Origin: Gammaproteobacteria bacterium
Lineage (GTDB): Bacteria; Pseudomonadota; Gammaproteobacteria; UBA6429; Thiohalophilaceae
Assembly: GCA_024275915.1 (NCBI GenBank)
Contig: JAJRYG010000010.1
Location: forward strand, 1-64,000
Length of the DNA: 64,000 nucleotides
Direction of reading: 5' to 3'
Part shown: in pieces, positions 1-64,000 of the stretch
Position numbering within the stretch: position 1 is the first letter of the stretch
How the letters are laid out: the number at the start of each line of letters is the position of its first letter
Program-made: the position numbers and the translations under genes
The notes under the pieces: model-generated
What the model was told of the DNA's origin: nothing
Databases searched by the model: none
Seen by the model: only the letters and a program-made list of their open reading frames with translations

Positions 1-1246
1 CATTGAACACCCGTTCTCCCCAGGGTCCAGAAGGTACCAGTACTGCGGCATTGACATAGCCATCCAGCCAGGTGCGCTCGGCCACCTGACGGGCTTCCTC
101 TTCGGGTGACAGACCAAGCTGAAACAGGTTGGCCGGTACCTCGTCGCCAGCGATGTAGTTGAGCGCCAGGGTGGGTACCGGCAGATCGCCGTAGCTGGCC
201 AGCTGTTCGATGCGTGGCTTGCTCAGAGGGCCGACCACAAACTGGGCGCCATCGTTGACGGCCTGCTGGTAAATGGCAAGGATGTTCTCGTCGGCATTGC
301 TGTCGTAGATTTTTATCGACTGGGCCACCTGCTGGTTGCGGAAATAATAGGCGGCAATGAAGCCGTCACGGATGGCTTCCGAGGCCCGGGCAAACTTGCC
401 GCTCAGGGGCAACAGCAGGGCGATTTTTTCCGGCAGGACGATGTCTTCCTGCTTGCGGCTCTGCAATTCCTCGAGCAGGGCAGGCAGGGCCGGGTGGTTG
501 GGGTAACTCTGCCGCCAGCGGGCCACGGCCTCGCGGAGGCTGGCCGGGTGCAGCTGGTAGGCCTTGCTGATCTGCACCAGCTCCATCCAGCCACTGAGCA
601 CATCGGGTGGCGGGCTGGTGCGCAGCTGCTGCAGGGCCCGTTCGGTCAACATGGCCAGAGCCTGCCAGATGTCCTGCTGGTTCTTTTCGATGAGGGCGGG
701 AACGCCGAGATATTTTTCCCGGGCGACCAGTTCCCGGGCCGTTTCGATGCGATTGCCGAGCATGGTCTGGGCATCGGCACGCAGATCATGGTAGTCGGCC
801 AGATAGGCGGGCAGGAGATTGGCCGGGGGTTGGCGCTCGAGGATTTTCAGCACGTCCTCGGGCCGGCGTTCGGCCAGGGCGATGTGGGCTTCGGTCAGAT
901 GCAATAAAAACAGCTGGGTGGAATTGCGGCTGTCGGGCTCGATGGCCTTGAGAATCTGCCGTGCCTTGTGCACATTGTCGCTTGCGGCGGCTGCAGCACT
1001 GGCCCGCAGCAGCAGGTCGGTCTTTTCCGTCGAGCCGGCCTGCTGGGCCAGGTTCAAGAAGGCTTGCTCGGCGGCCACATGGTCACCACGGGCGAACAGC
1101 TGTTCAGCATCCACCGAGCTGACATCGGGGCGGGTCGGGGTTTCGCCACAGCCGCTCAACAGGGTCAGCGCAAACAGAAACAGCAGGACGGCCAAACGTG
1201 GGTGCATGGCTTTGTGTACACTGTGCAGATTGTTTTTATCAGTCAT
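1..1246 (-). CDS. lpoA: Penicillin-binding protein activator LpoA/LppC-family lipoprotein (3' end runs off the window)
   Basis: Minus-strand reading from ATG at 1246 gives MTDKNNLHSVHKAMHPRLAVLLFLFALTLLSGCGE (lipobox LSGC). At the window edge the same frame reads GYVNAAVLVPSGPWGERVFN, typical of LppC. Divergent from rsmI, as in E. coli. Confidence 0.85.
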   Translation of the reverse strand, partial: MTDKNNLHSVHKAMHPRLAVLLFLFALTLLSGCGETPTRPDVSSVDAEQLFARGDHVAAEQAFLNLAQQAGSTEKTDLLLRASAAAAASDNVHKARQILKAIEPDSRNSTQLFLLHLTEAHIALAERRPEDVLKILERQPPANLLPAYLADYHDLRADAQTMLGNRIETARELVAREKYLGVPALIEKNQQDIWQALAMLTERALQQLRTSPPPDVLSGWMELVQISKAYQLHPASLREAVARWRQSYPNHPALPALLEELQSRKQEDIVLPEKIALLLPLSGKFARASEAIRDGFIAAYYFRNQQVAQSIKIYDSNADENILAIYQQAVNDGAQFVVGPLSKPRIEQLASYGDLPVPTLALNYIAGDEVPANLFQLGLSPEEEARQVAERTWLDGYVNAAVLVPSGPWGERVFN

Positions 1247-1261
1247 GGCCGGGATTATAAC

Positions 1262-2107
1262 GTGATATTGGAAAAGGGTGTCTTATATGTTGTCGCAACC
1301 CCCATCGGGAATCTGGGCGACATGTCACAACGCGCCATCGAGGTGTTGACGCAGGTGGATCGCATTGCGGCTGAAGATACCCGCCACAGTGGCCGTCTGT
1401 TGCAGCATTTCTCCATCGACACCCCGACCCTGGCCCTGCACGAGCACAACGAACGTCAGGTCAGTGAAAAAATCATCGCCAGTTTGCAACAGGGCAAGAG
1501 CCTTGCCGTGATCTCCGATGCGGGGACTCCACTGGTCAGCGATCCGGGTTTCTTCCTCGTTCGTGCCGCCATCGAAGCCGGCATCCGGGTGATTCCGGTG
1601 CCGGGCGCCTGTGCGGTGACCGCGGCACTGTCGGTGGCCGGGCTGCCGCCGGACCGGTTTCATTTCGAGGGGTTTCTGCCCAGCAAGGCCGGTGCCCGCA
1701 AGGAACGCCTGGAGGCCCTCGAGGCCGACACCGCCACCCTGGTGTTCTACGAGGCGCCCCATCGCATCCTCGATACCCTGGCGGCCATGGTGGACGTGTT
1801 TGGTGGCCCGCGCCAGGTGGTGATTGCCCGGGAGCTGACCAAGACCTTCGAAACCCTGCTCAGGGGGCCGCTTGAGCAAGTGCTGGAACAGGTGCGGGCC
1901 GATGTGAACCAGCAGAAGGGGGAGATGGTGATCCTGCTGCACGGCGCCGAGCCCCCCGATCCCCACAGTCTCAATCCCGAGGCCGTGCGGGTGCTCGACA
2001 TCCTGCTCGCGGAGCTGCCCGTCAAGCAGGCGGCCAGCCTGGCGGCAAGGATCACCGGCATCAAGAAGAACCGTCTCTACGAACAGGCGATAAAAAAACA
2101 GGGCTAG
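1262..2107 (+). CDS. rsmI: 16S rRNA 2'-O-ribose C1402 methyltransferase RsmI
   Basis: LYVVATPIGNLGDMSQRAIEVL...AAEDTRHSGRLL...SDAGTPLVSDPGF...PVPGACAVTAALSVAGLPPDRFHFEGFLP. Probable GTG start at 1262 inside the longer ORF 968..2107. Confidence 0.93.
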   Translation: MILEKGVLYVVATPIGNLGDMSQRAIEVLTQVDRIAAEDTRHSGRLLQHFSIDTPTLALHEHNERQVSEKIIASLQQGKSLAVISDAGTPLVSDPGFFLVRAAIEAGIRVIPVPGACAVTAALSVAGLPPDRFHFEGFLPSKAGARKERLEALEADTATLVFYEAPHRILDTLAAMVDVFGGPRQVVIARELTKTFETLLRGPLEQVLEQVRADVNQQKGEMVILLHGAEPPDPHSLNPEAVRVLDILLAELPVKQAASLAARITGIKKNRLYEQAIKKQG

Positions 2108-2109
2108 CA

Positions 2110-2182
2110 GGCTGTTGAAAAACACCGTTTTTTTTACCCAGCCTGTGTGCGGTGCCGGGACGCACCGCCATTTTCAACATCC
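2110..2182 (-). repeat. Copy A of a MITE-like dispersed repeat with inverted ends GGNTGTTGAAAA
   Basis: GGCTGTTGAAAAA...TTTTCAACATCC ends. Its reverse complement shares TGGCGG-GC-..CACCGCACACAGGCTG...CGGT-TTTTTCAACAGCC with 49477..49588. Confidence 0.7.
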
Positions 2183-2317
2183 TGCCAGCCCGAGTGGGAA
2201 GACCCAGCCCGGATGTTATGGCTTCCTTGCATTTGCACTGACTTGAAGTCATGGAAAATGGCCATATCTTCCTGTTCGAGCCGCAGATCCGGCCCGGAAC
2301 ATGCTATGATCCATTGC

Positions 2318-2670
2318 AGAGTCGGCCAGGCAATCGCGCTGTCTAAATCCTAGACAGGGAGGAAAGTCCGGGCTCCACAGGGCAGGGTGCCAGGTAACGC
2401 CTGGGAGGCGCAAGCCTACGGCCAGTGCAACAGAAAACATACCGCCGATGGCCCTTCGGGGATCAGGTAAGGTTGAAATGGTGCGGTAAGAGCGCACCGC
2501 GCCGGTGGTAACACGCGGCGGCAGGGTAAACCCCACCCGGAGCAAGACCAAATAGGGGAACGTCAAGTGTGGCCCGCACGGTTCCCGGGTAGGTCGCTTG
2601 AGGCATGTGGCGACACATGACCCAGATGAATGATTGTCCACGACAGAACCCGGCTTATCGGCCGACTCTT
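2318..2670 (+). ncRNA. rnpB: RNase P RNA (bacterial class A)
   Basis: Conserved GAGGAAAGTCCGGGCTCCACAGGGCAGGGTGCCAGGTAACGCCTGGG, AGTGCAACAGAAAACATACCGCC, GGTAAGGTTGAAA and AGACCAAATAGGGG. Terminal pairing AGAGTCGGCC...GGCCGACTCT followed by a T run. Confidence 0.97.
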
Positions 2671-2948
2671 TTTTTCTGCAGGCGTCCCTGACCTGTGGTT
2701 TTTTTTCTGGCTTGCCGGCTGATGCGGTGCGCATGCTGGTCAAAAAAGCATCATCTTTTTCCTTTTCTCCCTCCGCCGAACACCCCATGAAGCTATTGCT
2801 TTACATTAGGTAGAGACTGTAAGCTGTTGATTAACATAAAGTCTCCAACTCCTGATTTTGGCCTTTTTTCATCCGGATCCACCTGCACCATGTTTCGCTA
2901 AGTTACTGTTACACAAGAAAGAATTCTCTTTTTTGTGGGCCGGTTGGC

Positions 2949-2978
2949 TTGACGGACCCCCCCTTGAGTTCCTATAGT
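2949..2978 (+). promoter_or_regulatory. Candidate sigma70 promoter of the dcw cluster (-35 TTGACG, 18-nt spacer, -10 TATAGT)
   Basis: TTGACG at 2949-2954 and TATAGT at 2973-2978, about 60 bp upstream of mraZ. Confidence 0.6.
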
Positions 2979-2987
2979 GTACAAAAG

Positions 2988-3027
2988 TGGATCAATGTGG
3001 GAATTAATGGGGTATTTTGGAGTGGGG
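2988..3027 (+). promoter_or_regulatory. MraZ-box-like array: TGGNN repeats at 10-bp period
   Basis: TGGAT 2988, TGGGA 2998, TGGGG 3008, TGGAG 3018, plus an extra TGGGG at 3023, just downstream of the -10 and upstream of mraZ. Confidence 0.7.
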
Positions 3028-3036
3028 ACGCGATAA

Positions 3037-3489
3037 GTGTTTCGTGGTGTAAACACGATCAATCTGGACGCCAAGGGGCGCATGGCGGTACCGAGCAAGT
3101 ACCGTGAGCGTCTGCACGCCCAGTGCAATGACCAGTTGGTGGTCACCGTCGACCTGCGCGACCCCTGCCTGTTGCTCTATCCCCTGCCCGAATGGGAAGA
3201 CATCGAACGCCAGCTGGTGCGGCTGGGCAATCTCGATCCCAAGGCGCGACGCATCCAGCGCCTGCTGATCGGTCATGCCACCGAGGTGGACATGGATGGC
3301 AACGGTCGTATCCTGCTGCCGCCACCACTGAGAGAATTCGCCAAGCTGGAAAAACGTATCGCCCTGACCGGGCAGGGCAAGAAATTCGAAATCTGGGACG
3401 AACAGACCTGGAACGAACACCGCGACGGCTGGCTGGTCGCAGAGAGCGACAGCGAGCTGTCCGTCGAGCTGGAATCACTGTCCTTATAA
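3037..3489 (+). CDS. mraZ: Transcriptional regulator MraZ
   Basis: [26 protein letters not shown]...[22 protein letters not shown] start; first gene of the dcw cluster. Confidence 0.97.
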
Positions 3490-3491
3490 AT

Positions 3492-4439
3492 ATGAATGAT
3501 GTGTTTTCTCATCGCCCGGTATTACTGGAGGAAGCCTTGCAGGGTTTGAACATCAATGCAGATGGTATCTACGTGGATGGCACCTTTGGCCGTGGCGGCC
3601 ACAGTGGTTCGATTCTCGCGCGTCTGTCCGATGCCGGCCGCCTGCTGGCGCTGGACAAGGATCCGGAGGCCATTGCCGAAGCCCGGCGCCGTTTCGGTGA
3701 CGATGACCGTTTTGCCATCGAGCAATGTTCCTTTGCCCGACTCGGGCAGGCTGTCGAAGGCTATGGCTGGCTGGGCCAGGTGGATGGCATCCTGCTGGAT
3801 CTGGGGGTCTCTTCCCCGCAGCTGGACGATGCCGAACGGGGCTTCAGTTTTCAGAATGAAGGCCCGCTGGACATGCGCATGGATCCGGGCAGTGGCGAGT
3901 CTGCCGCCCAGTGGCTGGCCACGGCCAGTGAAAACGATATCGTTCGGGTGCTGAAAGTTTACGGTGAAGAGCGCTTTGCCCGGCGCATTGCCCGGGCAAT
4001 CCTCGCTCGCCGCAGCGAGGCACCGCTGCAAACCACCACCGAGCTGGCGGCGTTGATTGCCGAAGCCGTGCCGGTACGGGAAAAGGGCAAGGATCCGGCC
4101 ACCCGCAGCTTCCAGGCCATCCGCATCCACATCAACAAGGAACTCGAAGACCTGGAAGCCTGTCTGAACCAGAGTATCGACGTTCTCAAGCCCGGTGGCC
4201 GTCTGGTGGTGATCAGTTTTCATTCACTGGAAGATCGCCGTGTGAAGCGCTTCATTCGTGAGCAGCAAAAGGGTGACGATTTTCCACCCGACATGCCGGT
4301 CACCCAGGATCAGCTCAATCCCCGCCTGCGCAGTATCGGCAAGGCCATCAGGGCCAGCCGTGACGAAGTGGATACCAACCCCCGGGCCCGCAGCGCCATC
4401 ATGCGTGTGGCAGAACGCCTCACGGGAGTCGCCGCATGA
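3492..4439 (+). CDS. rsmH: 16S rRNA m4C1402 methyltransferase RsmH
   Basis: [39 protein letters not shown]...[23 protein letters not shown]...[14 protein letters not shown]. True start 3492 inside ORF 3192..4439. Confidence 0.97.
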
Positions 4440-4702
4440 GCCAGAAGATCCTGGTCGGTTTTCTGGCCCTGGCGGTACTGGCCAGTGCCCTGGCGGTGGT
4501 GTATGCCAAGCACCAGAGTCGCCGTCTGTTCGTGCAGTTGAACGAACTGCAACAGCAGCGAGACCGGATGAACGTGGAATGGGGACAACTGCAACTGGAG
4601 CAGAGCACCTGGGCCACCCACGGGCGAATCGAAAAAGTGGCAAGGCAAAAGCTGCACATGACCAGTCTTGATTTTTCACAGATGGTGATTGTCAAACCAT
4701 GA
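4436..4702 (+). CDS. ftsL: Cell division protein FtsL
   Basis: 88 aa, N-terminal TM then coiled coil ([53 protein letters not shown]). Lies between rsmH and ftsI. Confidence 0.9.
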
Positions 4703-6422
4703 ATAAACACAACAACACAGGCTCTTCCGTGTTCCGCATGTCGCTGGTCGTCGGCAGTGTGGTGCTTGCCTCCGTGTTGCTGATCTGGCGTGCGGTGGAT
4801 CTGCAAATCGTGCGCAAGGATTTTCTGCAGGGCCAGGGGGATGCCCGTTACCTGCGAGATCTGCCCATTGCCGCTCATCGGGGCATGATCACCGATCGTC
4901 ATGGTGAGCCGCTGGCCATCAGCACGCCGGTGGATTCGGTCTGGGTGCATCCCGAAACCTTCAGCCGTGCCTACAACGACTGGCCAAAACTGGCCGCTGT
5001 CCTGAAAATGGACATCCAGAAACTGCAACGCAAGGTGTTGCAGCGCAAGAATCGCGAATTCGTCTACCTCAAGCGCCACATCAGTCCCGAGCTGGCGGAA
5101 AAGGTGATGGCCCTGAATCTGCCGGGGCTTTCCCTACAACGGGAATACCACCGCTATTATCCGGCCGGTGAAGTGGTGGCCCATGTCACGGGTTTTACCA
5201 ATATCGACGATCAGGGTCAGGAAGGCATCGAGCTGGCCTATGACGACTGGTTGCGTGGCGTGCCGGGACGAAAGCGGGTACTGAAGGATCGGCTCGGTCG
5301 GGTGGTACGGCAGGTGGATCAATTGAAGAAGCCGGAGCCGGGCAAGAACCTGGCTCTCAGTCTGGACCGACGATTGCAATATCTGGCCTATCGGGAACTG
5401 AAAAAAGCCGTCTTCCAGCACAAGGCCCGTTCAGGGTCTGTTGTCATTCTGGACGTGCACACGGGCGAGGTGCTGGCCATGGTCAACCAGCCGTCCTACA
5501 ACCCCAACAATCGCAGCCGCTTCAGGTCCGCCAATGTGCGCAACCGCGCGGTCACCGATGTGTTCGAGCCCGGGTCCACCATCAAGCCCTTCACCCTGGC
5601 GGCGGCGCTGCAAAGTGGCCGTTTTCGCCCTGGCACACAGGTCAATACGGCACCGGGTTTTTACAAGGTCGGTTCGGCACTGATCAGGGACAGCCGCAAC
5701 TACGGCCGCATCGATGTTTCTACGGTACTGAAAAAGTCCAGCAATGTCGGCGCCAGCAAGATTGCCCTGGCCTTGGACGAGAACGCCCTTTGGCAGATTA
5801 ACGACAGGCTGGGCTTTGGCGTCTCCACCGGCAGCGGCTTCCCCGGTGAAGCCGATGGCATGCTGACCCATCCACGTCGCTGGCGAGACATCGAGCGGGC
5901 CACCCTGTCCTATGGCTATGGTCTGTCGGTCACTCCCCTGCAACTGGTACGCGCCTACAGCGTACTGGCCAATGGCGGGCTGCTTTATCCGGTCAGCTTC
6001 ATCAAGCGTCAGCAGCCGGTGCAGGGCAAACGGGTGCTCAAGTCCCGGGTGGCGCAGCAGATCAGCCAGATGCTCGAATCGGTGGTGCAAAAGGCGGTAC
6101 CGGTACGCGGGCGCAGATCCCCGGCTACCGGGTTGCCGGCAAGACCGGCACGGTAAAAAAAGCCACGGCGGGTGGCTACAGTGATGACAAGTACATCTCC
6201 GTATTCAGTGGTTTTGCCCCCGCCAGTGCGCCGCAGCTGGCCATGGTGGTGGTCATCGATCAGCCCAGCAACGGCGTGTATTATGGTGGCCAGGTGGCCG
6301 CCCCGGTGTTTGCCAGGGTCATGGCCGGGGCCATGCGTCTGATGGGCATCGCACCTGACGATGCCCAGCGCAGTGAGGTGAAGCTGGCCTCGTTCATCCC
6401 GGTTGCCGGAGGTCGTCCATGA
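4699..6422 (+). CDS. ftsI: Peptidoglycan D,D-transpeptidase FtsI (PBP3), interrupted by an apparent -1 frameshift near 6092-6096
   Basis: First frame (ORF 4699..6156) has AHRGMITDRHGEPLAIS, FEPGSTIKPFTLA and KKSSNVGASKIAL. The C-terminal part, GGTGTRAQIPGYRVAGKTGTVKKATAGGYSDDKYISVFSGFAPASAPQLAMVVVIDQP...ASFIPVAGGRP*, is in frame 3 and ends at 6422, overlapping the murE start. Confidence 0.9.
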
Positions 6423-7942
6423 TGGCCGAGCCCAGACAACCCCACGAATTCAGTCTGTCGACCCTGCTCGAAGGGATATGTCCCATCAAGTCCGCAGCCG
6501 AACGGCTCGTTACCGGTCTGAGCCTGGACAGCCGCAGCCTGCGCCCCGGCGACCTTTTCCTGGCCTGTCAGGGCCTGACCGTCAACGGTGCCGAATTCAT
6601 CGACAAGGCCATCGAGCGCGGGGCCATGGCGGTGCTCTGGGAGCCCGACCAGGGTGTCGATGTCATCAGGCTGAGTTACCGCCAGGCCGGGCGAATTCGC
6701 CCTGTACCGGTGATTGCCGTCGATGGCCTGTCGGCCCTGAGTGGTCTGCTGGCCCACCGTTTCTATGGCCGGCCCTCCTCGGCCCTGTTCGTAACCGGCA
6801 TTACCGGCACCAATGGCAAGACCAGCTGCAGCTTCTTTCTCGCCCAGTGTATGGCCGAAGACGCCCCCGGTGGCATCATTGGTACCCTGGGTCACGGTAT
6901 TTATCCGCAGCTGCAGGCCGGTACGCACACCACCCCCGATGCCGTCACCGTGCATCGCTGGCTGGCCGAACTGCGTGAGCAGGGTGCCACCAGTGTCAGC
7001 ATGGAGGTGTCTTCCCATGCCCTGGATCAGGGACGCATCAATGGGGTGGAAGTGGACTGTGCGGTATTCACCAACCTGAGCCATGACCATCTCGACTACC
7101 ATGGCAACATGCAGCGTTATGCCGAAGCCAAGCGCAACCTGTTTCTCACCGAAGGACTGCGCCATGCGGTGATCAACATCGATGATCATGCCGGCCGCAA
7201 CCTGATCGCCCACCTGCCTGACGGGGTGCACCACCTCAGTTATGGTCTCGTGGCCAACAACCGGCCGGATATCCTCGGCCGTAACCTGCGCCACACCGGC
7301 CGTGGCATCGAATGTGAAGTCGTCACCCCGCAGGGCCGTGGGCAACTGACCACCGGCCTGCTGGGTGACTTCAATGTCAGTAACTTGCTGGCGGTACTGG
7401 GGGTGTTGCTGCACCGCGGTGTGGCGCTGGACGATGCCCTGGCCCGCCTGTCCCGGGTGCACGCCGTGCCCGGACGGATGGAAAGCTTTGGTGGCGGCGA
7501 TCGGCCCCTGGTCATCGTCGACTACGCCCATACCCCCGATGCCCTCGAACAGGCCTTGGGGGCTCTGCGCGAACACTGCCAGGGGCGTCTGTGGTGTGTG
7601 TTCGGCTGTGGCGGTGACCGGGATACCGGCAAGCGGCCGCTGATGGGCGCGATTGCCGAAACGCAGGCGGACAGGGTGGTGCTGACCAGTGACAACCCGC
7701 GCAGCGAGGATCCTTTGCAGATCATCGATGCCGTGATTGCCGGCATGGCCCGGCCTGATGAGGCGGTGGTGGTCCCTGATCGTCACAAGGCCATCGAAAC
7801 GGCGATTCGCCATGCCCGTTCCGGTGATGTGGTGCTGGTGGCAGGCAAGGGGCATGAAAACTGGCAGCAGATCGGCACCGAGCGCAAGCCGTTCAGTGAC
7901 GCGGCCGAGGTGCAGGCACGCCTGCAGGAGTGGCGGCCATGA
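6419..7942 (+). CDS. murE: UDP-MurNAc-tripeptide synthetase MurE
   Basis: GITGTNGKTSCSFFLAQ...TTPDAVTVHRWL...VVLTSDNPRSEDPLQIIDAVIAG; dcw position. Confidence 0.96.
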   Translation: MMAEPRQPHEFSLSTLLEGICPIKSAAERLVTGLSLDSRSLRPGDLFLACQGLTVNGAEFIDKAIERGAMAVLWEPDQGVDVIRLSYRQAGRIRPVPVIAVDGLSALSGLLAHRFYGRPSSALFVTGITGTNGKTSCSFFLAQCMAEDAPGGIIGTLGHGIYPQLQAGTHTTPDAVTVHRWLAELREQGATSVSMEVSSHALDQGRINGVEVDCAVFTNLSHDHLDYHGNMQRYAEAKRNLFLTEGLRHAVINIDDHAGRNLIAHLPDGVHHLSYGLVANNRPDILGRNLRHTGRGIECEVVTPQGRGQLTTGLLGDFNVSNLLAVLGVLLHRGVALDDALARLSRVHAVPGRMESFGGGDRPLVIVDYAHTPDALEQALGALREHCQGRLWCVFGCGGDRDTGKRPLMGAIAETQADRVVLTSDNPRSEDPLQIIDAVIAGMARPDEAVVVPDRHKAIETAIRHARSGDVVLVAGKGHENWQQIGTERKPFSDAAEVQARLQEWRP

Positions 7943-9288
7943 GTGGTTTCAACATGATGCTCGGCGATGCAGCCGCGGCGCTGGGTGCCACCCTGCTCGG
8001 AGAAAACCGCCCCGTGCAGGGCGTGAGTACCGACACCCGTCATATCCAGCCGGGCAATCTGTTCGTTGCCCTCAAGGGGCCGAACTTCGATGGCCATGAC
8101 TACCTGCGTCAGGCGATGGACAAGGGGGCCGCAGCCTGCCTGGTCAGCCGGCACACCGACATGCCGGGGATACAGGTGGCCGATACCCGCCTGGCCCTGG
8201 GCCAGCTGGCCAGTACCTGGCGACAGCAGCACCGTCTGCCTCTGCTGGCCGTCACCGGCAGCAATGGCAAGACCACGGTGAAGGAAATGATCGCCGCCAT
8301 TTTCAGCCAGTCTGCCCGGGTGCTGGCAACCCGGGGCAATTTCAACAACGACATCGGCCTGCCCCTGACCCTGCTGCGGCTTGCCAGGCACCATGAATAC
8401 GCCGTGGTGGAGCTGGGTGCCAACCATGCCGGTGAAATCGCAGCCTTGACCGACATCGCCCGGCCTGACGTGGCCATCATCACCAATGCCGGCGCGGCCC
8501 ACCTCGAAGGCTTCGGCTCCATCGAAGGCGTGGCCCGTGCCAAGGGCGAACTGTTCGCGGGTCTCTCGGACGAAGGGGTGGCCATCATCAACGCCGACGA
8601 TACTTACGCGCCACTGTGGCACGAACTGGCCGCCGGACACCGTATCGTGACCTTTGGCCTGCAGCAGACGGCTGACATTCGCGCCCGCTGGCAGGCAGAA
8701 AGCGACGGCAGTCTCCTGCAGGTGCAGATGCCCGATGCGGAACTGGCGTTTCACCTGCCGCTGCCGGGCGAACACAATGTCATGAACGCCTTGGCGGCCA
8801 TCGCCGCCACCCGCGCCTGCGGCATCGACGTGGCGACCATCCACGCCGGTCTGCAAGGCATGCACTCGGTTCCCGGGCGCCTGCAGATCAAGGGGGGCCT
8901 CGGTGGCAGCCGCATCATCGATGACACCTACAACGCCAACCCCAGCTCCCTGTCGGCCGCTCTGAAAGTGCTGCGTGGTTTTCCCGGCAGGCATTACCTG
9001 GCACTGGGTGACATGGGCGAACTGGGCCAGGATGCGGAGGCGCAACATGCGGCCGCCGGCCAGCAGGCCAGAGACGAGGGCGTCGAACGGCTCTATGCCG
9101 TTGGCCAGATGGCTGCTGCCGCCGCCCGTGCCTTCGGCCCGTCGGGCTGGCATTTCGATGAGCATCAGGGCGCCATCGACAAGTTGCGTCAGGATCTGCA
9201 AGCCGATGTCACCCTGCTGGTCAAGGGCTCGCGCCTCAGTCACATGGAACGGCTGGTCGAAGCATTGTCGGCGGAGGCGGAGGTTTAA
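7939..9288 (+). CDS. murF: UDP-MurNAc-pentapeptide synthetase MurF
   Basis: [19 protein letters not shown]...[19 protein letters not shown]...[23 protein letters not shown] at 7939 overlaps the murE stop. Confidence 0.96.
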
Positions 9289-9289
9289 C

Positions 9290-10372
9290 ATGTTTTATCA
9301 TCTTGCCCAGTACCTTCAGGACTATTACAGCGCCTTCAATGCCTTCAATTACCTGACCCTGCGTGCCATTCTCGGTGTGCTCACGGCCTTGATCATCTCC
9401 TTCATCGTCGGTCCGGCCATGATCCGCCGTCTGAGCAAATACAACATCGGCCAGCCGATCCGCGATGACGGCCCCGAATCCCATTTCAGCAAGGCCGGTA
9501 CCCCGACCATGGGTGGGGCGCTGATCCTGGTGGCCATTGGCATCAGCACGCTGTTGTGGTCGGATCTGACCAACCGCTATGTGTGGGTGGTGATGTTCAC
9601 CACCTTTGCCTTTGGGGTCATCGGCTGGGTTGACGACTACAAGAAGCTGGTCAAGCGCGACCCCCGCGGTCTCATCGGTCGCTACAAGTACGCCGCCCAG
9701 TCGGTGGTGGCGCTGGCTGTGTCCCTCTATCTTTACAACACGGCCTCGCCAGTCGAGACCCTGTTCATCGTGCCGGCCTTCAAGCAGGTGGCGGTGCCCC
9801 TGGGGGCCGTGGCCTTCGTGCTGTTCAGCTACTTCGTCATCGTCGGCACCAGCAATGCGGTCAACCTCACTGACGGCCTCGATGGCCTGGCCATCCTGCC
9901 GACGGTGATGGTGGGGGGCGCACTGGGGGCCATCGCCTATTTTTCCGGCCATGCCGGCTATGCCGACTACCTGTCGATTCCCTATATCCCCGGGGTCGGT
10001 GAGTTGGTGATCTTCTGCAGTGCCATCGTCGGCGCCGGGCTGGGCTTCCTCTGGTTCAACACCTATCCCGCCCAGGTGTTCATGGGCGACGTGGGGGCAC
10101 TGGCCCTGGGTGCGGCACTGGGCATCGTTGCCGTGCTGGTGCGTCAGGAACTGGTGCTGTTCATCATGGGCGGCGTGTTCGTCATGGAAACCGTCTCGGT
10201 GATCCTGCAGGTGGGCTCCTACAAGCTCACCGGCAAGCGCATTTTCCGCATGGCACCCCTGCATCATCATTTAGAACTCAAGGGCTGGCCCGAGCAACGG
10301 GTCATCGTGCGTTTCTGGATCGTTACGGTGATCCTGGTCCTGGTGGGGCTGGCTACCCTCAAGGTGCGCTAG
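9290..10372 (+). CDS. mraY: Phospho-MurNAc-pentapeptide transferase MraY
   Basis: [34 protein letters not shown]...[11 protein letters not shown]...[14 protein letters not shown]...[24 protein letters not shown]; start 9290 within ORF 8975..10372. Confidence 0.97.
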
Positions 10373-10375
10373 GAA

Positions 10376-11764
10376 ATGAGCATGAGTGCCCCGAGCCGAC
10401 AACCTCACCCCCTGCACGCCCAAGCGCTGACCGACGGTCGTATTCTTGTCGTCGGCCTTGGTACCACGGGGCTGTCGGCCGCCCGCTTCCTGGCCGCACA
10501 AGGCTACGAGATCGCCATTACCGACAGTCGGGAAAAACCACCGGGGCTGGATGAACTGCATCACAGCTTGCCCGAGGTGGCGGTATTCGTCGGCGGTTTC
10601 GATGCCGATGCCTTTGCCCGTGCCAGCATGCTGGTGGTCAGCCCCGGGGTTTCCCTGCGTGAGCCGCTGATCATCGAGGCTCGGGCACGGGGCGTCGAAG
10701 TGCTGGGGGACATCGAACTGTTTGCCCGCTTTGCCCGGGCACCCATCGCGGCCATCACCGGTTCCAATGGCAAGACCACGGTCACGACCCTGCTGGGCGA
10801 GATGGCCCGTGAGGCCGGGGTCAAGGTGGCCGTGGGCGGCAACATCGGGACACCGGCCCTGGATCTGCTGGACGATGCTGTCGAACTCTACATTCTCGAG
10901 CTGTCCAGCTTCCAGCTGGAAACCACTGACCATCTGGCTGCCGAGGTGGCGGTGATCCTCAATATCAGTGAGGACCACATGGATCGCTACACCGGCCTGA
11001 ATGAATACACCCGGGCCAAGACCCGCATCTACCTGGGCAGCCGGACGCTGGTCACCAATCGGGACGATGACAGGGTGATGGCCAGTCTGGCCTTGGTGGA
11101 CCAAGGCCGCCCGGTAATCAGCTTCGGACTGGATGCCCCCGAAGGTGACAACCTTGGTGTTTGTCAGCAAGCCGGCGAAAACTGGCTGTGCCAGGGGCAG
11201 CAGGGCCTGATCGCCGAAGCCGACCTTCGCCTCCGTGGCCGGCACAACATGGCCAATGCCCTGGCGGCACTGGCGCTGGGACAGACCCTGGGGCTGGCCA
11301 TGCCCGCCATGCTGCAGGCCCTGAAGGCCTTCCCGGGTCTGCCGCACCGCTGTCAGTGGGTTGCCGACATCGACGCGGTGGCCTGGTACAACGATTCCAA
11401 GGCCACCAATGTGGGCGCCGCCCTGTCGGCCCTCAATGGCATCGAAGCAGAAAAGATCATCCTCATCGCCGGTGGGCAGGGCCAGGGCCAGGATTTTCTG
11501 CCCATGCGCGAGGCCATCCGCACGCATTGCCGGGCCGTGGTTCTGCTCGGAGAAGAGGCGCCGCGGCTGGCCGAAAGCTGGGCCGACACGGTTCCCCTGT
11601 GCCAGGTGGCCAGTCTGACCGAGGCGGTGAGCCGTGCCGCCGAACTGGCTCGGCCCGGTGATGCAGTGTTGCTGTCGCCGGCCTGTGCCAGCTTCGACAT
11701 GTTCAGCGGCTTTGCCCGGCGTGGCGAGGTCTTCATCGAGGCGGTGGAGGGCTTGCGATCATGA
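10376..11764 (+). CDS. murD: UDP-MurNAc-L-alanine:D-glutamate ligase MurD
   Basis: ILVVGLGTTGLSAARFLAAQGY...[23 protein letters not shown]...YNDSKATNVGAALSAL...LLSPACASFDMFSGFARRGE. Confidence 0.96.
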   Translation: MSMSAPSRQPHPLHAQALTDGRILVVGLGTTGLSAARFLAAQGYEIAITDSREKPPGLDELHHSLPEVAVFVGGFDADAFARASMLVVSPGVSLREPLIIEARARGVEVLGDIELFARFARAPIAAITGSNGKTTVTTLLGEMAREAGVKVAVGGNIGTPALDLLDDAVELYILELSSFQLETTDHLAAEVAVILNISEDHMDRYTGLNEYTRAKTRIYLGSRTLVTNRDDDRVMASLALVDQGRPVISFGLDAPEGDNLGVCQQAGENWLCQGQQGLIAEADLRLRGRHNMANALAALALGQTLGLAMPAMLQALKAFPGLPHRCQWVADIDAVAWYNDSKATNVGAALSALNGIEAEKIILIAGGQGQGQDFLPMREAIRTHCRAVVLLGEEAPRLAESWADTVPLCQVASLTEAVSRAAELARPGDAVLLSPACASFDMFSGFARRGEVFIEAVEGLRS

Positions 11765-12966
11765 GTCAGGCAGTCCAGGCCATTGCACGCAACAAGGTTG
11801 CCAAAAAGCTGGCCCGCCAGCAGAGGGAACGGGCCTGGTTGTATGATGGCTGGCTGCTGCTGGCTGTCTGCGTGCTGGTTGGTCTTGGCGTGGTCATGGT
11901 GGGCTCGGCCTCGACCTCGATTGCCGAGCGCGAGACCGGCGATGCCTTTTATTTTCTCTGGCGCCAGCTGGCTTACGTGCTGGTGGCGGTGGCGGTGGCC
12001 TCGGTCGTGATCAGCATGCCCATGCGGGTGTGGATGAAAGCCGGACCGGTGCTGATGCTGCTGAATGTGCTGTTGCTGCTGCTGGTCTTCATTCCCGGCA
12101 TCGGTCACGAGGTCAACGGCAGCTTGCGCTGGGTGCGCCTTGGCCCCGCCAACCTGCAGTTGTCCGAGCTGGTGAAACTGTTCGTCATCCTTTACCTGGC
12201 CGGTTATCTCGTGCGCCATGCCGAATCGGTGCAGCACAGTGTGGGTGGGTTTTTACGCCCTCTGGTCTTGCTGGTGTTTCTGGCCTTGCTGCTGCTCATG
12301 CAGCCCGATTTTGGTGCCGTGGCGGTGATGCTGGTGACGGCCATGGGCATGATGTGGATCGGCGGGGCACGGCTTTACCAGTTTGTCCTGCTGCTGCTGG
12401 CCCTGGCCGCAGCGCTGGCCATGCTGGTGGTGGTCTCGCCCTACCGCATGGAACGCCTGACCGGCTTTCTCAACCCCTGGGCCGATCCCTTCAACAGCGG
12501 TTTCCAGCTGACCCAGGCATTGATCGCCTTCGGCCGGGGTGAATGGTTCGGCGTCGGCCTGGGCGCCAGCGTACAGAAACTCTTTTATCTGCCCGAGGCC
12601 CACACCGATTTCCTGTTTGCGGTAATGGCCGAAGAACTGGGACTGGTCACCGTGGTGCTGGTCATCGGCCTGTTCCTGCTGCTGGTGCTGCGCGCCTTGC
12701 GTATTGGCCGTCGCGCCGAGCAGAAAAAGCATTTTTACAGTGCTTATGTGGCCTATGGCATCGGCATCTGGATCGGGCTGCAGGCCTTCATCAACATTGG
12801 CGTCAACATGGGGGTATTACCCACCAAGGGGCTGACCCTGCCACTGATGAGCTATGGTGGCAGTTCGCTGGTGGTGATGGGCATGGCCATCGCCCTGCTG
12901 ATGCGGGTGGATTTTGAAGTGCGCCGTGAAGACAAGGCCCTGTGCGGGGAGATCTGGGCATGGTAG
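11761..12966 (+). CDS. ftsW: Lipid II polymerase/flippase-family cell division protein FtsW
   Basis: Multi-TM SEDS protein: GNGxLRWV-type motif NGSLRWVRLGPANLQLSELVK, LPEAHTDFLFAVMAEELG, GVLPTKGLTLPLMSYGGSS. Confidence 0.96.
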   Translation: MSQAVQAIARNKVAKKLARQQRERAWLYDGWLLLAVCVLVGLGVVMVGSASTSIAERETGDAFYFLWRQLAYVLVAVAVASVVISMPMRVWMKAGPVLMLLNVLLLLLVFIPGIGHEVNGSLRWVRLGPANLQLSELVKLFVILYLAGYLVRHAESVQHSVGGFLRPLVLLVFLALLLLMQPDFGAVAVMLVTAMGMMWIGGARLYQFVLLLLALAAALAMLVVVSPYRMERLTGFLNPWADPFNSGFQLTQALIAFGRGEWFGVGLGASVQKLFYLPEAHTDFLFAVMAEELGLVTVVLVIGLFLLLVLRALRIGRRAEQKKHFYSAYVAYGIGIWIGLQAFINIGVNMGVLPTKGLTLPLMSYGGSSLVVMGMAIALLMRVDFEVRREDKALCGEIWAW

Positions 12967-14039
12967 ACAGGATTCTGATCATGGCAGGCGGCACGGGCGG
13001 ACACGTGTTCCCGGCCCTGGCCGTGGCGCAGGAACTGAAAAGCCGGGGACTGGACGTGGTCTGGCTGGGTACGCGCCGAGGCATCGAATCCCGGGTCATT
13101 CCTGAGGCCGGGTTGCCCATCGAGTACATTTCCATCAGTGGCCTGCGCGGTAACGGCATGGCCGGCTGGTTGCTGGCACCGCTGCGCCTCAGCCGCGCCC
13201 TGTGGCAGGCCCTGAACATTTGTCTGCGCCTCAAGCCGGCAGCAGTGCTGGGCATGGGAGGCTTCGTCACGGGCCCTGGCGGCCTGGCCGCCAGGCTGTT
13301 GCAGCTGCCGCTCGTGATCCAGGAGCAAAATGCCATCGCCGGCATGACCAACCGTATCTTGAGCCGGTTTGCCCGCCGGGTACTCGAAGCCTTCCCCGAC
13401 AGTTTTCCGGAAGGCATCGAAACCGAACAGACCGGCAATCCTGTTCGTGCCGACATTACCGCCATGGCGGCACCGCCCCGCCGCTTTGCTGGGCGTGACG
13501 GGCCGCTGCGCATCCTGGTCATCGGCGGCAGTCAGGGGGCACAGGTTCTGAATGAAACCATCCCACACGCCATGGCCAGACTCGAGCGACCCGAACTGCA
13601 GATCTGGCACCAGGCTGGCGGAGGCAAGGATGAGGAGACCCGGCGCGAATACAGCCAGGCGGGTGTCGAAGCCCGTATCGAGGCCTTCATCACCGATATG
13701 GCCGAGGCCTATGGTTGGGCGGACCTGGTGATCTGCCGTTCCGGCGCACTGACCGTTTCGGAACTGGCCTGTGTCGGACTGGGCGCCATCCTGGTGCCGA
13801 ATCCCTATGCGGTGGACGACCATCAGGCCCGCAACGCCCGCTACCTGGCCGATGCCGGCGCCGCACGGCTGGTTCTGCAGTCGGAACTGACCCCCATATA
13901 TCTGGCCAATGTCCTCGCCGACGTGCTGGCCGAGGGCCGACCGGGGTTGCTGAAGATGGCCGAGGCGGCCCGCCAGCTGGCCCTGCCCGATGCCACCCGG
14001 CAGGTGGCCGATGTCTGTCAGGAGGTGATGCATGGTTAA
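12960..14039 (+). CDS. murG: UDP-GlcNAc transferase MurG
   Basis: [22 protein letters not shown]...[38 protein letters not shown]...[16 protein letters not shown]. Confidence 0.96.
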
Positions 14040-15492
14040 GTGGGGACGCCGGGTCACGGATATCGGTTCACAGCAGGGTGAACCCGGCATGGCTCGCATC
14101 AAGCGGATTCATTTCGTCGGCATTGGCGGGGTGGGAATGGGCGGCATTGCCGAGGTACTGCTCAATCTGGGTTACAACATCAGCGGCTCGGACCTGCAGG
14201 ACAATGCCGTGACCCGGCGACTGCGCAAAGGCGGCGCCACCATCATGCTGGGCCACAAGGCCGAGAATGTCCACGGTTGCAACGTGGTGGTCACCTCTAC
14301 TGCCGTGAAGGCCGACAACCCGGAAGTGGTGGAAGCCCATGCGCAGCGCATTCCCGTGGTGCCGCGCGCCGAAATGCTCGCCGAGCTGATGCGCTTTCGC
14401 TATGGCATTGCCATCGCCGGCACCCATGGCAAGACCACCACTACCAGCCTGATTGCCAGCGTGCTGGCCGAAGGCGGGGTGGACCCGACTTTCGTCATCG
14501 GCGGGCGGCTCAACAGTGCCGGCACCCATGCCCGCCTTGGTGAGGGCCGATACCTGGTGGCCGAGGCCGACGAAAGTGACGCCTCGTTCATGCACCTGCA
14601 GCCGATGATGGCGGTGGTGACCAATATCGATGCCGACCACATGGAAACCTATGGCGGTGACTTCGAGGTGCTGCGTCGTACCTTCATCGAGTTCCTCCAC
14701 CACCTGCCTTTCTATGGCCTGGCGGTGCTGTGCATCGATGACGCGGAAGTGCGCGGCATCCTGCCCGCCATCACCCGTCCGGTACGCACCTATGGTCTCA
14801 GTGACCAAGCCGATGTGTATGCCTCGGATCTGCGCCAGGAAGGCAAGCGCACCCACTTCAATGTGCATCGGGCCGGCCAGGACGAAACCCTGGCCATTAC
14901 CCTCAACATGCCCGGCAAGCACAACGTGCTCAACGCCCTGGCGGCGGTGGTGGTGGCCCAGGAGATCGGTGTGGCCGACGAGGCCATCAAGGCGGCCCTG
15001 GATCGCTTCGAGGGCATTGGTCGGCGCTTCGAGATCAATGGCGAAATCACGCTGGCCGATGGTGCCGGTAGCGTCCTGCACGTGGACGACTACGGCCATC
15101 ATCCCCGCGAGGTGGCGGCGACCATCGAGGCCATCCGGCAGGGCTGGCCCGAACGGCGCCTGGTGGTGGCCTTCCAGCCCCATCGTTATTCACGCACCCG
15201 TGACCTGTTCGAGGACTTCACCCAGGTGCTGAGCAAGACCGATGCCCTGGTCCTGCTGGAAGTCTATCCGGCTGGCGAGGCTCCGGTCACCGGCGCCGAT
15301 GGCCGCGCCCTGGCCCGGGCCATCCGCCTGCGCGGCCAGGTGGATCCGGTGTTCGTGGAAAACATCGAGGATCTGGCGCCCACCGTCAAAGGGGTGCTGC
15401 AGGACGGGGACATTCTACTGACCCTCGGCGCCGGCAACATCGGTGCGGCGGCGGCAAGACTCAGGCAGCAGTTGGAGGAGGGGGAAGTATGA
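14032..15492 (+). CDS. murC: UDP-MurNAc:L-alanine ligase MurC (alternative start at 14089)
   Basis: [31 protein letters not shown]...[21 protein letters not shown]...[19 protein letters not shown]...[16 protein letters not shown]. Confidence 0.96.
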
Positions 15493-16400
15493 TGAGCATG
15501 CACCAGCCCCGGCCCCTGCGTGGCCGCCTGCTCGAGCAGGAACCCATGGCACGGCATACCTCCTGGCGGGTCGGTGGTCCGGCAGATCATTTTTACCAGC
15601 CGGCGGATCTGGACGATCTGGTGAATTTCGTTGCCCGCAGCCGTGGCGGTGACGACCTGTTCTGGCTGGGCCTGGGCAGCAACCTGCTGGTGCGCGACGG
15701 TGGCTTGCGCCAGACCGTGATCAGCACCAGTGGCTGCCTCAATGGTCTGGATTATCTCGGCGATCACCGGGTCCGTGCCGAGGTCGGCGTGGCCTGCCCC
15801 AAGCTGGCCCGCGACAGTGTGAAACAGGGCCACCATGGTCTGGAATTCCTCAGTGGCATTCCCGGTACCGTGGGCGGGGCGCTGGCCATGAATGCCGGCT
15901 GCCTGGGCAGCGAAACCTGGCAATGGGTGGAATCGGTACAGACCCTGGACCGGCAGGGCCGGCTGCATACCCGGGCCCCGGAAGAGTTCGAGATCCGTTA
16001 CCGTCATGTCAGCGGGGTCGCGGATGAATGGTTCGTCGCCGCCACTTTCCAGCTGCAGGCCGGTGAGGCCGAGCTCGGCCTTGAAACCATTCGCCGACAC
16101 CTGGCGCGGCGCAGTGCCACCCAGCCCACCTCCCTGCCCAATGCCGGTTCGGTGTTCCGCAACCCGCCGGGGGATCATGCGGCCAGGCTGATCGAACACT
16201 GTGGCCTGAAGAACCATTGCATCGGTGGCGCCTGTGTGTCGGAAAAGCACGCCAATTTCATCATCAATACCGGCACGGCCACCGCCAGTGACATCGAGGC
16301 CCTGATCGAAAAGGTCTGGCAGACGGTGAAGGACGAACACGGGATAGCACTCGTTCGCGAAGTCCACATCGTCGGCGAAGCAGGAGGTGCCCGTGGCTGA
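15489..16400 (+). CDS. murB: UDP-N-acetylenolpyruvoylglucosamine reductase MurB
   Basis: [22 protein letters not shown]...[14 protein letters not shown]...[21 protein letters not shown]...[20 protein letters not shown]. Confidence 0.96.
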
Positions 16401-17355
16401 GCTGATCGCCATGCCCGCTGTCGACAGCCAGGCCTTCGGCAAGGTGGCGGTGCTGATGGGCGGCTGGTCCTCCGAGCGCGAAGTGTCGCTGAAAAGTGGC
16501 CAAGCCGTGCTCGCGGCACTGTGCGAACAGGGGGTGGATGCCCATGGCATCGATGTGCAGCGGCATCAGGTGCTCAAGGATCTGCTTGGCGGTGGTTTCG
16601 ATCGGGCTTTCATCATCTTGCATGGCCCCGGTGGCGAAGATGGTGTCATGCAGGGTGCCCTGGAAGTGCTGGGCATTCCCTATACGGGCAGCGGTGTGGC
16701 CGCTTCGGCGTTAGCCATGGACAAGTTGCGCAGCAAGCAGTTGTTCGAAGGGGCCGGAATTCCGACGCCGGCCTGGCAGGTACTGGATGAAAATCTGGAT
16801 GCCACCTCGGTGGTCGCCAGTCTGGGGCTGCCGGTGATGGTCAAGCCGGCGCTGGAGGGGTCCAGCATTGGCATGAGCAAGGTGGCCGAGGCCGAGGGCC
16901 TGGCCGAAGCCTACCGGCTGGCCGCGGGCTTCGAAGGAGAGGTCCTGGCCGAACGCTGGATCAGCGGGCGCGAATACACGGTCACGATCCTTGGCGAGAC
17001 GGCCCTGCCGGTGATTTGCCTGGAGACCCCCAGGGCGTTCTATGACTACGAGGCCAAGTACCAGACCGGTGATACCCGTTACCTGTGTCCTTGCGGGCTG
17101 GCGGCAGCAGAGGAACAACGCTTGCAACGCCTGGCCTTGTCGGCCTTCCGCGCCATCGGTGCCCGGGGCTGGGGACGGGTGGATATTCTTTGCGAGGAAG
17201 ACGGTACCCCCTGGGTGATCGAACTGAACACGGTACCGGGCATGACCGATCACAGTCTGGTGCCTATGGCGGCCCGCCAGGCGGGCCTGGATTTTGAACA
17301 GCTGGTGTTGCAGATCCTGGCCCAGACCCTGGACGGGCAGGGAGGTCAGGCATGA
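16387..17355 (+). CDS. ddl: D-alanine--D-alanine ligase
   Basis: [27 protein letters not shown]...[37 protein letters not shown]...[22 protein letters not shown]. Confidence 0.96.
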
Positions 17356-18122
17356 GCAGCCAGGCCAGACAGCTCAACACGGCGCCACGCCTGAGCCTCG
17401 AACCTATCCGTGCCCACCTCGGCTGGCTGGGCCGGGGTCTGGGGCTGGTTCTGATCGTGAGTCTGCTGGGCATGTTGCTGGATCATCTGGCCGACCCCGC
17501 CACCCTGCCCATCAGCAAGATCCGGGTGCAGGGGGCACTGGTGCATGTCACCGAGCCCATGTTGCGCAAGGCCATCAGCGGCAAGGTGGCCGGTGGCTAC
17601 TTCAACATCGACGTGGGCCGCATCCGTGAGGCGGTGGAAACCCTGCCCTGGGTGAAGTCAGCCAGCGTCAAACGCATCTGGCCCGATGCTATCGCCATCC
17701 AGGTGGTGGAACAGCAGGCTCTGGCCCGCTGGTCACACGGCGGGCTGATCAACCTGGCCGGCGAGGTGTTCCGGCCCGCTGTCGGCACCGGGCCGAAGCA
17801 CCTGCCCCTGCTCATGGCACCGAAGGCCATGAGTCAGACGGTCACGGAATATTACCGGGATTTCAATGCGCAGCTGGCAACGCAGGATCTGGCCATCGAC
17901 AGGATCGAACTGGATGCAAGGCGTTCGATTCGTCTTGATTTGAACAACGGAATACAACTGATACTGGGGCGCACGATGCAAAGGCAAAGACTGCAACGTT
18001 TCATCCGGGTTTATACCGCCGAGCTGAGCACAGGGGCGTCACTGATCCGCCGTGTGGATCTGCGTTACAGCAGTGGCATGGCGGTGCAATGGCGCAACAT
18101 CAACAACGGCCAGCCGAGCTAG
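17352..18122 (+). CDS. ftsQ: Cell division protein FtsQ
   Basis: Single N-terminal TM, POTRA-type [76 protein letters not shown]; between ddl and ftsA. Confidence 0.94.
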
Positions 18123-18145
18123 TTGTGAGGGGGGGAGACTGGAGT

Positions 18146-19381
18146 ATGTCGAAGAAAATGGAAAAGAACATGATAGTCGGCCTGGACATAGGCACGTCCA
18201 AGGTGGTCGCCATCGTTGGCGAAGTCACCGATGACAATGAAATCGAGATCATCGGCCTGGGTTCCCATCCTTCGCGGGGACTGAAAAAAGGCGTGGTGGT
18301 CAACATCGAATCCACCGTACAGTCCATTCAGCGCGCGGTGGAAGAAGCCGAACTGATGGCCGGCTGCCAGATCCATTCGGTCTATGCCGGCATTGCCGGC
18401 AGTCATGTGCGCAGTCTGAACTCGCACGGCATCGTTGCCATTCGTGACAAGGAAGTGACCCCCTTCGACGTCGACCGGGTCATCGATGCGGCAAGGGCGG
18501 TGGCAATTCCGGCAGATCAGAAGATCCTGCACATCCTGCCGCAAGAATTCATCATCGACGATCAGGAAAGCATTCGTGAGCCCATCGGCATGTCCGGGGT
18601 ACGTCTGGAAGCCAAGGTGCACATGGTTACCGGGGCGGTCAGCGCGGCGCAGAACATCATCAAGTGCGTGCGCCGGTGTGGACTGGAAGTGGACGACATC
18701 ATTCTCGAACAGCTGGCCTCCAGCCATTCGGTACTGACCGATGATGAAAAGGAACTGGGTGTCTGTCTGGTTGACATCGGCGGTGGCACCACCGATATCG
18801 CCGTATTCACCGAAGGTGCGATCCGCCACACGGCGGTGATCCCCATTGCCGGCGACCAGGTCACCAACGATATCGCCGTGGCCCTGCGTACGCCCACCCA
18901 GTATGCCGAGGAGATCAAGATCAAGTACGCCTGTGCGCTGACCCAGCTGGCCAGCATCGAGGAAACCATCGAAGTGCCCAGTGTCGGTGACCGGCCCGAC
19001 CGCCGCCTGGCCCGGCAGACCCTGGCCGAAGTGGTCGAGCCCCGTTATGAAGAGCTGTTTACCCTCATCCAGGCCGAACTGCGGCGCAGTGGCTTCGAGG
19101 ATCTCTGTGCCGCTGGCGTGGTGCTGACCGGGGGCAGTTCGAAAATGGAAGGTGCGGTGGACCTGGCCGAGGAAATCTTCCACATGCCGGTGCGGCTGGG
19201 TCTGCCCCAGTATGTCACCGGCCTGGTGGACGTGGTGCGCAACCCCATCTATTCCACCGGCGTGGGCCTGCTGCTGTTCGGTTACCACAACCGCGCCATG
19301 CGTGAACACAGCAGCCATGTGGGAGGCGGGTTCAAGGGCGTACTGGAAAAAATGAAGAGCTGGTTTCAGGGTAATTTCTGA
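18146..19381 (+). CDS. ftsA: Cell division protein FtsA
   Basis: MSKKMEKNMIVGLDIGTSKVVAIVGEV...VDIGGGTTDIAVFTEGAIRHTAVIPIAGDQVTNDIA...VVLTGGSSKMEGAVDLAEEIF...MKSWFQGNF; start 18146 inside ORF 18089..19381. Confidence 0.96.
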   Translation: MSKKMEKNMIVGLDIGTSKVVAIVGEVTDDNEIEIIGLGSHPSRGLKKGVVVNIESTVQSIQRAVEEAELMAGCQIHSVYAGIAGSHVRSLNSHGIVAIRDKEVTPFDVDRVIDAARAVAIPADQKILHILPQEFIIDDQESIREPIGMSGVRLEAKVHMVTGAVSAAQNIIKCVRRCGLEVDDIILEQLASSHSVLTDDEKELGVCLVDIGGGTTDIAVFTEGAIRHTAVIPIAGDQVTNDIAVALRTPTQYAEEIKIKYACALTQLASIEETIEVPSVGDRPDRRLARQTLAEVVEPRYEELFTLIQAELRRSGFEDLCAAGVVLTGGSSKMEGAVDLAEEIFHMPVRLGLPQYVTGLVDVVRNPIYSTGVGLLLFGYHNRAMREHSSHVGGGFKGVLEKMKSWFQGNF

Positions 19382-19509
19382 TGAAGCCAGTGTGGATGGC
19401 CTGTGAAGATCAGGCAGTCAAAAAAGAATTTGCGAACCGGCAGGAAGGCCGTTTTGCAAGTGTTGTAAACGACGTCGTAATTTTATCTGTATACAAAGAG
19501 GGGTGAATC

Positions 19510-20655
19510 ATGTTTGAACTTATTGATACTTACAGTCAGAGTGCTGTGATCAAGGTTGTCGGTGTTGGTGGTGGCGGAGGTAATGCCGTCGAACACATGG
19601 TGGTGCAGAATCTCGAGAGCGTCGAGTTCATTGTCGCCAATACGGATTCCCAGGCACTGAAGAACAGCTCGGCGAAAACCATCCTGCAACTCGGTGGCAA
19701 CATCACCAAGGGGCTGGGTGCCGGCGCCAATCCGGAAATCGGCCGTCAGGCGGCCCTGGAAGATCGGGAACGCATCCAGGAAGTGCTGGATGGTGCAGAC
19801 ATGATCTTCATTACCGCTGGCATGGGCGGCGGTACCGGCACCGGTGGTGCACCGGTGGTGGCGCAGGTGGCCAAGGAAATGGGTATTCTCACCGTTGCCG
19901 TGGTGACCCGGCCGTTCCCGTTCGAAGGCAAGAAGCGCATGGATGTGGCCAATGACGGCATCGAGGAGCTGAAGGGTTTCGTCGATTCGCTGATCACCAT
20001 ACCCAACGAAAAACTGCTTTCCGTACTGGGCAAGAACATCAGTCTGCTGGATGCCTTCAAGGCCGCCAATGATGTGCTGCTCGGTGCCGTGCAGGGCATT
20101 GCCGAACTGATCACCCGGCCCGGACTCATCAATGTGGATTTCGCCGATGTGCGCACCGTGATGTCGGAAATGGGCATGGCCATGATGGGCTCAGGCCGCG
20201 CCAGTGGCGAAGGTCGTGCCGAAGAAGCCGCCGAAGCCGCCATCGCCAGCCCCCTGCTGGAAGATGTGAACCTGGCCGGGGCGCGAGGCATTCTGGTCAA
20301 TGTGACGGCCGGGCTGGACATGTCGATCGGTGAATTCGAAGCCGTGGGCAACACGGTCAAGGGCTTTGCGTCTGAAAACGCCACCGTGGTCGTGGGTACC
20401 GTCATCGACCCGGAAATGGCAGGGGAACTGCGGGTCACCGTGGTGGCAACCGGTCTGGGCAATCCCGCCATACAGGCAGAAAAGCCGGTCAAACTGGTGG
20501 TTGAAAAAACCAACGACGGCAAGGTGGACTACAATAGCCTGGATCGCCCCACGGTGATTCGTAACAAGGCGGCAAGTGGAGACTACGAGAAGAAAACCAC
20601 GGACGACATGGAATATCTGGATATCCCGGCCTTTTTGCGCCGACAGGCGGATTAA
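19510..20655 (+). CDS. ftsZ: Cell division GTPase FtsZ
   Basis: [18 protein letters not shown]...[22 protein letters not shown]...C-terminal peptide [13 protein letters not shown]. Confidence 0.98.
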
Positions 20656-20753
20656 CTTGTTCCCCCCCTGGATAACCGGGGGAGGGACAAACTAATGAAC
20701 GCAGAGTCATAAACTGTCAAGGTTTTGGCAAACTGGACGTAAACATGTTCAGG

Positions 20754-20783
20754 TTGCTGAAATATGGGCAGTTGGTCTATGAT
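20754..20783 (+). promoter_or_regulatory. Candidate sigma70 promoter upstream of lpxC (TTGCTG-N18-TATGAT)
   Basis: -35 at 20754-20759, -10 at 20778-20783, 108 bp upstream of the GTG start. Confidence 0.45.
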
Positions 20784-20890
20784 ACGCCGTTGTTCTGTCG
20801 TAAAACTAGGTAAATGGTAGTATTTCGGAACCGGCCCGGAAATTGCATTGATTTAATGCCATCCGTTTATATCGAAGGGGAAACAAGTCT

Positions 20891-21799
20891 GTGATCAAAC
20901 AACGTACACTAAAAAATGTGATTCGCGCCACGGGAGTGGGCCTTCACACAGGGGAAAAGGTCTACCTGACGTTGCGCCCTGCGGCACCGGACACAGGTAT
21001 CATTTTCCGACGTGTTGATCTGGATCCGCCGATTGAAATCATCGCCAATGCCCATAATGTGGGTGATACTACCTTGTCGACGACCCTGGTCAACGGGGAA
21101 GTTCGGGTCTCAACCGTCGAACACCTGTTGTCGGCCATGGCCGGCATCGGCATCGATAATGCCTATATCGATCTCAATGCCGCCGAAGTGCCGATCATGG
21201 ATGGTAGCGCCGGGCCCTTTGTCTTTCTGATCCAGTCTGCCGGTATCCAGGAACAGAATGTGCCCAAACGCTTCATTCGCATCAAACGCCCCATCGAGGT
21301 CAGGGATGGGGACAAATGGGTCAAATTCGAGCCTTTCGACGGCTTCAAGGTGGGTTTTACCATCGATTTCGACCATCCGGCGTTCAAGGACTGCCATCAG
21401 ACCGCCGAAGTCGATTTTTCCACCACCTCCTTCGTCAAGGAAGTAAGCCGGGCCCGCACCTTTGGCTTCATGAACCAGATTGAGACCCTGCGCGCCAACA
21501 ACCTTGCCCTGGGCGGCAGTCTCGACAATGCCGTGGTGGTCGATGACTACCGCATCCTAAATGAAGACGGCCTGCGCTATGTGGACGAATTCGTCAAACA
21601 CAAGATCCTCGATTCCATCGGTGATCTGTATCTGTTGGGCCGCAGTCTGATTGGCGCCTTCAGTGGCCACAAATCGGGCCATGCCCTGAACAACAAACTG
21701 CTGTGCACCCTGCTGGAGCAGCAGGAAGCCTGGGAAGAAGTCACCTTCGACAACCCGGAACAGATGCCCATTTCCTTCGTTCAGCCTGTAAAGGCTTGA
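20891..21799 (+). CDS. lpxC: UDP-3-O-acyl-GlcNAc deacetylase LpxC
   Basis: [31 protein letters not shown]...[41 protein letters not shown]...[35 protein letters not shown]. Confidence 0.97.
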
Positions 21800-21815
21800 T
21801 TCAAGACTGAATTTT

Positions 21816-22259
21816 CTATTTGCGCCGACTTGCCAGTCGGCGTAATGCCTTTTGCAGGGCGGGATTGTCGATGGATTCGGCGGTTTCCAGCAAACGCTCG
21901 GCGGCATTTTCCGACAGGGCTCTTGGGGGTGGTTTCTTGCGCTTTTGTGGCCGACTGCGGGGAATAATCTTCACATCGAGACTTTTAATTGCTTGAAATT
22001 CCTCAAGTTGATTTGCTATGGTGTGGACAAGCTCCGGTGCCTGTAGCCGGAGACGGGTTGCCAGGGCCGGTGAATCCGAGGTAATGACCAGCTTGCTCCC
22101 TTGTACGGCTGCGACATGGATGGCGGGAGAAATGGCTGGGTCCAGGCAGGTTCGAAGGATGCGTGTGAGGTGGTCAAGTTGTTTGCCCTTTGTGACGAGC
22201 GCCGCAACCTCACCTTTTTTTCCTATGAAAAACTTGTACAATGGTCTGGATATACTCAT
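21816..22259 (-). CDS. DUF721 / DciA-like protein
   Basis: RILRTCLDPAISPAIHVAAVQGSKLVITSDSPALATRLRLQAPELVHTIANQL has the DUF721 pattern. Located opposite lpxC/secA as in many proteobacteria. Confidence 0.7.
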   Translation of the reverse strand: MSISRPLYKFFIGKKGEVAALVTKGKQLDHLTRILRTCLDPAISPAIHVAAVQGSKLVITSDSPALATRLRLQAPELVHTIANQLEEFQAIKSLDVKIIPRSRPQKRKKPPPRALSENAAERLLETAESIDNPALQKALRRLASRRK

Positions 22260-22345
22260 ACTAAAATTATACTAACATTAATGGGTTCCGGCATCATGCC
22301 GATAAAGTACCTGAATGACTTGCTTTTCAAGGGTTGCGTTGCTTT

Positions 22346-23275
22346 ATGAATATTGTAATTTTACGAAGAAAGAACGGCTCTGCCGGGCTGGTCTCCCTGT
22401 CGCGCAAACGCTTTGCATTTCTTCTCGGCGGCATCATGACCATCATGCCCGCACTTTTCATCTCCGCCGGCTACTATCTCGGTGTCTCGCAGGCCCAGAC
22501 GAGTCCGGATGATCTGACCTTGGCCCTGCAGTCGGAACTCGAGGCGCAACGCTTGCGAATCGAGGAAGCCAGTCGCAATGCACGGGAAAACATGGATGCC
22601 CTGGCGCTGAGGCTGGGCAACCTGCAGGCTCACGTGATTCGGCTGGATGCCCTGGGAACCCGCCTGACCACCATGGCCAAGCTCGACAAGGGTGAATTCG
22701 ATTTTGAACACCCACCCGCCCAGGGCGGACCTGAAGAAGACGGTACCGTGGCCAAGTCCATTGCCGTGCCCGATTTTCTCAAGGCCCTCGATGATCTTTC
22801 CAGCCAGCTGGAAGATCGCAATCAACAACTCTCCGTGCTGGAAGACATGCTGATGAACCGGAATTTGGAAGCCGAAGTGGTTCCTGCCGGACGCCCCATT
22901 ACCCGTGGCTGGCTGTCTTCCTATTTTGGTCGCAGAACGGATCCCTTTACCGGTCGGCGGGCCCACCATTCGGGCATCGATTTTGCCGGAAAGCTGGGTT
23001 CGGACGTGGTTTCCGTTGCCGCCGGGGTCGTCACCTATGCAGGACGGCGTTCCGGGTATGGCAACCTGGTCGAGATCAACCATGGCAAGGGCTACGCCAC
23101 CCGCTACGGCCACAACAGCGAGATCCTCGTCAAGGTTGGCCAGACGGTAAAAAAAGGCGAACTGATTTCGAAAATGGGCACCACGGGTCGTTCTACCGGT
23201 CCCCATGTTCATTTCGAAGTGCTGTACAACGGTCGCGCAGTCAATCCCATCAAATATATTCAGGCTTCCCGATAA
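22346..23275 (+). CDS. M23-family (LytM) peptidase with N-terminal TM and coiled coil
   Basis: RRTDPFTGRRAHHSGIDFAGKLGSDVVSVAAGVVTYAGRRSGYGNLVEINHGKGYATRYGHNSEILVKVGQTVKKGELISKMGTTGRSTGPHVHFEV. Confidence 0.93.
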   Translation: MNIVILRRKNGSAGLVSLSRKRFAFLLGGIMTIMPALFISAGYYLGVSQAQTSPDDLTLALQSELEAQRLRIEEASRNARENMDALALRLGNLQAHVIRLDALGTRLTTMAKLDKGEFDFEHPPAQGGPEEDGTVAKSIAVPDFLKALDDLSSQLEDRNQQLSVLEDMLMNRNLEAEVVPAGRPITRGWLSSYFGRRTDPFTGRRAHHSGIDFAGKLGSDVVSVAAGVVTYAGRRSGYGNLVEINHGKGYATRYGHNSEILVKVGQTVKKGELISKMGTTGRSTGPHVHFEVLYNGRAVNPIKYIQASR

Positions 23276-23292
23276 GCGCCTGAGCCGATGCC

Positions 23293-24486
23293 GTGTTGTT
23301 GGCAAAAGTGAAAGGTACCAGCCAGCATGGCATCCTGCTGTTGGCAGCAGGTTTTCTGCTTGCCTGTAACAGTGTCCCTGTCCCTGAAGTGCCGGTCGAT
23401 TCTCCCTCTGCAAGCCCGATTCGGGCCTTGGCGCCTCGGCACAAAATAAAACCAGTAGAAACAAAGACCTATGTAACCATTGCCGCTGTCGGCGATATCA
23501 TGCTGGGCACGGATTTCCCGAAAAATCACCTTCCCGATGACGATGGCAAAAGCCTGCTCGAACCCATGCATGATCTGTTGCAGGCGGCCGACATCACCTT
23601 CGGCAATCTGGAAGGAACCCTGCTGGACGGGGGGGAGGCGGAAAAAACATGCCGCAACCCCGAGCGTTGCTATGTTTTCCGTTCGCCGAGTCGCTACGCC
23701 CATCTGTTTCAGCTGGCCGGCTTCGATGTGCTGTCGCTGGGCAACAATCATGCCCGGGATTTCGGTGAGGAGGGGCGTAGCGCCTCCATGCAGGCCCTGG
23801 ACGCGGTTGGCATTCACCATTCGGGACGGGATGACGATATCGCCAGCTGGACGGTCAATGGGCTGAAAGTGGCCATGATTGCCTTTGCGCCGTTTAAAAA
23901 CTCCCATGATCTGCTGGATCTCCCCGCTGCCGTTGCCACGGTACAGGGGCTGGCCGCGACACATGACATCGTCATGGTCTCCATGCATGCCGGTGGCGAG
24001 GGCCTGGACATGACCCGGCTGCCTTTTGCCCGGGAATACTATTACCGTGAGGACAGGGGGGACGTCGTGGAGTTTGCACGCAGCGTGGTCGAGGCCGGGG
24101 CCGACATCGTTCTTGGACATGGCCCCCATGTCCCGCGTGCCGTTGAAATCTATCGGGGACGGTTGATTGCCTATAGCTTGGGCAATTTTGCCACCTACTA
24201 TGGCATCAGTGTGGCACAGACCAAGGGGCTTGCACCGCTACTGATGGCGACCCTGGATGAATCGGGACGTTTCGTGCGTGGCCAGATTCATTCTGCCCGC
24301 CAGCTTCGTCCCCGCGGTCCCGTGCCGGATCCGGAAAATACGGCCGCCCGCCTGATCCAGCAGCTCTCCCGGCTGGATTTTCCCGAGACCGTATTGCAGA
24401 TCAGCGAGGCAGGACGCCTCTATATCCAGGATTCAGTGGCCCAACTTGAGGAATCTGGACAAATCCAGCCGCTAACCGACAGATAA
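23293..24486 (+). CDS. CapA/PgsA-like metallophosphatase-family lipoprotein
   Basis: Lipobox FLLACNS; AAVGDIMLGTDF, LEGTLLDGG, FDVLSLGNNHARDFGEEG, GADIVLGHGPHVPRAVEIYRGRLIAYSLGNFATYY, the CapA signature. GTG start. Confidence 0.85.
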   Translation: MLLAKVKGTSQHGILLLAAGFLLACNSVPVPEVPVDSPSASPIRALAPRHKIKPVETKTYVTIAAVGDIMLGTDFPKNHLPDDDGKSLLEPMHDLLQAADITFGNLEGTLLDGGEAEKTCRNPERCYVFRSPSRYAHLFQLAGFDVLSLGNNHARDFGEEGRSASMQALDAVGIHHSGRDDDIASWTVNGLKVAMIAFAPFKNSHDLLDLPAAVATVQGLAATHDIVMVSMHAGGEGLDMTRLPFAREYYYREDRGDVVEFARSVVEAGADIVLGHGPHVPRAVEIYRGRLIAYSLGNFATYYGISVAQTKGLAPLLMATLDESGRFVRGQIHSARQLRPRGPVPDPENTAARLIQQLSRLDFPETVLQISEAGRLYIQDSVAQLEESGQIQPLTDR

Positions 24487-24630
24487 TCCCCATACATCCC
24501 GGATCAGGGCGGACAAATCGTCCGTATCCCGTTAGAATATCGCAAATTTTTATTTACTCGCTTTGCCCGGTTGCGAGCCCGGGTCAACACGTTAGTGAGT
24601 ACTCACATTAAATTGCTTTCAGGCAGGTAT

Positions 24631-27333
24631 ATGGTTTCTAAACTGTTACGGAAAATCTTTGGTAGTCGCAACGAGCGCCTGGTCAAGGCCATGCGAAAGA
24701 CGGTGGCAAAAATCAATGCGTTGGAGCCCGATTTCGAGGCACTTTCCGATGAAGAACTGCAGGGCAAGACCCGCGAGTTCCGCGAGCGGCTCGAGAAAGG
24801 GGAAAGCCTTGACGATCTGTTGCCCGAGGCGTTTGCCACGGTGCGAGAGGCGGGCAAACGGGTTTTGAGCATGCGTCATTATGATGCCCAGCTCATCGGC
24901 GGCATGGTGCTGCATCAGGGCAAGATTTCCGAAATGCGCACCGGTGAAGGCAAGACCCTGGTGGCAACCCTGGCAGCCTACCTGAACGCCCTGCCGGGCA
25001 AGGGTGTGCATGTGGTAACGGTCAATGATTACCTGGCTTCCCGCGACGCCGAGTGGATGGGCAAGATTTACCGCTTCCTGGGCATGAGTGTGGGGGTGAT
25101 TCTTTCCAACATGCCCTTCCAGGACAAGAAGGCCGCCTACGATGCAGACATCACCTACGGTACCAACAACGAATATGGCTTTGACTATCTGCGTGACAAC
25201 ATGGCCTTCAGTGCCGAAGAGCAGTTCCAGCGCAGTCATGCCTTTGCGATTGTCGATGAGGTCGACTCCATCCTCATCGATGAGGCACGCACGCCCCTGA
25301 TCATATCCGGTCCTGCGGACGAAAGTTCCGATTTGTACACCAAGATCAATTCGCTTATTCCCAAACTGGTGAAACAGGAAGAGGAGGATGGCCCTGGTGA
25401 CTTTTCCGTGGACGAAAAGGCCAAGCAGATCTTCCTTACCGAGGAAGGCCACGAAAAAGTGGAGAACATGCTGCAGGAAATCGGCCTGCTGCCGGAAAAC
25501 GAAAGCCTCTACGATGTGACCAACATTGGTCTGCTGCATCATGTGACCGCGGGTCTGCGTGCTCACGTGCTGTTTCAGAAGGACGTGGACTACATCGTGC
25601 AGAACAATGAAGTGATTATCGTCGATGAGTTTACCGGACGTACCATGCAGGGACGGCGCTGGTCAGACGGTCTGCACCAAGCGGTCGAAGCAAAGGAAGG
25701 CGTGGAGATTCAGCAGGAAAACCAGACCGTGGCGTCGATCACCTTCCAGAATTTCTTTCGCCTGTACGACAAGCTGTCGGGCATGACCGGAACCGCCGAT
25801 ACCGAAGCCTACGAATTCCAGCAGATTTATGGCCTTGAAGTGGTCGTGGTGCCTACTCACCGACCCATGATCCGCAAGGACATGACGGATCTGGTTTATC
25901 TGACCCAGGCGGAAAAATTCAGAGCCATCATCGAAGACATCAAGGATTGCAAGAAACGGGGTCAGCCAGTACTGGTGGGTACCACCTCCATCGAAGTTTC
26001 GGAGTTCCTGTCCGGTGAATTGAAGAAGGCCAAAATTCCCCATGAAGTCCTGAATGCCAAACAGCATGAACGCGAGGCGGAAATCGTTGCCCAGGCGGGC
26101 CGTCCAGGTGCGATTACCATCGCCACCAATATGGCTGGCCGTGGTACGGATATCGTGCTCGGCGGCAATCTCGAAGTGGAAATCGATGCCCTCAAGGAGC
26201 CTTCTCACGAGGCGATCGAAAAGGTGCGTGCTGCCTGGGAAACGCGGCATCAACAGGTACTCGAAGCCGGTGGCCTGCACATCATCGGCACCGAGCGTCA
26301 TGAATCCCGCCGTGTGGACAATCAGTTGCGTGGCCGTTCCGGGCGCCAGGGCGATCCGGGTTCTTCACGTTTCTACCTGTCACTGGAAGACAACCTGATG
26401 CGCATCTTTGCCTCTGATCGTGTCTCGGCCATCATGCAGAAACTGGGCATGGAAGAAGGCGAAGCCATCGAACATCCCTGGGTGAGCCGTGCCATCGAAA
26501 ATGCCCAGCGCAAGGTCGAAGGCCATAACTTCGACATGCGCAAACAGTTGCTCGAGTACGATGATGTGGCCAATGACCAGCGCAAGGTGATCTACGGTCA
26601 GCGCAACGAACTGCTAAAATCGGACGATATCTCCGAAATGATAACGGCCATTCGTACCGATGTGGTCAATGCCCTGATCAGCAATTACATCCCGCCACAG
26701 AGTATCGAAGAGCAGTGGGACGTTGCCGGTCTGACCGATGCCATCGAAGGGGAATTTGGACTCAAGCTGGACATTCAGTCATGGCTGTCGTCTGACGAGC
26801 AGATGGATGAAGATGATCTGCATGAAAAGCTCCTGGCCGAAGTCAGCGAGCTGTTTGCCGCCAAGGAGCGTGAATACGGCTCCGAGGTCATGCGCCACAT
26901 CGAGAAAGCCATTACCCTGCAGGTACTCGACAGTCAGTGGCGGGATCATCTTGCCCTGATGGATCAGTTACGCCAAGGCATTCATCTGCGTGGCTATGCA
27001 CAGAAAAACCCCAAGCAGGAATTCAAGCGCGAGTCCTTCGAACTGTTTTCTGAAATGCTCGAGCGCATCAAGCACGAGGTCATTACCATCCTCAGCCGGG
27101 TACAGATCCGCAGTGAGGAAGAAGTCGAGGCTCTGGAAGCCCAGCGTCGTGCCCAGGAGCAGGGCATGGAATTCCAGCACGCCGAGGCCAGTGCCATCGG
27201 TGGCGATGTGGCCGAAGAAGAACATGAGCAGCACACGCCCTATGTGCGTGAAGGCCGCAAGGTGGGCCGTAACGAACCCTGTCCGTGTGGTTCCGGCAAG
27301 AAATACAAACAGTGCCACGGCAAACTGAGTTAA
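24631..27333 (+). CDS. secA: Preprotein translocase ATPase SecA
   Basis: [25 protein letters not shown]...[20 protein letters not shown]...[19 protein letters not shown]...C-terminal SEC-C motif [21 protein letters not shown]. Start 24631 within ORF 24571..27333. Confidence 0.98.
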
Positions 27334-27344
27334 CCCCGGGAAAA

Positions 27345-27401
27345 GAGAAAAGTTGAAAAGATACAGGACATGGCAAATACTGTATCTTTAATACTTTTCT
27401 C
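27345..27401 (+). terminator. Long A/T-rich hairpin after secA, candidate transcription terminator
   Basis: GAGAAAAGTtgaAAAGATACAG / CTGTATCTTTaatACTTTTCTC: 22-bp stem with 3 central mismatches and a 13-nt loop, between secA and argJ. Confidence 0.6.
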
Positions 27402-27417
27402 CTGACTCACCAATAAC

Positions 27418-28626
27418 ATGTCCGATTCCGATACTTCCCCCCCTTTTCCTGTTGCCGGTATCCGCTTGGGTACGGCCTGCGCCGGCATCAAGAAACCGGA
27501 GCACCGTGACCTGGTGATCATTGAGCTGTCACCGGGTACGAATACGGCGGCGGTGTTCACCCGCAATGCCTTCTGTGCGGCACCGGTCATTGTTGCCAGA
27601 GAACATCTGGCGGCCGAATCGCCCCGTTACCTGCTGGTCAATACCGGCAATGCCAATGCCGGCACCGGACAGCAGGGGCTGGACGACGCCCATGCCTGTT
27701 GTGCTGCGCTGGCCGAACTGACGGCTGTCAGGTCAGAAGCGATCCTGCCGTTTTCAACCGGCGTGATCGTAGAAAACCTGCCTGTCGACAGAATCATCCA
27801 GGGACTGCCTGCGGCCATCGAGGCCTTGTCTGCAGCGGGCTGGTCTGATGCCTCGTATGGCATCATGACCACCGATACGGTGCCCAAGCTCGTCAGCCGG
27901 CGTGTGGTGATCGAGGGAGAGAGCATCACTGTTACCGGCATGGCCAAAGGTGCCGGCATGATTCGCCCGGACATGGCGACCATGCTGGCTTATGTAGCCA
28001 CCGATGCGGCGGTCGGGGCCTCCCTGTTGCAGTCGATGCTGGAGCAGGCGGTAGACGCCTCTTTCAACCGGATCACTGTCGATGGCGACACCTCGACCAA
28101 CGATGCCTGCCTGCTGATGGCCACAGGCGAGTCGGGGCTGTCGGTCGAGGCCGAAACCAGTGCCTGCCTGGCGCTGCAGGCCCTGGTCAGTGAAGTCTGT
28201 GTCGAACTGGCCAAAGCCATGGTCAGGGATGGAGAAGGGGCGACGAAGCTCATCAACATCGAAGTGACCGGTGGCAAGGATATCGAGGAGTGTCGGCAGG
28301 TGGCCTACACGGTGGCCCATTCACCTCTGGTAAAAACCGCCTTCTTCGCCGCGGATCCCAACTGGGGGCGGATCCTTGCGGCAGTGGGCCGGGCGGGCCT
28401 GGCTGAGCTGCAAATCGACACCATCAGGATCCATCTCGATGAAGTCTGTATCGTCAGCCATGGTGGCCGTGATGCCGCCTATACCGAAGAACGTGGTCAG
28501 GCCGTCATGGACAGGAATGAAATTACCGTTCGTATCGATCTTGCCCGGGGCCAGGCCTCGAGTAATGTCTGGACCTGTGACTTCTCCTATGACTACGTTC
28601 GGATCAATGCGGAATACCGTACCTGA
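27418..28626 (+). CDS. argJ: Bifunctional glutamate N-acetyltransferase/ornithine acetyltransferase ArgJ
   Basis: [24 protein letters not shown]...[17 protein letters not shown]...[22 protein letters not shown]...[15 protein letters not shown]...[15 protein letters not shown]. Confidence 0.96.
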
Positions 28627-28680
28627 GCAGGCATTTTTGTTTGTGCCGATGCTGCATGGCTGTCAGTCATTCCTTGCCAG

Positions 28681-29649
28681 TTGCCCATATCGATGGCAAT
28701 AACTTCATCATCAATTCATGTTGCCGTGGGTGTGGTTCGCAATGCCAAGGGCGAGATCCTCATCGCCAGACGTCCCCAGCATGTGCATCAGGGGGGGCTG
28801 TGGGAGTTTCCCGGTGGCAAGGTGGAAGCCGGTGAATCGGTCCAGCAGGCGCTGGCAAGAGAACTGGATGAAGAGCTGGGCATCCAGGTCGACGGGTTGC
28901 AACCCCTGATCCGCATTGCGCATGCCTATCCCGACCGACGGGTTCTGCTCGATGTCTGGCAGACTGACAGTTTCAGCGGTCAGGCCACTGGCCGCGAAGG
29001 TCAGCCCGTCAGGTGGGTGAGCATGGATGGACTTGAACAGTTTTCGTTTCCCCGGGCCAACCACGGGATTATCCGCGCACTGCAACTGCCCGATCGTTAC
29101 CTCGTCAGCGGCGATTATCAGGACATGGATGAGTTCAGTTTCCGGCTGGAACAGGCTCTGCACCGGGGGATCCGTCTGCTTCAGTTCAGGGACAAGCATT
29201 GCCATGTTGATGAAATGCAACAGCGGGTACCGCCCATGCTGGCCCAGTGCCACCGGGCTGGCGCAAAACTGTTGCTCAATGGCGTCAGTCCGGCACTGGT
29301 CAGGACGCTGGGTGCCGATGGCCTGCACCTGACCTCGGCACAACTGCATGAGTTCCCGTGCCGACCTCTGGACAAACATTGCCTGCTGGCGGCCTCGGTC
29401 CATGATCAGGCACAGCTGCAACAGGCACTGAAACTGGAGGTGGATTTCGTCGTCGTCTCGCCGGTACAGGCGACCGCCTCTCACCCCGGAGCGGCGGTTC
29501 TGGGCTGGGAGGGCTTTGCCGCCCTGGCCGAGGCCTCCACAGTGCCCGTCTATGCACTGGGAGGCATGGAAGAAAAGCACATCACTCTTTCCCGACAGCA
29601 TGGCGGGCAGGGTATCTCGGCCATACGGGCTCTGTGGGGGACGGCCTGA
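28681..29649 (+). CDS. Nudix (MutT-like 8-oxo-dGTP diphosphatase) fused to a ThiE-like TMP-synthase domain
   Basis: Nudix box GKVEAGESVQQALARELDEELGI after VAVGVVRNAKGEILIARRP. C-terminal half GADGLHLTSAQLHEFP...SVHDQAQLQQALKLEVDFVVVSPVQATASHPG...VPVYALGGM resembles ThiE. Confidence 0.9.
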   Translation: MPISMAITSSSIHVAVGVVRNAKGEILIARRPQHVHQGGLWEFPGGKVEAGESVQQALARELDEELGIQVDGLQPLIRIAHAYPDRRVLLDVWQTDSFSGQATGREGQPVRWVSMDGLEQFSFPRANHGIIRALQLPDRYLVSGDYQDMDEFSFRLEQALHRGIRLLQFRDKHCHVDEMQQRVPPMLAQCHRAGAKLLLNGVSPALVRTLGADGLHLTSAQLHEFPCRPLDKHCLLAASVHDQAQLQQALKLEVDFVVVSPVQATASHPGAAVLGWEGFAALAEASTVPVYALGGMEEKHITLSRQHGGQGISAIRALWGTA

Positions 29650-30123
29650 ATGCGCCAAAGGTATGTTCTGCCAACCGGCCTGCTGTTACTGTTGCTCGTT
29701 TCGGGCTGTGGTCAGTCTGAGCGACTGGACAAGCCGGTGAGCCACCTGCTTTCAGACAGCTCCTGTGATCCTCTCAGCTCGCCCTGTCTCAGTCAGTCGG
29801 GAAGCCGGGTGGTTTCCCTGTTTTTCCCTGCCACTATCCACTATCTCCAACCCTTTGAGATGCAGGTCGTCGCAACGGGGTTTGGCCCGAATGAAATCAC
29901 CAGGGTGACGGTCAGTTTTGCCATGTCTGACATGGATATGGGGATAAACCGGTTTGGATTAAGGAAGGAAAAACTGCAGAACGCCACTTCGGTCTATAGC
30001 GGCAGCGGCATGCTTCCGGTCTGTGTCAGTGGCAGACGGGACTGGCAGGCAACGGTTGAGCTTGAGAGCAAAGACAGTGTCTACATGGCACAATACCGGC
30101 TGAGGGTCGATGGTGCTCAGTGA
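29650..30123 (+). CDS. Small lipoprotein with a FixH/YtkA-like domain
   Basis: Lipobox LLVSGCGQ; core [19 protein letters not shown]...[24 protein letters not shown]. Confidence 0.55.
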
Positions 30124-30314
30124 GTCTTTTTGTCCGGGTGGTTTTCGATGAATTCTTCCGGGTAGATGGTTTCACCCGGTATGCGGTGTGACTCACTGGC
30201 CCACTCGCCCAGATCGATAAGCCGGCAGCGTTCACTGCAGAAGGGACGCCATTTCGATTTTTCAGACCAGACGACCTTCTTGCCGCAGGTCGGACATTTG
30301 ACGGTTTTATTCAT
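30117..30314 (-). CDS. yacG: DNA gyrase inhibitor YacG
   Basis: [47 protein letters not shown] (CPxCGK...FCSxRC). Start 30314 inside ORF 30117..30323. Confidence 0.92.
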
Positions 30315-31078
30315 AAGGCACAACTGTAAAAAGAGAAAGGAATGTCGTCTTCACTCTGAACCGGCCTTGTGCCCTTGAGTGGTTGCAGAAAACGAATGGA
30401 AAAGCGGTGTTTGCCTGCACTGATTTCCGGATAGACGTTCGATTCCCGCGGCAACAGCACACGCAGGATCTGGACAGGCGCAGAGGGATCCAGTGACTGT
30501 TGATAAAACCCCGCTTCCGCAAGCAGTTCTCTTGCATCACTGCTTTCACGCAAAATCGCCAGGATCAGTTTTACCGGCTTCTGAATGCAATCGAGCTCAT
30601 CGAACCAGGCTTCCAATTCGGTGATACGTTTTTCCGGTTCCCTCTCCAGCCAGTGATGATAGCCGGGCAGATCGAAATTGCAGTCACCACCGGTAATACT
30701 GCTGCGTTGCCGCAGGGTCTTGATCATTTCGTCTTCACGCAGGCTGCTGCCAAACTGCCCGGTCTGGGAATGCACGTCCTGCTGGGCATTTTCCAGCTGG
30801 CTGAGAATGCTTTGCAATTGCTGTTTGTCGACACCGGGCAGATTACGCAGGGCGTTGAGGGAAACGGTGAGGCGTTCGAGCTCCTTGAGAATTTCATTTT
30901 TCAGATCATTGCGCGAAAGAATGTCCAGGATCTGGATCATCCCGCCCAGACTCGTGCGACTGTCCCAGACAGAGAAACCACGCAGGGAATAGGCCGCCAT
31001 GTTGAACAGGTGTTCCAGCCTCAGAAAAGTCCGCATGCGTTCATTGAGGGGTTGTTCATAGATGATTGGGTTGTCCAC
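30311..31078 (-). CDS. zapD: Cell division protein ZapD
   Basis: [21 protein letters not shown]...[15 protein letters not shown]; yacG-zapD-coaE-pilD order. Confidence 0.93.
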
Positions 31079-31148
31079 GGGATTCTCGATAGTTTGGCGC
31101 TAGGGCGTGATTGTGGAACAAGAAAGGCCGTTTGGCAATATCTGGCAA

Positions 31149-31745
31149 TTATTGCCCTGACATAGCCAGATACGCTTGATGAAGTTGTTTGACCTGTTTT
31201 TCGGCGGCACTGATATCACCATAATTGTCGATGACATCATCCGCCAGGGCCAGCCTTGCCTGACGACTGGTCTGGGCGCGCAATATTTTTTCAGCCTGTC
31301 GAGCCGAAATCTGATCCCGCTGCACGAGGCGGCGGACTTGTTCATCTTTCGGAATGTCCACCACCAGGATCCTGTCAAGCGGAACCGGGCTGGCTTTATC
31401 TGCCAGCAAGGGGATGACCAGCAGGCAATAGGGGCTGGTCAGGGATGCCAGCTGTTGCCTGGCATTGTGCCAGATCACCGGGTGGAGAATACTTTCGAGT
31501 AACTGTCTTTTCTCGGCCTGGTCAAAAATCATTTCCCGCAGGCGCTGACGGTCGAGTCTGCCCTCGGCAGTCAGGATTTCCTCGCCAAATTCATCGATGA
31601 CAGCCTGCAACGCCGGCTGACCCGGTTCGACAACCTGCCTGGCAATGACATCGAGGTCGATGACGGGAACGCCAAGCTGTGAGAATAACTGACTGATCGT
31701 CGTTTTACCGCTGGCAATGCCGCCTGTCAGTCCGATTACCTTCAT
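31149..31745 (-). CDS. coaE: Dephospho-CoA kinase
   Basis: MKVIGLTGGIASGKTTISQLFSQLGVPVIDLDVIARQVVEPGQPAL. Confidence 0.95.
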   Translation of the reverse strand: MKVIGLTGGIASGKTTISQLFSQLGVPVIDLDVIARQVVEPGQPALQAVIDEFGEEILTAEGRLDRQRLREMIFDQAEKRQLLESILHPVIWHNARQQLASLTSPYCLLVIPLLADKASPVPLDRILVVDIPKDEQVRRLVQRDQISARQAEKILRAQTSRQARLALADDVIDNYGDISAAEKQVKQLHQAYLAMSGQ

Positions 31746-31769
31746 GTGCAGAATGTCCCGTCGACGTGA

Positions 31770-32666
31770 TTACAGGCTGATCCACTTGAGGTAGGCCGTA
31801 TTGATGCGTTCTCCCCAGAGCAGGGCGACCCAGCCGGCAATGGCCAGATAGGGGCCAAAGGGAATGGGCTTGCTCTGTTCATGTCGGCGAAACAGGATCA
31901 TGGCGATACCCGAAACCGAACCGACAAGTGAGGAAAGAATGATGATCAGCGGCAGCATTTGCCAGCCCATCCAGGCACCGAGGACGGCAAGCAGCTTGAA
32001 ATCACCGAAGCCCATGCCTTCCTTGCCGGTTACCAGTTTGAAAAGCTGATAAACCAGCCACAAGGTCAGGTAGCCGGCAATGGCACCGATAATGGCTGAT
32101 TCGATATCGACATAGGTGGAAGACAGATTGAACAGCAGACCCAGCCAGAGAAAAGGCAGGGTGATGTTGTCGGGCAAATACTGGTGATCGAGATCGATAA
32201 AGGTCAGGCATATCAGTGCCCAGCTCAAGAGGATGGCGCCGGCGGCAGCCGGTGTGAAACCGAAGTGCCAAGCGGTGATGGCCGTGATGCTTGCGGTAAG
32301 GAATTCGACAAGGGGATAGCGCAGAGAAATGGGGGTTTTGCATTGCCGGCAACGGCCGCGCAGAGCCAGGTAGCTGACAACGGGGATATTTTCCAGGGCG
32401 CTGATGGCGTGGCCACATTCGGGACAGCTCGAATGCGGGACGACCAGATTGAATTTTTCTGCACGGCGGGTTGCGAAGGTCTGGTTCTTGTCGACCACAT
32501 GTTCGTCGGCAAGAAAATCAACACACTCGGATTTCCACTGGCGCTTCAACATGATTGGCAGGCGGTAGATCACTACATTGAAAAAACTGCCCATCAGCAG
32601 ACCCAGCACGAAGACAGCGCCCACATAGAAGCCTCTGTCGTGCTGTAACAGCTCAATCAATGACAT
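31770..32666 (-). CDS. pilD: Type IV prepilin peptidase/N-methyltransferase PilD
   Basis: GLLMGSFFNVVIYRLPIML...CPECGHAIS...CRQCKTPISLRYPLVE...DLDHQYLPDNITLP...GKEGMGFGDFKLLAVLGAWMGWQ. Confidence 0.95.
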   Translation of the reverse strand: MSLIELLQHDRGFYVGAVFVLGLLMGSFFNVVIYRLPIMLKRQWKSECVDFLADEHVVDKNQTFATRRAEKFNLVVPHSSCPECGHAISALENIPVVSYLALRGRCRQCKTPISLRYPLVEFLTASITAITAWHFGFTPAAAGAILLSWALICLTFIDLDHQYLPDNITLPFLWLGLLFNLSSTYVDIESAIIGAIAGYLTLWLVYQLFKLVTGKEGMGFGDFKLLAVLGAWMGWQMLPLIIILSSLVGSVSGIAMILFRRHEQSKPIPFGPYLAIAGWVALLWGERINTAYLKWISL

Positions 32667-32681
32667 GAGCTGTATCGAGTT

Positions 32682-33905
32682 TTAACCGCCAACAACCTTG
32701 CCCATCTGGAAGATGGGCATGTACATGGCAATGACCAGGCCACCGATCAGACCACCAAGAATGGTCATGATCAGGGGTTCCAACAGGCTGCTCAGGCCAT
32801 CAACGGCATTGTCGACTTCCTCTTCGTAAAAGTCGGCAACCTTGGAAAGCATGGTGTCCATGGAACCGGCTTCCTCACCGATGGCGGTCATCTGCACCAC
32901 CATGTTGGGAAACAGGTCAGTCTGGCGCATGGCAACATTGAGCTGGGTACCGGTGGAGACTTCATCGCGCATGTGCCGGACGGCATCGCCGTAGACCACG
33001 TTACCAACGGCGCCGGCGACAGAGTCCATGGCCTCGACCAGCGGCACACCGGCTGCAAACATGGTGGCCAGGGTACGGGCAAAGCGGGCAATGGCGGCCT
33101 TGTTGAGAATCGGGCCAATAATGGGAGTTTTTAACAGGACCTTGTCAAGAAATACATTGAAACCTTTTGAACGGCGCTTGGCCTGGATGACACCGTAAAT
33201 GGCCAGACCTATCGAGCCAAATATGGCCCACCAGTAATTCTGGAAAATCTGTGACAGGTTGATGACAAACTTGGTAATGGCCGGCAGATCGGCACCAAAA
33301 CCCGCAAACAGCTTTTCGAATTCGGGAATGACGAAGATCATAAGGATGGCCGTAATGATGAATGAAACGACAATGACCGCTGTCGGGTAGAACAGGGCTT
33401 TTTTGATCTTGCCCTTGATGGCCTCGGTTTTTTCCTTGTAGGTGGCCACCTTGTCCAGAATGGTGTCCAGGATACCCGCATGTTCGCCGGCTCTTACCAG
33501 GTTGCAGTAGAGTTCATCGAACTGCATGGGATGCTTGGCGAGGGCTTCGGAGAGGTTGCTGCCCGATTCGATGTCCGACTTGATGGCAAGCAGCAGCTCC
33601 TGCATGCCCTTGTTTTCATGTCCACGGCCAATGATTTCGAAGGCCTGCACGAGAGGCACACCGGCATCCATCATGGTGGCCAGCTGGCGGCTGAAAATGG
33701 AGATTTCGGAAGCATTGATCTTGGTGCTGCCTCCGAACAGGGGTTTTGCCTTCTTTCTTACCCTGGTGGGGGTGATGCCCTGGCGGCGCAGACCCGCCTT
33801 GACGAGGTTGATGTTGCTGCCGGCAGTTTCCCCCTTGACCTTGTTGCCCTTGCTATCCTTTCCTTCCCAGACAAATTCTGTTTGTTTTTTTGCTGCTGTT
33901 GCCAT
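32682..33905 (-). CDS. pilC: Type IV pilus inner-membrane platform protein PilC
   Basis: FVWEGKDSKGNKVKGE...ISIFSRQLATMMDAGVPLVQAFEIIGRGHEN...ARFARTLATMFAAGVPLVEAMDSVAGAVGN (tandem T2SF domains). Confidence 0.95.
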   Translation of the reverse strand: MATAAKKQTEFVWEGKDSKGNKVKGETAGSNINLVKAGLRRQGITPTRVRKKAKPLFGGSTKINASEISIFSRQLATMMDAGVPLVQAFEIIGRGHENKGMQELLLAIKSDIESGSNLSEALAKHPMQFDELYCNLVRAGEHAGILDTILDKVATYKEKTEAIKGKIKKALFYPTAVIVVSFIITAILMIFVIPEFEKLFAGFGADLPAITKFVINLSQIFQNYWWAIFGSIGLAIYGVIQAKRRSKGFNVFLDKVLLKTPIIGPILNKAAIARFARTLATMFAAGVPLVEAMDSVAGAVGNVVYGDAVRHMRDEVSTGTQLNVAMRQTDLFPNMVVQMTAIGEEAGSMDTMLSKVADFYEEEVDNAVDGLSSLLEPLIMTILGGLIGGLVIAMYMPIFQMGKVVGG

Positions 33906-33908
33906 GGA

Positions 33909-35627
33909 TTATTCCTTCGTGACTCGGTTGACTTCGTCCAGACTGGTAATACCGTCTTTTACTTTTTTTAATCCGGATTTGCGCAAATCGGGAATGCCTT
34001 CCTTGTCGGCCTGTTCGGCCAGTTGCAGGGCGTTGCCCCCTTCCATGATGATTTGTCCCATCTTCTCGGAAATGGGCATGACCTGGTAGATGCCAACCCG
34101 GCCCTTGTAGCCTTCATTGCACTGATCGCAGCCATTGGGGCCATAGACCTTGACGCCCTTGCTGATTTCCTCGTCCGTGAAGCCTTCTTCCTTGAGAGCA
34201 CCGGCAGGGATCTCCAGTTCCTGCTTGCAGTGGGGACAGAGGCGTCGGCACAGTCGCTGGGCAACGATCAGGTTGATGGAGGAGGCAATGTTATACGGTG
34301 GAACCCCCATGTTCATGAGTCGGGTCAGGGTTTGCGGGGCGTCATTGGTGTGCAGGGTCGACAACACCATGTGACCGGTCTGTGAGGCCTTGATGGCGAT
34401 TTCAGCAGTTTCCAGGTCACGAATTTCCCCGACCAGGATGACGTCCGGATCCTGACGCAAAAAGGCGCGCAGGGCAGCCGGGAAATCCAGGCCCACCTTG
34501 GGGTTGACATGGACCTGGTTGACCCCGGCCAGGTTGATTTCAACCGGATCCTCGGCGGTGGAGATGTTGATATTGGGTTCGTTGAGAATATTGACGCCGG
34601 TATACAGGGTTACCGTTTTGCCACTGCCGGTCGGGCCGGTCACCAGCAACATGCCATAGGGTTTGTGCAGGGCGGTGAGAAACAGCTGTTTCTGCTCCTC
34701 CTCGAAACCGAGGGCGTCGACGCCGAGTTTGGCCGAGTTGGGGTCGAGGATACGCAGAACGATTTTTTCCCCAAACAGGGTGGGGCAGGTATTGACACGA
34801 AAATCGATCGAACGGCTTTTTGACAGATTCATCTTGATGCGGCCATCCTGGGGAATCCGTCGTTCGGAAATATCCAGGCGTGACATGACTTTCAGGCGTG
34901 CCGACAGGCGTGGCGACATAGCCACCGGGGGGGAGGCGATTTCCTTGAGAATACCGTCGATGCGCAGCCTCACCCGGTAGGATTTTTCGTAAGGTTCAAA
35001 ATGAATGTCCGAGGCACCCTTGCCGATGGCATCGAGCATCACCTTGTTGACGAAGCGCACCACGGGGGCATCATCGGCCTCCGATTCGGTCACTTCCGGG
35101 CCGGCATTGTCACCTTCATCGGCAAATTCCACATCCTCGAGGTCCGAGTCACCCGCCAGATCCGCCAGGGTCGAGTCGTTGGCCTCCATGGCCTTGTCGA
35201 TGCTACGGCTGAGCTTGTCGTCCTCGACCAGGATCGACTCGGTGTTCATGCCCACGTGGAACTTGATTTCATCCAGGGCCTGCAGATTCGTGGGATCGGA
35301 GACGGCGACAAACAGGCGATTGCCCCGTTTGAATATGGGCAGGGTGCGGTGCTTGCGAACCAGGGATTCCTTGACCAGCTTGACGACATCCGGTTCCAGT
35401 TCCACGACGTCCAGATCGAGCAGAGGGACACCGAATTCATCCGAGGCGGACTGGGCTATATTGCGACTGTCGACTATTTTCTTGTCGACAAGGTAGGAGA
35501 CGAAGGAAGTTTTCTGTTTGTTGGCCGCTTCGTAGGCTTCCTGGGCCTGACTGTCACTGAGCAGACCATCCTGCACCAGCTTTCTGGCCAAGCCACTAAA
35601 CTGAATTTTTGTTCCGGGTGTTGCCAT
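33909..35627 (-). CDS. pilB: Type IV pilus extension ATPase PilB
   Basis: VTGPTGSGKTVTLYTGVNILN (Walker A), RAFLRQDPDVILVGEIRDLETAEIAIKASQTGHMVLSTLHTNDA, CPHCKQELE...CDQCNEGYKGR. Confidence 0.96.
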   Translation of the reverse strand: MATPGTKIQFSGLARKLVQDGLLSDSQAQEAYEAANKQKTSFVSYLVDKKIVDSRNIAQSASDEFGVPLLDLDVVELEPDVVKLVKESLVRKHRTLPIFKRGNRLFVAVSDPTNLQALDEIKFHVGMNTESILVEDDKLSRSIDKAMEANDSTLADLAGDSDLEDVEFADEGDNAGPEVTESEADDAPVVRFVNKVMLDAIGKGASDIHFEPYEKSYRVRLRIDGILKEIASPPVAMSPRLSARLKVMSRLDISERRIPQDGRIKMNLSKSRSIDFRVNTCPTLFGEKIVLRILDPNSAKLGVDALGFEEEQKQLFLTALHKPYGMLLVTGPTGSGKTVTLYTGVNILNEPNINISTAEDPVEINLAGVNQVHVNPKVGLDFPAALRAFLRQDPDVILVGEIRDLETAEIAIKASQTGHMVLSTLHTNDAPQTLTRLMNMGVPPYNIASSINLIVAQRLCRRLCPHCKQELEIPAGALKEEGFTDEEISKGVKVYGPNGCDQCNEGYKGRVGIYQVMPISEKMGQIIMEGGNALQLAEQADKEGIPDLRKSGLKKVKDGITSLDEVNRVTKE

Positions 35628-35846
35628 TGTCGAATAGTCGGTTGTCTATTAAAAATTATCGTCAGGGAAAGAAAAATGGATTTCACCAAACCATAATACT
35701 ATATCGTATTGAATCGTAAATAATTGAGTCTGATTTTGGACTGGTTTTACAGCAAAATGCTACATGATATCTAAGGAATATAGCATAAGCCCTTGATATT
35801 AAAAACTAATACTCTTCAAAAGTGTGAAATGGAACCCGGCAAAATG

Positions 35847-37682
35847 TCATTTCCCGGGTAATTTCGACAGTTTTTCCAGCATTTGCCTTGCGGACCGGTC
35901 GTTGGGCTCGATTTTAAGCACTTTCCGATACATGTCGATGGCCAGTGGAAAATTCCCCATGGTGACCGCCGTATCAGCGATGCCATGGTAGCCCGATGTC
36001 CGGTTGGGAAGGATCCGGGCAACCACGACAAAATCCTGGATGGCCCGATCCGGCTGATTGCTCTCCAAGTACAGATAGCCACGCTTGATTCTTGCGTAGG
36101 CATTGTTGGGATCATAGGCCAGAATCGAGTTGATGGGCTGGATTGCCGTTTCATAAGTCGCCTCGCATTTGATGTAGGCAAAGGGGGTCAGCAGCAAGGC
36201 ATCATAATTGAGCGTGGGGTCGACCTGACCGGCAATGGCCAGCGCGCTGTCACAGTCATTCATTTTCATCGACAGTTCCAGTGCTTTTACCTGCGCACTG
36301 TTGTGGAGCAATTTATTATAAAAAGTACCATTGATGAAAAAAACAGTGAGCAGAATCAGACCAGCCACCACGACGATTCCTGAGTGTATCTTGATTCGTT
36401 TCAACGGTTTGAGTATTCCAGACAAGCCGGTGACCACACCCATGATCAGCCACAATAGGATGGCAGAGCCGGGTAGATGCAGCGGGAAACTCAGCATGGC
36501 ATGAACAGCAAAGGCCGAGAGTGCAAGCAGGCAACCCAGGCCCAGAAGACGGACGGTGTTTTCGGTTTGCATGTTGACGAGCCTGAAGGCGTTGGCCATG
36601 GTGACATAGAAAATGGCCAGTATCAGCAGCAGGCCTGGTAGCCCCAGTTCTGCTACCGTCTGCAACAGGTCATTGTGCAGGTGAATCATGTACATGCTTT
36701 CTGACATGGATATAAGGGGCACAACCGCGAACAGGTACGGGCGAAATGCCAACATGAATGATCCCAGACCAGAGCCGCCAAGCAGGTTGTCCTCGATCAT
36801 TGGTACAGAATTGGCATAGGCACGCAGACGGATCTCCATGCCCATGTCTAGTGCTGAAACCTGACGTTTACTGGCCAGCTGTTCGAGTTCCGATGACATC
36901 TGAAAGATCAGGACAGGCAGAAGCAGGGCGAGAATAACGGGAACCAGCCGATCTTTGCCACGGGTAAAAAACAGTTTTCTGAAATCTGCATTGCGATAGA
37001 GAACGAACAGCAACACCAGCATGGTCACAAGCAGGGCCAGCCAGCTCGCTCGGGAATGGATCAGCACCCAGTAGCTGAAACACAGGCCGAACAACAAGGC
37101 AGTCAGCCAGATGTCCCGGGTTTGCCTGGCAATGAAGATCAGGATGAAGGCCAAGGGCGTAGCCAGATCAAGAAACATGGCGGCAAAATTCTTGTTGCCA
37201 AAGGTGGCCGCCGGTGGCGCGTATTGCATGTAATCGAAAGGATTGAAGCCGAGGATCTGCAACAAACCGATGATGGAGATGAGTGCCGCACCCGTCACGC
37301 CCGAGACTATGAGCGTCAGGGCACCTGTCACCGTCACAGAAAACTGCATAGCGGCAATGCCCAGCAAAATGAGGGCAAGAAGTTTGATACTGGTTTGCAG
37401 GGTATTGACTGGATCAATACTCCACAAATACGTGCTTGCTCCCCAAGCTAGCAGCAATATCGCGAGGCTGAACAACTTGTGCCAGTATAGTGCAGAGTGA
37501 TATCGCCAGCTATACAACAACACCGAAAGTAGAAGTAGCGGCGAAAAAAGTGCAAGTGCCGTCCAGCGGGGCAGAGAAGCGATATCTCTCAGGGATTCAG
37601 TATAAACAAGAGGCTGGACGAGCAGAAAAACAGCAAACAGAAACAGAATGGCCTTGCTGTATGTGGGGCTGGCCTCGGACAT
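35847..37682 (-). CDS. O-antigen ligase / PglL-type oligosaccharyltransferase-like membrane protein with C-terminal TPR region
   Basis: Many TM segments, Wzy_C-like region (GGSGLGSFMLAFRPYLF...MIHLHNDLLQTVAELGLPGLLLILAIF), then TPR-like repeats (ARIKRGYLYLESNQPDRAIQDF, ADTAVTMGNFPLAIDMYRKVLKIEP). Adjacent to two pilin genes. Confidence 0.75.
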   Translation of the reverse strand: MSEASPTYSKAILFLFAVFLLVQPLVYTESLRDIASLPRWTALALFSPLLLLSVLLYSWRYHSALYWHKLFSLAILLLAWGASTYLWSIDPVNTLQTSIKLLALILLGIAAMQFSVTVTGALTLIVSGVTGAALISIIGLLQILGFNPFDYMQYAPPAATFGNKNFAAMFLDLATPLAFILIFIARQTRDIWLTALLFGLCFSYWVLIHSRASWLALLVTMLVLLFVLYRNADFRKLFFTRGKDRLVPVILALLLPVLIFQMSSELEQLASKRQVSALDMGMEIRLRAYANSVPMIEDNLLGGSGLGSFMLAFRPYLFAVVPLISMSESMYMIHLHNDLLQTVAELGLPGLLLILAIFYVTMANAFRLVNMQTENTVRLLGLGCLLALSAFAVHAMLSFPLHLPGSAILLWLIMGVVTGLSGILKPLKRIKIHSGIVVVAGLILLTVFFINGTFYNKLLHNSAQVKALELSMKMNDCDSALAIAGQVDPTLNYDALLLTPFAYIKCEATYETAIQPINSILAYDPNNAYARIKRGYLYLESNQPDRAIQDFVVVARILPNRTSGYHGIADTAVTMGNFPLAIDMYRKVLKIEPNDRSARQMLEKLSKLPGK

Positions 37683-37762
37683 CAGTGTCTGTCGTCAGCG
37701 TGGTGAGCGGAATATGATGGTATGGGGTTGATCATCGAAACCAACCAGGACAATTTGACAAT

Positions 37763-38158
37763 TTAGTTATTGTAAAAGAAAGATACCGAGGTGGGAACCT
37801 TGTCGCCCTTGCCTTGAGCCCGGACATAAAACTTTGTTCCCGAGGCATTTGTCGAAACGGTGTAGGCAAACTGAAAATCGGCTGTGCCACTTTCAGGTAT
37901 CCAGTAGGTATCCAGCGATCCATCTGTTGTAGAGGCTGTTGAGCCAGCTGCAGGGAAATAACTGTTGTTTTCGAGAAAATATTCCTCTTCGGCCATCTTG
38001 ATGTCACTGATGTTATACCAGGCCTCGGTTTCCCTGGCTGTGGAAATATAACCGGAATACATGGGAATAGCGATGGAAGATATAACGGCAATGATGGCCA
38101 TGGCCATCAGCAGTTCAATCAGGGTTACGCCGTATTGTTTGACTGAAAAGGTATTCAT
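37763..38158 (-). CDS. Type IV pilin-like protein (second pilin)
   Basis: MNTFSVKQYG|VTLIELLMAMAIIAVISSIAIPMYSGYISTARETEAWYNISDIKMAEEEYFLENNSYF. Class III signal with Glu5. Start 38158 inside ORF 37763..38206. Confidence 0.88.
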   Translation of the reverse strand: MNTFSVKQYGVTLIELLMAMAIIAVISSIAIPMYSGYISTARETEAWYNISDIKMAEEEYFLENNSYFPAAGSTASTTDGSLDTYWIPESGTADFQFAYTVSTNASGTKFYVRAQGKGDKVPTSVSFFYNN

Positions 38159-38193
38159 GGGTATTTCTGCCTGGCGTTTTTGTAAAATACGAA

Positions 38194-38223
38194 ACAGGTG
38201 GCCCATTAAAATGGGCCACCTGT
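38194..38223 (-). terminator. Perfect 13-bp hairpin between the pilA-like gene and the downstream pilin; candidate attenuator or mRNA-stabilising element
   Basis: ACAGGTGGCCCAT-TAAA-ATGGGCCACCTGT. On the minus strand it is followed by TTTCG, a short T tract. Confidence 0.6.
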
Positions 38224-38237
38224 CCCCGGTTTACATC

Positions 38238-38711
38238 TTAGTCAAGAGTGAACGTGACTGGATCTGTTGTGCCTGTCGGGTAAGTGAGACCAGAAATGGG
38301 GTTCAGAGTGACATTGACTCCGGCACCTGTTCTTGGGCAGCCCGTGGCGGTGAAGGCAGTGCCAGATGCCGTGATGTCGACAGCAACGGTTCCCTGAGTT
38401 GTGACACCGGTACCAACGAAGGCATCTGATACGGCGCCACCGATGGCGCGTTTGCCGCCTTCGTTCAGTTCAGCGATAACTTTCGTGATAGACGGACTAG
38501 AAGAATTATAGGTACAGTTACCACCGGCCTGGCCCTTGGCATATTCGTTACGAATAAAGCGCACGGCGATGTCCTTGTTGTCCACATGGGAGTTGATCTG
38601 TGAACGGCTGATGTAGCCCTGGTAGGCCGGGATGGCGATGGCGGCCAGAATACCGATGATCGCGACGACGATCATCAGTTCGATAAGGGTAAAACCTTGA
38701 GTACGTTTCAT
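38238..38711 (-). CDS. pilA: Major type IV pilin PilA-like
   Basis: [44 protein letters not shown]..., with a Cys pair (GGNCTYN...TGCPRTG). Start 38711 inside ORF 38238..38765. Confidence 0.93.
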
Positions 38712-38789
38712 GTTGGGACTCTCCACTACTTTAGTTTGATTGAAAAAACTGTCGACCAGGTTCACCCTGATCTGCGTTGGTTATTGTCT

Positions 38790-38805
38790 AGCAGGTTGCG
38801 TGCCA
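38790..38805 (-). promoter_or_regulatory. Sigma54 (RpoN) -24/-12 promoter upstream of pilA
   Basis: Minus strand TGGCACGCAACCTGCT: GG and GC elements separated by 10 nt, about 80 bp upstream of the pilA start. Confidence 0.75.
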
Positions 38806-38934
38806 GAATTTATTTTTTTCTTGTCATTGAATATATCATTCGGCGAAACAGTAACTTACAGGCCCGTCCGATGCAATGGCGGGTTATACAAAGGTGACAA
38901 TTTCCGTTGTCGTCTTTCCGCCTTGTGTCAGCTT

Positions 38935-38961
38935 GTGACAAAAATGGTCACTTTTTGTCAC
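38935..38961. promoter_or_regulatory. Perfect 10-bp inverted repeat; candidate PilR enhancer site
   Basis: GTGACAAAAA-tggtcac-TTTTTGTCAC, 130-156 bp upstream of the sigma54 element. Further GTGACA/TGTCA half-sites at ~38894 and ~38926. Confidence 0.5.
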
Positions 38962-38985
38962 GGTCAAGACGGAGTTGGCCTGATT

Positions 38986-40338
<1,353 letters not shown>

Positions 40339-40401
40339 GTCGCTCTCTTGTATTTATATTGTGATGCTCGTTGCAAAAAGTACGGTTTTTGCCCTCATAT
40401 T

Positions 40402-42054
40402 TTAATGCATGTGCCGGCGCGGATCCTGGAAGCTGAGGCGAAAACAGCTGCCCTGGCTGGCCAGGGACAGGTAATTCAGGCGGGCCTGATTGCATTCCGC
40501 CAGTTCCCGGGAGATATAGAGCCCCAGGCCGCTGCCACTGCTGGAGGTGGTATAAAAAGGCTCGAAAATGTGGTTGGCCGTTTCCTCATCGATACCGCTG
40601 CCATGATCGATGACGTCGATATGAGGGCGGCTCAGGTCCAGGCTCAGGCCACCACGAATGATGACCTTCGGATTGCGCTGGTTCGGGTTGCTGTGGCGCA
40701 GGGCATTTTCACACAGATTGGTGAGGATTTGCTGGAAATGGGTAACATCGAAACGGATCTGGATGCTGTCCGGCTCGATGAGCACGCCAATGGTATCCGC
40801 CGCTTCCTGACGGTTGTGGAGAAAGTCCCGGACAAAATTCTGTACGAAGCTTTTCAGCTCGATCAACTCCGGCTGGGTCTTGGTGCGCCGGCCCAGCTGC
40901 AGCACACTCTCGATGATGGTATTCATGCGACTGGACTGATCCTTGATGATGCGAGTCAGACGGGCGTCCTTTTCATCGATGTTGGGGGATTCGGCTAGCA
41001 GTTGTCCGGCATGGCTGATGGCGCCCAGCGGGTTGCGGATTTCGTGGGCGATACTGGCGGTCAGGCGGCCCAGAGAGGCCAGCTGCAGTTGCTGGGCCTT
41101 TTGTTCCATGGCCGAGGTGTCTTCGAGAAAAATCAGCGTACCTTTCTGGTTTTTGGGATCTTTCTGGCTCAGTCGGGCAAAACGGGGCATGACGTTGGCG
41201 TAGCTCGAGGAGGGCTGGATGACGGAGGACGGGGTATCGGGGTTGTCGTTCCATTTCTCCAGTTGCCGGGCCAAGGGCATGGAGATGTTGTGCAGATCCG
41301 GTGCCCCCGCCGTGGAGGGCATGCCCAGCATGTACCAGGCAGATTCATTGATCAGTCGAACCCGGTTGTCACCATCGATGACCACGATGCCGGTTTGCAT
41401 GCGTTGAATGATGTGCTCGGTCAGCTCCGCCATGTTGGCCAGATCCAGGCCACGCTTTTCGGCCAGCGCCTCGCTCTCGCGGATTTTTCGCGCAAACAGG
41501 CGAGCCACCACGGCGGTGACGAACAGGGTCAGGCCGAGAAAACCGGCCTGGGTGTAGCTGCCACTTGCCGACAGGCCGGTGTATTCACTGTAGGACTGCT
41601 CGGTCAGCACCGCCAGGGTGACGAGGGAAACGAAAAACAGGGAATAACGGCCACCCAGCACCACACTGGCACCGGTCACGGTGATGATCAGCAGGTTGCC
41701 GACCCCGCTGCTGACGCCACCGCTGGAGTGCATCAGCAAGAGGATGGCGATCACATCCACGCCCAGTTGCAGGCTCGTCTGCATGCCAAAACCGGGCTGC
41801 CGCCAGCGCAGCATCAGGGTAAAGGCGACACTCAGGGCCAGATAGCCCATGGAAGTGGCAAAAAACAGGTCAGGGTTGCTGCTGCCCAGTGGCGGGAACA
41901 GCTGGTCAGTAAAGTACAGAGCACTGAAGAAAAAACTGATCAGAAAACGAAAGGCGTTGAGAAACTCCAGCGGTTTCCAGGTGTAGGAGGCTTCGTCGAC
42001 AACCCCCGGGTTCACATGGGGATGGATATCAAATATTTTTTTTGCGGAGGACAT
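40402..42054 (-). CDS. pilS: Sensor histidine kinase PilS
   Basis: Six-TM N-terminus, PAS-like region, H-box SIAHEIRNPLGAISHAGQLL, N-box LTNLCENALRHS, G1 DHGSGID, G2 SGSGLGLYIS; upstream of pilR. Confidence 0.94.
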   Translation of the reverse strand: MSSAKKIFDIHPHVNPGVVDEASYTWKPLEFLNAFRFLISFFFSALYFTDQLFPPLGSSNPDLFFATSMGYLALSVAFTLMLRWRQPGFGMQTSLQLGVDVIAILLLMHSSGGVSSGVGNLLIITVTGASVVLGGRYSLFFVSLVTLAVLTEQSYSEYTGLSASGSYTQAGFLGLTLFVTAVVARLFARKIRESEALAEKRGLDLANMAELTEHIIQRMQTGIVVIDGDNRVRLINESAWYMLGMPSTAGAPDLHNISMPLARQLEKWNDNPDTPSSVIQPSSSYANVMPRFARLSQKDPKNQKGTLIFLEDTSAMEQKAQQLQLASLGRLTASIAHEIRNPLGAISHAGQLLAESPNIDEKDARLTRIIKDQSSRMNTIIESVLQLGRRTKTQPELIELKSFVQNFVRDFLHNRQEAADTIGVLIEPDSIQIRFDVTHFQQILTNLCENALRHSNPNQRNPKVIIRGGLSLDLSRPHIDVIDHGSGIDEETANHIFEPFYTTSSSGSGLGLYISRELAECNQARLNYLSLASQGSCFRLSFQDPRRHMH

Positions 42055-42097
42055 GATGAAAGGAACGGAATTCAGTCGGCGGAGTCAACCTGCCTGT

Positions 42098-42346
42098 TCA
42101 CGGCTGCTGCTTGCTTTGCCGGTAATGTTGCTCACTGCAGTACCAGCGGCCGTTGTGCCGGATGGCTTCGTTCTGGGGCAGGTGGACCTCGCAGAACTCA
42201 CAGCGCACCATGTTTTCCACCTTGCCTTTCGTCGACGGGGCATTTTTCTGCTTGTTCTGCTCCAGTGTATTCAGCCAGCGTTTGACAAAACGATAGAGCA
42301 ACAGGGCGAGGATGACAATAATTGCAACGCGGATCAAGCCAGACAT
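42098..42346 (-). CDS. Small PP0621-family membrane protein with Cys-rich C-terminus
   Basis: N-terminal TM, MVRCEFCEVHLPQNEAIRHNGRWYCSEQHYRQ (CxxC-H-C-H). Confidence 0.75.
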   Translation of the reverse strand: MSGLIRVAIIVILALLLYRFVKRWLNTLEQNKQKNAPSTKGKVENMVRCEFCEVHLPQNEAIRHNGRWYCSEQHYRQSKQQP

Positions 42347-42522
42347 AATAGTGTGGATTCCATGAATTGTTTACCTGACTGAATCATAACGTATTATTGG
42401 CCGTCAGGTTCGAAATTAGCGCCATGATTGGAAAAGGCTGTTTTTCAGCGACCTGATCCCGCGTTTTTTGCGCAGGCCGGGTTTTTGCTTCACAATATCT
42501 GCAAGCCAATGCGGAAAACATT

Positions 42523-43689
42523 ATGAATCTTCACGAATATCAGGCAAAAAATCTTTTCAGGGAATACGGCATCCCGGTTCCCGATGGCAGGGTGGTCGAC
42601 TCCGCCGAGGCGGCGCATGAGGCTGCCCGTTCGCTGGGGGGCAGTCAGTGGATGGTCAAGGCCCAGGTCCATGCCGGCGGCCGTGGCAAGGGCGGGGGGA
42701 TCAGGAAGGCCGACAGTGAAGCGGCCCTGCACGAGGCCGTGAACGGCCTGCTCGGCAGCCGCCTGGTGACGCCGCAGACCTCGGCCGAGGGTCAGCCGGT
42801 CAACCAGGTGCTGATCGAAACCCCCACCGGCATCGAGCGCGAACTGTATCTGGGCATGCTGGTGGATCGGGCCCGGGAACGGGTGGTGTGCATGGCCTCC
42901 GAAGCCGGTGGCATGGATATCGAGGACGTGGCGCGGCGCACGCCGGAGAAGATCATCACCCTGGAAATCAATCCGGTGGCCGGCATGCAGGCCTTCCAGT
43001 GCCGGCAAATGGCCTTCCGGCTTGGCCTGGCTGCACAGATCAAGGAACTTTCGCGGATCATGCAGGGCCTGTATCAATTGTTCATCAACAACGATCTCGC
43101 TCTGGTGGAAATCAACCCACTGGTGGTGAGCAACCAAGGCCGGCTGCTGGCGCTGGATGCAAAAATCAACATCGACGACAATGCCCTGTACCGCCGGCCC
43201 GGCCTGCGCGAATTGCGCGACATCAGCCAGGAAGACGAGCGGGAATACCAGGCCCAGCAGCACGAACTGAATTATGTCAGTCTCGACGGCGACATCGGCT
43301 GCATGGTCAACGGTGCCGGCCTGGCCATGGCCACCATGGATCTCATTCAGCTGCAGGGCGGCAGGCCGGCCAATTTTCTCGATGTGGGCGGCGGCACCAC
43401 CGCCGAGCGTGTGGCCGAAGCCTTCAAGCTCATCGTTTCCGACCACAAGGTCAAAGCCATTCTGGTGAACATTTTCGGTGGCATCGTGCGCTGTGACCTG
43501 ATTGCCGAAGGCATCATCCAGGCCGTAAAGGGGGTGGGGCTGAACCAGCCTGTGGTGGTGCGTCTGGAAGGCACCAATGTGGAACGGGGCCGGCAACTGC
43601 TGGAAGACAGTGGACTGGGGATCACATCCTCCGAAGACCTGACCGAAGCGGCCCACACCGTGGTGGCAGCAGCAGGAGGACAGGGCTGA
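42523..43689 (+). CDS. sucC: Succinyl-CoA ligase (ADP-forming) beta subunit
   Basis: [24 protein letters not shown]...[17 protein letters not shown]...[21 protein letters not shown]...[18 protein letters not shown]. Confidence 0.97.
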
Positions 43690-44561
43690 TGGCGATTCTC
43701 ATCGACAAGGACACCCGGGTAATCTGCCAGGGCTTTACCGGCAAGCAGGGCAGCTTTCATTCCGAACAGGCCATTGCCTATGGCACCAAGCTGGTGGGTG
43801 GCGTGACCCCGGGCAAGGGTGGCCAGACCCACTTGGAACGGCCGGTGTTCGATACGGTTCACGATGCGGTGGCCGAAACCGGCGCCAGCGCAACGATGAT
43901 CTACGTGCCCGCGGCCTTTGCCGCCGATGCGATTCTGGAAGCGGCCGATGCCGGCATCGACGTGATTGTCTGCATCACCGAAGGCATTCCGGTGCAGGAC
44001 ATGATCAAGGTGAAAATGGTGCTGGCTGAAACCGGTGCCTCGCTCATCGGGCCCAATTGCCCGGGTATCATCACCCCCGGACAGTGCAAGATCGGCATCA
44101 TGCCCGGAGCCATTCACCAGCCCGGCGGCATCGGCATCGTTTCCCGTTCTGGTACCCTGACCTACGAAGCCGTGCACCAGACTACCGAGGTGGGGCTGGG
44201 GCAGTCCACCTGTGTGGGCATCGGCGGCGATCCCATACACGGCCTGGAATTCATCGACTGTCTGGAAATGTTCGAGGCCGATCCGGACACCCGCGGCATC
44301 ATCATGGTGGGAGAAATCGGTGGCAGCGCCGAGGAAGAGGCAGCCGAATACATCCATGCGCACGTCAGCAAGCCGGTGGTGGCCTATATCGCCGGGGTGA
44401 CGGCGCCCAAAGGCAAGCGCATGGGCCATGCCGGGGCGATCATCTCCGGTGGCAAGGGTACCGCGGAGGGCAAGTTTGCCGCGCTGGAAGCCGCCGGCGT
44501 CACGGTAACCCGTTCTCCAGCACAAATGGGCACCCACATGCGTGAGCTGCTGCCGGACTGA
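43689..44561 (+). CDS. sucD: Succinyl-CoA ligase alpha subunit
   Basis: [49 protein letters not shown]...[20 protein letters not shown]...[17 protein letters not shown]. Confidence 0.97.
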
Positions 44562-44587
44562 TTTTTCCAGCTCAGACATTATTCAAC

Positions 44588-46243
44588 ATGACGATTTCAA
44601 ACGATCCCGGCCCGGCGGGCCTGTGCATTGCCATTGCCCAGCTCAACCTGCTGGTGGGGGATATCCGGGGCAATGTGGAAAAAATCCTCGCCAGCGCCAA
44701 TCGGGCGCGAGACGAACTGGGTGCCGCGGTGGTCATTTTCCCCGAGCTGGCGATCACCGGCTATCCCCCGGAGGATCTGCTGCTGCGTCCGGGCCTGCAC
44801 GAACGGGTGGTGCAAAGCCTGCAGATCCTCAAGGCGGGCGTGAAGGGGATCACCGCCATCATCGGCTATCCGGAAAAAACCGCCGCTGGCGTCTATAACG
44901 CGGCCATCGTTATCCGTGACGGTGAGGTGCTGGCCAATGCACGCAAGAAACACCTGCCTAACTACCAGGTGTTCGACGAAAAGCGCTACTTCCGCCAGGG
45001 CGAGGGCAGCGCCGTGTTCGACACGGCGGGGTGCAGACTGGGGGTTACCCTGTGCGAGGATATCTGGTTTCCCGGGCCGGCCGCCGATGCCGTGGCGCAG
45101 GGTGCCCAGTGTCTGATCAGTCTCAATGCTTCCCCCTACCACATCCGCAAATACCGTGAACGGGAACAGACGGTGGTTCTGCGGGCCCGGGAAAATCACT
45201 GCCCGGTGATCTATGCCAATCTGGTCGGTGGCCAGGACGAGCTGGTGTTCGACGGTGAATCCTTCGTCGTCGATGCCCGGGGTCGGGTTACCCAGCGACT
45301 GGTTTCCTTCGAGGAAGCCCTCGTTCCGGTCTGGTTCGACCGTCAGGCCGACCGGCTCGTTCCCCGCCCCGGGGAATGTCATCCGCAGCTGGAGTGCGAA
45401 GCCAGTGTCTATCAGGCTCTGGTGCTGGGGGTGCGGGATTTTGTCACCAAGAACGGTTTCCGGGGCGTGGTGCTGGGCCTGTCCGGGGGCATCGACTCGG
45501 CCCTGACCCTGGCCATTGCCGTGGATGCACTGGGCCCCCGGCAGGTGGAAGCGGTGATGATGCCGTCGCGCTATACCGCCGGCATGAGTGTGGAGGATGC
45601 CGAGCAGGAAGCACGAACCCTGGGAGTCGACTACCGGGTGATCCCCATCAAAAAGCCCTTCGATGCCTTTGTCGAGGTGCTCAGTGACGAGTTTGCCGGT
45701 CTGGCTGCCGACACCACCGAGGAGAACATCCAGGCCCGTTGCCGTGGCGTGATCCTCATGGCGATTTCCAACAAGAAAGGCAAGATGGTGCTCACCACCG
45801 GCAACAAGAGTGAAATGGCGGTCGGCTATGCTACCTTGTATGGCGACATGGCCGGGGGCTTTGCGGTCATCAAGGATGTCCCCAAGACCCTGGTCTACCT
45901 ACTGGCCGAATACCGCAACCGCCAAGGGCGGGTGATCCCCCAGCGGGTCATCGACCGCCCCCCCTCGGCCGAGCTGGCGCCGGATCAGAGAGACACGGAC
46001 AGCCTGCCGCCCTATGATATCCTCGATGGCATTCTCGAGATGTACGTGGAGCAGGATCATGGCATCGAGGACATCGTCGCTGCCGGCTATGATCGGCAGA
46101 CCGTGGCCCGGGTTGTTGCCATGGTGGATCGCAATGAATACAAGCGCCGTCAGGCACCGCCCGGCATACGCATCACACCGCGCGCCTTCGGTCGTGACCG
46201 GCGTTATCCCATCACCTCGGGGTATGATCGCCAGCGGCGCTGA
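44588..46243 (+). CDS. nadE: Glutamine-dependent NAD+ synthase
   Basis: N-terminal nitrilase-like amidase (FPELAITGYPPEDLLL, CEDIWFP), C-terminal synthetase (VLGLSGGIDSALTLAIAVDALG, KMVLTTGNKSEMAVGYATLYGDMAGGFAVIKDV). Confidence 0.96.
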   Translation: MTISNDPGPAGLCIAIAQLNLLVGDIRGNVEKILASANRARDELGAAVVIFPELAITGYPPEDLLLRPGLHERVVQSLQILKAGVKGITAIIGYPEKTAAGVYNAAIVIRDGEVLANARKKHLPNYQVFDEKRYFRQGEGSAVFDTAGCRLGVTLCEDIWFPGPAADAVAQGAQCLISLNASPYHIRKYREREQTVVLRARENHCPVIYANLVGGQDELVFDGESFVVDARGRVTQRLVSFEEALVPVWFDRQADRLVPRPGECHPQLECEASVYQALVLGVRDFVTKNGFRGVVLGLSGGIDSALTLAIAVDALGPRQVEAVMMPSRYTAGMSVEDAEQEARTLGVDYRVIPIKKPFDAFVEVLSDEFAGLAADTTEENIQARCRGVILMAISNKKGKMVLTTGNKSEMAVGYATLYGDMAGGFAVIKDVPKTLVYLLAEYRNRQGRVIPQRVIDRPPSAELAPDQRDTDSLPPYDILDGILEMYVEQDHGIEDIVAAGYDRQTVARVVAMVDRNEYKRRQAPPGIRITPRAFGRDRRYPITSGYDRQRR

Positions 46244-46312
46244 GGCCGCTGGCAGGGCCATGCTTGTTCATTTGTGCCGCTGGGGGTAAATTGTTCCCCG
46301 GCGCCGAAATGA

Positions 46313-46690
<378 letters not shown>

Positions 46691-46703
46691 GGGCGAGAGC
46701 CGT

Positions 46704-47543
46704 TCAGCTGTCCTGGTTTTCCCTCTCGCTGGCGGGTGTTTTTACCGGCGGGGTAATGATCGGCAATCTGGCCACTTCCCGGGTCACCGCATGATCCGGG
46801 TAGTTGAGTTCGAGGATCCGGTAGGCATCGATGGCCAGCTGGGTCAGGCCCAGCTGGTAATAGGCATTCACCATGGCGCCCAGGGCATCCGGCACCGCAC
46901 GGGTGCCCTGAAAGTTCCGGATGACATACTTGGCCCGGTTGCTCACCGCCACATAGGCGCGACGGCGGACATAATAGTCGATGACAAAAATCTCATGGCG
47001 GGCCAGACTCTCGCGGATATCGGTCATGCGTGCCACGGCTTCAGGGGCATATTTGCTTTTCGGGAAACGTTTGACCAGTTCCTGAAAATACTTGAACGCT
47101 CGTTTGGCCTCACCGGGATCCCGTTCATCGTTGTCCTGTTTGAAAAATCGGTACAGGGCCCCCATTTCCCGGTGACTGGCCAGACCACGCAGGTAATAGG
47201 CATAGTCGACATCCTTGTGGTTGGGATGCAGCTTGATGAAACGCTCGGCGGCCAGAATGGCCGATTCGGGCTCGTTGAACTTGTAATAGGCGTAGGCCAC
47301 TTCCAGCTGGGCCTGTTCGGCATACACGCCGTAGGGATAACGGGATTCCAGGGTTTCGTAATACTCGATGGCCGATTCATACAGGCCGTTGTCGAGCTTG
47401 CGTTTCGCTTCCGCGTACAGTTGATCGACGGGCAGATCCTCGATTTCTGCGTCCAGGCCCCCCTTGCTGGCACAGGCAAACAGGCTGGCGAGCAGCAGGA
47501 TCAGGAGCAGGGGGCGGAGCAAGGCATTCATATTCTGGGACAT
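46704..47543 (-). CDS. bamD: Outer-membrane assembly lipoprotein BamD
   Basis: Lipobox SLFACAS; LYAEAKRKLDNGLYESAIEYYETLESRYPYGVYAEQAQLEVAYAYYKFNEPESAILAAERFIKLHPNH. Confidence 0.95.
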   Translation of the reverse strand: MSQNMNALLRPLLLILLLASLFACASKGGLDAEIEDLPVDQLYAEAKRKLDNGLYESAIEYYETLESRYPYGVYAEQAQLEVAYAYYKFNEPESAILAAERFIKLHPNHKDVDYAYYLRGLASHREMGALYRFFKQDNDERDPGEAKRAFKYFQELVKRFPKSKYAPEAVARMTDIRESLARHEIFVIDYYVRRRAYVAVSNRAKYVIRNFQGTRAVPDALGAMVNAYYQLGLTQLAIDAYRILELNYPDHAVTREVARLPIITPPVKTPASERENQDS

Positions 47544-47663
47544 TATCCGTTACATTTCAGGCTGGCGCCTGTTTCTGGTGCGCAAGTATAGCCTGAATTC
47601 GCGGTATGATGCACCCGCGAGGGTGTTCCGGGCCGGGCAAGGCTGGCCTCACCCCGCGCCCTT

Positions 47664-48713
47664 GTGCAACAATCCATCAAGATACAGGCAAACGACGTGG
47701 TAACAAAAGAATTACAGGCCCAGATTCCCGAATCCTGTGCCGGCATGCGCCTGGATCAGGCGCTGGCAACCGTGTTCAGCGACTATTCCCGTTCGCGCCT
47801 CAGCCAGTGGCTCAAATCCGGCCATGTTCAGGTCAATGGTGAAACCTGGCGCGGGCGCGACAAGGTCTGGGGTGGGGAGCAGGTGAGTGTGCAGGCCAAG
47901 CTGGAAGAGCAGATCAGCTGGCAGGGCGAAGATCTCCCTGTCGACATTCATTTCGAAGATGAACATATCCTGATCATCAACAAACCGGCCAATCTGGTCG
48001 TGCACCCGGCGGCGGGGAATTACACCGGCACCCTGGTCAATGCCCTGTTGCACTACGATCCGTCACTGGCCCGGTTGCCCCGGGCGGGTATCGTTCATCG
48101 CCTCGACAAGGACACCACCGGTCTGATGGTGGTGGCACGCAGCCTGCCTGCGCAGAAATCCCTGGTCGAACAGTTGCAGGTGCACAGTGTGCTGCGCGAG
48201 TATAGTGCCATCGTCACCGGCGTCATGACGGCCGGGGGCACGGTCGATGAGCCGGTGGGCCGCCACTCGGTCAATCGCAAGCGCATGGGCGTGTCACCCA
48301 CCGGCAAACCGGCCATCACCCATTACCGGGTGGTCGAGCGCTACCGGGCGCACAGCCTGATCCGCTGCAAACTGGAAACCGGCCGTACCCACCAGATCCG
48401 TGTGCACATGGCCCACATCCGCTTTCCCCTGGTCGGTGATCCGGTCTACGGTACCCGCCTGAAACTCCCCAAGGCCTGCAGTGAGGCGCTGGCCAGCCAG
48501 TTACGGGGCTTTCATCGCCAGGCCCTGCACGCCGGACGCCTGCGTCTGGCACACCCGGTCAGTGGCAAGACCCTGGAATGGAAAGTCCCCCTGCCCGATG
48601 ACATGGCGGCCCTGCAAACTGCCCTGCAGGACGATGCGCGGGAGGATGACAGTGACGATTACGGTTATGACCATGACGACGGTGTCATCTATGTCTGGGA
48701 TGACGAAGATTGA
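47664..48713 (+). CDS. rluD: 23S rRNA pseudouridine synthase RluD, with acidic C-terminal tail
   Basis: S4 domain, AGIVHRLDKDTTGLMVVARS, GRTHQIRVHMAHIRFPLVGDPVYG; ends DDAREDDSDDYGYDHDDGVIYVWDDED. Divergent from bamD. Start codon uncertain. Confidence 0.94.
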   Translation: MQQSIKIQANDVVTKELQAQIPESCAGMRLDQALATVFSDYSRSRLSQWLKSGHVQVNGETWRGRDKVWGGEQVSVQAKLEEQISWQGEDLPVDIHFEDEHILIINKPANLVVHPAAGNYTGTLVNALLHYDPSLARLPRAGIVHRLDKDTTGLMVVARSLPAQKSLVEQLQVHSVLREYSAIVTGVMTAGGTVDEPVGRHSVNRKRMGVSPTGKPAITHYRVVERYRAHSLIRCKLETGRTHQIRVHMAHIRFPLVGDPVYGTRLKLPKACSEALASQLRGFHRQALHAGRLRLAHPVSGKTLEWKVPLPDDMAALQTALQDDAREDDSDDYGYDHDDGVIYVWDDED

Positions 48714-49447
48714 GCGATGCCCCGGGGATCCAGTGGCAGCGGCCCGACTGGCCGGCACCGGCCAACGTGCAGGCAGGCAGCACGTGCCGGACCGGCGGGG
48801 TGAGCCGGCCACCGTATGATTCCCTGAATCTGGCCCTGCATGTGGGCGATGATCCGGCCCATGTGGCCCATAACCGCCAGCGTCTGGCCCTGCCGGCCGA
48901 GCCCCTGTGGCTGGAGCAAGTGCACAGCCTGAAGGCGGTGGACGCCGGGCGGGATTATGCCTCGCCACCAAAGGCCGATGCCGCCTACAGCCGCCAGGCG
49001 GGACGGATCTGTGCGGTAATGACCGCCGACTGTCTGCCACTGCTCATCTGTGACCGCCAAGGACAGGAGGTGGCGGCCATTCATGCCGGCTGGCGGGGAC
49101 TGCTCGGTGGCATCATCGAGAACACCCTGGCCTGCCTTGTGGCACCGGCCGAAGAGCTGCTGGTGTGGCTGGGGCCCGCCATCGGTCCACAGGCCTACGA
49201 AGTCGGGGAGGAGGTTCGCCAGGCCTTCGTGCAGCATTCGCCACAGGCGGCCGAGGCCTTTGTGGCCGGTCGTGCCGGCCACTGGTGGATGGACATCTAT
49301 GCGCTGGCGCGTCAGCGCCTGGTGGCAAAACACGTCACCTCCATCCATGGCGGGACGCTGTGTACCTTCAGCGACCCTGAGCATTATTATTCTTACCGGC
49401 GTGATGGCGTCACCGGCCGCATGGCCAGTGTCATCTGGTTTGAATGA
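48710..49447 (+). CDS. pgeF: Peptidoglycan editing factor PgeF (laccase-domain/YfiH family)
   Basis: MTADCLPLLICDRQGQEVAAIHAGWRGLLGGIIENTL...LGPAIGPQAYEVGEEVR; overlaps rluD. Confidence 0.93.
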   Translation: MSDAPGIQWQRPDWPAPANVQAGSTCRTGGVSRPPYDSLNLALHVGDDPAHVAHNRQRLALPAEPLWLEQVHSLKAVDAGRDYASPPKADAAYSRQAGRICAVMTADCLPLLICDRQGQEVAAIHAGWRGLLGGIIENTLACLVAPAEELLVWLGPAIGPQAYEVGEEVRQAFVQHSPQAAEAFVAGRAGHWWMDIYALARQRLVAKHVTSIHGGTLCTFSDPEHYYSYRRDGVTGRMASVIWFE

Positions 49448-49476
49448 GCGGCTGAACATGCCGGGCAACCTTGACA

Positions 49477-49588
49477 GGATGTTGAAAAAGCCCCTCCCTC
49501 ATATTTTCAATGACTTGTGGTCATTGAAAATGGCGGCGCTTCCCTGCACCGCACACAGGCTGTCGAATAACGGTATTTTTCAACAGCC
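49477..49588 (+). repeat. Copy B of the MITE-like repeat (ends GGATGTTGAAAAA / TTTTTCAACAGCC), containing an internal 12-bp perfect hairpin
   Basis: Inverted ends, internal ATTTTCAATGAC-ttgtg-GTCATTGAAAAT (49503-49531), and a shared GCACCGCACACAGGCTG core with 2110..2182 (opposite orientation). Confidence 0.75.
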
Positions 49589-49711
49589 GGTTAATTAATC
49601 ACTTGCACCGGACACTTGCCACAGACTCAGTCAGCATGATCCTGCCCGGATCCAGCCTATGACCGGGAAATCAGGTATCATGCGTGGCTTTATGATTTCG
49701 GGGGACAGAAC

Positions 49712-50488
49712 GTGACACTGCTGGGATGGATTATCCTCTTCAGTCTGCTCGGCGGGGTGCTGAGCGTGCTGGCGGCGGCCGTGTTCCTGTTGCTGCCGGA
49801 AGGTCTGCGCACCCGGCTGCTGCCCCATACCATCAGTTTTGCCATCGGGGCCCTGCTTGGCGCTGCCTTCCTGGCCCTGTTGCCCCATGCGCTGGAGGGC
49901 GGTCAGGATTTCCATGCCATCGGCATGACCGTCCTGATTGGCCTGCTGGTATTTTTTCTGCTGGAAAAAATGGTGCTCTGGCGCCACTGTCATGCCGAGC
50001 ATTGCGAGGCCCATGGGCCGGAAGAACACAGCCACGGGGGGCAGGCGGCCGGAACCCTGGTGCTCATCGGCGATGGCCTGCACAATTTTGTCGACGGGGT
50101 GCTGATCACCGCCGCCTTCCTGACCGACATTCATCTGGGCATCGTCACCGCCCTGGCGGTGGCGGCTCATGAAATTCCCCAGGAAGTGGGGGATTTTGCC
50201 ATTCTGCTGCACAGCGGCTTCAGTCGCCTCAAGGCCTTTTTCTACAATATCCTTTCCAGCCTGGCGACGCTGGTGGGCGCACTGCTGGCCTGGTGGAAGC
50301 TGGGTCAGGCCACGGACATCATTCCCTACGTGCTGGCCGTGGCGGCCGCCAGTTTCATCTATATTGCCGTGGCGGATCTCATTCCCGGTCTGCACAAGCG
50401 GGTTCACATTGCCGCGACGGTGCAGCAGGTCGTCCTGATCGTCGCCGGTGTCACGGTGATTTATTTTGCCCATGCCACCCTGCACTGA
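49712..50488 (+). CDS. ZIP-family metal transporter
   Basis: Eight-TM-like protein; LIGDGLHNFVDGVLITAAFLTD and VAAHEIPQEVGDFAILLHSGFS (ZIP metal-site helices); His-rich loop HCHAEHCEAHGPEEHSHGG. GTG start. Confidence 0.93.
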   Translation: MTLLGWIILFSLLGGVLSVLAAAVFLLLPEGLRTRLLPHTISFAIGALLGAAFLALLPHALEGGQDFHAIGMTVLIGLLVFFLLEKMVLWRHCHAEHCEAHGPEEHSHGGQAAGTLVLIGDGLHNFVDGVLITAAFLTDIHLGIVTALAVAAHEIPQEVGDFAILLHSGFSRLKAFFYNILSSLATLVGALLAWWKLGQATDIIPYVLAVAAASFIYIAVADLIPGLHKRVHIAATVQQVVLIVAGVTVIYFAHATLH

Positions 50489-50493
50489 ATGAA

Positions 50494-50682
50494 CCCAATC
50501 GTGGCAAAAATTTTTGGATGCAGGGGTTTTGAGGACAGTATTTTCAGGGGCAAGCGCAGATTTTTCCAATCGCAGCATGGCCCACCGAAATGTGAGGATT
50601 GGAAAAATCGAGCACGACACTGAAAATGCTGGCATGGAAGGCGCTACGCTATCCTGCGCCGAAAATTTATGCAACGATTGGG
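50494..50682. repeat. 189-bp nested imperfect palindrome (MITE/REP-like element of unknown type)
   Basis: Arms pair at three levels: CCCAATCGTGGCAAAAATTTTTGGATGCA / TGCGCCGAAAATTTATGCAACGATTGGG (outer), CAGTATTTTCAG / CTGAAAATGCTG (middle), GATTTTTCCAATC / GATTGGAAAAATC (inner, perfect). Confidence 0.8.
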
Positions 50683-50797
50683 TGAAGCCAACGGGTGACC
50701 AACACAGGGCAAGATCATACTGTCTCATATACGGTTAGTGGCCGGTGCAAGGTGAGTATGCGCTTGCACTGGTGAACAACAGGAAGCGGAGCAAGTT

Positions 50798-51334
50798 ATG
50801 ACGAAAGACAAAATCAACTGGTACATGCTGACCCTGGTGGGCCGGGATCGGCCGGGCATCGTCGCCCATGTGACCTCAGCCCTGTACGAGGGAGGTTGCA
50901 ACCTGGGGGAAACCTCGATGATGCGCCTGGGAGGCAACTTCACCATCATGATGATGGTGCAATGTGACAACAGTAAAACCACCCTGCACGAAGTCATGGA
51001 TGGCGTAGCCGAATCTCTGGGGCTGAAGCTGCATGTCGATCCCATCAAGGCGAAACTGCATGAGCACCGTCAGCCCGATGTGCGGATCTCGGTCTATGGC
51101 GCCGATCGGGCCGGCATCGTGGCCAGGGTCACCGAAACCCTGGCCGAAGCCGGGCTGGACATTCTGGAGCTGGAGTCGGATGTGGCCGGCACCGAAGCGG
51201 CGCCCATCTATATCATGAACATGGAAGGGCATGCGGCCGAAGGCTTCGAGGCCCTGGAGTCGGCCCTGGACATCGTGCGCAGGGAACAGGGGATCGAAGC
51301 CAGTATCAGTCGCATCGAGACCATGGTCGGGTAG
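50798..51334 (+). CDS. gcvR: ACT-domain protein, glycine cleavage system transcriptional repressor GcvR-like
   Basis: Two ACT domains: YMLTLVGRDRPGIVAHVTSALYEGGCNLGETSMMRLGGNFTIMMMV and RISVYGADRAGIVARVTETLAEAGLDILELESDVAGTEAAPIYIMNMEG. Confidence 0.8.
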   Translation: MTKDKINWYMLTLVGRDRPGIVAHVTSALYEGGCNLGETSMMRLGGNFTIMMMVQCDNSKTTLHEVMDGVAESLGLKLHVDPIKAKLHEHRQPDVRISVYGADRAGIVARVTETLAEAGLDILELESDVAGTEAAPIYIMNMEGHAAEGFEALESALDIVRREQGIEASISRIETMVG

Positions 51335-51339
51335 CTGGC

Positions 51340-51843
51340 ATGGCGCTGATGGATATCCTGATCTACCCCGATGACCGGCTCAAGCAGATCTCGGCACCGG
51401 TCGAAAGCTTCGATGATGGTTTGCGGGCGTTTGTGGCCGATTTGGAAGAAACCATGCGCGTGGGTCCCGGTGGTGTGGGCATTGCCGCACCCCAGGTGGG
51501 GCACTTCATCCGTGTGGCCATTGTCGACGTGTCGGCAAAGAAAAAAATCCGCCACCATGGCAGACTGGTCCTGATCAATCCCGAAATCGAGCAGTGGGAA
51601 GGCATGGTCATGGGTCGGGAAGGCTGCATGTCGGTGCCCGACTACACAGGCAACGTGATCCGTGCCGAACGGATCCAGCTCCGGGCCCAGGACGAATTTG
51701 GCCAGTGGCAGGCGTTCGACATGGAAGGCTACGAGGCCCGGGCCGTGCAACATGAACTGGATCATCTCGATGGCCTGCTGTTCCTCGATCGGCTGGTGAG
51801 CAAGCGTCACGATCTGTTCAGCCGCAAGGTCTACAAGAAATGA
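51340..51843 (+). CDS. def: Peptide deformylase
   Basis: GVGIAAPQVG, EGCMSVP, HELDHLDG motifs. Confidence 0.93.
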   Translation: MALMDILIYPDDRLKQISAPVESFDDGLRAFVADLEETMRVGPGGVGIAAPQVGHFIRVAIVDVSAKKKIRHHGRLVLINPEIEQWEGMVMGREGCMSVPDYTGNVIRAERIQLRAQDEFGQWQAFDMEGYEARAVQHELDHLDGLLFLDRLVSKRHDLFSRKVYKK

Positions 51844-52547
51844 GTCCGGCCAGTCTGCTCTTTTTAACTGGACTGGTGCTGGGCCTGGTACTGCTGGCCT
51901 GGGGCTGGCGCCGGCTCTGGCAGGCCGCAGAGCGGGCCAACCGCACCGACTGGGGCAGCAAGTGGCTCAACCGCATCGAGGGTCTGTTCCAGATCCTGCT
52001 GGTGCACTACCATCGCTTCGAATACCAGGAAATTCCCCTGCCCGAGTCGGGCCCGGCGCTGGTGGTGGCCAACCATGTCTCGGGGCTGGATCCCCTGTTG
52101 CTGATTGTCGCCAGTCCCCGGCCGGTGCGCTTCATCATTGCCCAGGAGCAGTATTACCGCTTCGGCCTGCACTGGCTGTTCAAGGCCGGTGGCTGCATTC
52201 CGGTGGACCGCAAGAGCCGGGGTGACGAGGCTTTTCGTGCCGCCCTCGATGCCCTCAATCGGGGTGAAGTGGTGGCCCTGTTTCCCCAGGGCGGGATCCG
52301 GGATCCTGGCACCCCTCCGCCACGGTTGCGCCGGGGCGTGGCGCGACTGGCGCGGCTCAGTGGTGCGCCGGTCTACCCCTGTTACATTTCCGGCATCAAC
52401 CCCCGGGTGCATGGCCATGTGTTGCGCTCGGTGTTTCTGCGCAGCCGGGTGCGACTGGAAACGGCACCGCCGGTCGACTGCGCCGAGCACAAGGAACTGG
52501 ACTGCCTGAAAAAGCTTGCCGAAATCCTCAATAAATCCGAGACTTAG
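51840..52547 (+). CDS. Lysophospholipid (1-acyl-glycerol-3-phosphate) acyltransferase, PlsC-like
   Basis: VVANHVSGLDPLLL (NHxxxxD variant), GGCIPVDRKSRGDEAFRAALDALNRGEVVALFPQGGIRDPG. Confidence 0.88.
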   Translation: MSPASLLFLTGLVLGLVLLAWGWRRLWQAAERANRTDWGSKWLNRIEGLFQILLVHYHRFEYQEIPLPESGPALVVANHVSGLDPLLLIVASPRPVRFIIAQEQYYRFGLHWLFKAGGCIPVDRKSRGDEAFRAALDALNRGEVVALFPQGGIRDPGTPPPRLRRGVARLARLSGAPVYPCYISGINPRVHGHVLRSVFLRSRVRLETAPPVDCAEHKELDCLKKLAEILNKSET

Positions 52548-52591
52548 ACGACAACAAGAGGGAAGACTCACACAGACGCCGGAGGCGTAAC

Positions 52592-54073
52592 ATGGAGTTC
52601 CTGGAAGCGCATTGGGGCATTTTTCTGTTGCTGGCGATCAGTGGGGTCGCCCTGGTGCTGCTGGTGTGGATGTATCTGGTCGACATCACCCAGACCAGCC
52701 ATGCCATTCGCCGCAATTACCCGCTGGTGGGGCGTTTCCGCTATCGCATGGAACGTCTGGGGGAGTATTTTCGCCAGTACTTCTTTGCCCAGGATCGGGA
52801 AGAGCTGCCCTTCAACCGCGCCACCCGGGCCTGGGTCTATCGCACCGCCAAGGGACTCGGCGGCCTGCTGGGTTTCGGCTCCACCAACGACCTGCGCGAA
52901 GCCGGTTCGATCATTTTCGTCAGTGCCGCCTACCCCCTGCTGGAAGAGGAATACCAGATTGCCGAGCCCTTGGTGATTGGCGAGCACTGTGACAAGCCCT
53001 TTGCCGCGCCCAGCATGTTCAATATATCCGGCATGAGCTATGGCGCCCTGTCCAGTGCAGCGGTACGCGCCCTGTCTCACGGAGCGGCCAAAAGTGGCAT
53101 CTGGCTCAACACCGGCGAAGGTGGCATGTCGCCCTATCATCTGGAAGGCGGCTGTGATCTGGTCTACCAGATCGGCACCGCCAAGTACGGTGTGCGAGGC
53201 AGCGAGGGCAACCTGAGTAACGCACGGATGCGCGAGGTCAGTGAATTCGTCAGGGCGTTTGAAATCAAGCTGTCCCAGGGCGCCAAGCCCGGCCGTGGTG
53301 GTGTGCTGCCAGCGGCCAAGGTCACCGAGGAAATCGCCCGCATCCGGGGTATCCCTGCGGGGGTGGTGTCCAGCAGTCCAAACCGCCACAAGGAGTTGAA
53401 GACCAGCGATGATCTGCTCGACATGATCCTGCGCATTCGCGAGGTCACCGGGCGGCCGGTGGGTTTCAAGACGGTGATCGGTTCGGAGCACATGGTCGAA
53501 GAGCTGTGCGAGACCATCGTGCGCCGTGGCCCGGATTCTGCCCCCGATTTCATCACCGTTGACGGCGGCGAAGGTGGCAGCGGTGCCGCCCCCCAGTTAC
53601 TGGCCGACCACGTCGGCCTGCCAATTGCCGAATCCCTGCCTATACTTATCGATACCCTGATGGAATACGGGCTCAAGGATCGGGTTCGGGTCATCGCATC
53701 GGGCAAGCTGGTGTCATCGGCCAGGGCCGCCTGGGCCCTGTGCCTGGGGGCCGACTTCGTGGTCAGTGCCCGGGGGTTCATGTTTGCACTGGGGTGTGTG
53801 CAGTCCCAGCAGTGCCACATGGATACCTGTCCAACAGGGATCACAACCCATGATCGGCGTCGTCAGAAGGGTCTGGTGGTGAGCAAGAAACTGGAACGGG
53901 TGGCCAATTATGCCCACTGGATGAACTATGAAGTCGATGCCCTGGCTCACTCCTGTGGACTGGCCAATGCGCGGGCATTTGCCCGGGAACACATTCGCAT
54001 CGTGCAGGAGCCCGGCCACAGCGTCAGTCTGGCAGAGCTGTATCCTTATCGGGGGGTGAAACACGTGGGTTGA
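52592..54073 (+). CDS. FMN-binding glutamate synthase family protein
   Basis: SFNISGMSYGALSSAAVRALSHGAAKSGIWLNTGEGG...DFITVDGGEGGSGAAPQLLADHVGLPI...QSQQCHMDTCPTGITTHD. N-terminal TM, no GATase domain. Confidence 0.9.
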   Translation: MEFLEAHWGIFLLLAISGVALVLLVWMYLVDITQTSHAIRRNYPLVGRFRYRMERLGEYFRQYFFAQDREELPFNRATRAWVYRTAKGLGGLLGFGSTNDLREAGSIIFVSAAYPLLEEEYQIAEPLVIGEHCDKPFAAPSMFNISGMSYGALSSAAVRALSHGAAKSGIWLNTGEGGMSPYHLEGGCDLVYQIGTAKYGVRGSEGNLSNARMREVSEFVRAFEIKLSQGAKPGRGGVLPAAKVTEEIARIRGIPAGVVSSSPNRHKELKTSDDLLDMILRIREVTGRPVGFKTVIGSEHMVEELCETIVRRGPDSAPDFITVDGGEGGSGAAPQLLADHVGLPIAESLPILIDTLMEYGLKDRVRVIASGKLVSSARAAWALCLGADFVVSARGFMFALGCVQSQQCHMDTCPTGITTHDRRRQKGLVVSKKLERVANYAHWMNYEVDALAHSCGLANARAFAREHIRIVQEPGHSVSLAELYPYRGVKHVG

Positions 54074-54179
54074 TCCGGCCTTGAAGACCTGAGGACAAAT
54101 GCCGTTTTCACCGGTGCCTGAATCTTGACGCCGTGGTTTGCCTGCAGGTCGTGTTCAGTAGCGGAATCGATAAATTTTG

Positions 54180-54208
54180 CTTGAAAGTCGTGCTTTTGTC
54201 CCCATCTA
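54180..54208 (+). promoter_or_regulatory. Sigma32 heat-shock promoter of clpB
   Basis: CTTGAAA (54180-54186) - N13 - CCCCATCTA (54200-54208), 42 bp upstream of clpB. Confidence 0.85.
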
Positions 54209-54249
54209 CAAAACAACAGTAAATTCAGGTATTCAAGGGGAACGCAACC

Positions 54250-56847
54250 ATGCGTATGGATAAATTGACAAGTAAATTTCAAATGGCCATTGCCGATGCA
54301 CAGAGTCTGGCCGTAGGGCGCGATCACGCCTATATCGAACCTGTGCACTTGATGAGCGCCCTGCTCGATCAGGATGGCAGCACCGTTTCACACCTTCTCA
54401 CCCAGGCCGACGTCAACGTCAACCTGTTGCGATCGCAACTGGGCGAGGCACTGGACAACCTGCCGACCATTGGTCAGGCCACCGGCGACGTGCAGATTTC
54501 CAACGAACTGTCCCGCCTGCTGAACCTTACCGACAAGCTGGCCCAGCAGCGCAAGGATCAGTACATCTCTTCCGAACTGTTCGTGCTGGCGGCGGTGGAA
54601 GACAAGGGCACCCTGGGCGAGATCCTGCGCAAGGTCGGTGCCAACAAGGCAGCGCTGGAAAAAGCCATCGACAACGTGCGCGGTGGCCAGAGCATCGACG
54701 ACCCCAATGCCGAGGAACAGCGCCAGGCACTGGAGAAATACACCATCGACCTGACCGAGCGAGCCGAACAGGGCAAGCTGGATCCGGTCATTGGTCGTGA
54801 TGACGAGATTCGCCGTTCCATCCAGGTACTGCAACGGCGCACCAAGAACAACCCGGTACTCATCGGTGAACCCGGCGTGGGCAAGACCGCCATCGTCGAA
54901 GGCCTGGCGCAGCGCATCATCAATGGCGAAGTCCCCGAAGGCCTCAAGCACAAGCGTGTGCTGTCGCTGGACATGGGGTCGCTGCTGGCCGGTGCCAAGT
55001 TCCGCGGAGAATTCGAGGAACGCCTCAAGGCGGTACTCACCGACCTGTCGAAGCAGGAAGGACAGATCATCCTGTTCATCGATGAAATCCATACCATGGT
55101 GGGCGCCGGCAAGGCCGAAGGTGCCATGGATGCGGGCAACATGCTCAAGCCGGCTCTGGCCCGTGGTGAGCTGCACTGCATCGGTGCCACCACCCTGGAT
55201 GAATACCGCAAGTACATCGAGAAAGACGCGGCACTGGAACGCCGTTTCCAGAAAGTGCTGGTTCAGGAGCCTTCCGAGGAAGACACCATTGCCATCCTGC
55301 GTGGCCTGAAGGAAAAATATGAAGTGCATCACGGCGTGGACATCACCGATTCGGCCATCATCGCCGCGGCAACCCTGTCCCAGCGCTACATCACCGATCG
55401 TCAGCTGCCGGACAAAGCCATCGATCTCATCGATGAAGCAGCCAGTCGAATCCGCATGGAAATCGATTCCAAACCGGAAGAAATGGACCGTCTGGAACGC
55501 AAGCTCATCCAGCTGAAGATCGAACGCGAAGCCCTGGCCAAGGAAAAGGACGAGGCGTCCAGGACCCGGCTGAAGAAACTCGAGGAAGATATCGCGGCAC
55601 TGGAACGGGAATACAGCGAGCTGGAAGAAATCTGGAAATCAGAAAAAGCAGCCGTGCAGGGGACGACCCACATCAAGGAAGAGCTGGAACGGGCCAGGCT
55701 GGAAATGGAAACCGCCAGGCGTGCCGGTGATCTGGCTCGCATGTCGGAACTGCAGTATGGCCGTATTCCGGATCTGGAAAAACAGCTCGACATGGCTTCC
55801 CAGGCCGAGATGCAGGAAACCCGTCTGCTGCGCAACAAGGTGACTGAAGAGGAAATTGCCGAAGTGGTCTCCAAGTGGACCGGTATCCCCGTATCGAAGA
55901 TGCTCGAAGGTGAACGGGACAAGCTGCTGCGCATGGAAGAAGCCCTGCACAGCCGTGTGGTGGGGCAGGACGAAGCCGTCCGCGCCGTCGCCGATGCCAT
56001 TCGTCGCTCGCGGGCCGGCCTGTCGGATCCCAACCGGCCCAATGGTTCCTTCCTGTTCCTGGGGCCGACCGGGGTGGGCAAGACAGAACTGACCAAGGCG
56101 CTGGCCGAATTCCTGTTCGACACCGAAGACGCTATGGTGCGCATCGACATGTCCGAATTCATGGAGAAACATTCGGTGGCCCGTCTGGTGGGTGCACCTC
56201 CGGGTTACGTGGGTTACGAGGAAGGCGGTTACCTGACCGAAGCGGTACGCCGCAAGCCCTATTCGGTGATCCTGCTCGATGAGGTGGAAAAGGCTCACCC
56301 GGATGTGTTCAACATCCTCCTGCAGGTGCTGGACGATGGGCGTCTCACCGATGGACAGGGACGGACGGTCGATTTTCGCAACACGGTGATCGTCATGACC
56401 TCCAACCTGGGCTCCCAGCAGATCCAGGAAATGGCCGGTGAGGAGAACTACGATGAAATGAAGAAGGCCGTGATGGATATCGTTGGCCAGCATTTCCGTC
56501 CCGAGTTCATCAACCGGGTGGATGAAGTGGTGGTATTCCATCCGCTGGGCAAGGAAGAAATCCGTGCCATTGCCGCCATCCAGTTCGAATTCCTGCGCAG
56601 TCGCCTGGCCGATCGGCATATCGGTCTGGAAGTGACACCGGCAGCCCTGGATCGGATTGGCGAGGCGGGTTTCGACCCGGTTTATGGCGCACGGCCACTG
56701 AAGCGGGCGATTCAGCATGAAATTGAAAATGTCCTCGCCCAGGATATCCTCGCCGGCAAGTTCCTGCCCGGGGACATCATCGAAGTGGATGTGGAAGATG
56801 ACAAGTTTGTCTTCCTCAAGTCACGGGAGAAACTCTCCGCGGCCTGA
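54250..56847 (+). CDS. clpB: ATP-dependent disaggregase ClpB
   Basis: Two Walker A sites ([37 protein letters not shown]), coiled-coil middle domain, N-terminal Clp repeats. Confidence 0.97.
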
Positions 56848-56927
56848 GCCGCGGCCCCTATGCCATTGCAGGGAAGCGAAACAGCTGTTCCGAATAGATC
56901 ATGTTATCCGGAACAGCGATATCGTCG

Positions 56928-56967
56928 AAACCGGCCTGAGCAGACAGTCTGCTCAAGCCGGTTTTTT
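56928..56967. terminator. Bidirectional intrinsic terminator between convergent clpB and the kinase gene
   Basis: AAACCGGC(CT)GAGCAGACagTCTGCTCaaGCCGGTTTTTT. Confidence 0.85.
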
Positions 56968-58555
56968 ATTGTCTGACGACATCCGGGGCTGGTTCTGCAT
57001 CATCCTCTTCGTCCGGGTAGGCGGGTAACTCGAAATAGAAGGTCGTGCCTTTGCCATCGTCATCATGACAGCCGATGGTACCGTGGTGGTTTTCGATAAT
57101 GGTCTTGCAGATACTCAGTCCCAACCCGGTACCCCGTACCCCTTTGCGATTGGTAAGGTTGATGCGGGAAAATTTTTCGAACAGCTTGTGCCGGTGGCGT
57201 TGAGGGATATGGCTGCCCTTGCTGTAGACGCTGACCCGAAAGCCGTTTTCGACAGGTGAAATACTGATATCGATGACTTCATCTGAATTGCCGTACTTGG
57301 CGGCATTGGAAAGCAGGTTGGTCATCACCTGGATCAGGCGGTTGCGATCGCCCTTGACAAAGGTTGGGTAAACCGGGGGGGCAAAGTTGAACGCACAGTT
57401 GAACTGGCGGGCAAAATCCCGGTTTTCATCAATCGCGGCATCGATCACCGATGTCAAATCCAGCTTTTGCATCGAATAGTCCATTTTGCCTGTTTCGAGA
57501 GTACGCATGTCCAGCAGATCGTTGACCAGCAGGATGAGTCGCTGGCTATTCTTCAGGGCAATGTCCAGCAGCTCGGAGGTCTTGGAGGTGATCGGTCCGG
57601 TCACCCCGCTGGCAATCAGTCCCAGGGAACCCTGGATGGCGGTCAATGGTGTGCGTAACTCATGACTGATGGTGGCGAGGAATTCTTCCTTGGTGGTTTC
57701 AGCCTGACGACGCAACTGCTCTTCACGTTGAAACAGGAAGTACATGATGACGGCAAAGATGAGATAGGGGACGACCATCAACAGGGACTGTTTGATCAGC
57801 CCATTGCGGATGGAAGAAAAGAAGCCCTCCGAGTAGAGATCAATCACCGTCCAGCGGCTGCCCTCGACCTTGTTCTGACTGAGCAGGCGGCGCATCTCGT
57901 TGGCTTCGAGGTGGTAATCATTCCGATCGACAACATAGCGGGGACCTTCAGGGGTCACTTCCAGCAAGGGTCTTTTCCCCGGCATTACCAGCAACAGGTT
58001 GTGCCTGGGGGGCTGGGCATGTTTGAGTATGGGCGCCAGTGTTTCGGCATGGAAACTGACAAAGAAAATATGTTCCTGGTTTTTCCCCGGAATGATGGAC
58101 ATGATGTCGTAATGATAGGCCCCGGGGTTGGGGTGAATACGTGGCAGGCTGTGATAGTTTTGTGAGAAATACTTTATATCTTCGAGACACACCTCGTTGA
58201 TTTTACCGTCAAAATCATCGATGTAGGGTTCACCTTTCGTGTTGGCGATGGTGAAGGCAAAGTAATCGGGAAAGTGACGCCTGAGCATCATCTCGATGCG
58301 TGTTTCCTGGGCCATGTCATCGGGTTTTTCGATTAGCTTGAGCAGTGCATCCTGGTGTTCGGTAGCAAACAGACTGATCTGATCCTGTTTGTCCTGGATG
58401 TTACGCGCGATTTCATCGGCGACATCGGCGGTGGTCTGCCTGGCTATCAGGGTATGGTAGCCCACCGTATCCTGGTATCGGTTGACCCCCACCCAGGTGG
58501 TGAGACCGATAAAGAACAGTACCGAGGCAAAAATGAAGATGCAATAACTTTTCAT
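56966..58555 (-). CDS. Membrane sensor histidine kinase with periplasmic sensor domain; degenerate G1 box
   Basis: Two TMs flanking a ~220-aa periplasmic region; H-box TISHELRTPLTAIQGSLGLI, N-box MTNLLSNAAKYGN, G1 VYSKGSHIP (D to S), G2 GTGLGLSICKTII. Confidence 0.88.
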   Translation of the reverse strand: MKSYCIFIFASVLFFIGLTTWVGVNRYQDTVGYHTLIARQTTADVADEIARNIQDKQDQISLFATEHQDALLKLIEKPDDMAQETRIEMMLRRHFPDYFAFTIANTKGEPYIDDFDGKINEVCLEDIKYFSQNYHSLPRIHPNPGAYHYDIMSIIPGKNQEHIFFVSFHAETLAPILKHAQPPRHNLLLVMPGKRPLLEVTPEGPRYVVDRNDYHLEANEMRRLLSQNKVEGSRWTVIDLYSEGFFSSIRNGLIKQSLLMVVPYLIFAVIMYFLFQREEQLRRQAETTKEEFLATISHELRTPLTAIQGSLGLIASGVTGPITSKTSELLDIALKNSQRLILLVNDLLDMRTLETGKMDYSMQKLDLTSVIDAAIDENRDFARQFNCAFNFAPPVYPTFVKGDRNRLIQVMTNLLSNAAKYGNSDEVIDISISPVENGFRVSVYSKGSHIPQRHRHKLFEKFSRINLTNRKGVRGTGLGLSICKTIIENHHGTIGCHDDDGKGTTFYFELPAYPDEEDDAEPAPDVVRQ

Positions 58556-58586
58556 TCTACCGGCCTCTTGCAGGTAGGCTCAGGCA

Positions 58587-59219
58587 TCAGTCGGAGACGG
58601 CGGTGGAAAAATGCATGTTGCTGACCCGTTCCCGGGCTCTCTGGCAGGCATTTTCCGTCAGGACGCCCTGAGCGGCGAGGCGTTGCAATTCGGCCAGTTC
58701 GATATCCAGCATTTGCTCCTTGTCGATGGTCACCGCCTGGGAAGCGGCCAGTACCCGGGTCTTGAGTTCATCGCTAAAATGCTTGAACTCGTCCTTGCTG
58801 GGCTTGTTGTTCAGCAGGCTGAGCACCACGCAGCCTCCATAGCGGCTGCGAAATTCGAGTACGCTGGGCGACTTGTAAAGGAACATCAGCAGGGAAGCCA
58901 GGGTCAGCAGAATGAACAGAAAGATGAATGGCAGTAACTGGATGAGGGTCTGTTGTTCAGGGTGGCGATACAGATAGCCGATATAAATCAGGGTAGCCAG
59001 AGCGAAATAGATGAGGCTGAATAGCCAGGGGCGTGAAATGCGGCGATGCCGGCTCGGCCAGGGCTCGAGAATATCCATGTTGATATGGTAGCTCTGATCG
59101 CCAAATATATTATGGATATTTACCTTGATGAATTTTTCGTTGTAAATTTCGAAGCGGCGCAGTTCGCCCTTGAAACGGGATTCCTGCGTCATGACCCGGT
59201 TGGTTATTTTTATGGCCAT
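58587..59219 (-). CDS. Hypothetical two-TM membrane protein with SHOCT-like C-terminal segment
   Basis: PWLFSLIYFALATLIYIGYLY, LIQLLPFIFLFILLTLASLLMFL; C-terminal ELAELQRLAAQGVLTENACQRARERV. Confidence 0.65.
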   Translation of the reverse strand: MAIKITNRVMTQESRFKGELRRFEIYNEKFIKVNIHNIFGDQSYHINMDILEPWPSRHRRISRPWLFSLIYFALATLIYIGYLYRHPEQQTLIQLLPFIFLFILLTLASLLMFLYKSPSVLEFRSRYGGCVVLSLLNNKPSKDEFKHFSDELKTRVLAASQAVTIDKEQMLDIELAELQRLAAQGVLTENACQRARERVSNMHFSTAVSD

Positions 59220-59397
59220 GCTTCATTATCTCCAGCTGAGTGTCCATTTTTACTCCCGTCGGCAGGCGGGTCTGGTCGAAAACCGGCCTGGCAGGCAGGT
59301 GTGACACCTGAACCTGTCGGGGAGTAACGGGTCTTATTCTGACAAATTAGCCCGTTGCCAGCAATTTGAATTCAATCACCGTCGCAGGTCGCCAACA

Positions 59398-60345
59398 ATG
59401 TTGATAAAAAAACCGTCTGATATCAAACCTTCTGAAATCACCCCGCAGTCCGTGTATCAGCGACGCCGGGAGTTCATGCGCACCAGTCTGGGGCTGTTGC
59501 TGGCCGGCGCCGGGCTGCCGGGACTGTCCGCCGCGACCCTGCCCAGAAGCGGCAAACTTGACGCAGTGAAGAACCCGTCCCTGTCGACCGATGAGACGCT
59601 GACCCCCTGGGCCAATGCCACCGAGTACAACAATTTCTACGAATTCGGCTCGGACAAGTATTCACCGGCCAAACTGGCCGGCCGTCTGACCACCTCACCC
59701 TGGAGACTCAGTATCGAAGGGGAGGTGGCCCGGTCTGGTTCCTACACCCTGGAGGACATCCTCAGACCCCATGCCCTGGAAGAGCGCATCTATCGCCTGC
59801 GCTGTGTGGAACGCTGGTCCATGGTGGTGCCCTGGGTGGGCTTTTCACTGGCCGAGCTCATCAAACGTTTCGAGCCCACCTCGCGGGCAAAATATGTCGA
59901 ATTCACCACCCTTTACCGGCCAGAGGAAATGCCTGGCCAGAAGCGCCGGGTGCTGGACTGGCCCTATGTGGAAGGCCTGCGCATGGACGAGGCCATGCAT
60001 CCGTTGACCATGCTGGCGGTGGGGCTGTATGGCGAGATCCTGCCCAACCAGAACGGCGCCCCCATCCGCCTGGTAGTGCCCTGGAAGTATGGCTTCAAGA
60101 GCATCAAGTCCATCGTCAAAATCCGCTTTACCGAACAGCAGCCGGTCAGCACCTGGACACGCTCGGCACCTTCGGAGTACGGCTTTTATTCCAATGTGAA
60201 TCCGGATGTGGATCACCCACGCTGGAGCCAAAAGCGTGAACGGCGCCTGGGTGAGTTTCTCAAGCGCAAGACCGAGCCATTCAATGGCTATGCTGAACAG
60301 GTGGCCGGACTGTATCGTGGCATGGACCTGAAGAAGTACTATTGA
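59398..60345 (+). CDS. msrP: Protein-methionine-sulfoxide reductase catalytic subunit MsrP (YedY)
   Basis: Tat-like [78 protein letters not shown]. Confidence 0.95.
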
Positions 60346-60365
60346 GGTCACAAGGGCCTGTTTTT

Positions 60366-60995
60366 ATGAGCATTGATTATCGTCTCTTTATCAAGCCGCT
60401 GGTCTTCACGGCCTGCCTGTTGCCAGTAGCCTGGCTGGTCTGGGCTCTGCTCAGCGACCGGCTGGGGGCCAACCCCTTCGAGGAGCTGACCCGGCAGTCT
60501 GGGTTGTGGACCTTGCGCTTTTTGCTCCTGACCCTGTTGATGACGCCGTTGCGCGAGCTGCTGGGCCGGGCCTGGCCGCTGAAGTACCGGCGCATGCTGG
60601 GGCTGTTCACGTTCTTCTATGCCAGCGCCCACCTGCTCACCTATCTGTGGTTCGATCAGTTTTTCGACTGGCAGGAAATATTCACCGACATTGTCAAACG
60701 CCCGTTCATTACCGTGGGGATGCTGGCCTGGCTATTGCTTGTGCCGCTGGCGCTGACCTCGACCAAGGCAATGATGAAACGCCTGGGACGTAAATGGAAA
60801 CGTCTGCATCAGCTGAGCTATGGCATTGGCCTGCTGGCGGTGCTGCATTTTCTCTGGCTGGTCAAGGCTGATTTACGTGAGCCCCTGATTTACATGGGAA
60901 TTCTTCTGGCCCTGCTGGGGTTCCGTCTCTGGCACCGCCGCCGTCAACAATTCCCGCTGCGCCGCGGCAAGGCGGTGGCCGACTTGTCCTCGTGA
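60366..60995 (+). CDS. msrQ: Heme-binding membrane subunit MsrQ (YedZ)
   Basis: Multi-TM: TRQSGLWTLRFLLLTLLMTPLREL, RRMLGLFTFFYASAHLLTYLWFDQFF, WKRLHQLSYGIGLLAVLHFLWLVKADL; start 60366 inside ORF 60342..60995. Confidence 0.93.
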   Translation: MSIDYRLFIKPLVFTACLLPVAWLVWALLSDRLGANPFEELTRQSGLWTLRFLLLTLLMTPLRELLGRAWPLKYRRMLGLFTFFYASAHLLTYLWFDQFFDWQEIFTDIVKRPFITVGMLAWLLLVPLALTSTKAMMKRLGRKWKRLHQLSYGIGLLAVLHFLWLVKADLREPLIYMGILLALLGFRLWHRRRQQFPLRRGKAVADLSS

Positions 60996-61220
60996 GCCTG
61001 GTCTGGGCCGGGAAATCACTGATTGCAAATCGCAATTTTCCTGCTGCTTTACCTCGATCCGCGCGGCCAAAACTGCAATTCGTGGTGGCTTTGTACTATC
61101 ATGCGGGCTTCGTTTTGCATGTAGACACACAAAGAATAACAGGCAAGTTGGTCCCGACCGGCTGGGCAAGCATCCAGCAAAACCAGCTTTGCGGGTATTA
61201 ACTTCTTCGAGGAGGATCGA

Positions 61221-63011
61221 ATGTCTCTTAACCGCCGTGAATTTGTCCAGATTATGGGAATGGCCGCCGCTGCCGGCATGTTGCCGGGTTGTGATCGCAA
61301 GTCCAGTGGCACCGCCGGAGTCACCACCAAGGCCAAGGCACCCAACGATGTCTATGACGTGCCCAAATACGGTAATGTCACCCTGATGCATTTCACTGAT
61401 TGTCATGCCCAGTTGCTACCCATCTATTTCCGTGAGCCAAACGTCAACCTGGGTGTGGGACCGGCCAAGGGTCAGCCACCCCATCTGGTGGGTGAAAAGC
61501 TGCTGCAGCACTTTGGCATCAAGCCCAATACTCTCGAAGCCCATGCCTTTACCTACCTGAACTATGTGGAAGCGGCCAAGACCTACGGCAAGGTGGGCGG
61601 TTTTGCCCATCTTCGCACCCTGATCAAGCGCCTGCGTGCTGACCATGGCCCCAACCGCACCCTGCTGATGGATGGGGGGGACACCTGGCAGGGTTCCGGT
61701 ACGGCGTACTGGACCCGAGGCAAGGACATGGTTGGCGCCACCAACCTGCTGGGGGTCGACGTCATGACCGGTCACTGGGAATTCACCTACCTGGACAAGG
61801 AAGTGATTTCCAACGTCAAGGACTTCAAGGGTGATTTCGTCTGCCAGAACGTGTTTGTCAGTGATGATGCCTCTTTCGATTACAAGTTTGCCGATTTCCC
61901 CGGCTTCGACGAAAACTCCCAGCGCGCCTTCAAGCCCTACACCATCAAGGAAATGAATGGCGTGCGTGTTGCCGTGGTGGGGCAGGCTTTCCCCTACACG
62001 CCGATTGCCAATCCCAGCCGCTTCATTCCCGACTGGACCTTCGGTATCCGTGACTCGGAAATGCAGGCGGTCATCGACGATCTGCGTGAAACGGAAAAAC
62101 CCGACGTGGTGGTGGTTATTTCCCACAACGGCATGGATGTGGATCTGAAAATGGCGTCCATCGTCAGTGGCATCGACGTGATCTTCGGCGGCCACACCCA
62201 CGACGGTGTCCCGGCACCGAGTATCGTCAAGAACAAGGGCGGCCAGACCCTCGTGACCAATGCCGGTTCCAACGGCAAGTTCCTTGGTGTCATGCAGCTT
62301 GACGTGCGCAATGGCAAGGTTCAGGGCTTCGACTACAAGCTGCTGCCCGTGTTCTCCAACCTGCTGGAGCCCGACGTGGAAATGACCTCCTACATCGAGC
62401 AGGTGCGCAAACCCTACTTGGGCAAGCTGACCGAGGAGCTGGCAGTGGCCGAAGGCGTGCTGTACCGCCGTGGCAACTTCAACGGTACCTTCGACCAGAT
62501 CATCTGTGATGCACTGCGTGAAGTCGGTGGGGCACAGATTTCCCTGTCACCGGGCTTCCGCTGGGGCACCACCGTGCTGCCGGGTGACAAGATCACCATG
62601 GACAATGTCATGGATCAGACCTGCATCACCTACCCGGAAACCTACGTGCGGGAAATGAGTGGCCAGACCATCAAGGACATCCTCGAAGACGTGGCCGACA
62701 ACCTGTTCAACACCGACCCCTACTACCAGCAGGGCGGGGACATGGTACGTGTGGGCGGCTTGGACTACACCATCGATCCACGCAAGACCATGGGCACCCG
62801 CATCACCGACATGCGCATGGACGACGGCGAGAAGATCGAGGCCGACAAGATCTACACGGTGGCCGGCTGGGCCACCGTGGGTTCAAAGGCACCGGGCAAA
62901 CCCATTTGGGAAATCGTGGCCGAATACCTGCGGGACGAAAAGGTCGCCCGGGTCAAGAAGCTCAACACGCCGAAGATTGTCGGCATGGAAGGCAATCCCG
63001 GCATCGCCTGA
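61221..63011 (+). CDS. soxB: Thiosulfohydrolase SoxB
   Basis: Tat-like MSLNRREFVQIMGMAAAAGMLPGC; LMHFTDCHAQLLPIYFREPNVNLGVG, LLMDGGDTWQGSGTAYWTRGKDMVGATNLLGVDVMTGHWEFTY, VVVISHNGMDVDLKMASIVSGIDVIFGGHTHDG. Confidence 0.96.
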   Translation: MSLNRREFVQIMGMAAAAGMLPGCDRKSSGTAGVTTKAKAPNDVYDVPKYGNVTLMHFTDCHAQLLPIYFREPNVNLGVGPAKGQPPHLVGEKLLQHFGIKPNTLEAHAFTYLNYVEAAKTYGKVGGFAHLRTLIKRLRADHGPNRTLLMDGGDTWQGSGTAYWTRGKDMVGATNLLGVDVMTGHWEFTYLDKEVISNVKDFKGDFVCQNVFVSDDASFDYKFADFPGFDENSQRAFKPYTIKEMNGVRVAVVGQAFPYTPIANPSRFIPDWTFGIRDSEMQAVIDDLRETEKPDVVVVISHNGMDVDLKMASIVSGIDVIFGGHTHDGVPAPSIVKNKGGQTLVTNAGSNGKFLGVMQLDVRNGKVQGFDYKLLPVFSNLLEPDVEMTSYIEQVRKPYLGKLTEELAVAEGVLYRRGNFNGTFDQIICDALREVGGAQISLSPGFRWGTTVLPGDKITMDNVMDQTCITYPETYVREMSGQTIKDILEDVADNLFNTDPYYQQGGDMVRVGGLDYTIDPRKTMGTRITDMRMDDGEKIEADKIYTVAGWATVGSKAPGKPIWEIVAEYLRDEKVARVKKLNTPKIVGMEGNPGIA

Positions 63012-63033
63012 GCACAGGCGCACAGGCAAAAAC

Positions 63034-63061
63034 AAAAAAGGAGGGTTGTCCCTCCTTTTTT
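63034..63061. terminator. Bidirectional intrinsic terminator after soxB
   Basis: AAAAAAGGAGGG-ttgt-CCCTCCTTTTTT. Confidence 0.9.
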
Positions 63062-63152
63062 GTTGTCTGCAGGGCAAGCACTTGCAGCGGAGACTTGCCG
63101 GATAAGCAGACAGCATCATCCTGCCCTGTTGTTGCCTGAAAAAAAGCAGAAA

Positions 63153-64000
63153 TTATTGATCGGCGCCCTGCTGTCTTGCCCGTGCCGCTACCCCAGGCTC
63201 GGTTTCGAGTGACAGCCAGTCATGGGCATGCTGACGCACCAGCTCGACCATCATGCCGATGTGATCCTGTTCGGTGTTCAGTGCCGGAATATATTCGAAC
63301 TGCTTGCCGCCGGCGTTGATGAATACCTCGCGGTTTTCCTCACTGATTTCTTCCAGGGTTTCAAGGCAATCGGCGGAAAAGCCGGGGCAGACGATTTGCA
63401 CATGCCGGGTACCGGATTGAGCCAGGGTTTGCAGGGTTTCACTGGTATAGGGTTGCAGCCATTGTTCGGGGCCAAAGCGTGACTGGAAGGTGAGTTGCCA
63501 GTCGTTCTCGGTCAGTTCCAGTTTTTCTGCCAGCAGACGGGCGGTCTTGTGGCATTCACAGTAATAGGGATCGCCGGCCTCGAAATAGCGTTTTGGCAGA
63601 CCGTGGAAGGACATCAACAGCTTTTCCGGCCGCCCATCGGCTTGCCATTTGCGCTCGATACTGCGAGCCAGAGCCTGAATGTAGGCCGGGTGATCGTGGT
63701 AGTGCTGGACGAAACGCAGTTCGGGTACCCAGCGCCAGCTTTTCAGTTCGTCACTCACCGCATCCAGAGTCGAGGCGGTGGTGGTGGCGGAATACTGGGG
63801 ATACAGGGGCAGGATCAGGATACGCCGGGCACCGGCGGCACGCAGTTTTTGCAGGCCTGAGGCGATAGAAGGCTGGCCGTAGCGCATGCCCAGTTCGACC
63901 CGAACCTGACCGGCGAAAGACGGGGCAATGGCGGTTTGCAGTTTCTGCACCTGTTGCTGACTGATGACCATCAGGGGAGAGCCGTCATCGCTCCAGATTT
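63153..64000 (-). CDS. hemH: Ferrochelatase (5' end beyond the window)
   Basis: Frame continues upstream of the listed Met as IWSDDGSPLMVISQQQ; MRYGQPSIASGLQKLRAAGARRILILPLYPQYSATTTAST; SFHGLPKRYFEAGDPYYCECHKTARLLAEKL; CPGFSADCLETLEEI. Confidence 0.95.
   Translation of the reverse strand, partial: IWSDDGSPLMVISQQQVQKLQTAIAPSFAGQVRVELGMRYGQPSIASGLQKLRAAGARRILILPLYPQYSATTTASTLDAVSDELKSWRWVPELRFVQHYHDHPAYIQALARSIERKWQADGRPEKLLMSFHGLPKRYFEAGDPYYCECHKTARLLAEKLELTENDWQLTFQSRFGPEQWLQPYTSETLQTLAQSGTRHVQIVCPGFSADCLETLEEISEENREVFINAGGKQFEYIPALNTEQDHIGMMVELVRQHAHDWLSLETEPGVAARARQQGADQ

Follow-up and report, generated by a model that had tools for sequence, protein, structure and literature searches.

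The 189-bp nested palindrome lying just downstream of a ZIP metal transporter gene, in a window comprising 64,000 nucleotides of a gammaproteobacterial contig, very probably belongs to a MITE family that is spread through the genome and moved in trans by an IS1380-family (DDE) transposase. The element is a MITE: it is non-coding and multicopy, is bounded by inverted repeats with fixed ends, has a target duplication, and has empty sites in relatives. From the sequence we infer that it is mobile, and that an IS1380 enzyme binds and transposes it. An earlier note on this DNA had offered two suggestions, a non-autonomous mobile element or a structured RNA. The first stands, on the evidence of the copies, ends, duplications, empty sites and IS1380-like repeats; the second is not supported.

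The boundaries given in that note prove exact, with CCC opening the element at 50494, 6 bp past the stop codon of the ZIP gene (50486-50488), and GGG closing it at 50682. The three nested stems that it described are all present, the outer arms being imperfect and about 30 bp long, and the inner stem is indeed a perfect 13 bp around a loop of 25 nt. We likewise find neither coding capacity nor a transposase-like frame in the 189 bp, where the note had seen no apparent open reading frame. The features of the locus are as follows.

49712-50488, plus strand: upstream gene, ZIP metal transporter (PF02535, E = 5.8e-36), which adjoins an ACT-domain gene in relatives
50490-50493, no strand: left target-site duplication TGAA, the same as 50683-50686
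50494-50682, plus strand: MITE, 189 bp, non-coding, with at least 40 copies in its own genome having common ends
50494-50522, plus strand: left terminal inverted repeat CCCAATCGTGGCAAAAATTTTTGGATGCA, with 2 changes from the consensus in the first 19 bases
50536-50547, plus strand: left arm of the middle 12-bp stem, CAGTATTTTCAG
50559-50571, plus strand: left arm of the inner 13-bp stem, whose arms are GATTTTTCCAATC/GATTGGAAAAATC
50597-50609, plus strand: right arm of the inner 13-bp stem, around the 25-nt loop
50620-50631, plus strand: right arm of the middle 12-bp stem
50655-50682, minus strand: right terminal inverted repeat, its outer 19 bases being the exact family consensus
50683-50686, no strand: right target-site duplication TGAA, the same as 50490-50493
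50798-51334, plus strand: downstream gene, two-ACT-domain protein, GcvR-like (PF13740, E = 8.5e-21)

The statement that no second copy was evident holds within the window, and at least 39 further copies lie elsewhere in the genome. The DNA search of the organism's own assembly (G000; 2.34 Mb in 112 contigs, 77% complete), which the note had proposed as a check, reveals a multicopy element with at least 40 scored places, the copies being 77-97% identical and mostly full length. Their ends are sharp, and the CCC...GGG tips are common to the family members. The family consensus of the terminal inverted repeat is CCCAATCGTTGCATAAATTTTTGGATGCA, and a search for the terminal-repeat pattern allowing up to 3 mismatches gave 85 matches, compared with 0 for the reversed control. 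Shortened derivatives of about 133, 100 and 59 bp are found on contigs C69, C80 and C93 respectively, and single MITE ends are also present in the assembly. At one locus (L005) a copy splits the reading frame of a membrane protein, which resumes past the element. Because individual copies diverge from the consensus by between 2% and 18%, with a mean of 9%, the family appears to have spread over some time, its copies decaying afterwards.

Other repeats and genes are found in and around the copies. Near C45:29014 (L091) a copy is cut, at the end of the contig, by what may be the start of an IS630-type transposase gene. Copies of the MITE (L031:505-840, and also on contigs C40, C78 and C23) contain nested insertions of a third repeat family, whose ends resemble GGCTCTTCAGAAGAATTTGTGGGTGG and CCACCCACAAATTTTTCTAACGAGG and which has dozens of partial matches across the genome.

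The earlier note also called for a search for target-site duplications, and a 4-bp duplication is found; TGAA flanks the window copy on both sides. For copies with intact tips, the 4-bp flanks have 50 matching bases, compared with 36 when the partners are shuffled, and there are 6 exact 4-bp duplications where the permutation gives an expectation of 1.2 (p about 0.0002). Among the lengths compared only 4 bp clearly exceeds permutation; lengths of 1-3 and 5-7 bp show no clear excess and were rejected. The insertion sites are AT-rich, with the pattern T-N-N-A. We also considered tips of ACCC...GGGT with a 2-bp duplication. The outer base varies together with its partner in copies flanked by ATAA/ATAA and ATAT/ATAG, and the 4-bp duplication is therefore preferred. 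Copies flanked by ATAA/ATAA further show that the outer bases are part of the target and not of the element. Many of the older copies have imperfect duplications.

The same note suggested a search of relatives for the corresponding empty site. We read the junction between the ZIP and GcvR-like genes in one genome of the same genus (G001) and four of the same family (G005, G007, G008 and G012), and there is nothing like the element between the two genes in any of these five. The distance from the ZIP stop to the GcvR-like start is 14-43 bp in the relatives, compared with 309 bp here. A 206-bp query found no MITE copy in 39 relatives, 24 of which are of the same genus or family. The intergenic stretch 3' of the MITE is also longer than in the relatives, and 43 bp within it (50709-50751) are 98% identical to C76:74001-74043, near another MITE copy. 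On the 5' side of the ZIP gene, at 49470-49600 of the window, there is an element of 100-130 bp belonging to a second repeat family, with about 40 genome copies and ends TGTTGAAAAA.../...TTTTTCAACA. Two unrelated repeat families thus lie on either side of the ZIP gene.

Could the palindrome instead have been kept for its fold, as a conserved structured RNA or a hairpin with a regulatory role, such as an attenuator, a processing site or an sRNA? The fold is certainly very stable. The region 50480-50700 has a predicted energy of −87.9 kcal/mol compared with −61 ± 4.3 kcal/mol for shuffled sequences (z = −6.3, with 0 of 200 shuffles as good), and the family consensus reaches −96 kcal/mol (z = −9.6); the ZIP gene and the element, moreover, probably share a transcript. 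Against this, there is no match in Rfam, the element is absent from the same place in relatives, and no single copy folds as well as the consensus, which is what decay after insertion would predict. The covariation test put forward in the note went against a conserved fold, with almost no support from RNAalifold. In 28 copies there are 156 broken pair cells where shuffled columns lead us to expect 162, and 13 double compensated changes, barely above the 9 found in shuffled columns. Pairing has been kept between copies no more than by chance, and a conserved RNA function is therefore unsupported; we regard it as extremely unlikely. The palindrome is best read as a feature that the element had on insertion and that then decayed, rather than a fold kept by selection at each site, since pairs are broken at about the chance rate and covariation is almost nil.

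An intergenic, palindromic and multicopy sequence also brings to mind a REP/BIME-type palindrome tied to a RAYT (TnpA-REP), or a transcription terminator. A typical REP unit is 20-40 bp long and generates no target duplication, whereas the present element measures 189 bp, has fixed ends and is flanked by duplications of 4 bp. A consensus scan found no terminator with a T-run at this position, in keeping with the view in the note that this is not a simple terminator. The probability of either identity is close to negligible.

The evidence for an IS1380 partner comes from the terminal repeats. A scan of the class for the terminal repeat gave multicopy matches in other genomes, and in one of these (G025) it bounds a 458-aa transposase (NF033539, E = 1.5e-72; PF13701, E = 1.1e-44), forming a complete IS1380 element with the end ACCCTATCGTTGCATAAATTTT. 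The flanks of this element, TTGA/ATTA, do not form a perfect duplication. In the MITE's own genome, a protein search identified, where contigs C80, C58 and C37 end, C-terminal fragments of IS1380 transposase that a PF13701 search had not returned. Outside the fragments lie ACCCAATCATTGCATAAATTCT at C80 and ACCCGATTGTTGCATAAATTCG at C58, which are the same terminal repeat. The 77%-complete assembly contains no complete IS1380 transposase gene, the fragments stopping at contig ends; contigs ending inside the gene would be expected of a repeated insertion sequence in a short-read assembly.

The right terminal repeat of the window copy has 1 mismatch in 19 with the IS1380 ends of both G025 and contig C80. 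The repeat CCCNATCGTTGCATAAATT is common to the MITE and to the IS1380 elements of G025, G197 and contigs C80 and C58, in a family (NF033539/PF13701) that includes ISEcp1, IS1247 and ISPme1. Both the MITE and the IS1380 family have a short, AT-rich target duplication, that of the family being 4-5 bp in length. Unlike IS1380 elements, the MITE lacks a transposase gene, and the similarity is confined to about 20 terminal bases. Another genome (G182) contains an element of 261 bp that has both IS1380 ends but has lost most of the transposase gene, and we take it to be an intermediate form generated by internal deletion of an IS1380 element. For IS1247 one report gives a duplication of 5 bp (PMC3281130).

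That the IS1380 genes of the MITE's own genome are fragments only would be compatible with movement by a transposase of some other family, whose ends are similar by chance. Yet in two different elements the IS1380 ends agree with the MITE terminal repeat at 18 of 19 bases, the duplication length fits IS1380, and the internal-deletion form in G182 also argues for this family. We therefore consider a different transposase very unlikely.

With IS1380 as the preferred partner, the transposase would bind the terminal repeat CCCAATCGTTGCATAAATT at both ends of the MITE and then excise or copy it, and the MITE would insert at an AT-rich T-N-N-A site with duplication of 4 bp. The window copy would have landed in this manner just 3' of the ZIP stop, between ZIP and GcvR-like genes that are nearly adjacent in relatives. 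A transcript passing through both genes would carry a strong hairpin, which may have some effect on the transcripts of the two genes.

Similar elements are found beyond this genome. Four other gammaproteobacterial genomes (G295, G182, G202 and G287) contain MITEs 82-190 bp long that have the same tips, several of these being flanked by exact duplications (TTTA, TAGA, TATA or TTAA), and a further gammaproteobacterial MAG contains a copy of the whole MITE that is 88% identical (L098). The record of that MAG, together with the gene content of the window, points to Gammaproteobacteria as the class of the present DNA. Three of four exact terminal-repeat matches in the genome contigs (L095-L097) were single and unpaired, and were taken as chance. 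There were no matches in plasmid records or in viral contigs.

The MITE family is new, while MITEs of such size and number are a well-known kind. Chunjie of Geobacter uraniireducens (38 copies of 178-235 bp, inserted in an operon; PMC10969869) is alike in size, copy number, terminal repeats, direct repeats and shortened derivatives, and in its insertion between neighbouring co-directional genes. It differs in sequence, and for the present MITE a name, IS1380, can be given to the transposase family. The 4-bp TTAA-type duplication and CCC tips also recall eukaryotic piggyBac and its non-autonomous forms (PMC10813416), for which IS1380 has been used as an outgroup (PMC10813416). In contrast to piggyBac, the MITE is bacterial, its target is T-N-N-A rather than strictly TTAA, and there is no piggyBac transposase. 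Among papers mentioning both IS1380 and MITEs, in a partial coverage of the literature, there is no description of an IS1380-driven MITE, and IS1380 goes unmentioned in a review of bacterial MITEs. We see an even chance that these elements represent a widespread, undescribed superfamily of IS1380-driven palindromic MITEs in the Gammaproteobacteria, with the piggyBac-like hallmarks of a TTAA-like 4-bp duplication and CCC tips.

A palindrome that had no explanation can thus be read as a mobile element whose likely partner has a name, and related MITEs can be recognised by the same ends in several other gammaproteobacterial genomes. The IS1380 element ISEcp1 moves resistance genes, and for this reason the minimal ends and targets accepted by the family are worth knowing. 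The piggyBac-like targets make the evolutionary link testable; if such a superfamily exists, it would show that MITEs sharing this target preference arise from the bacterial relatives of piggyBac as well.
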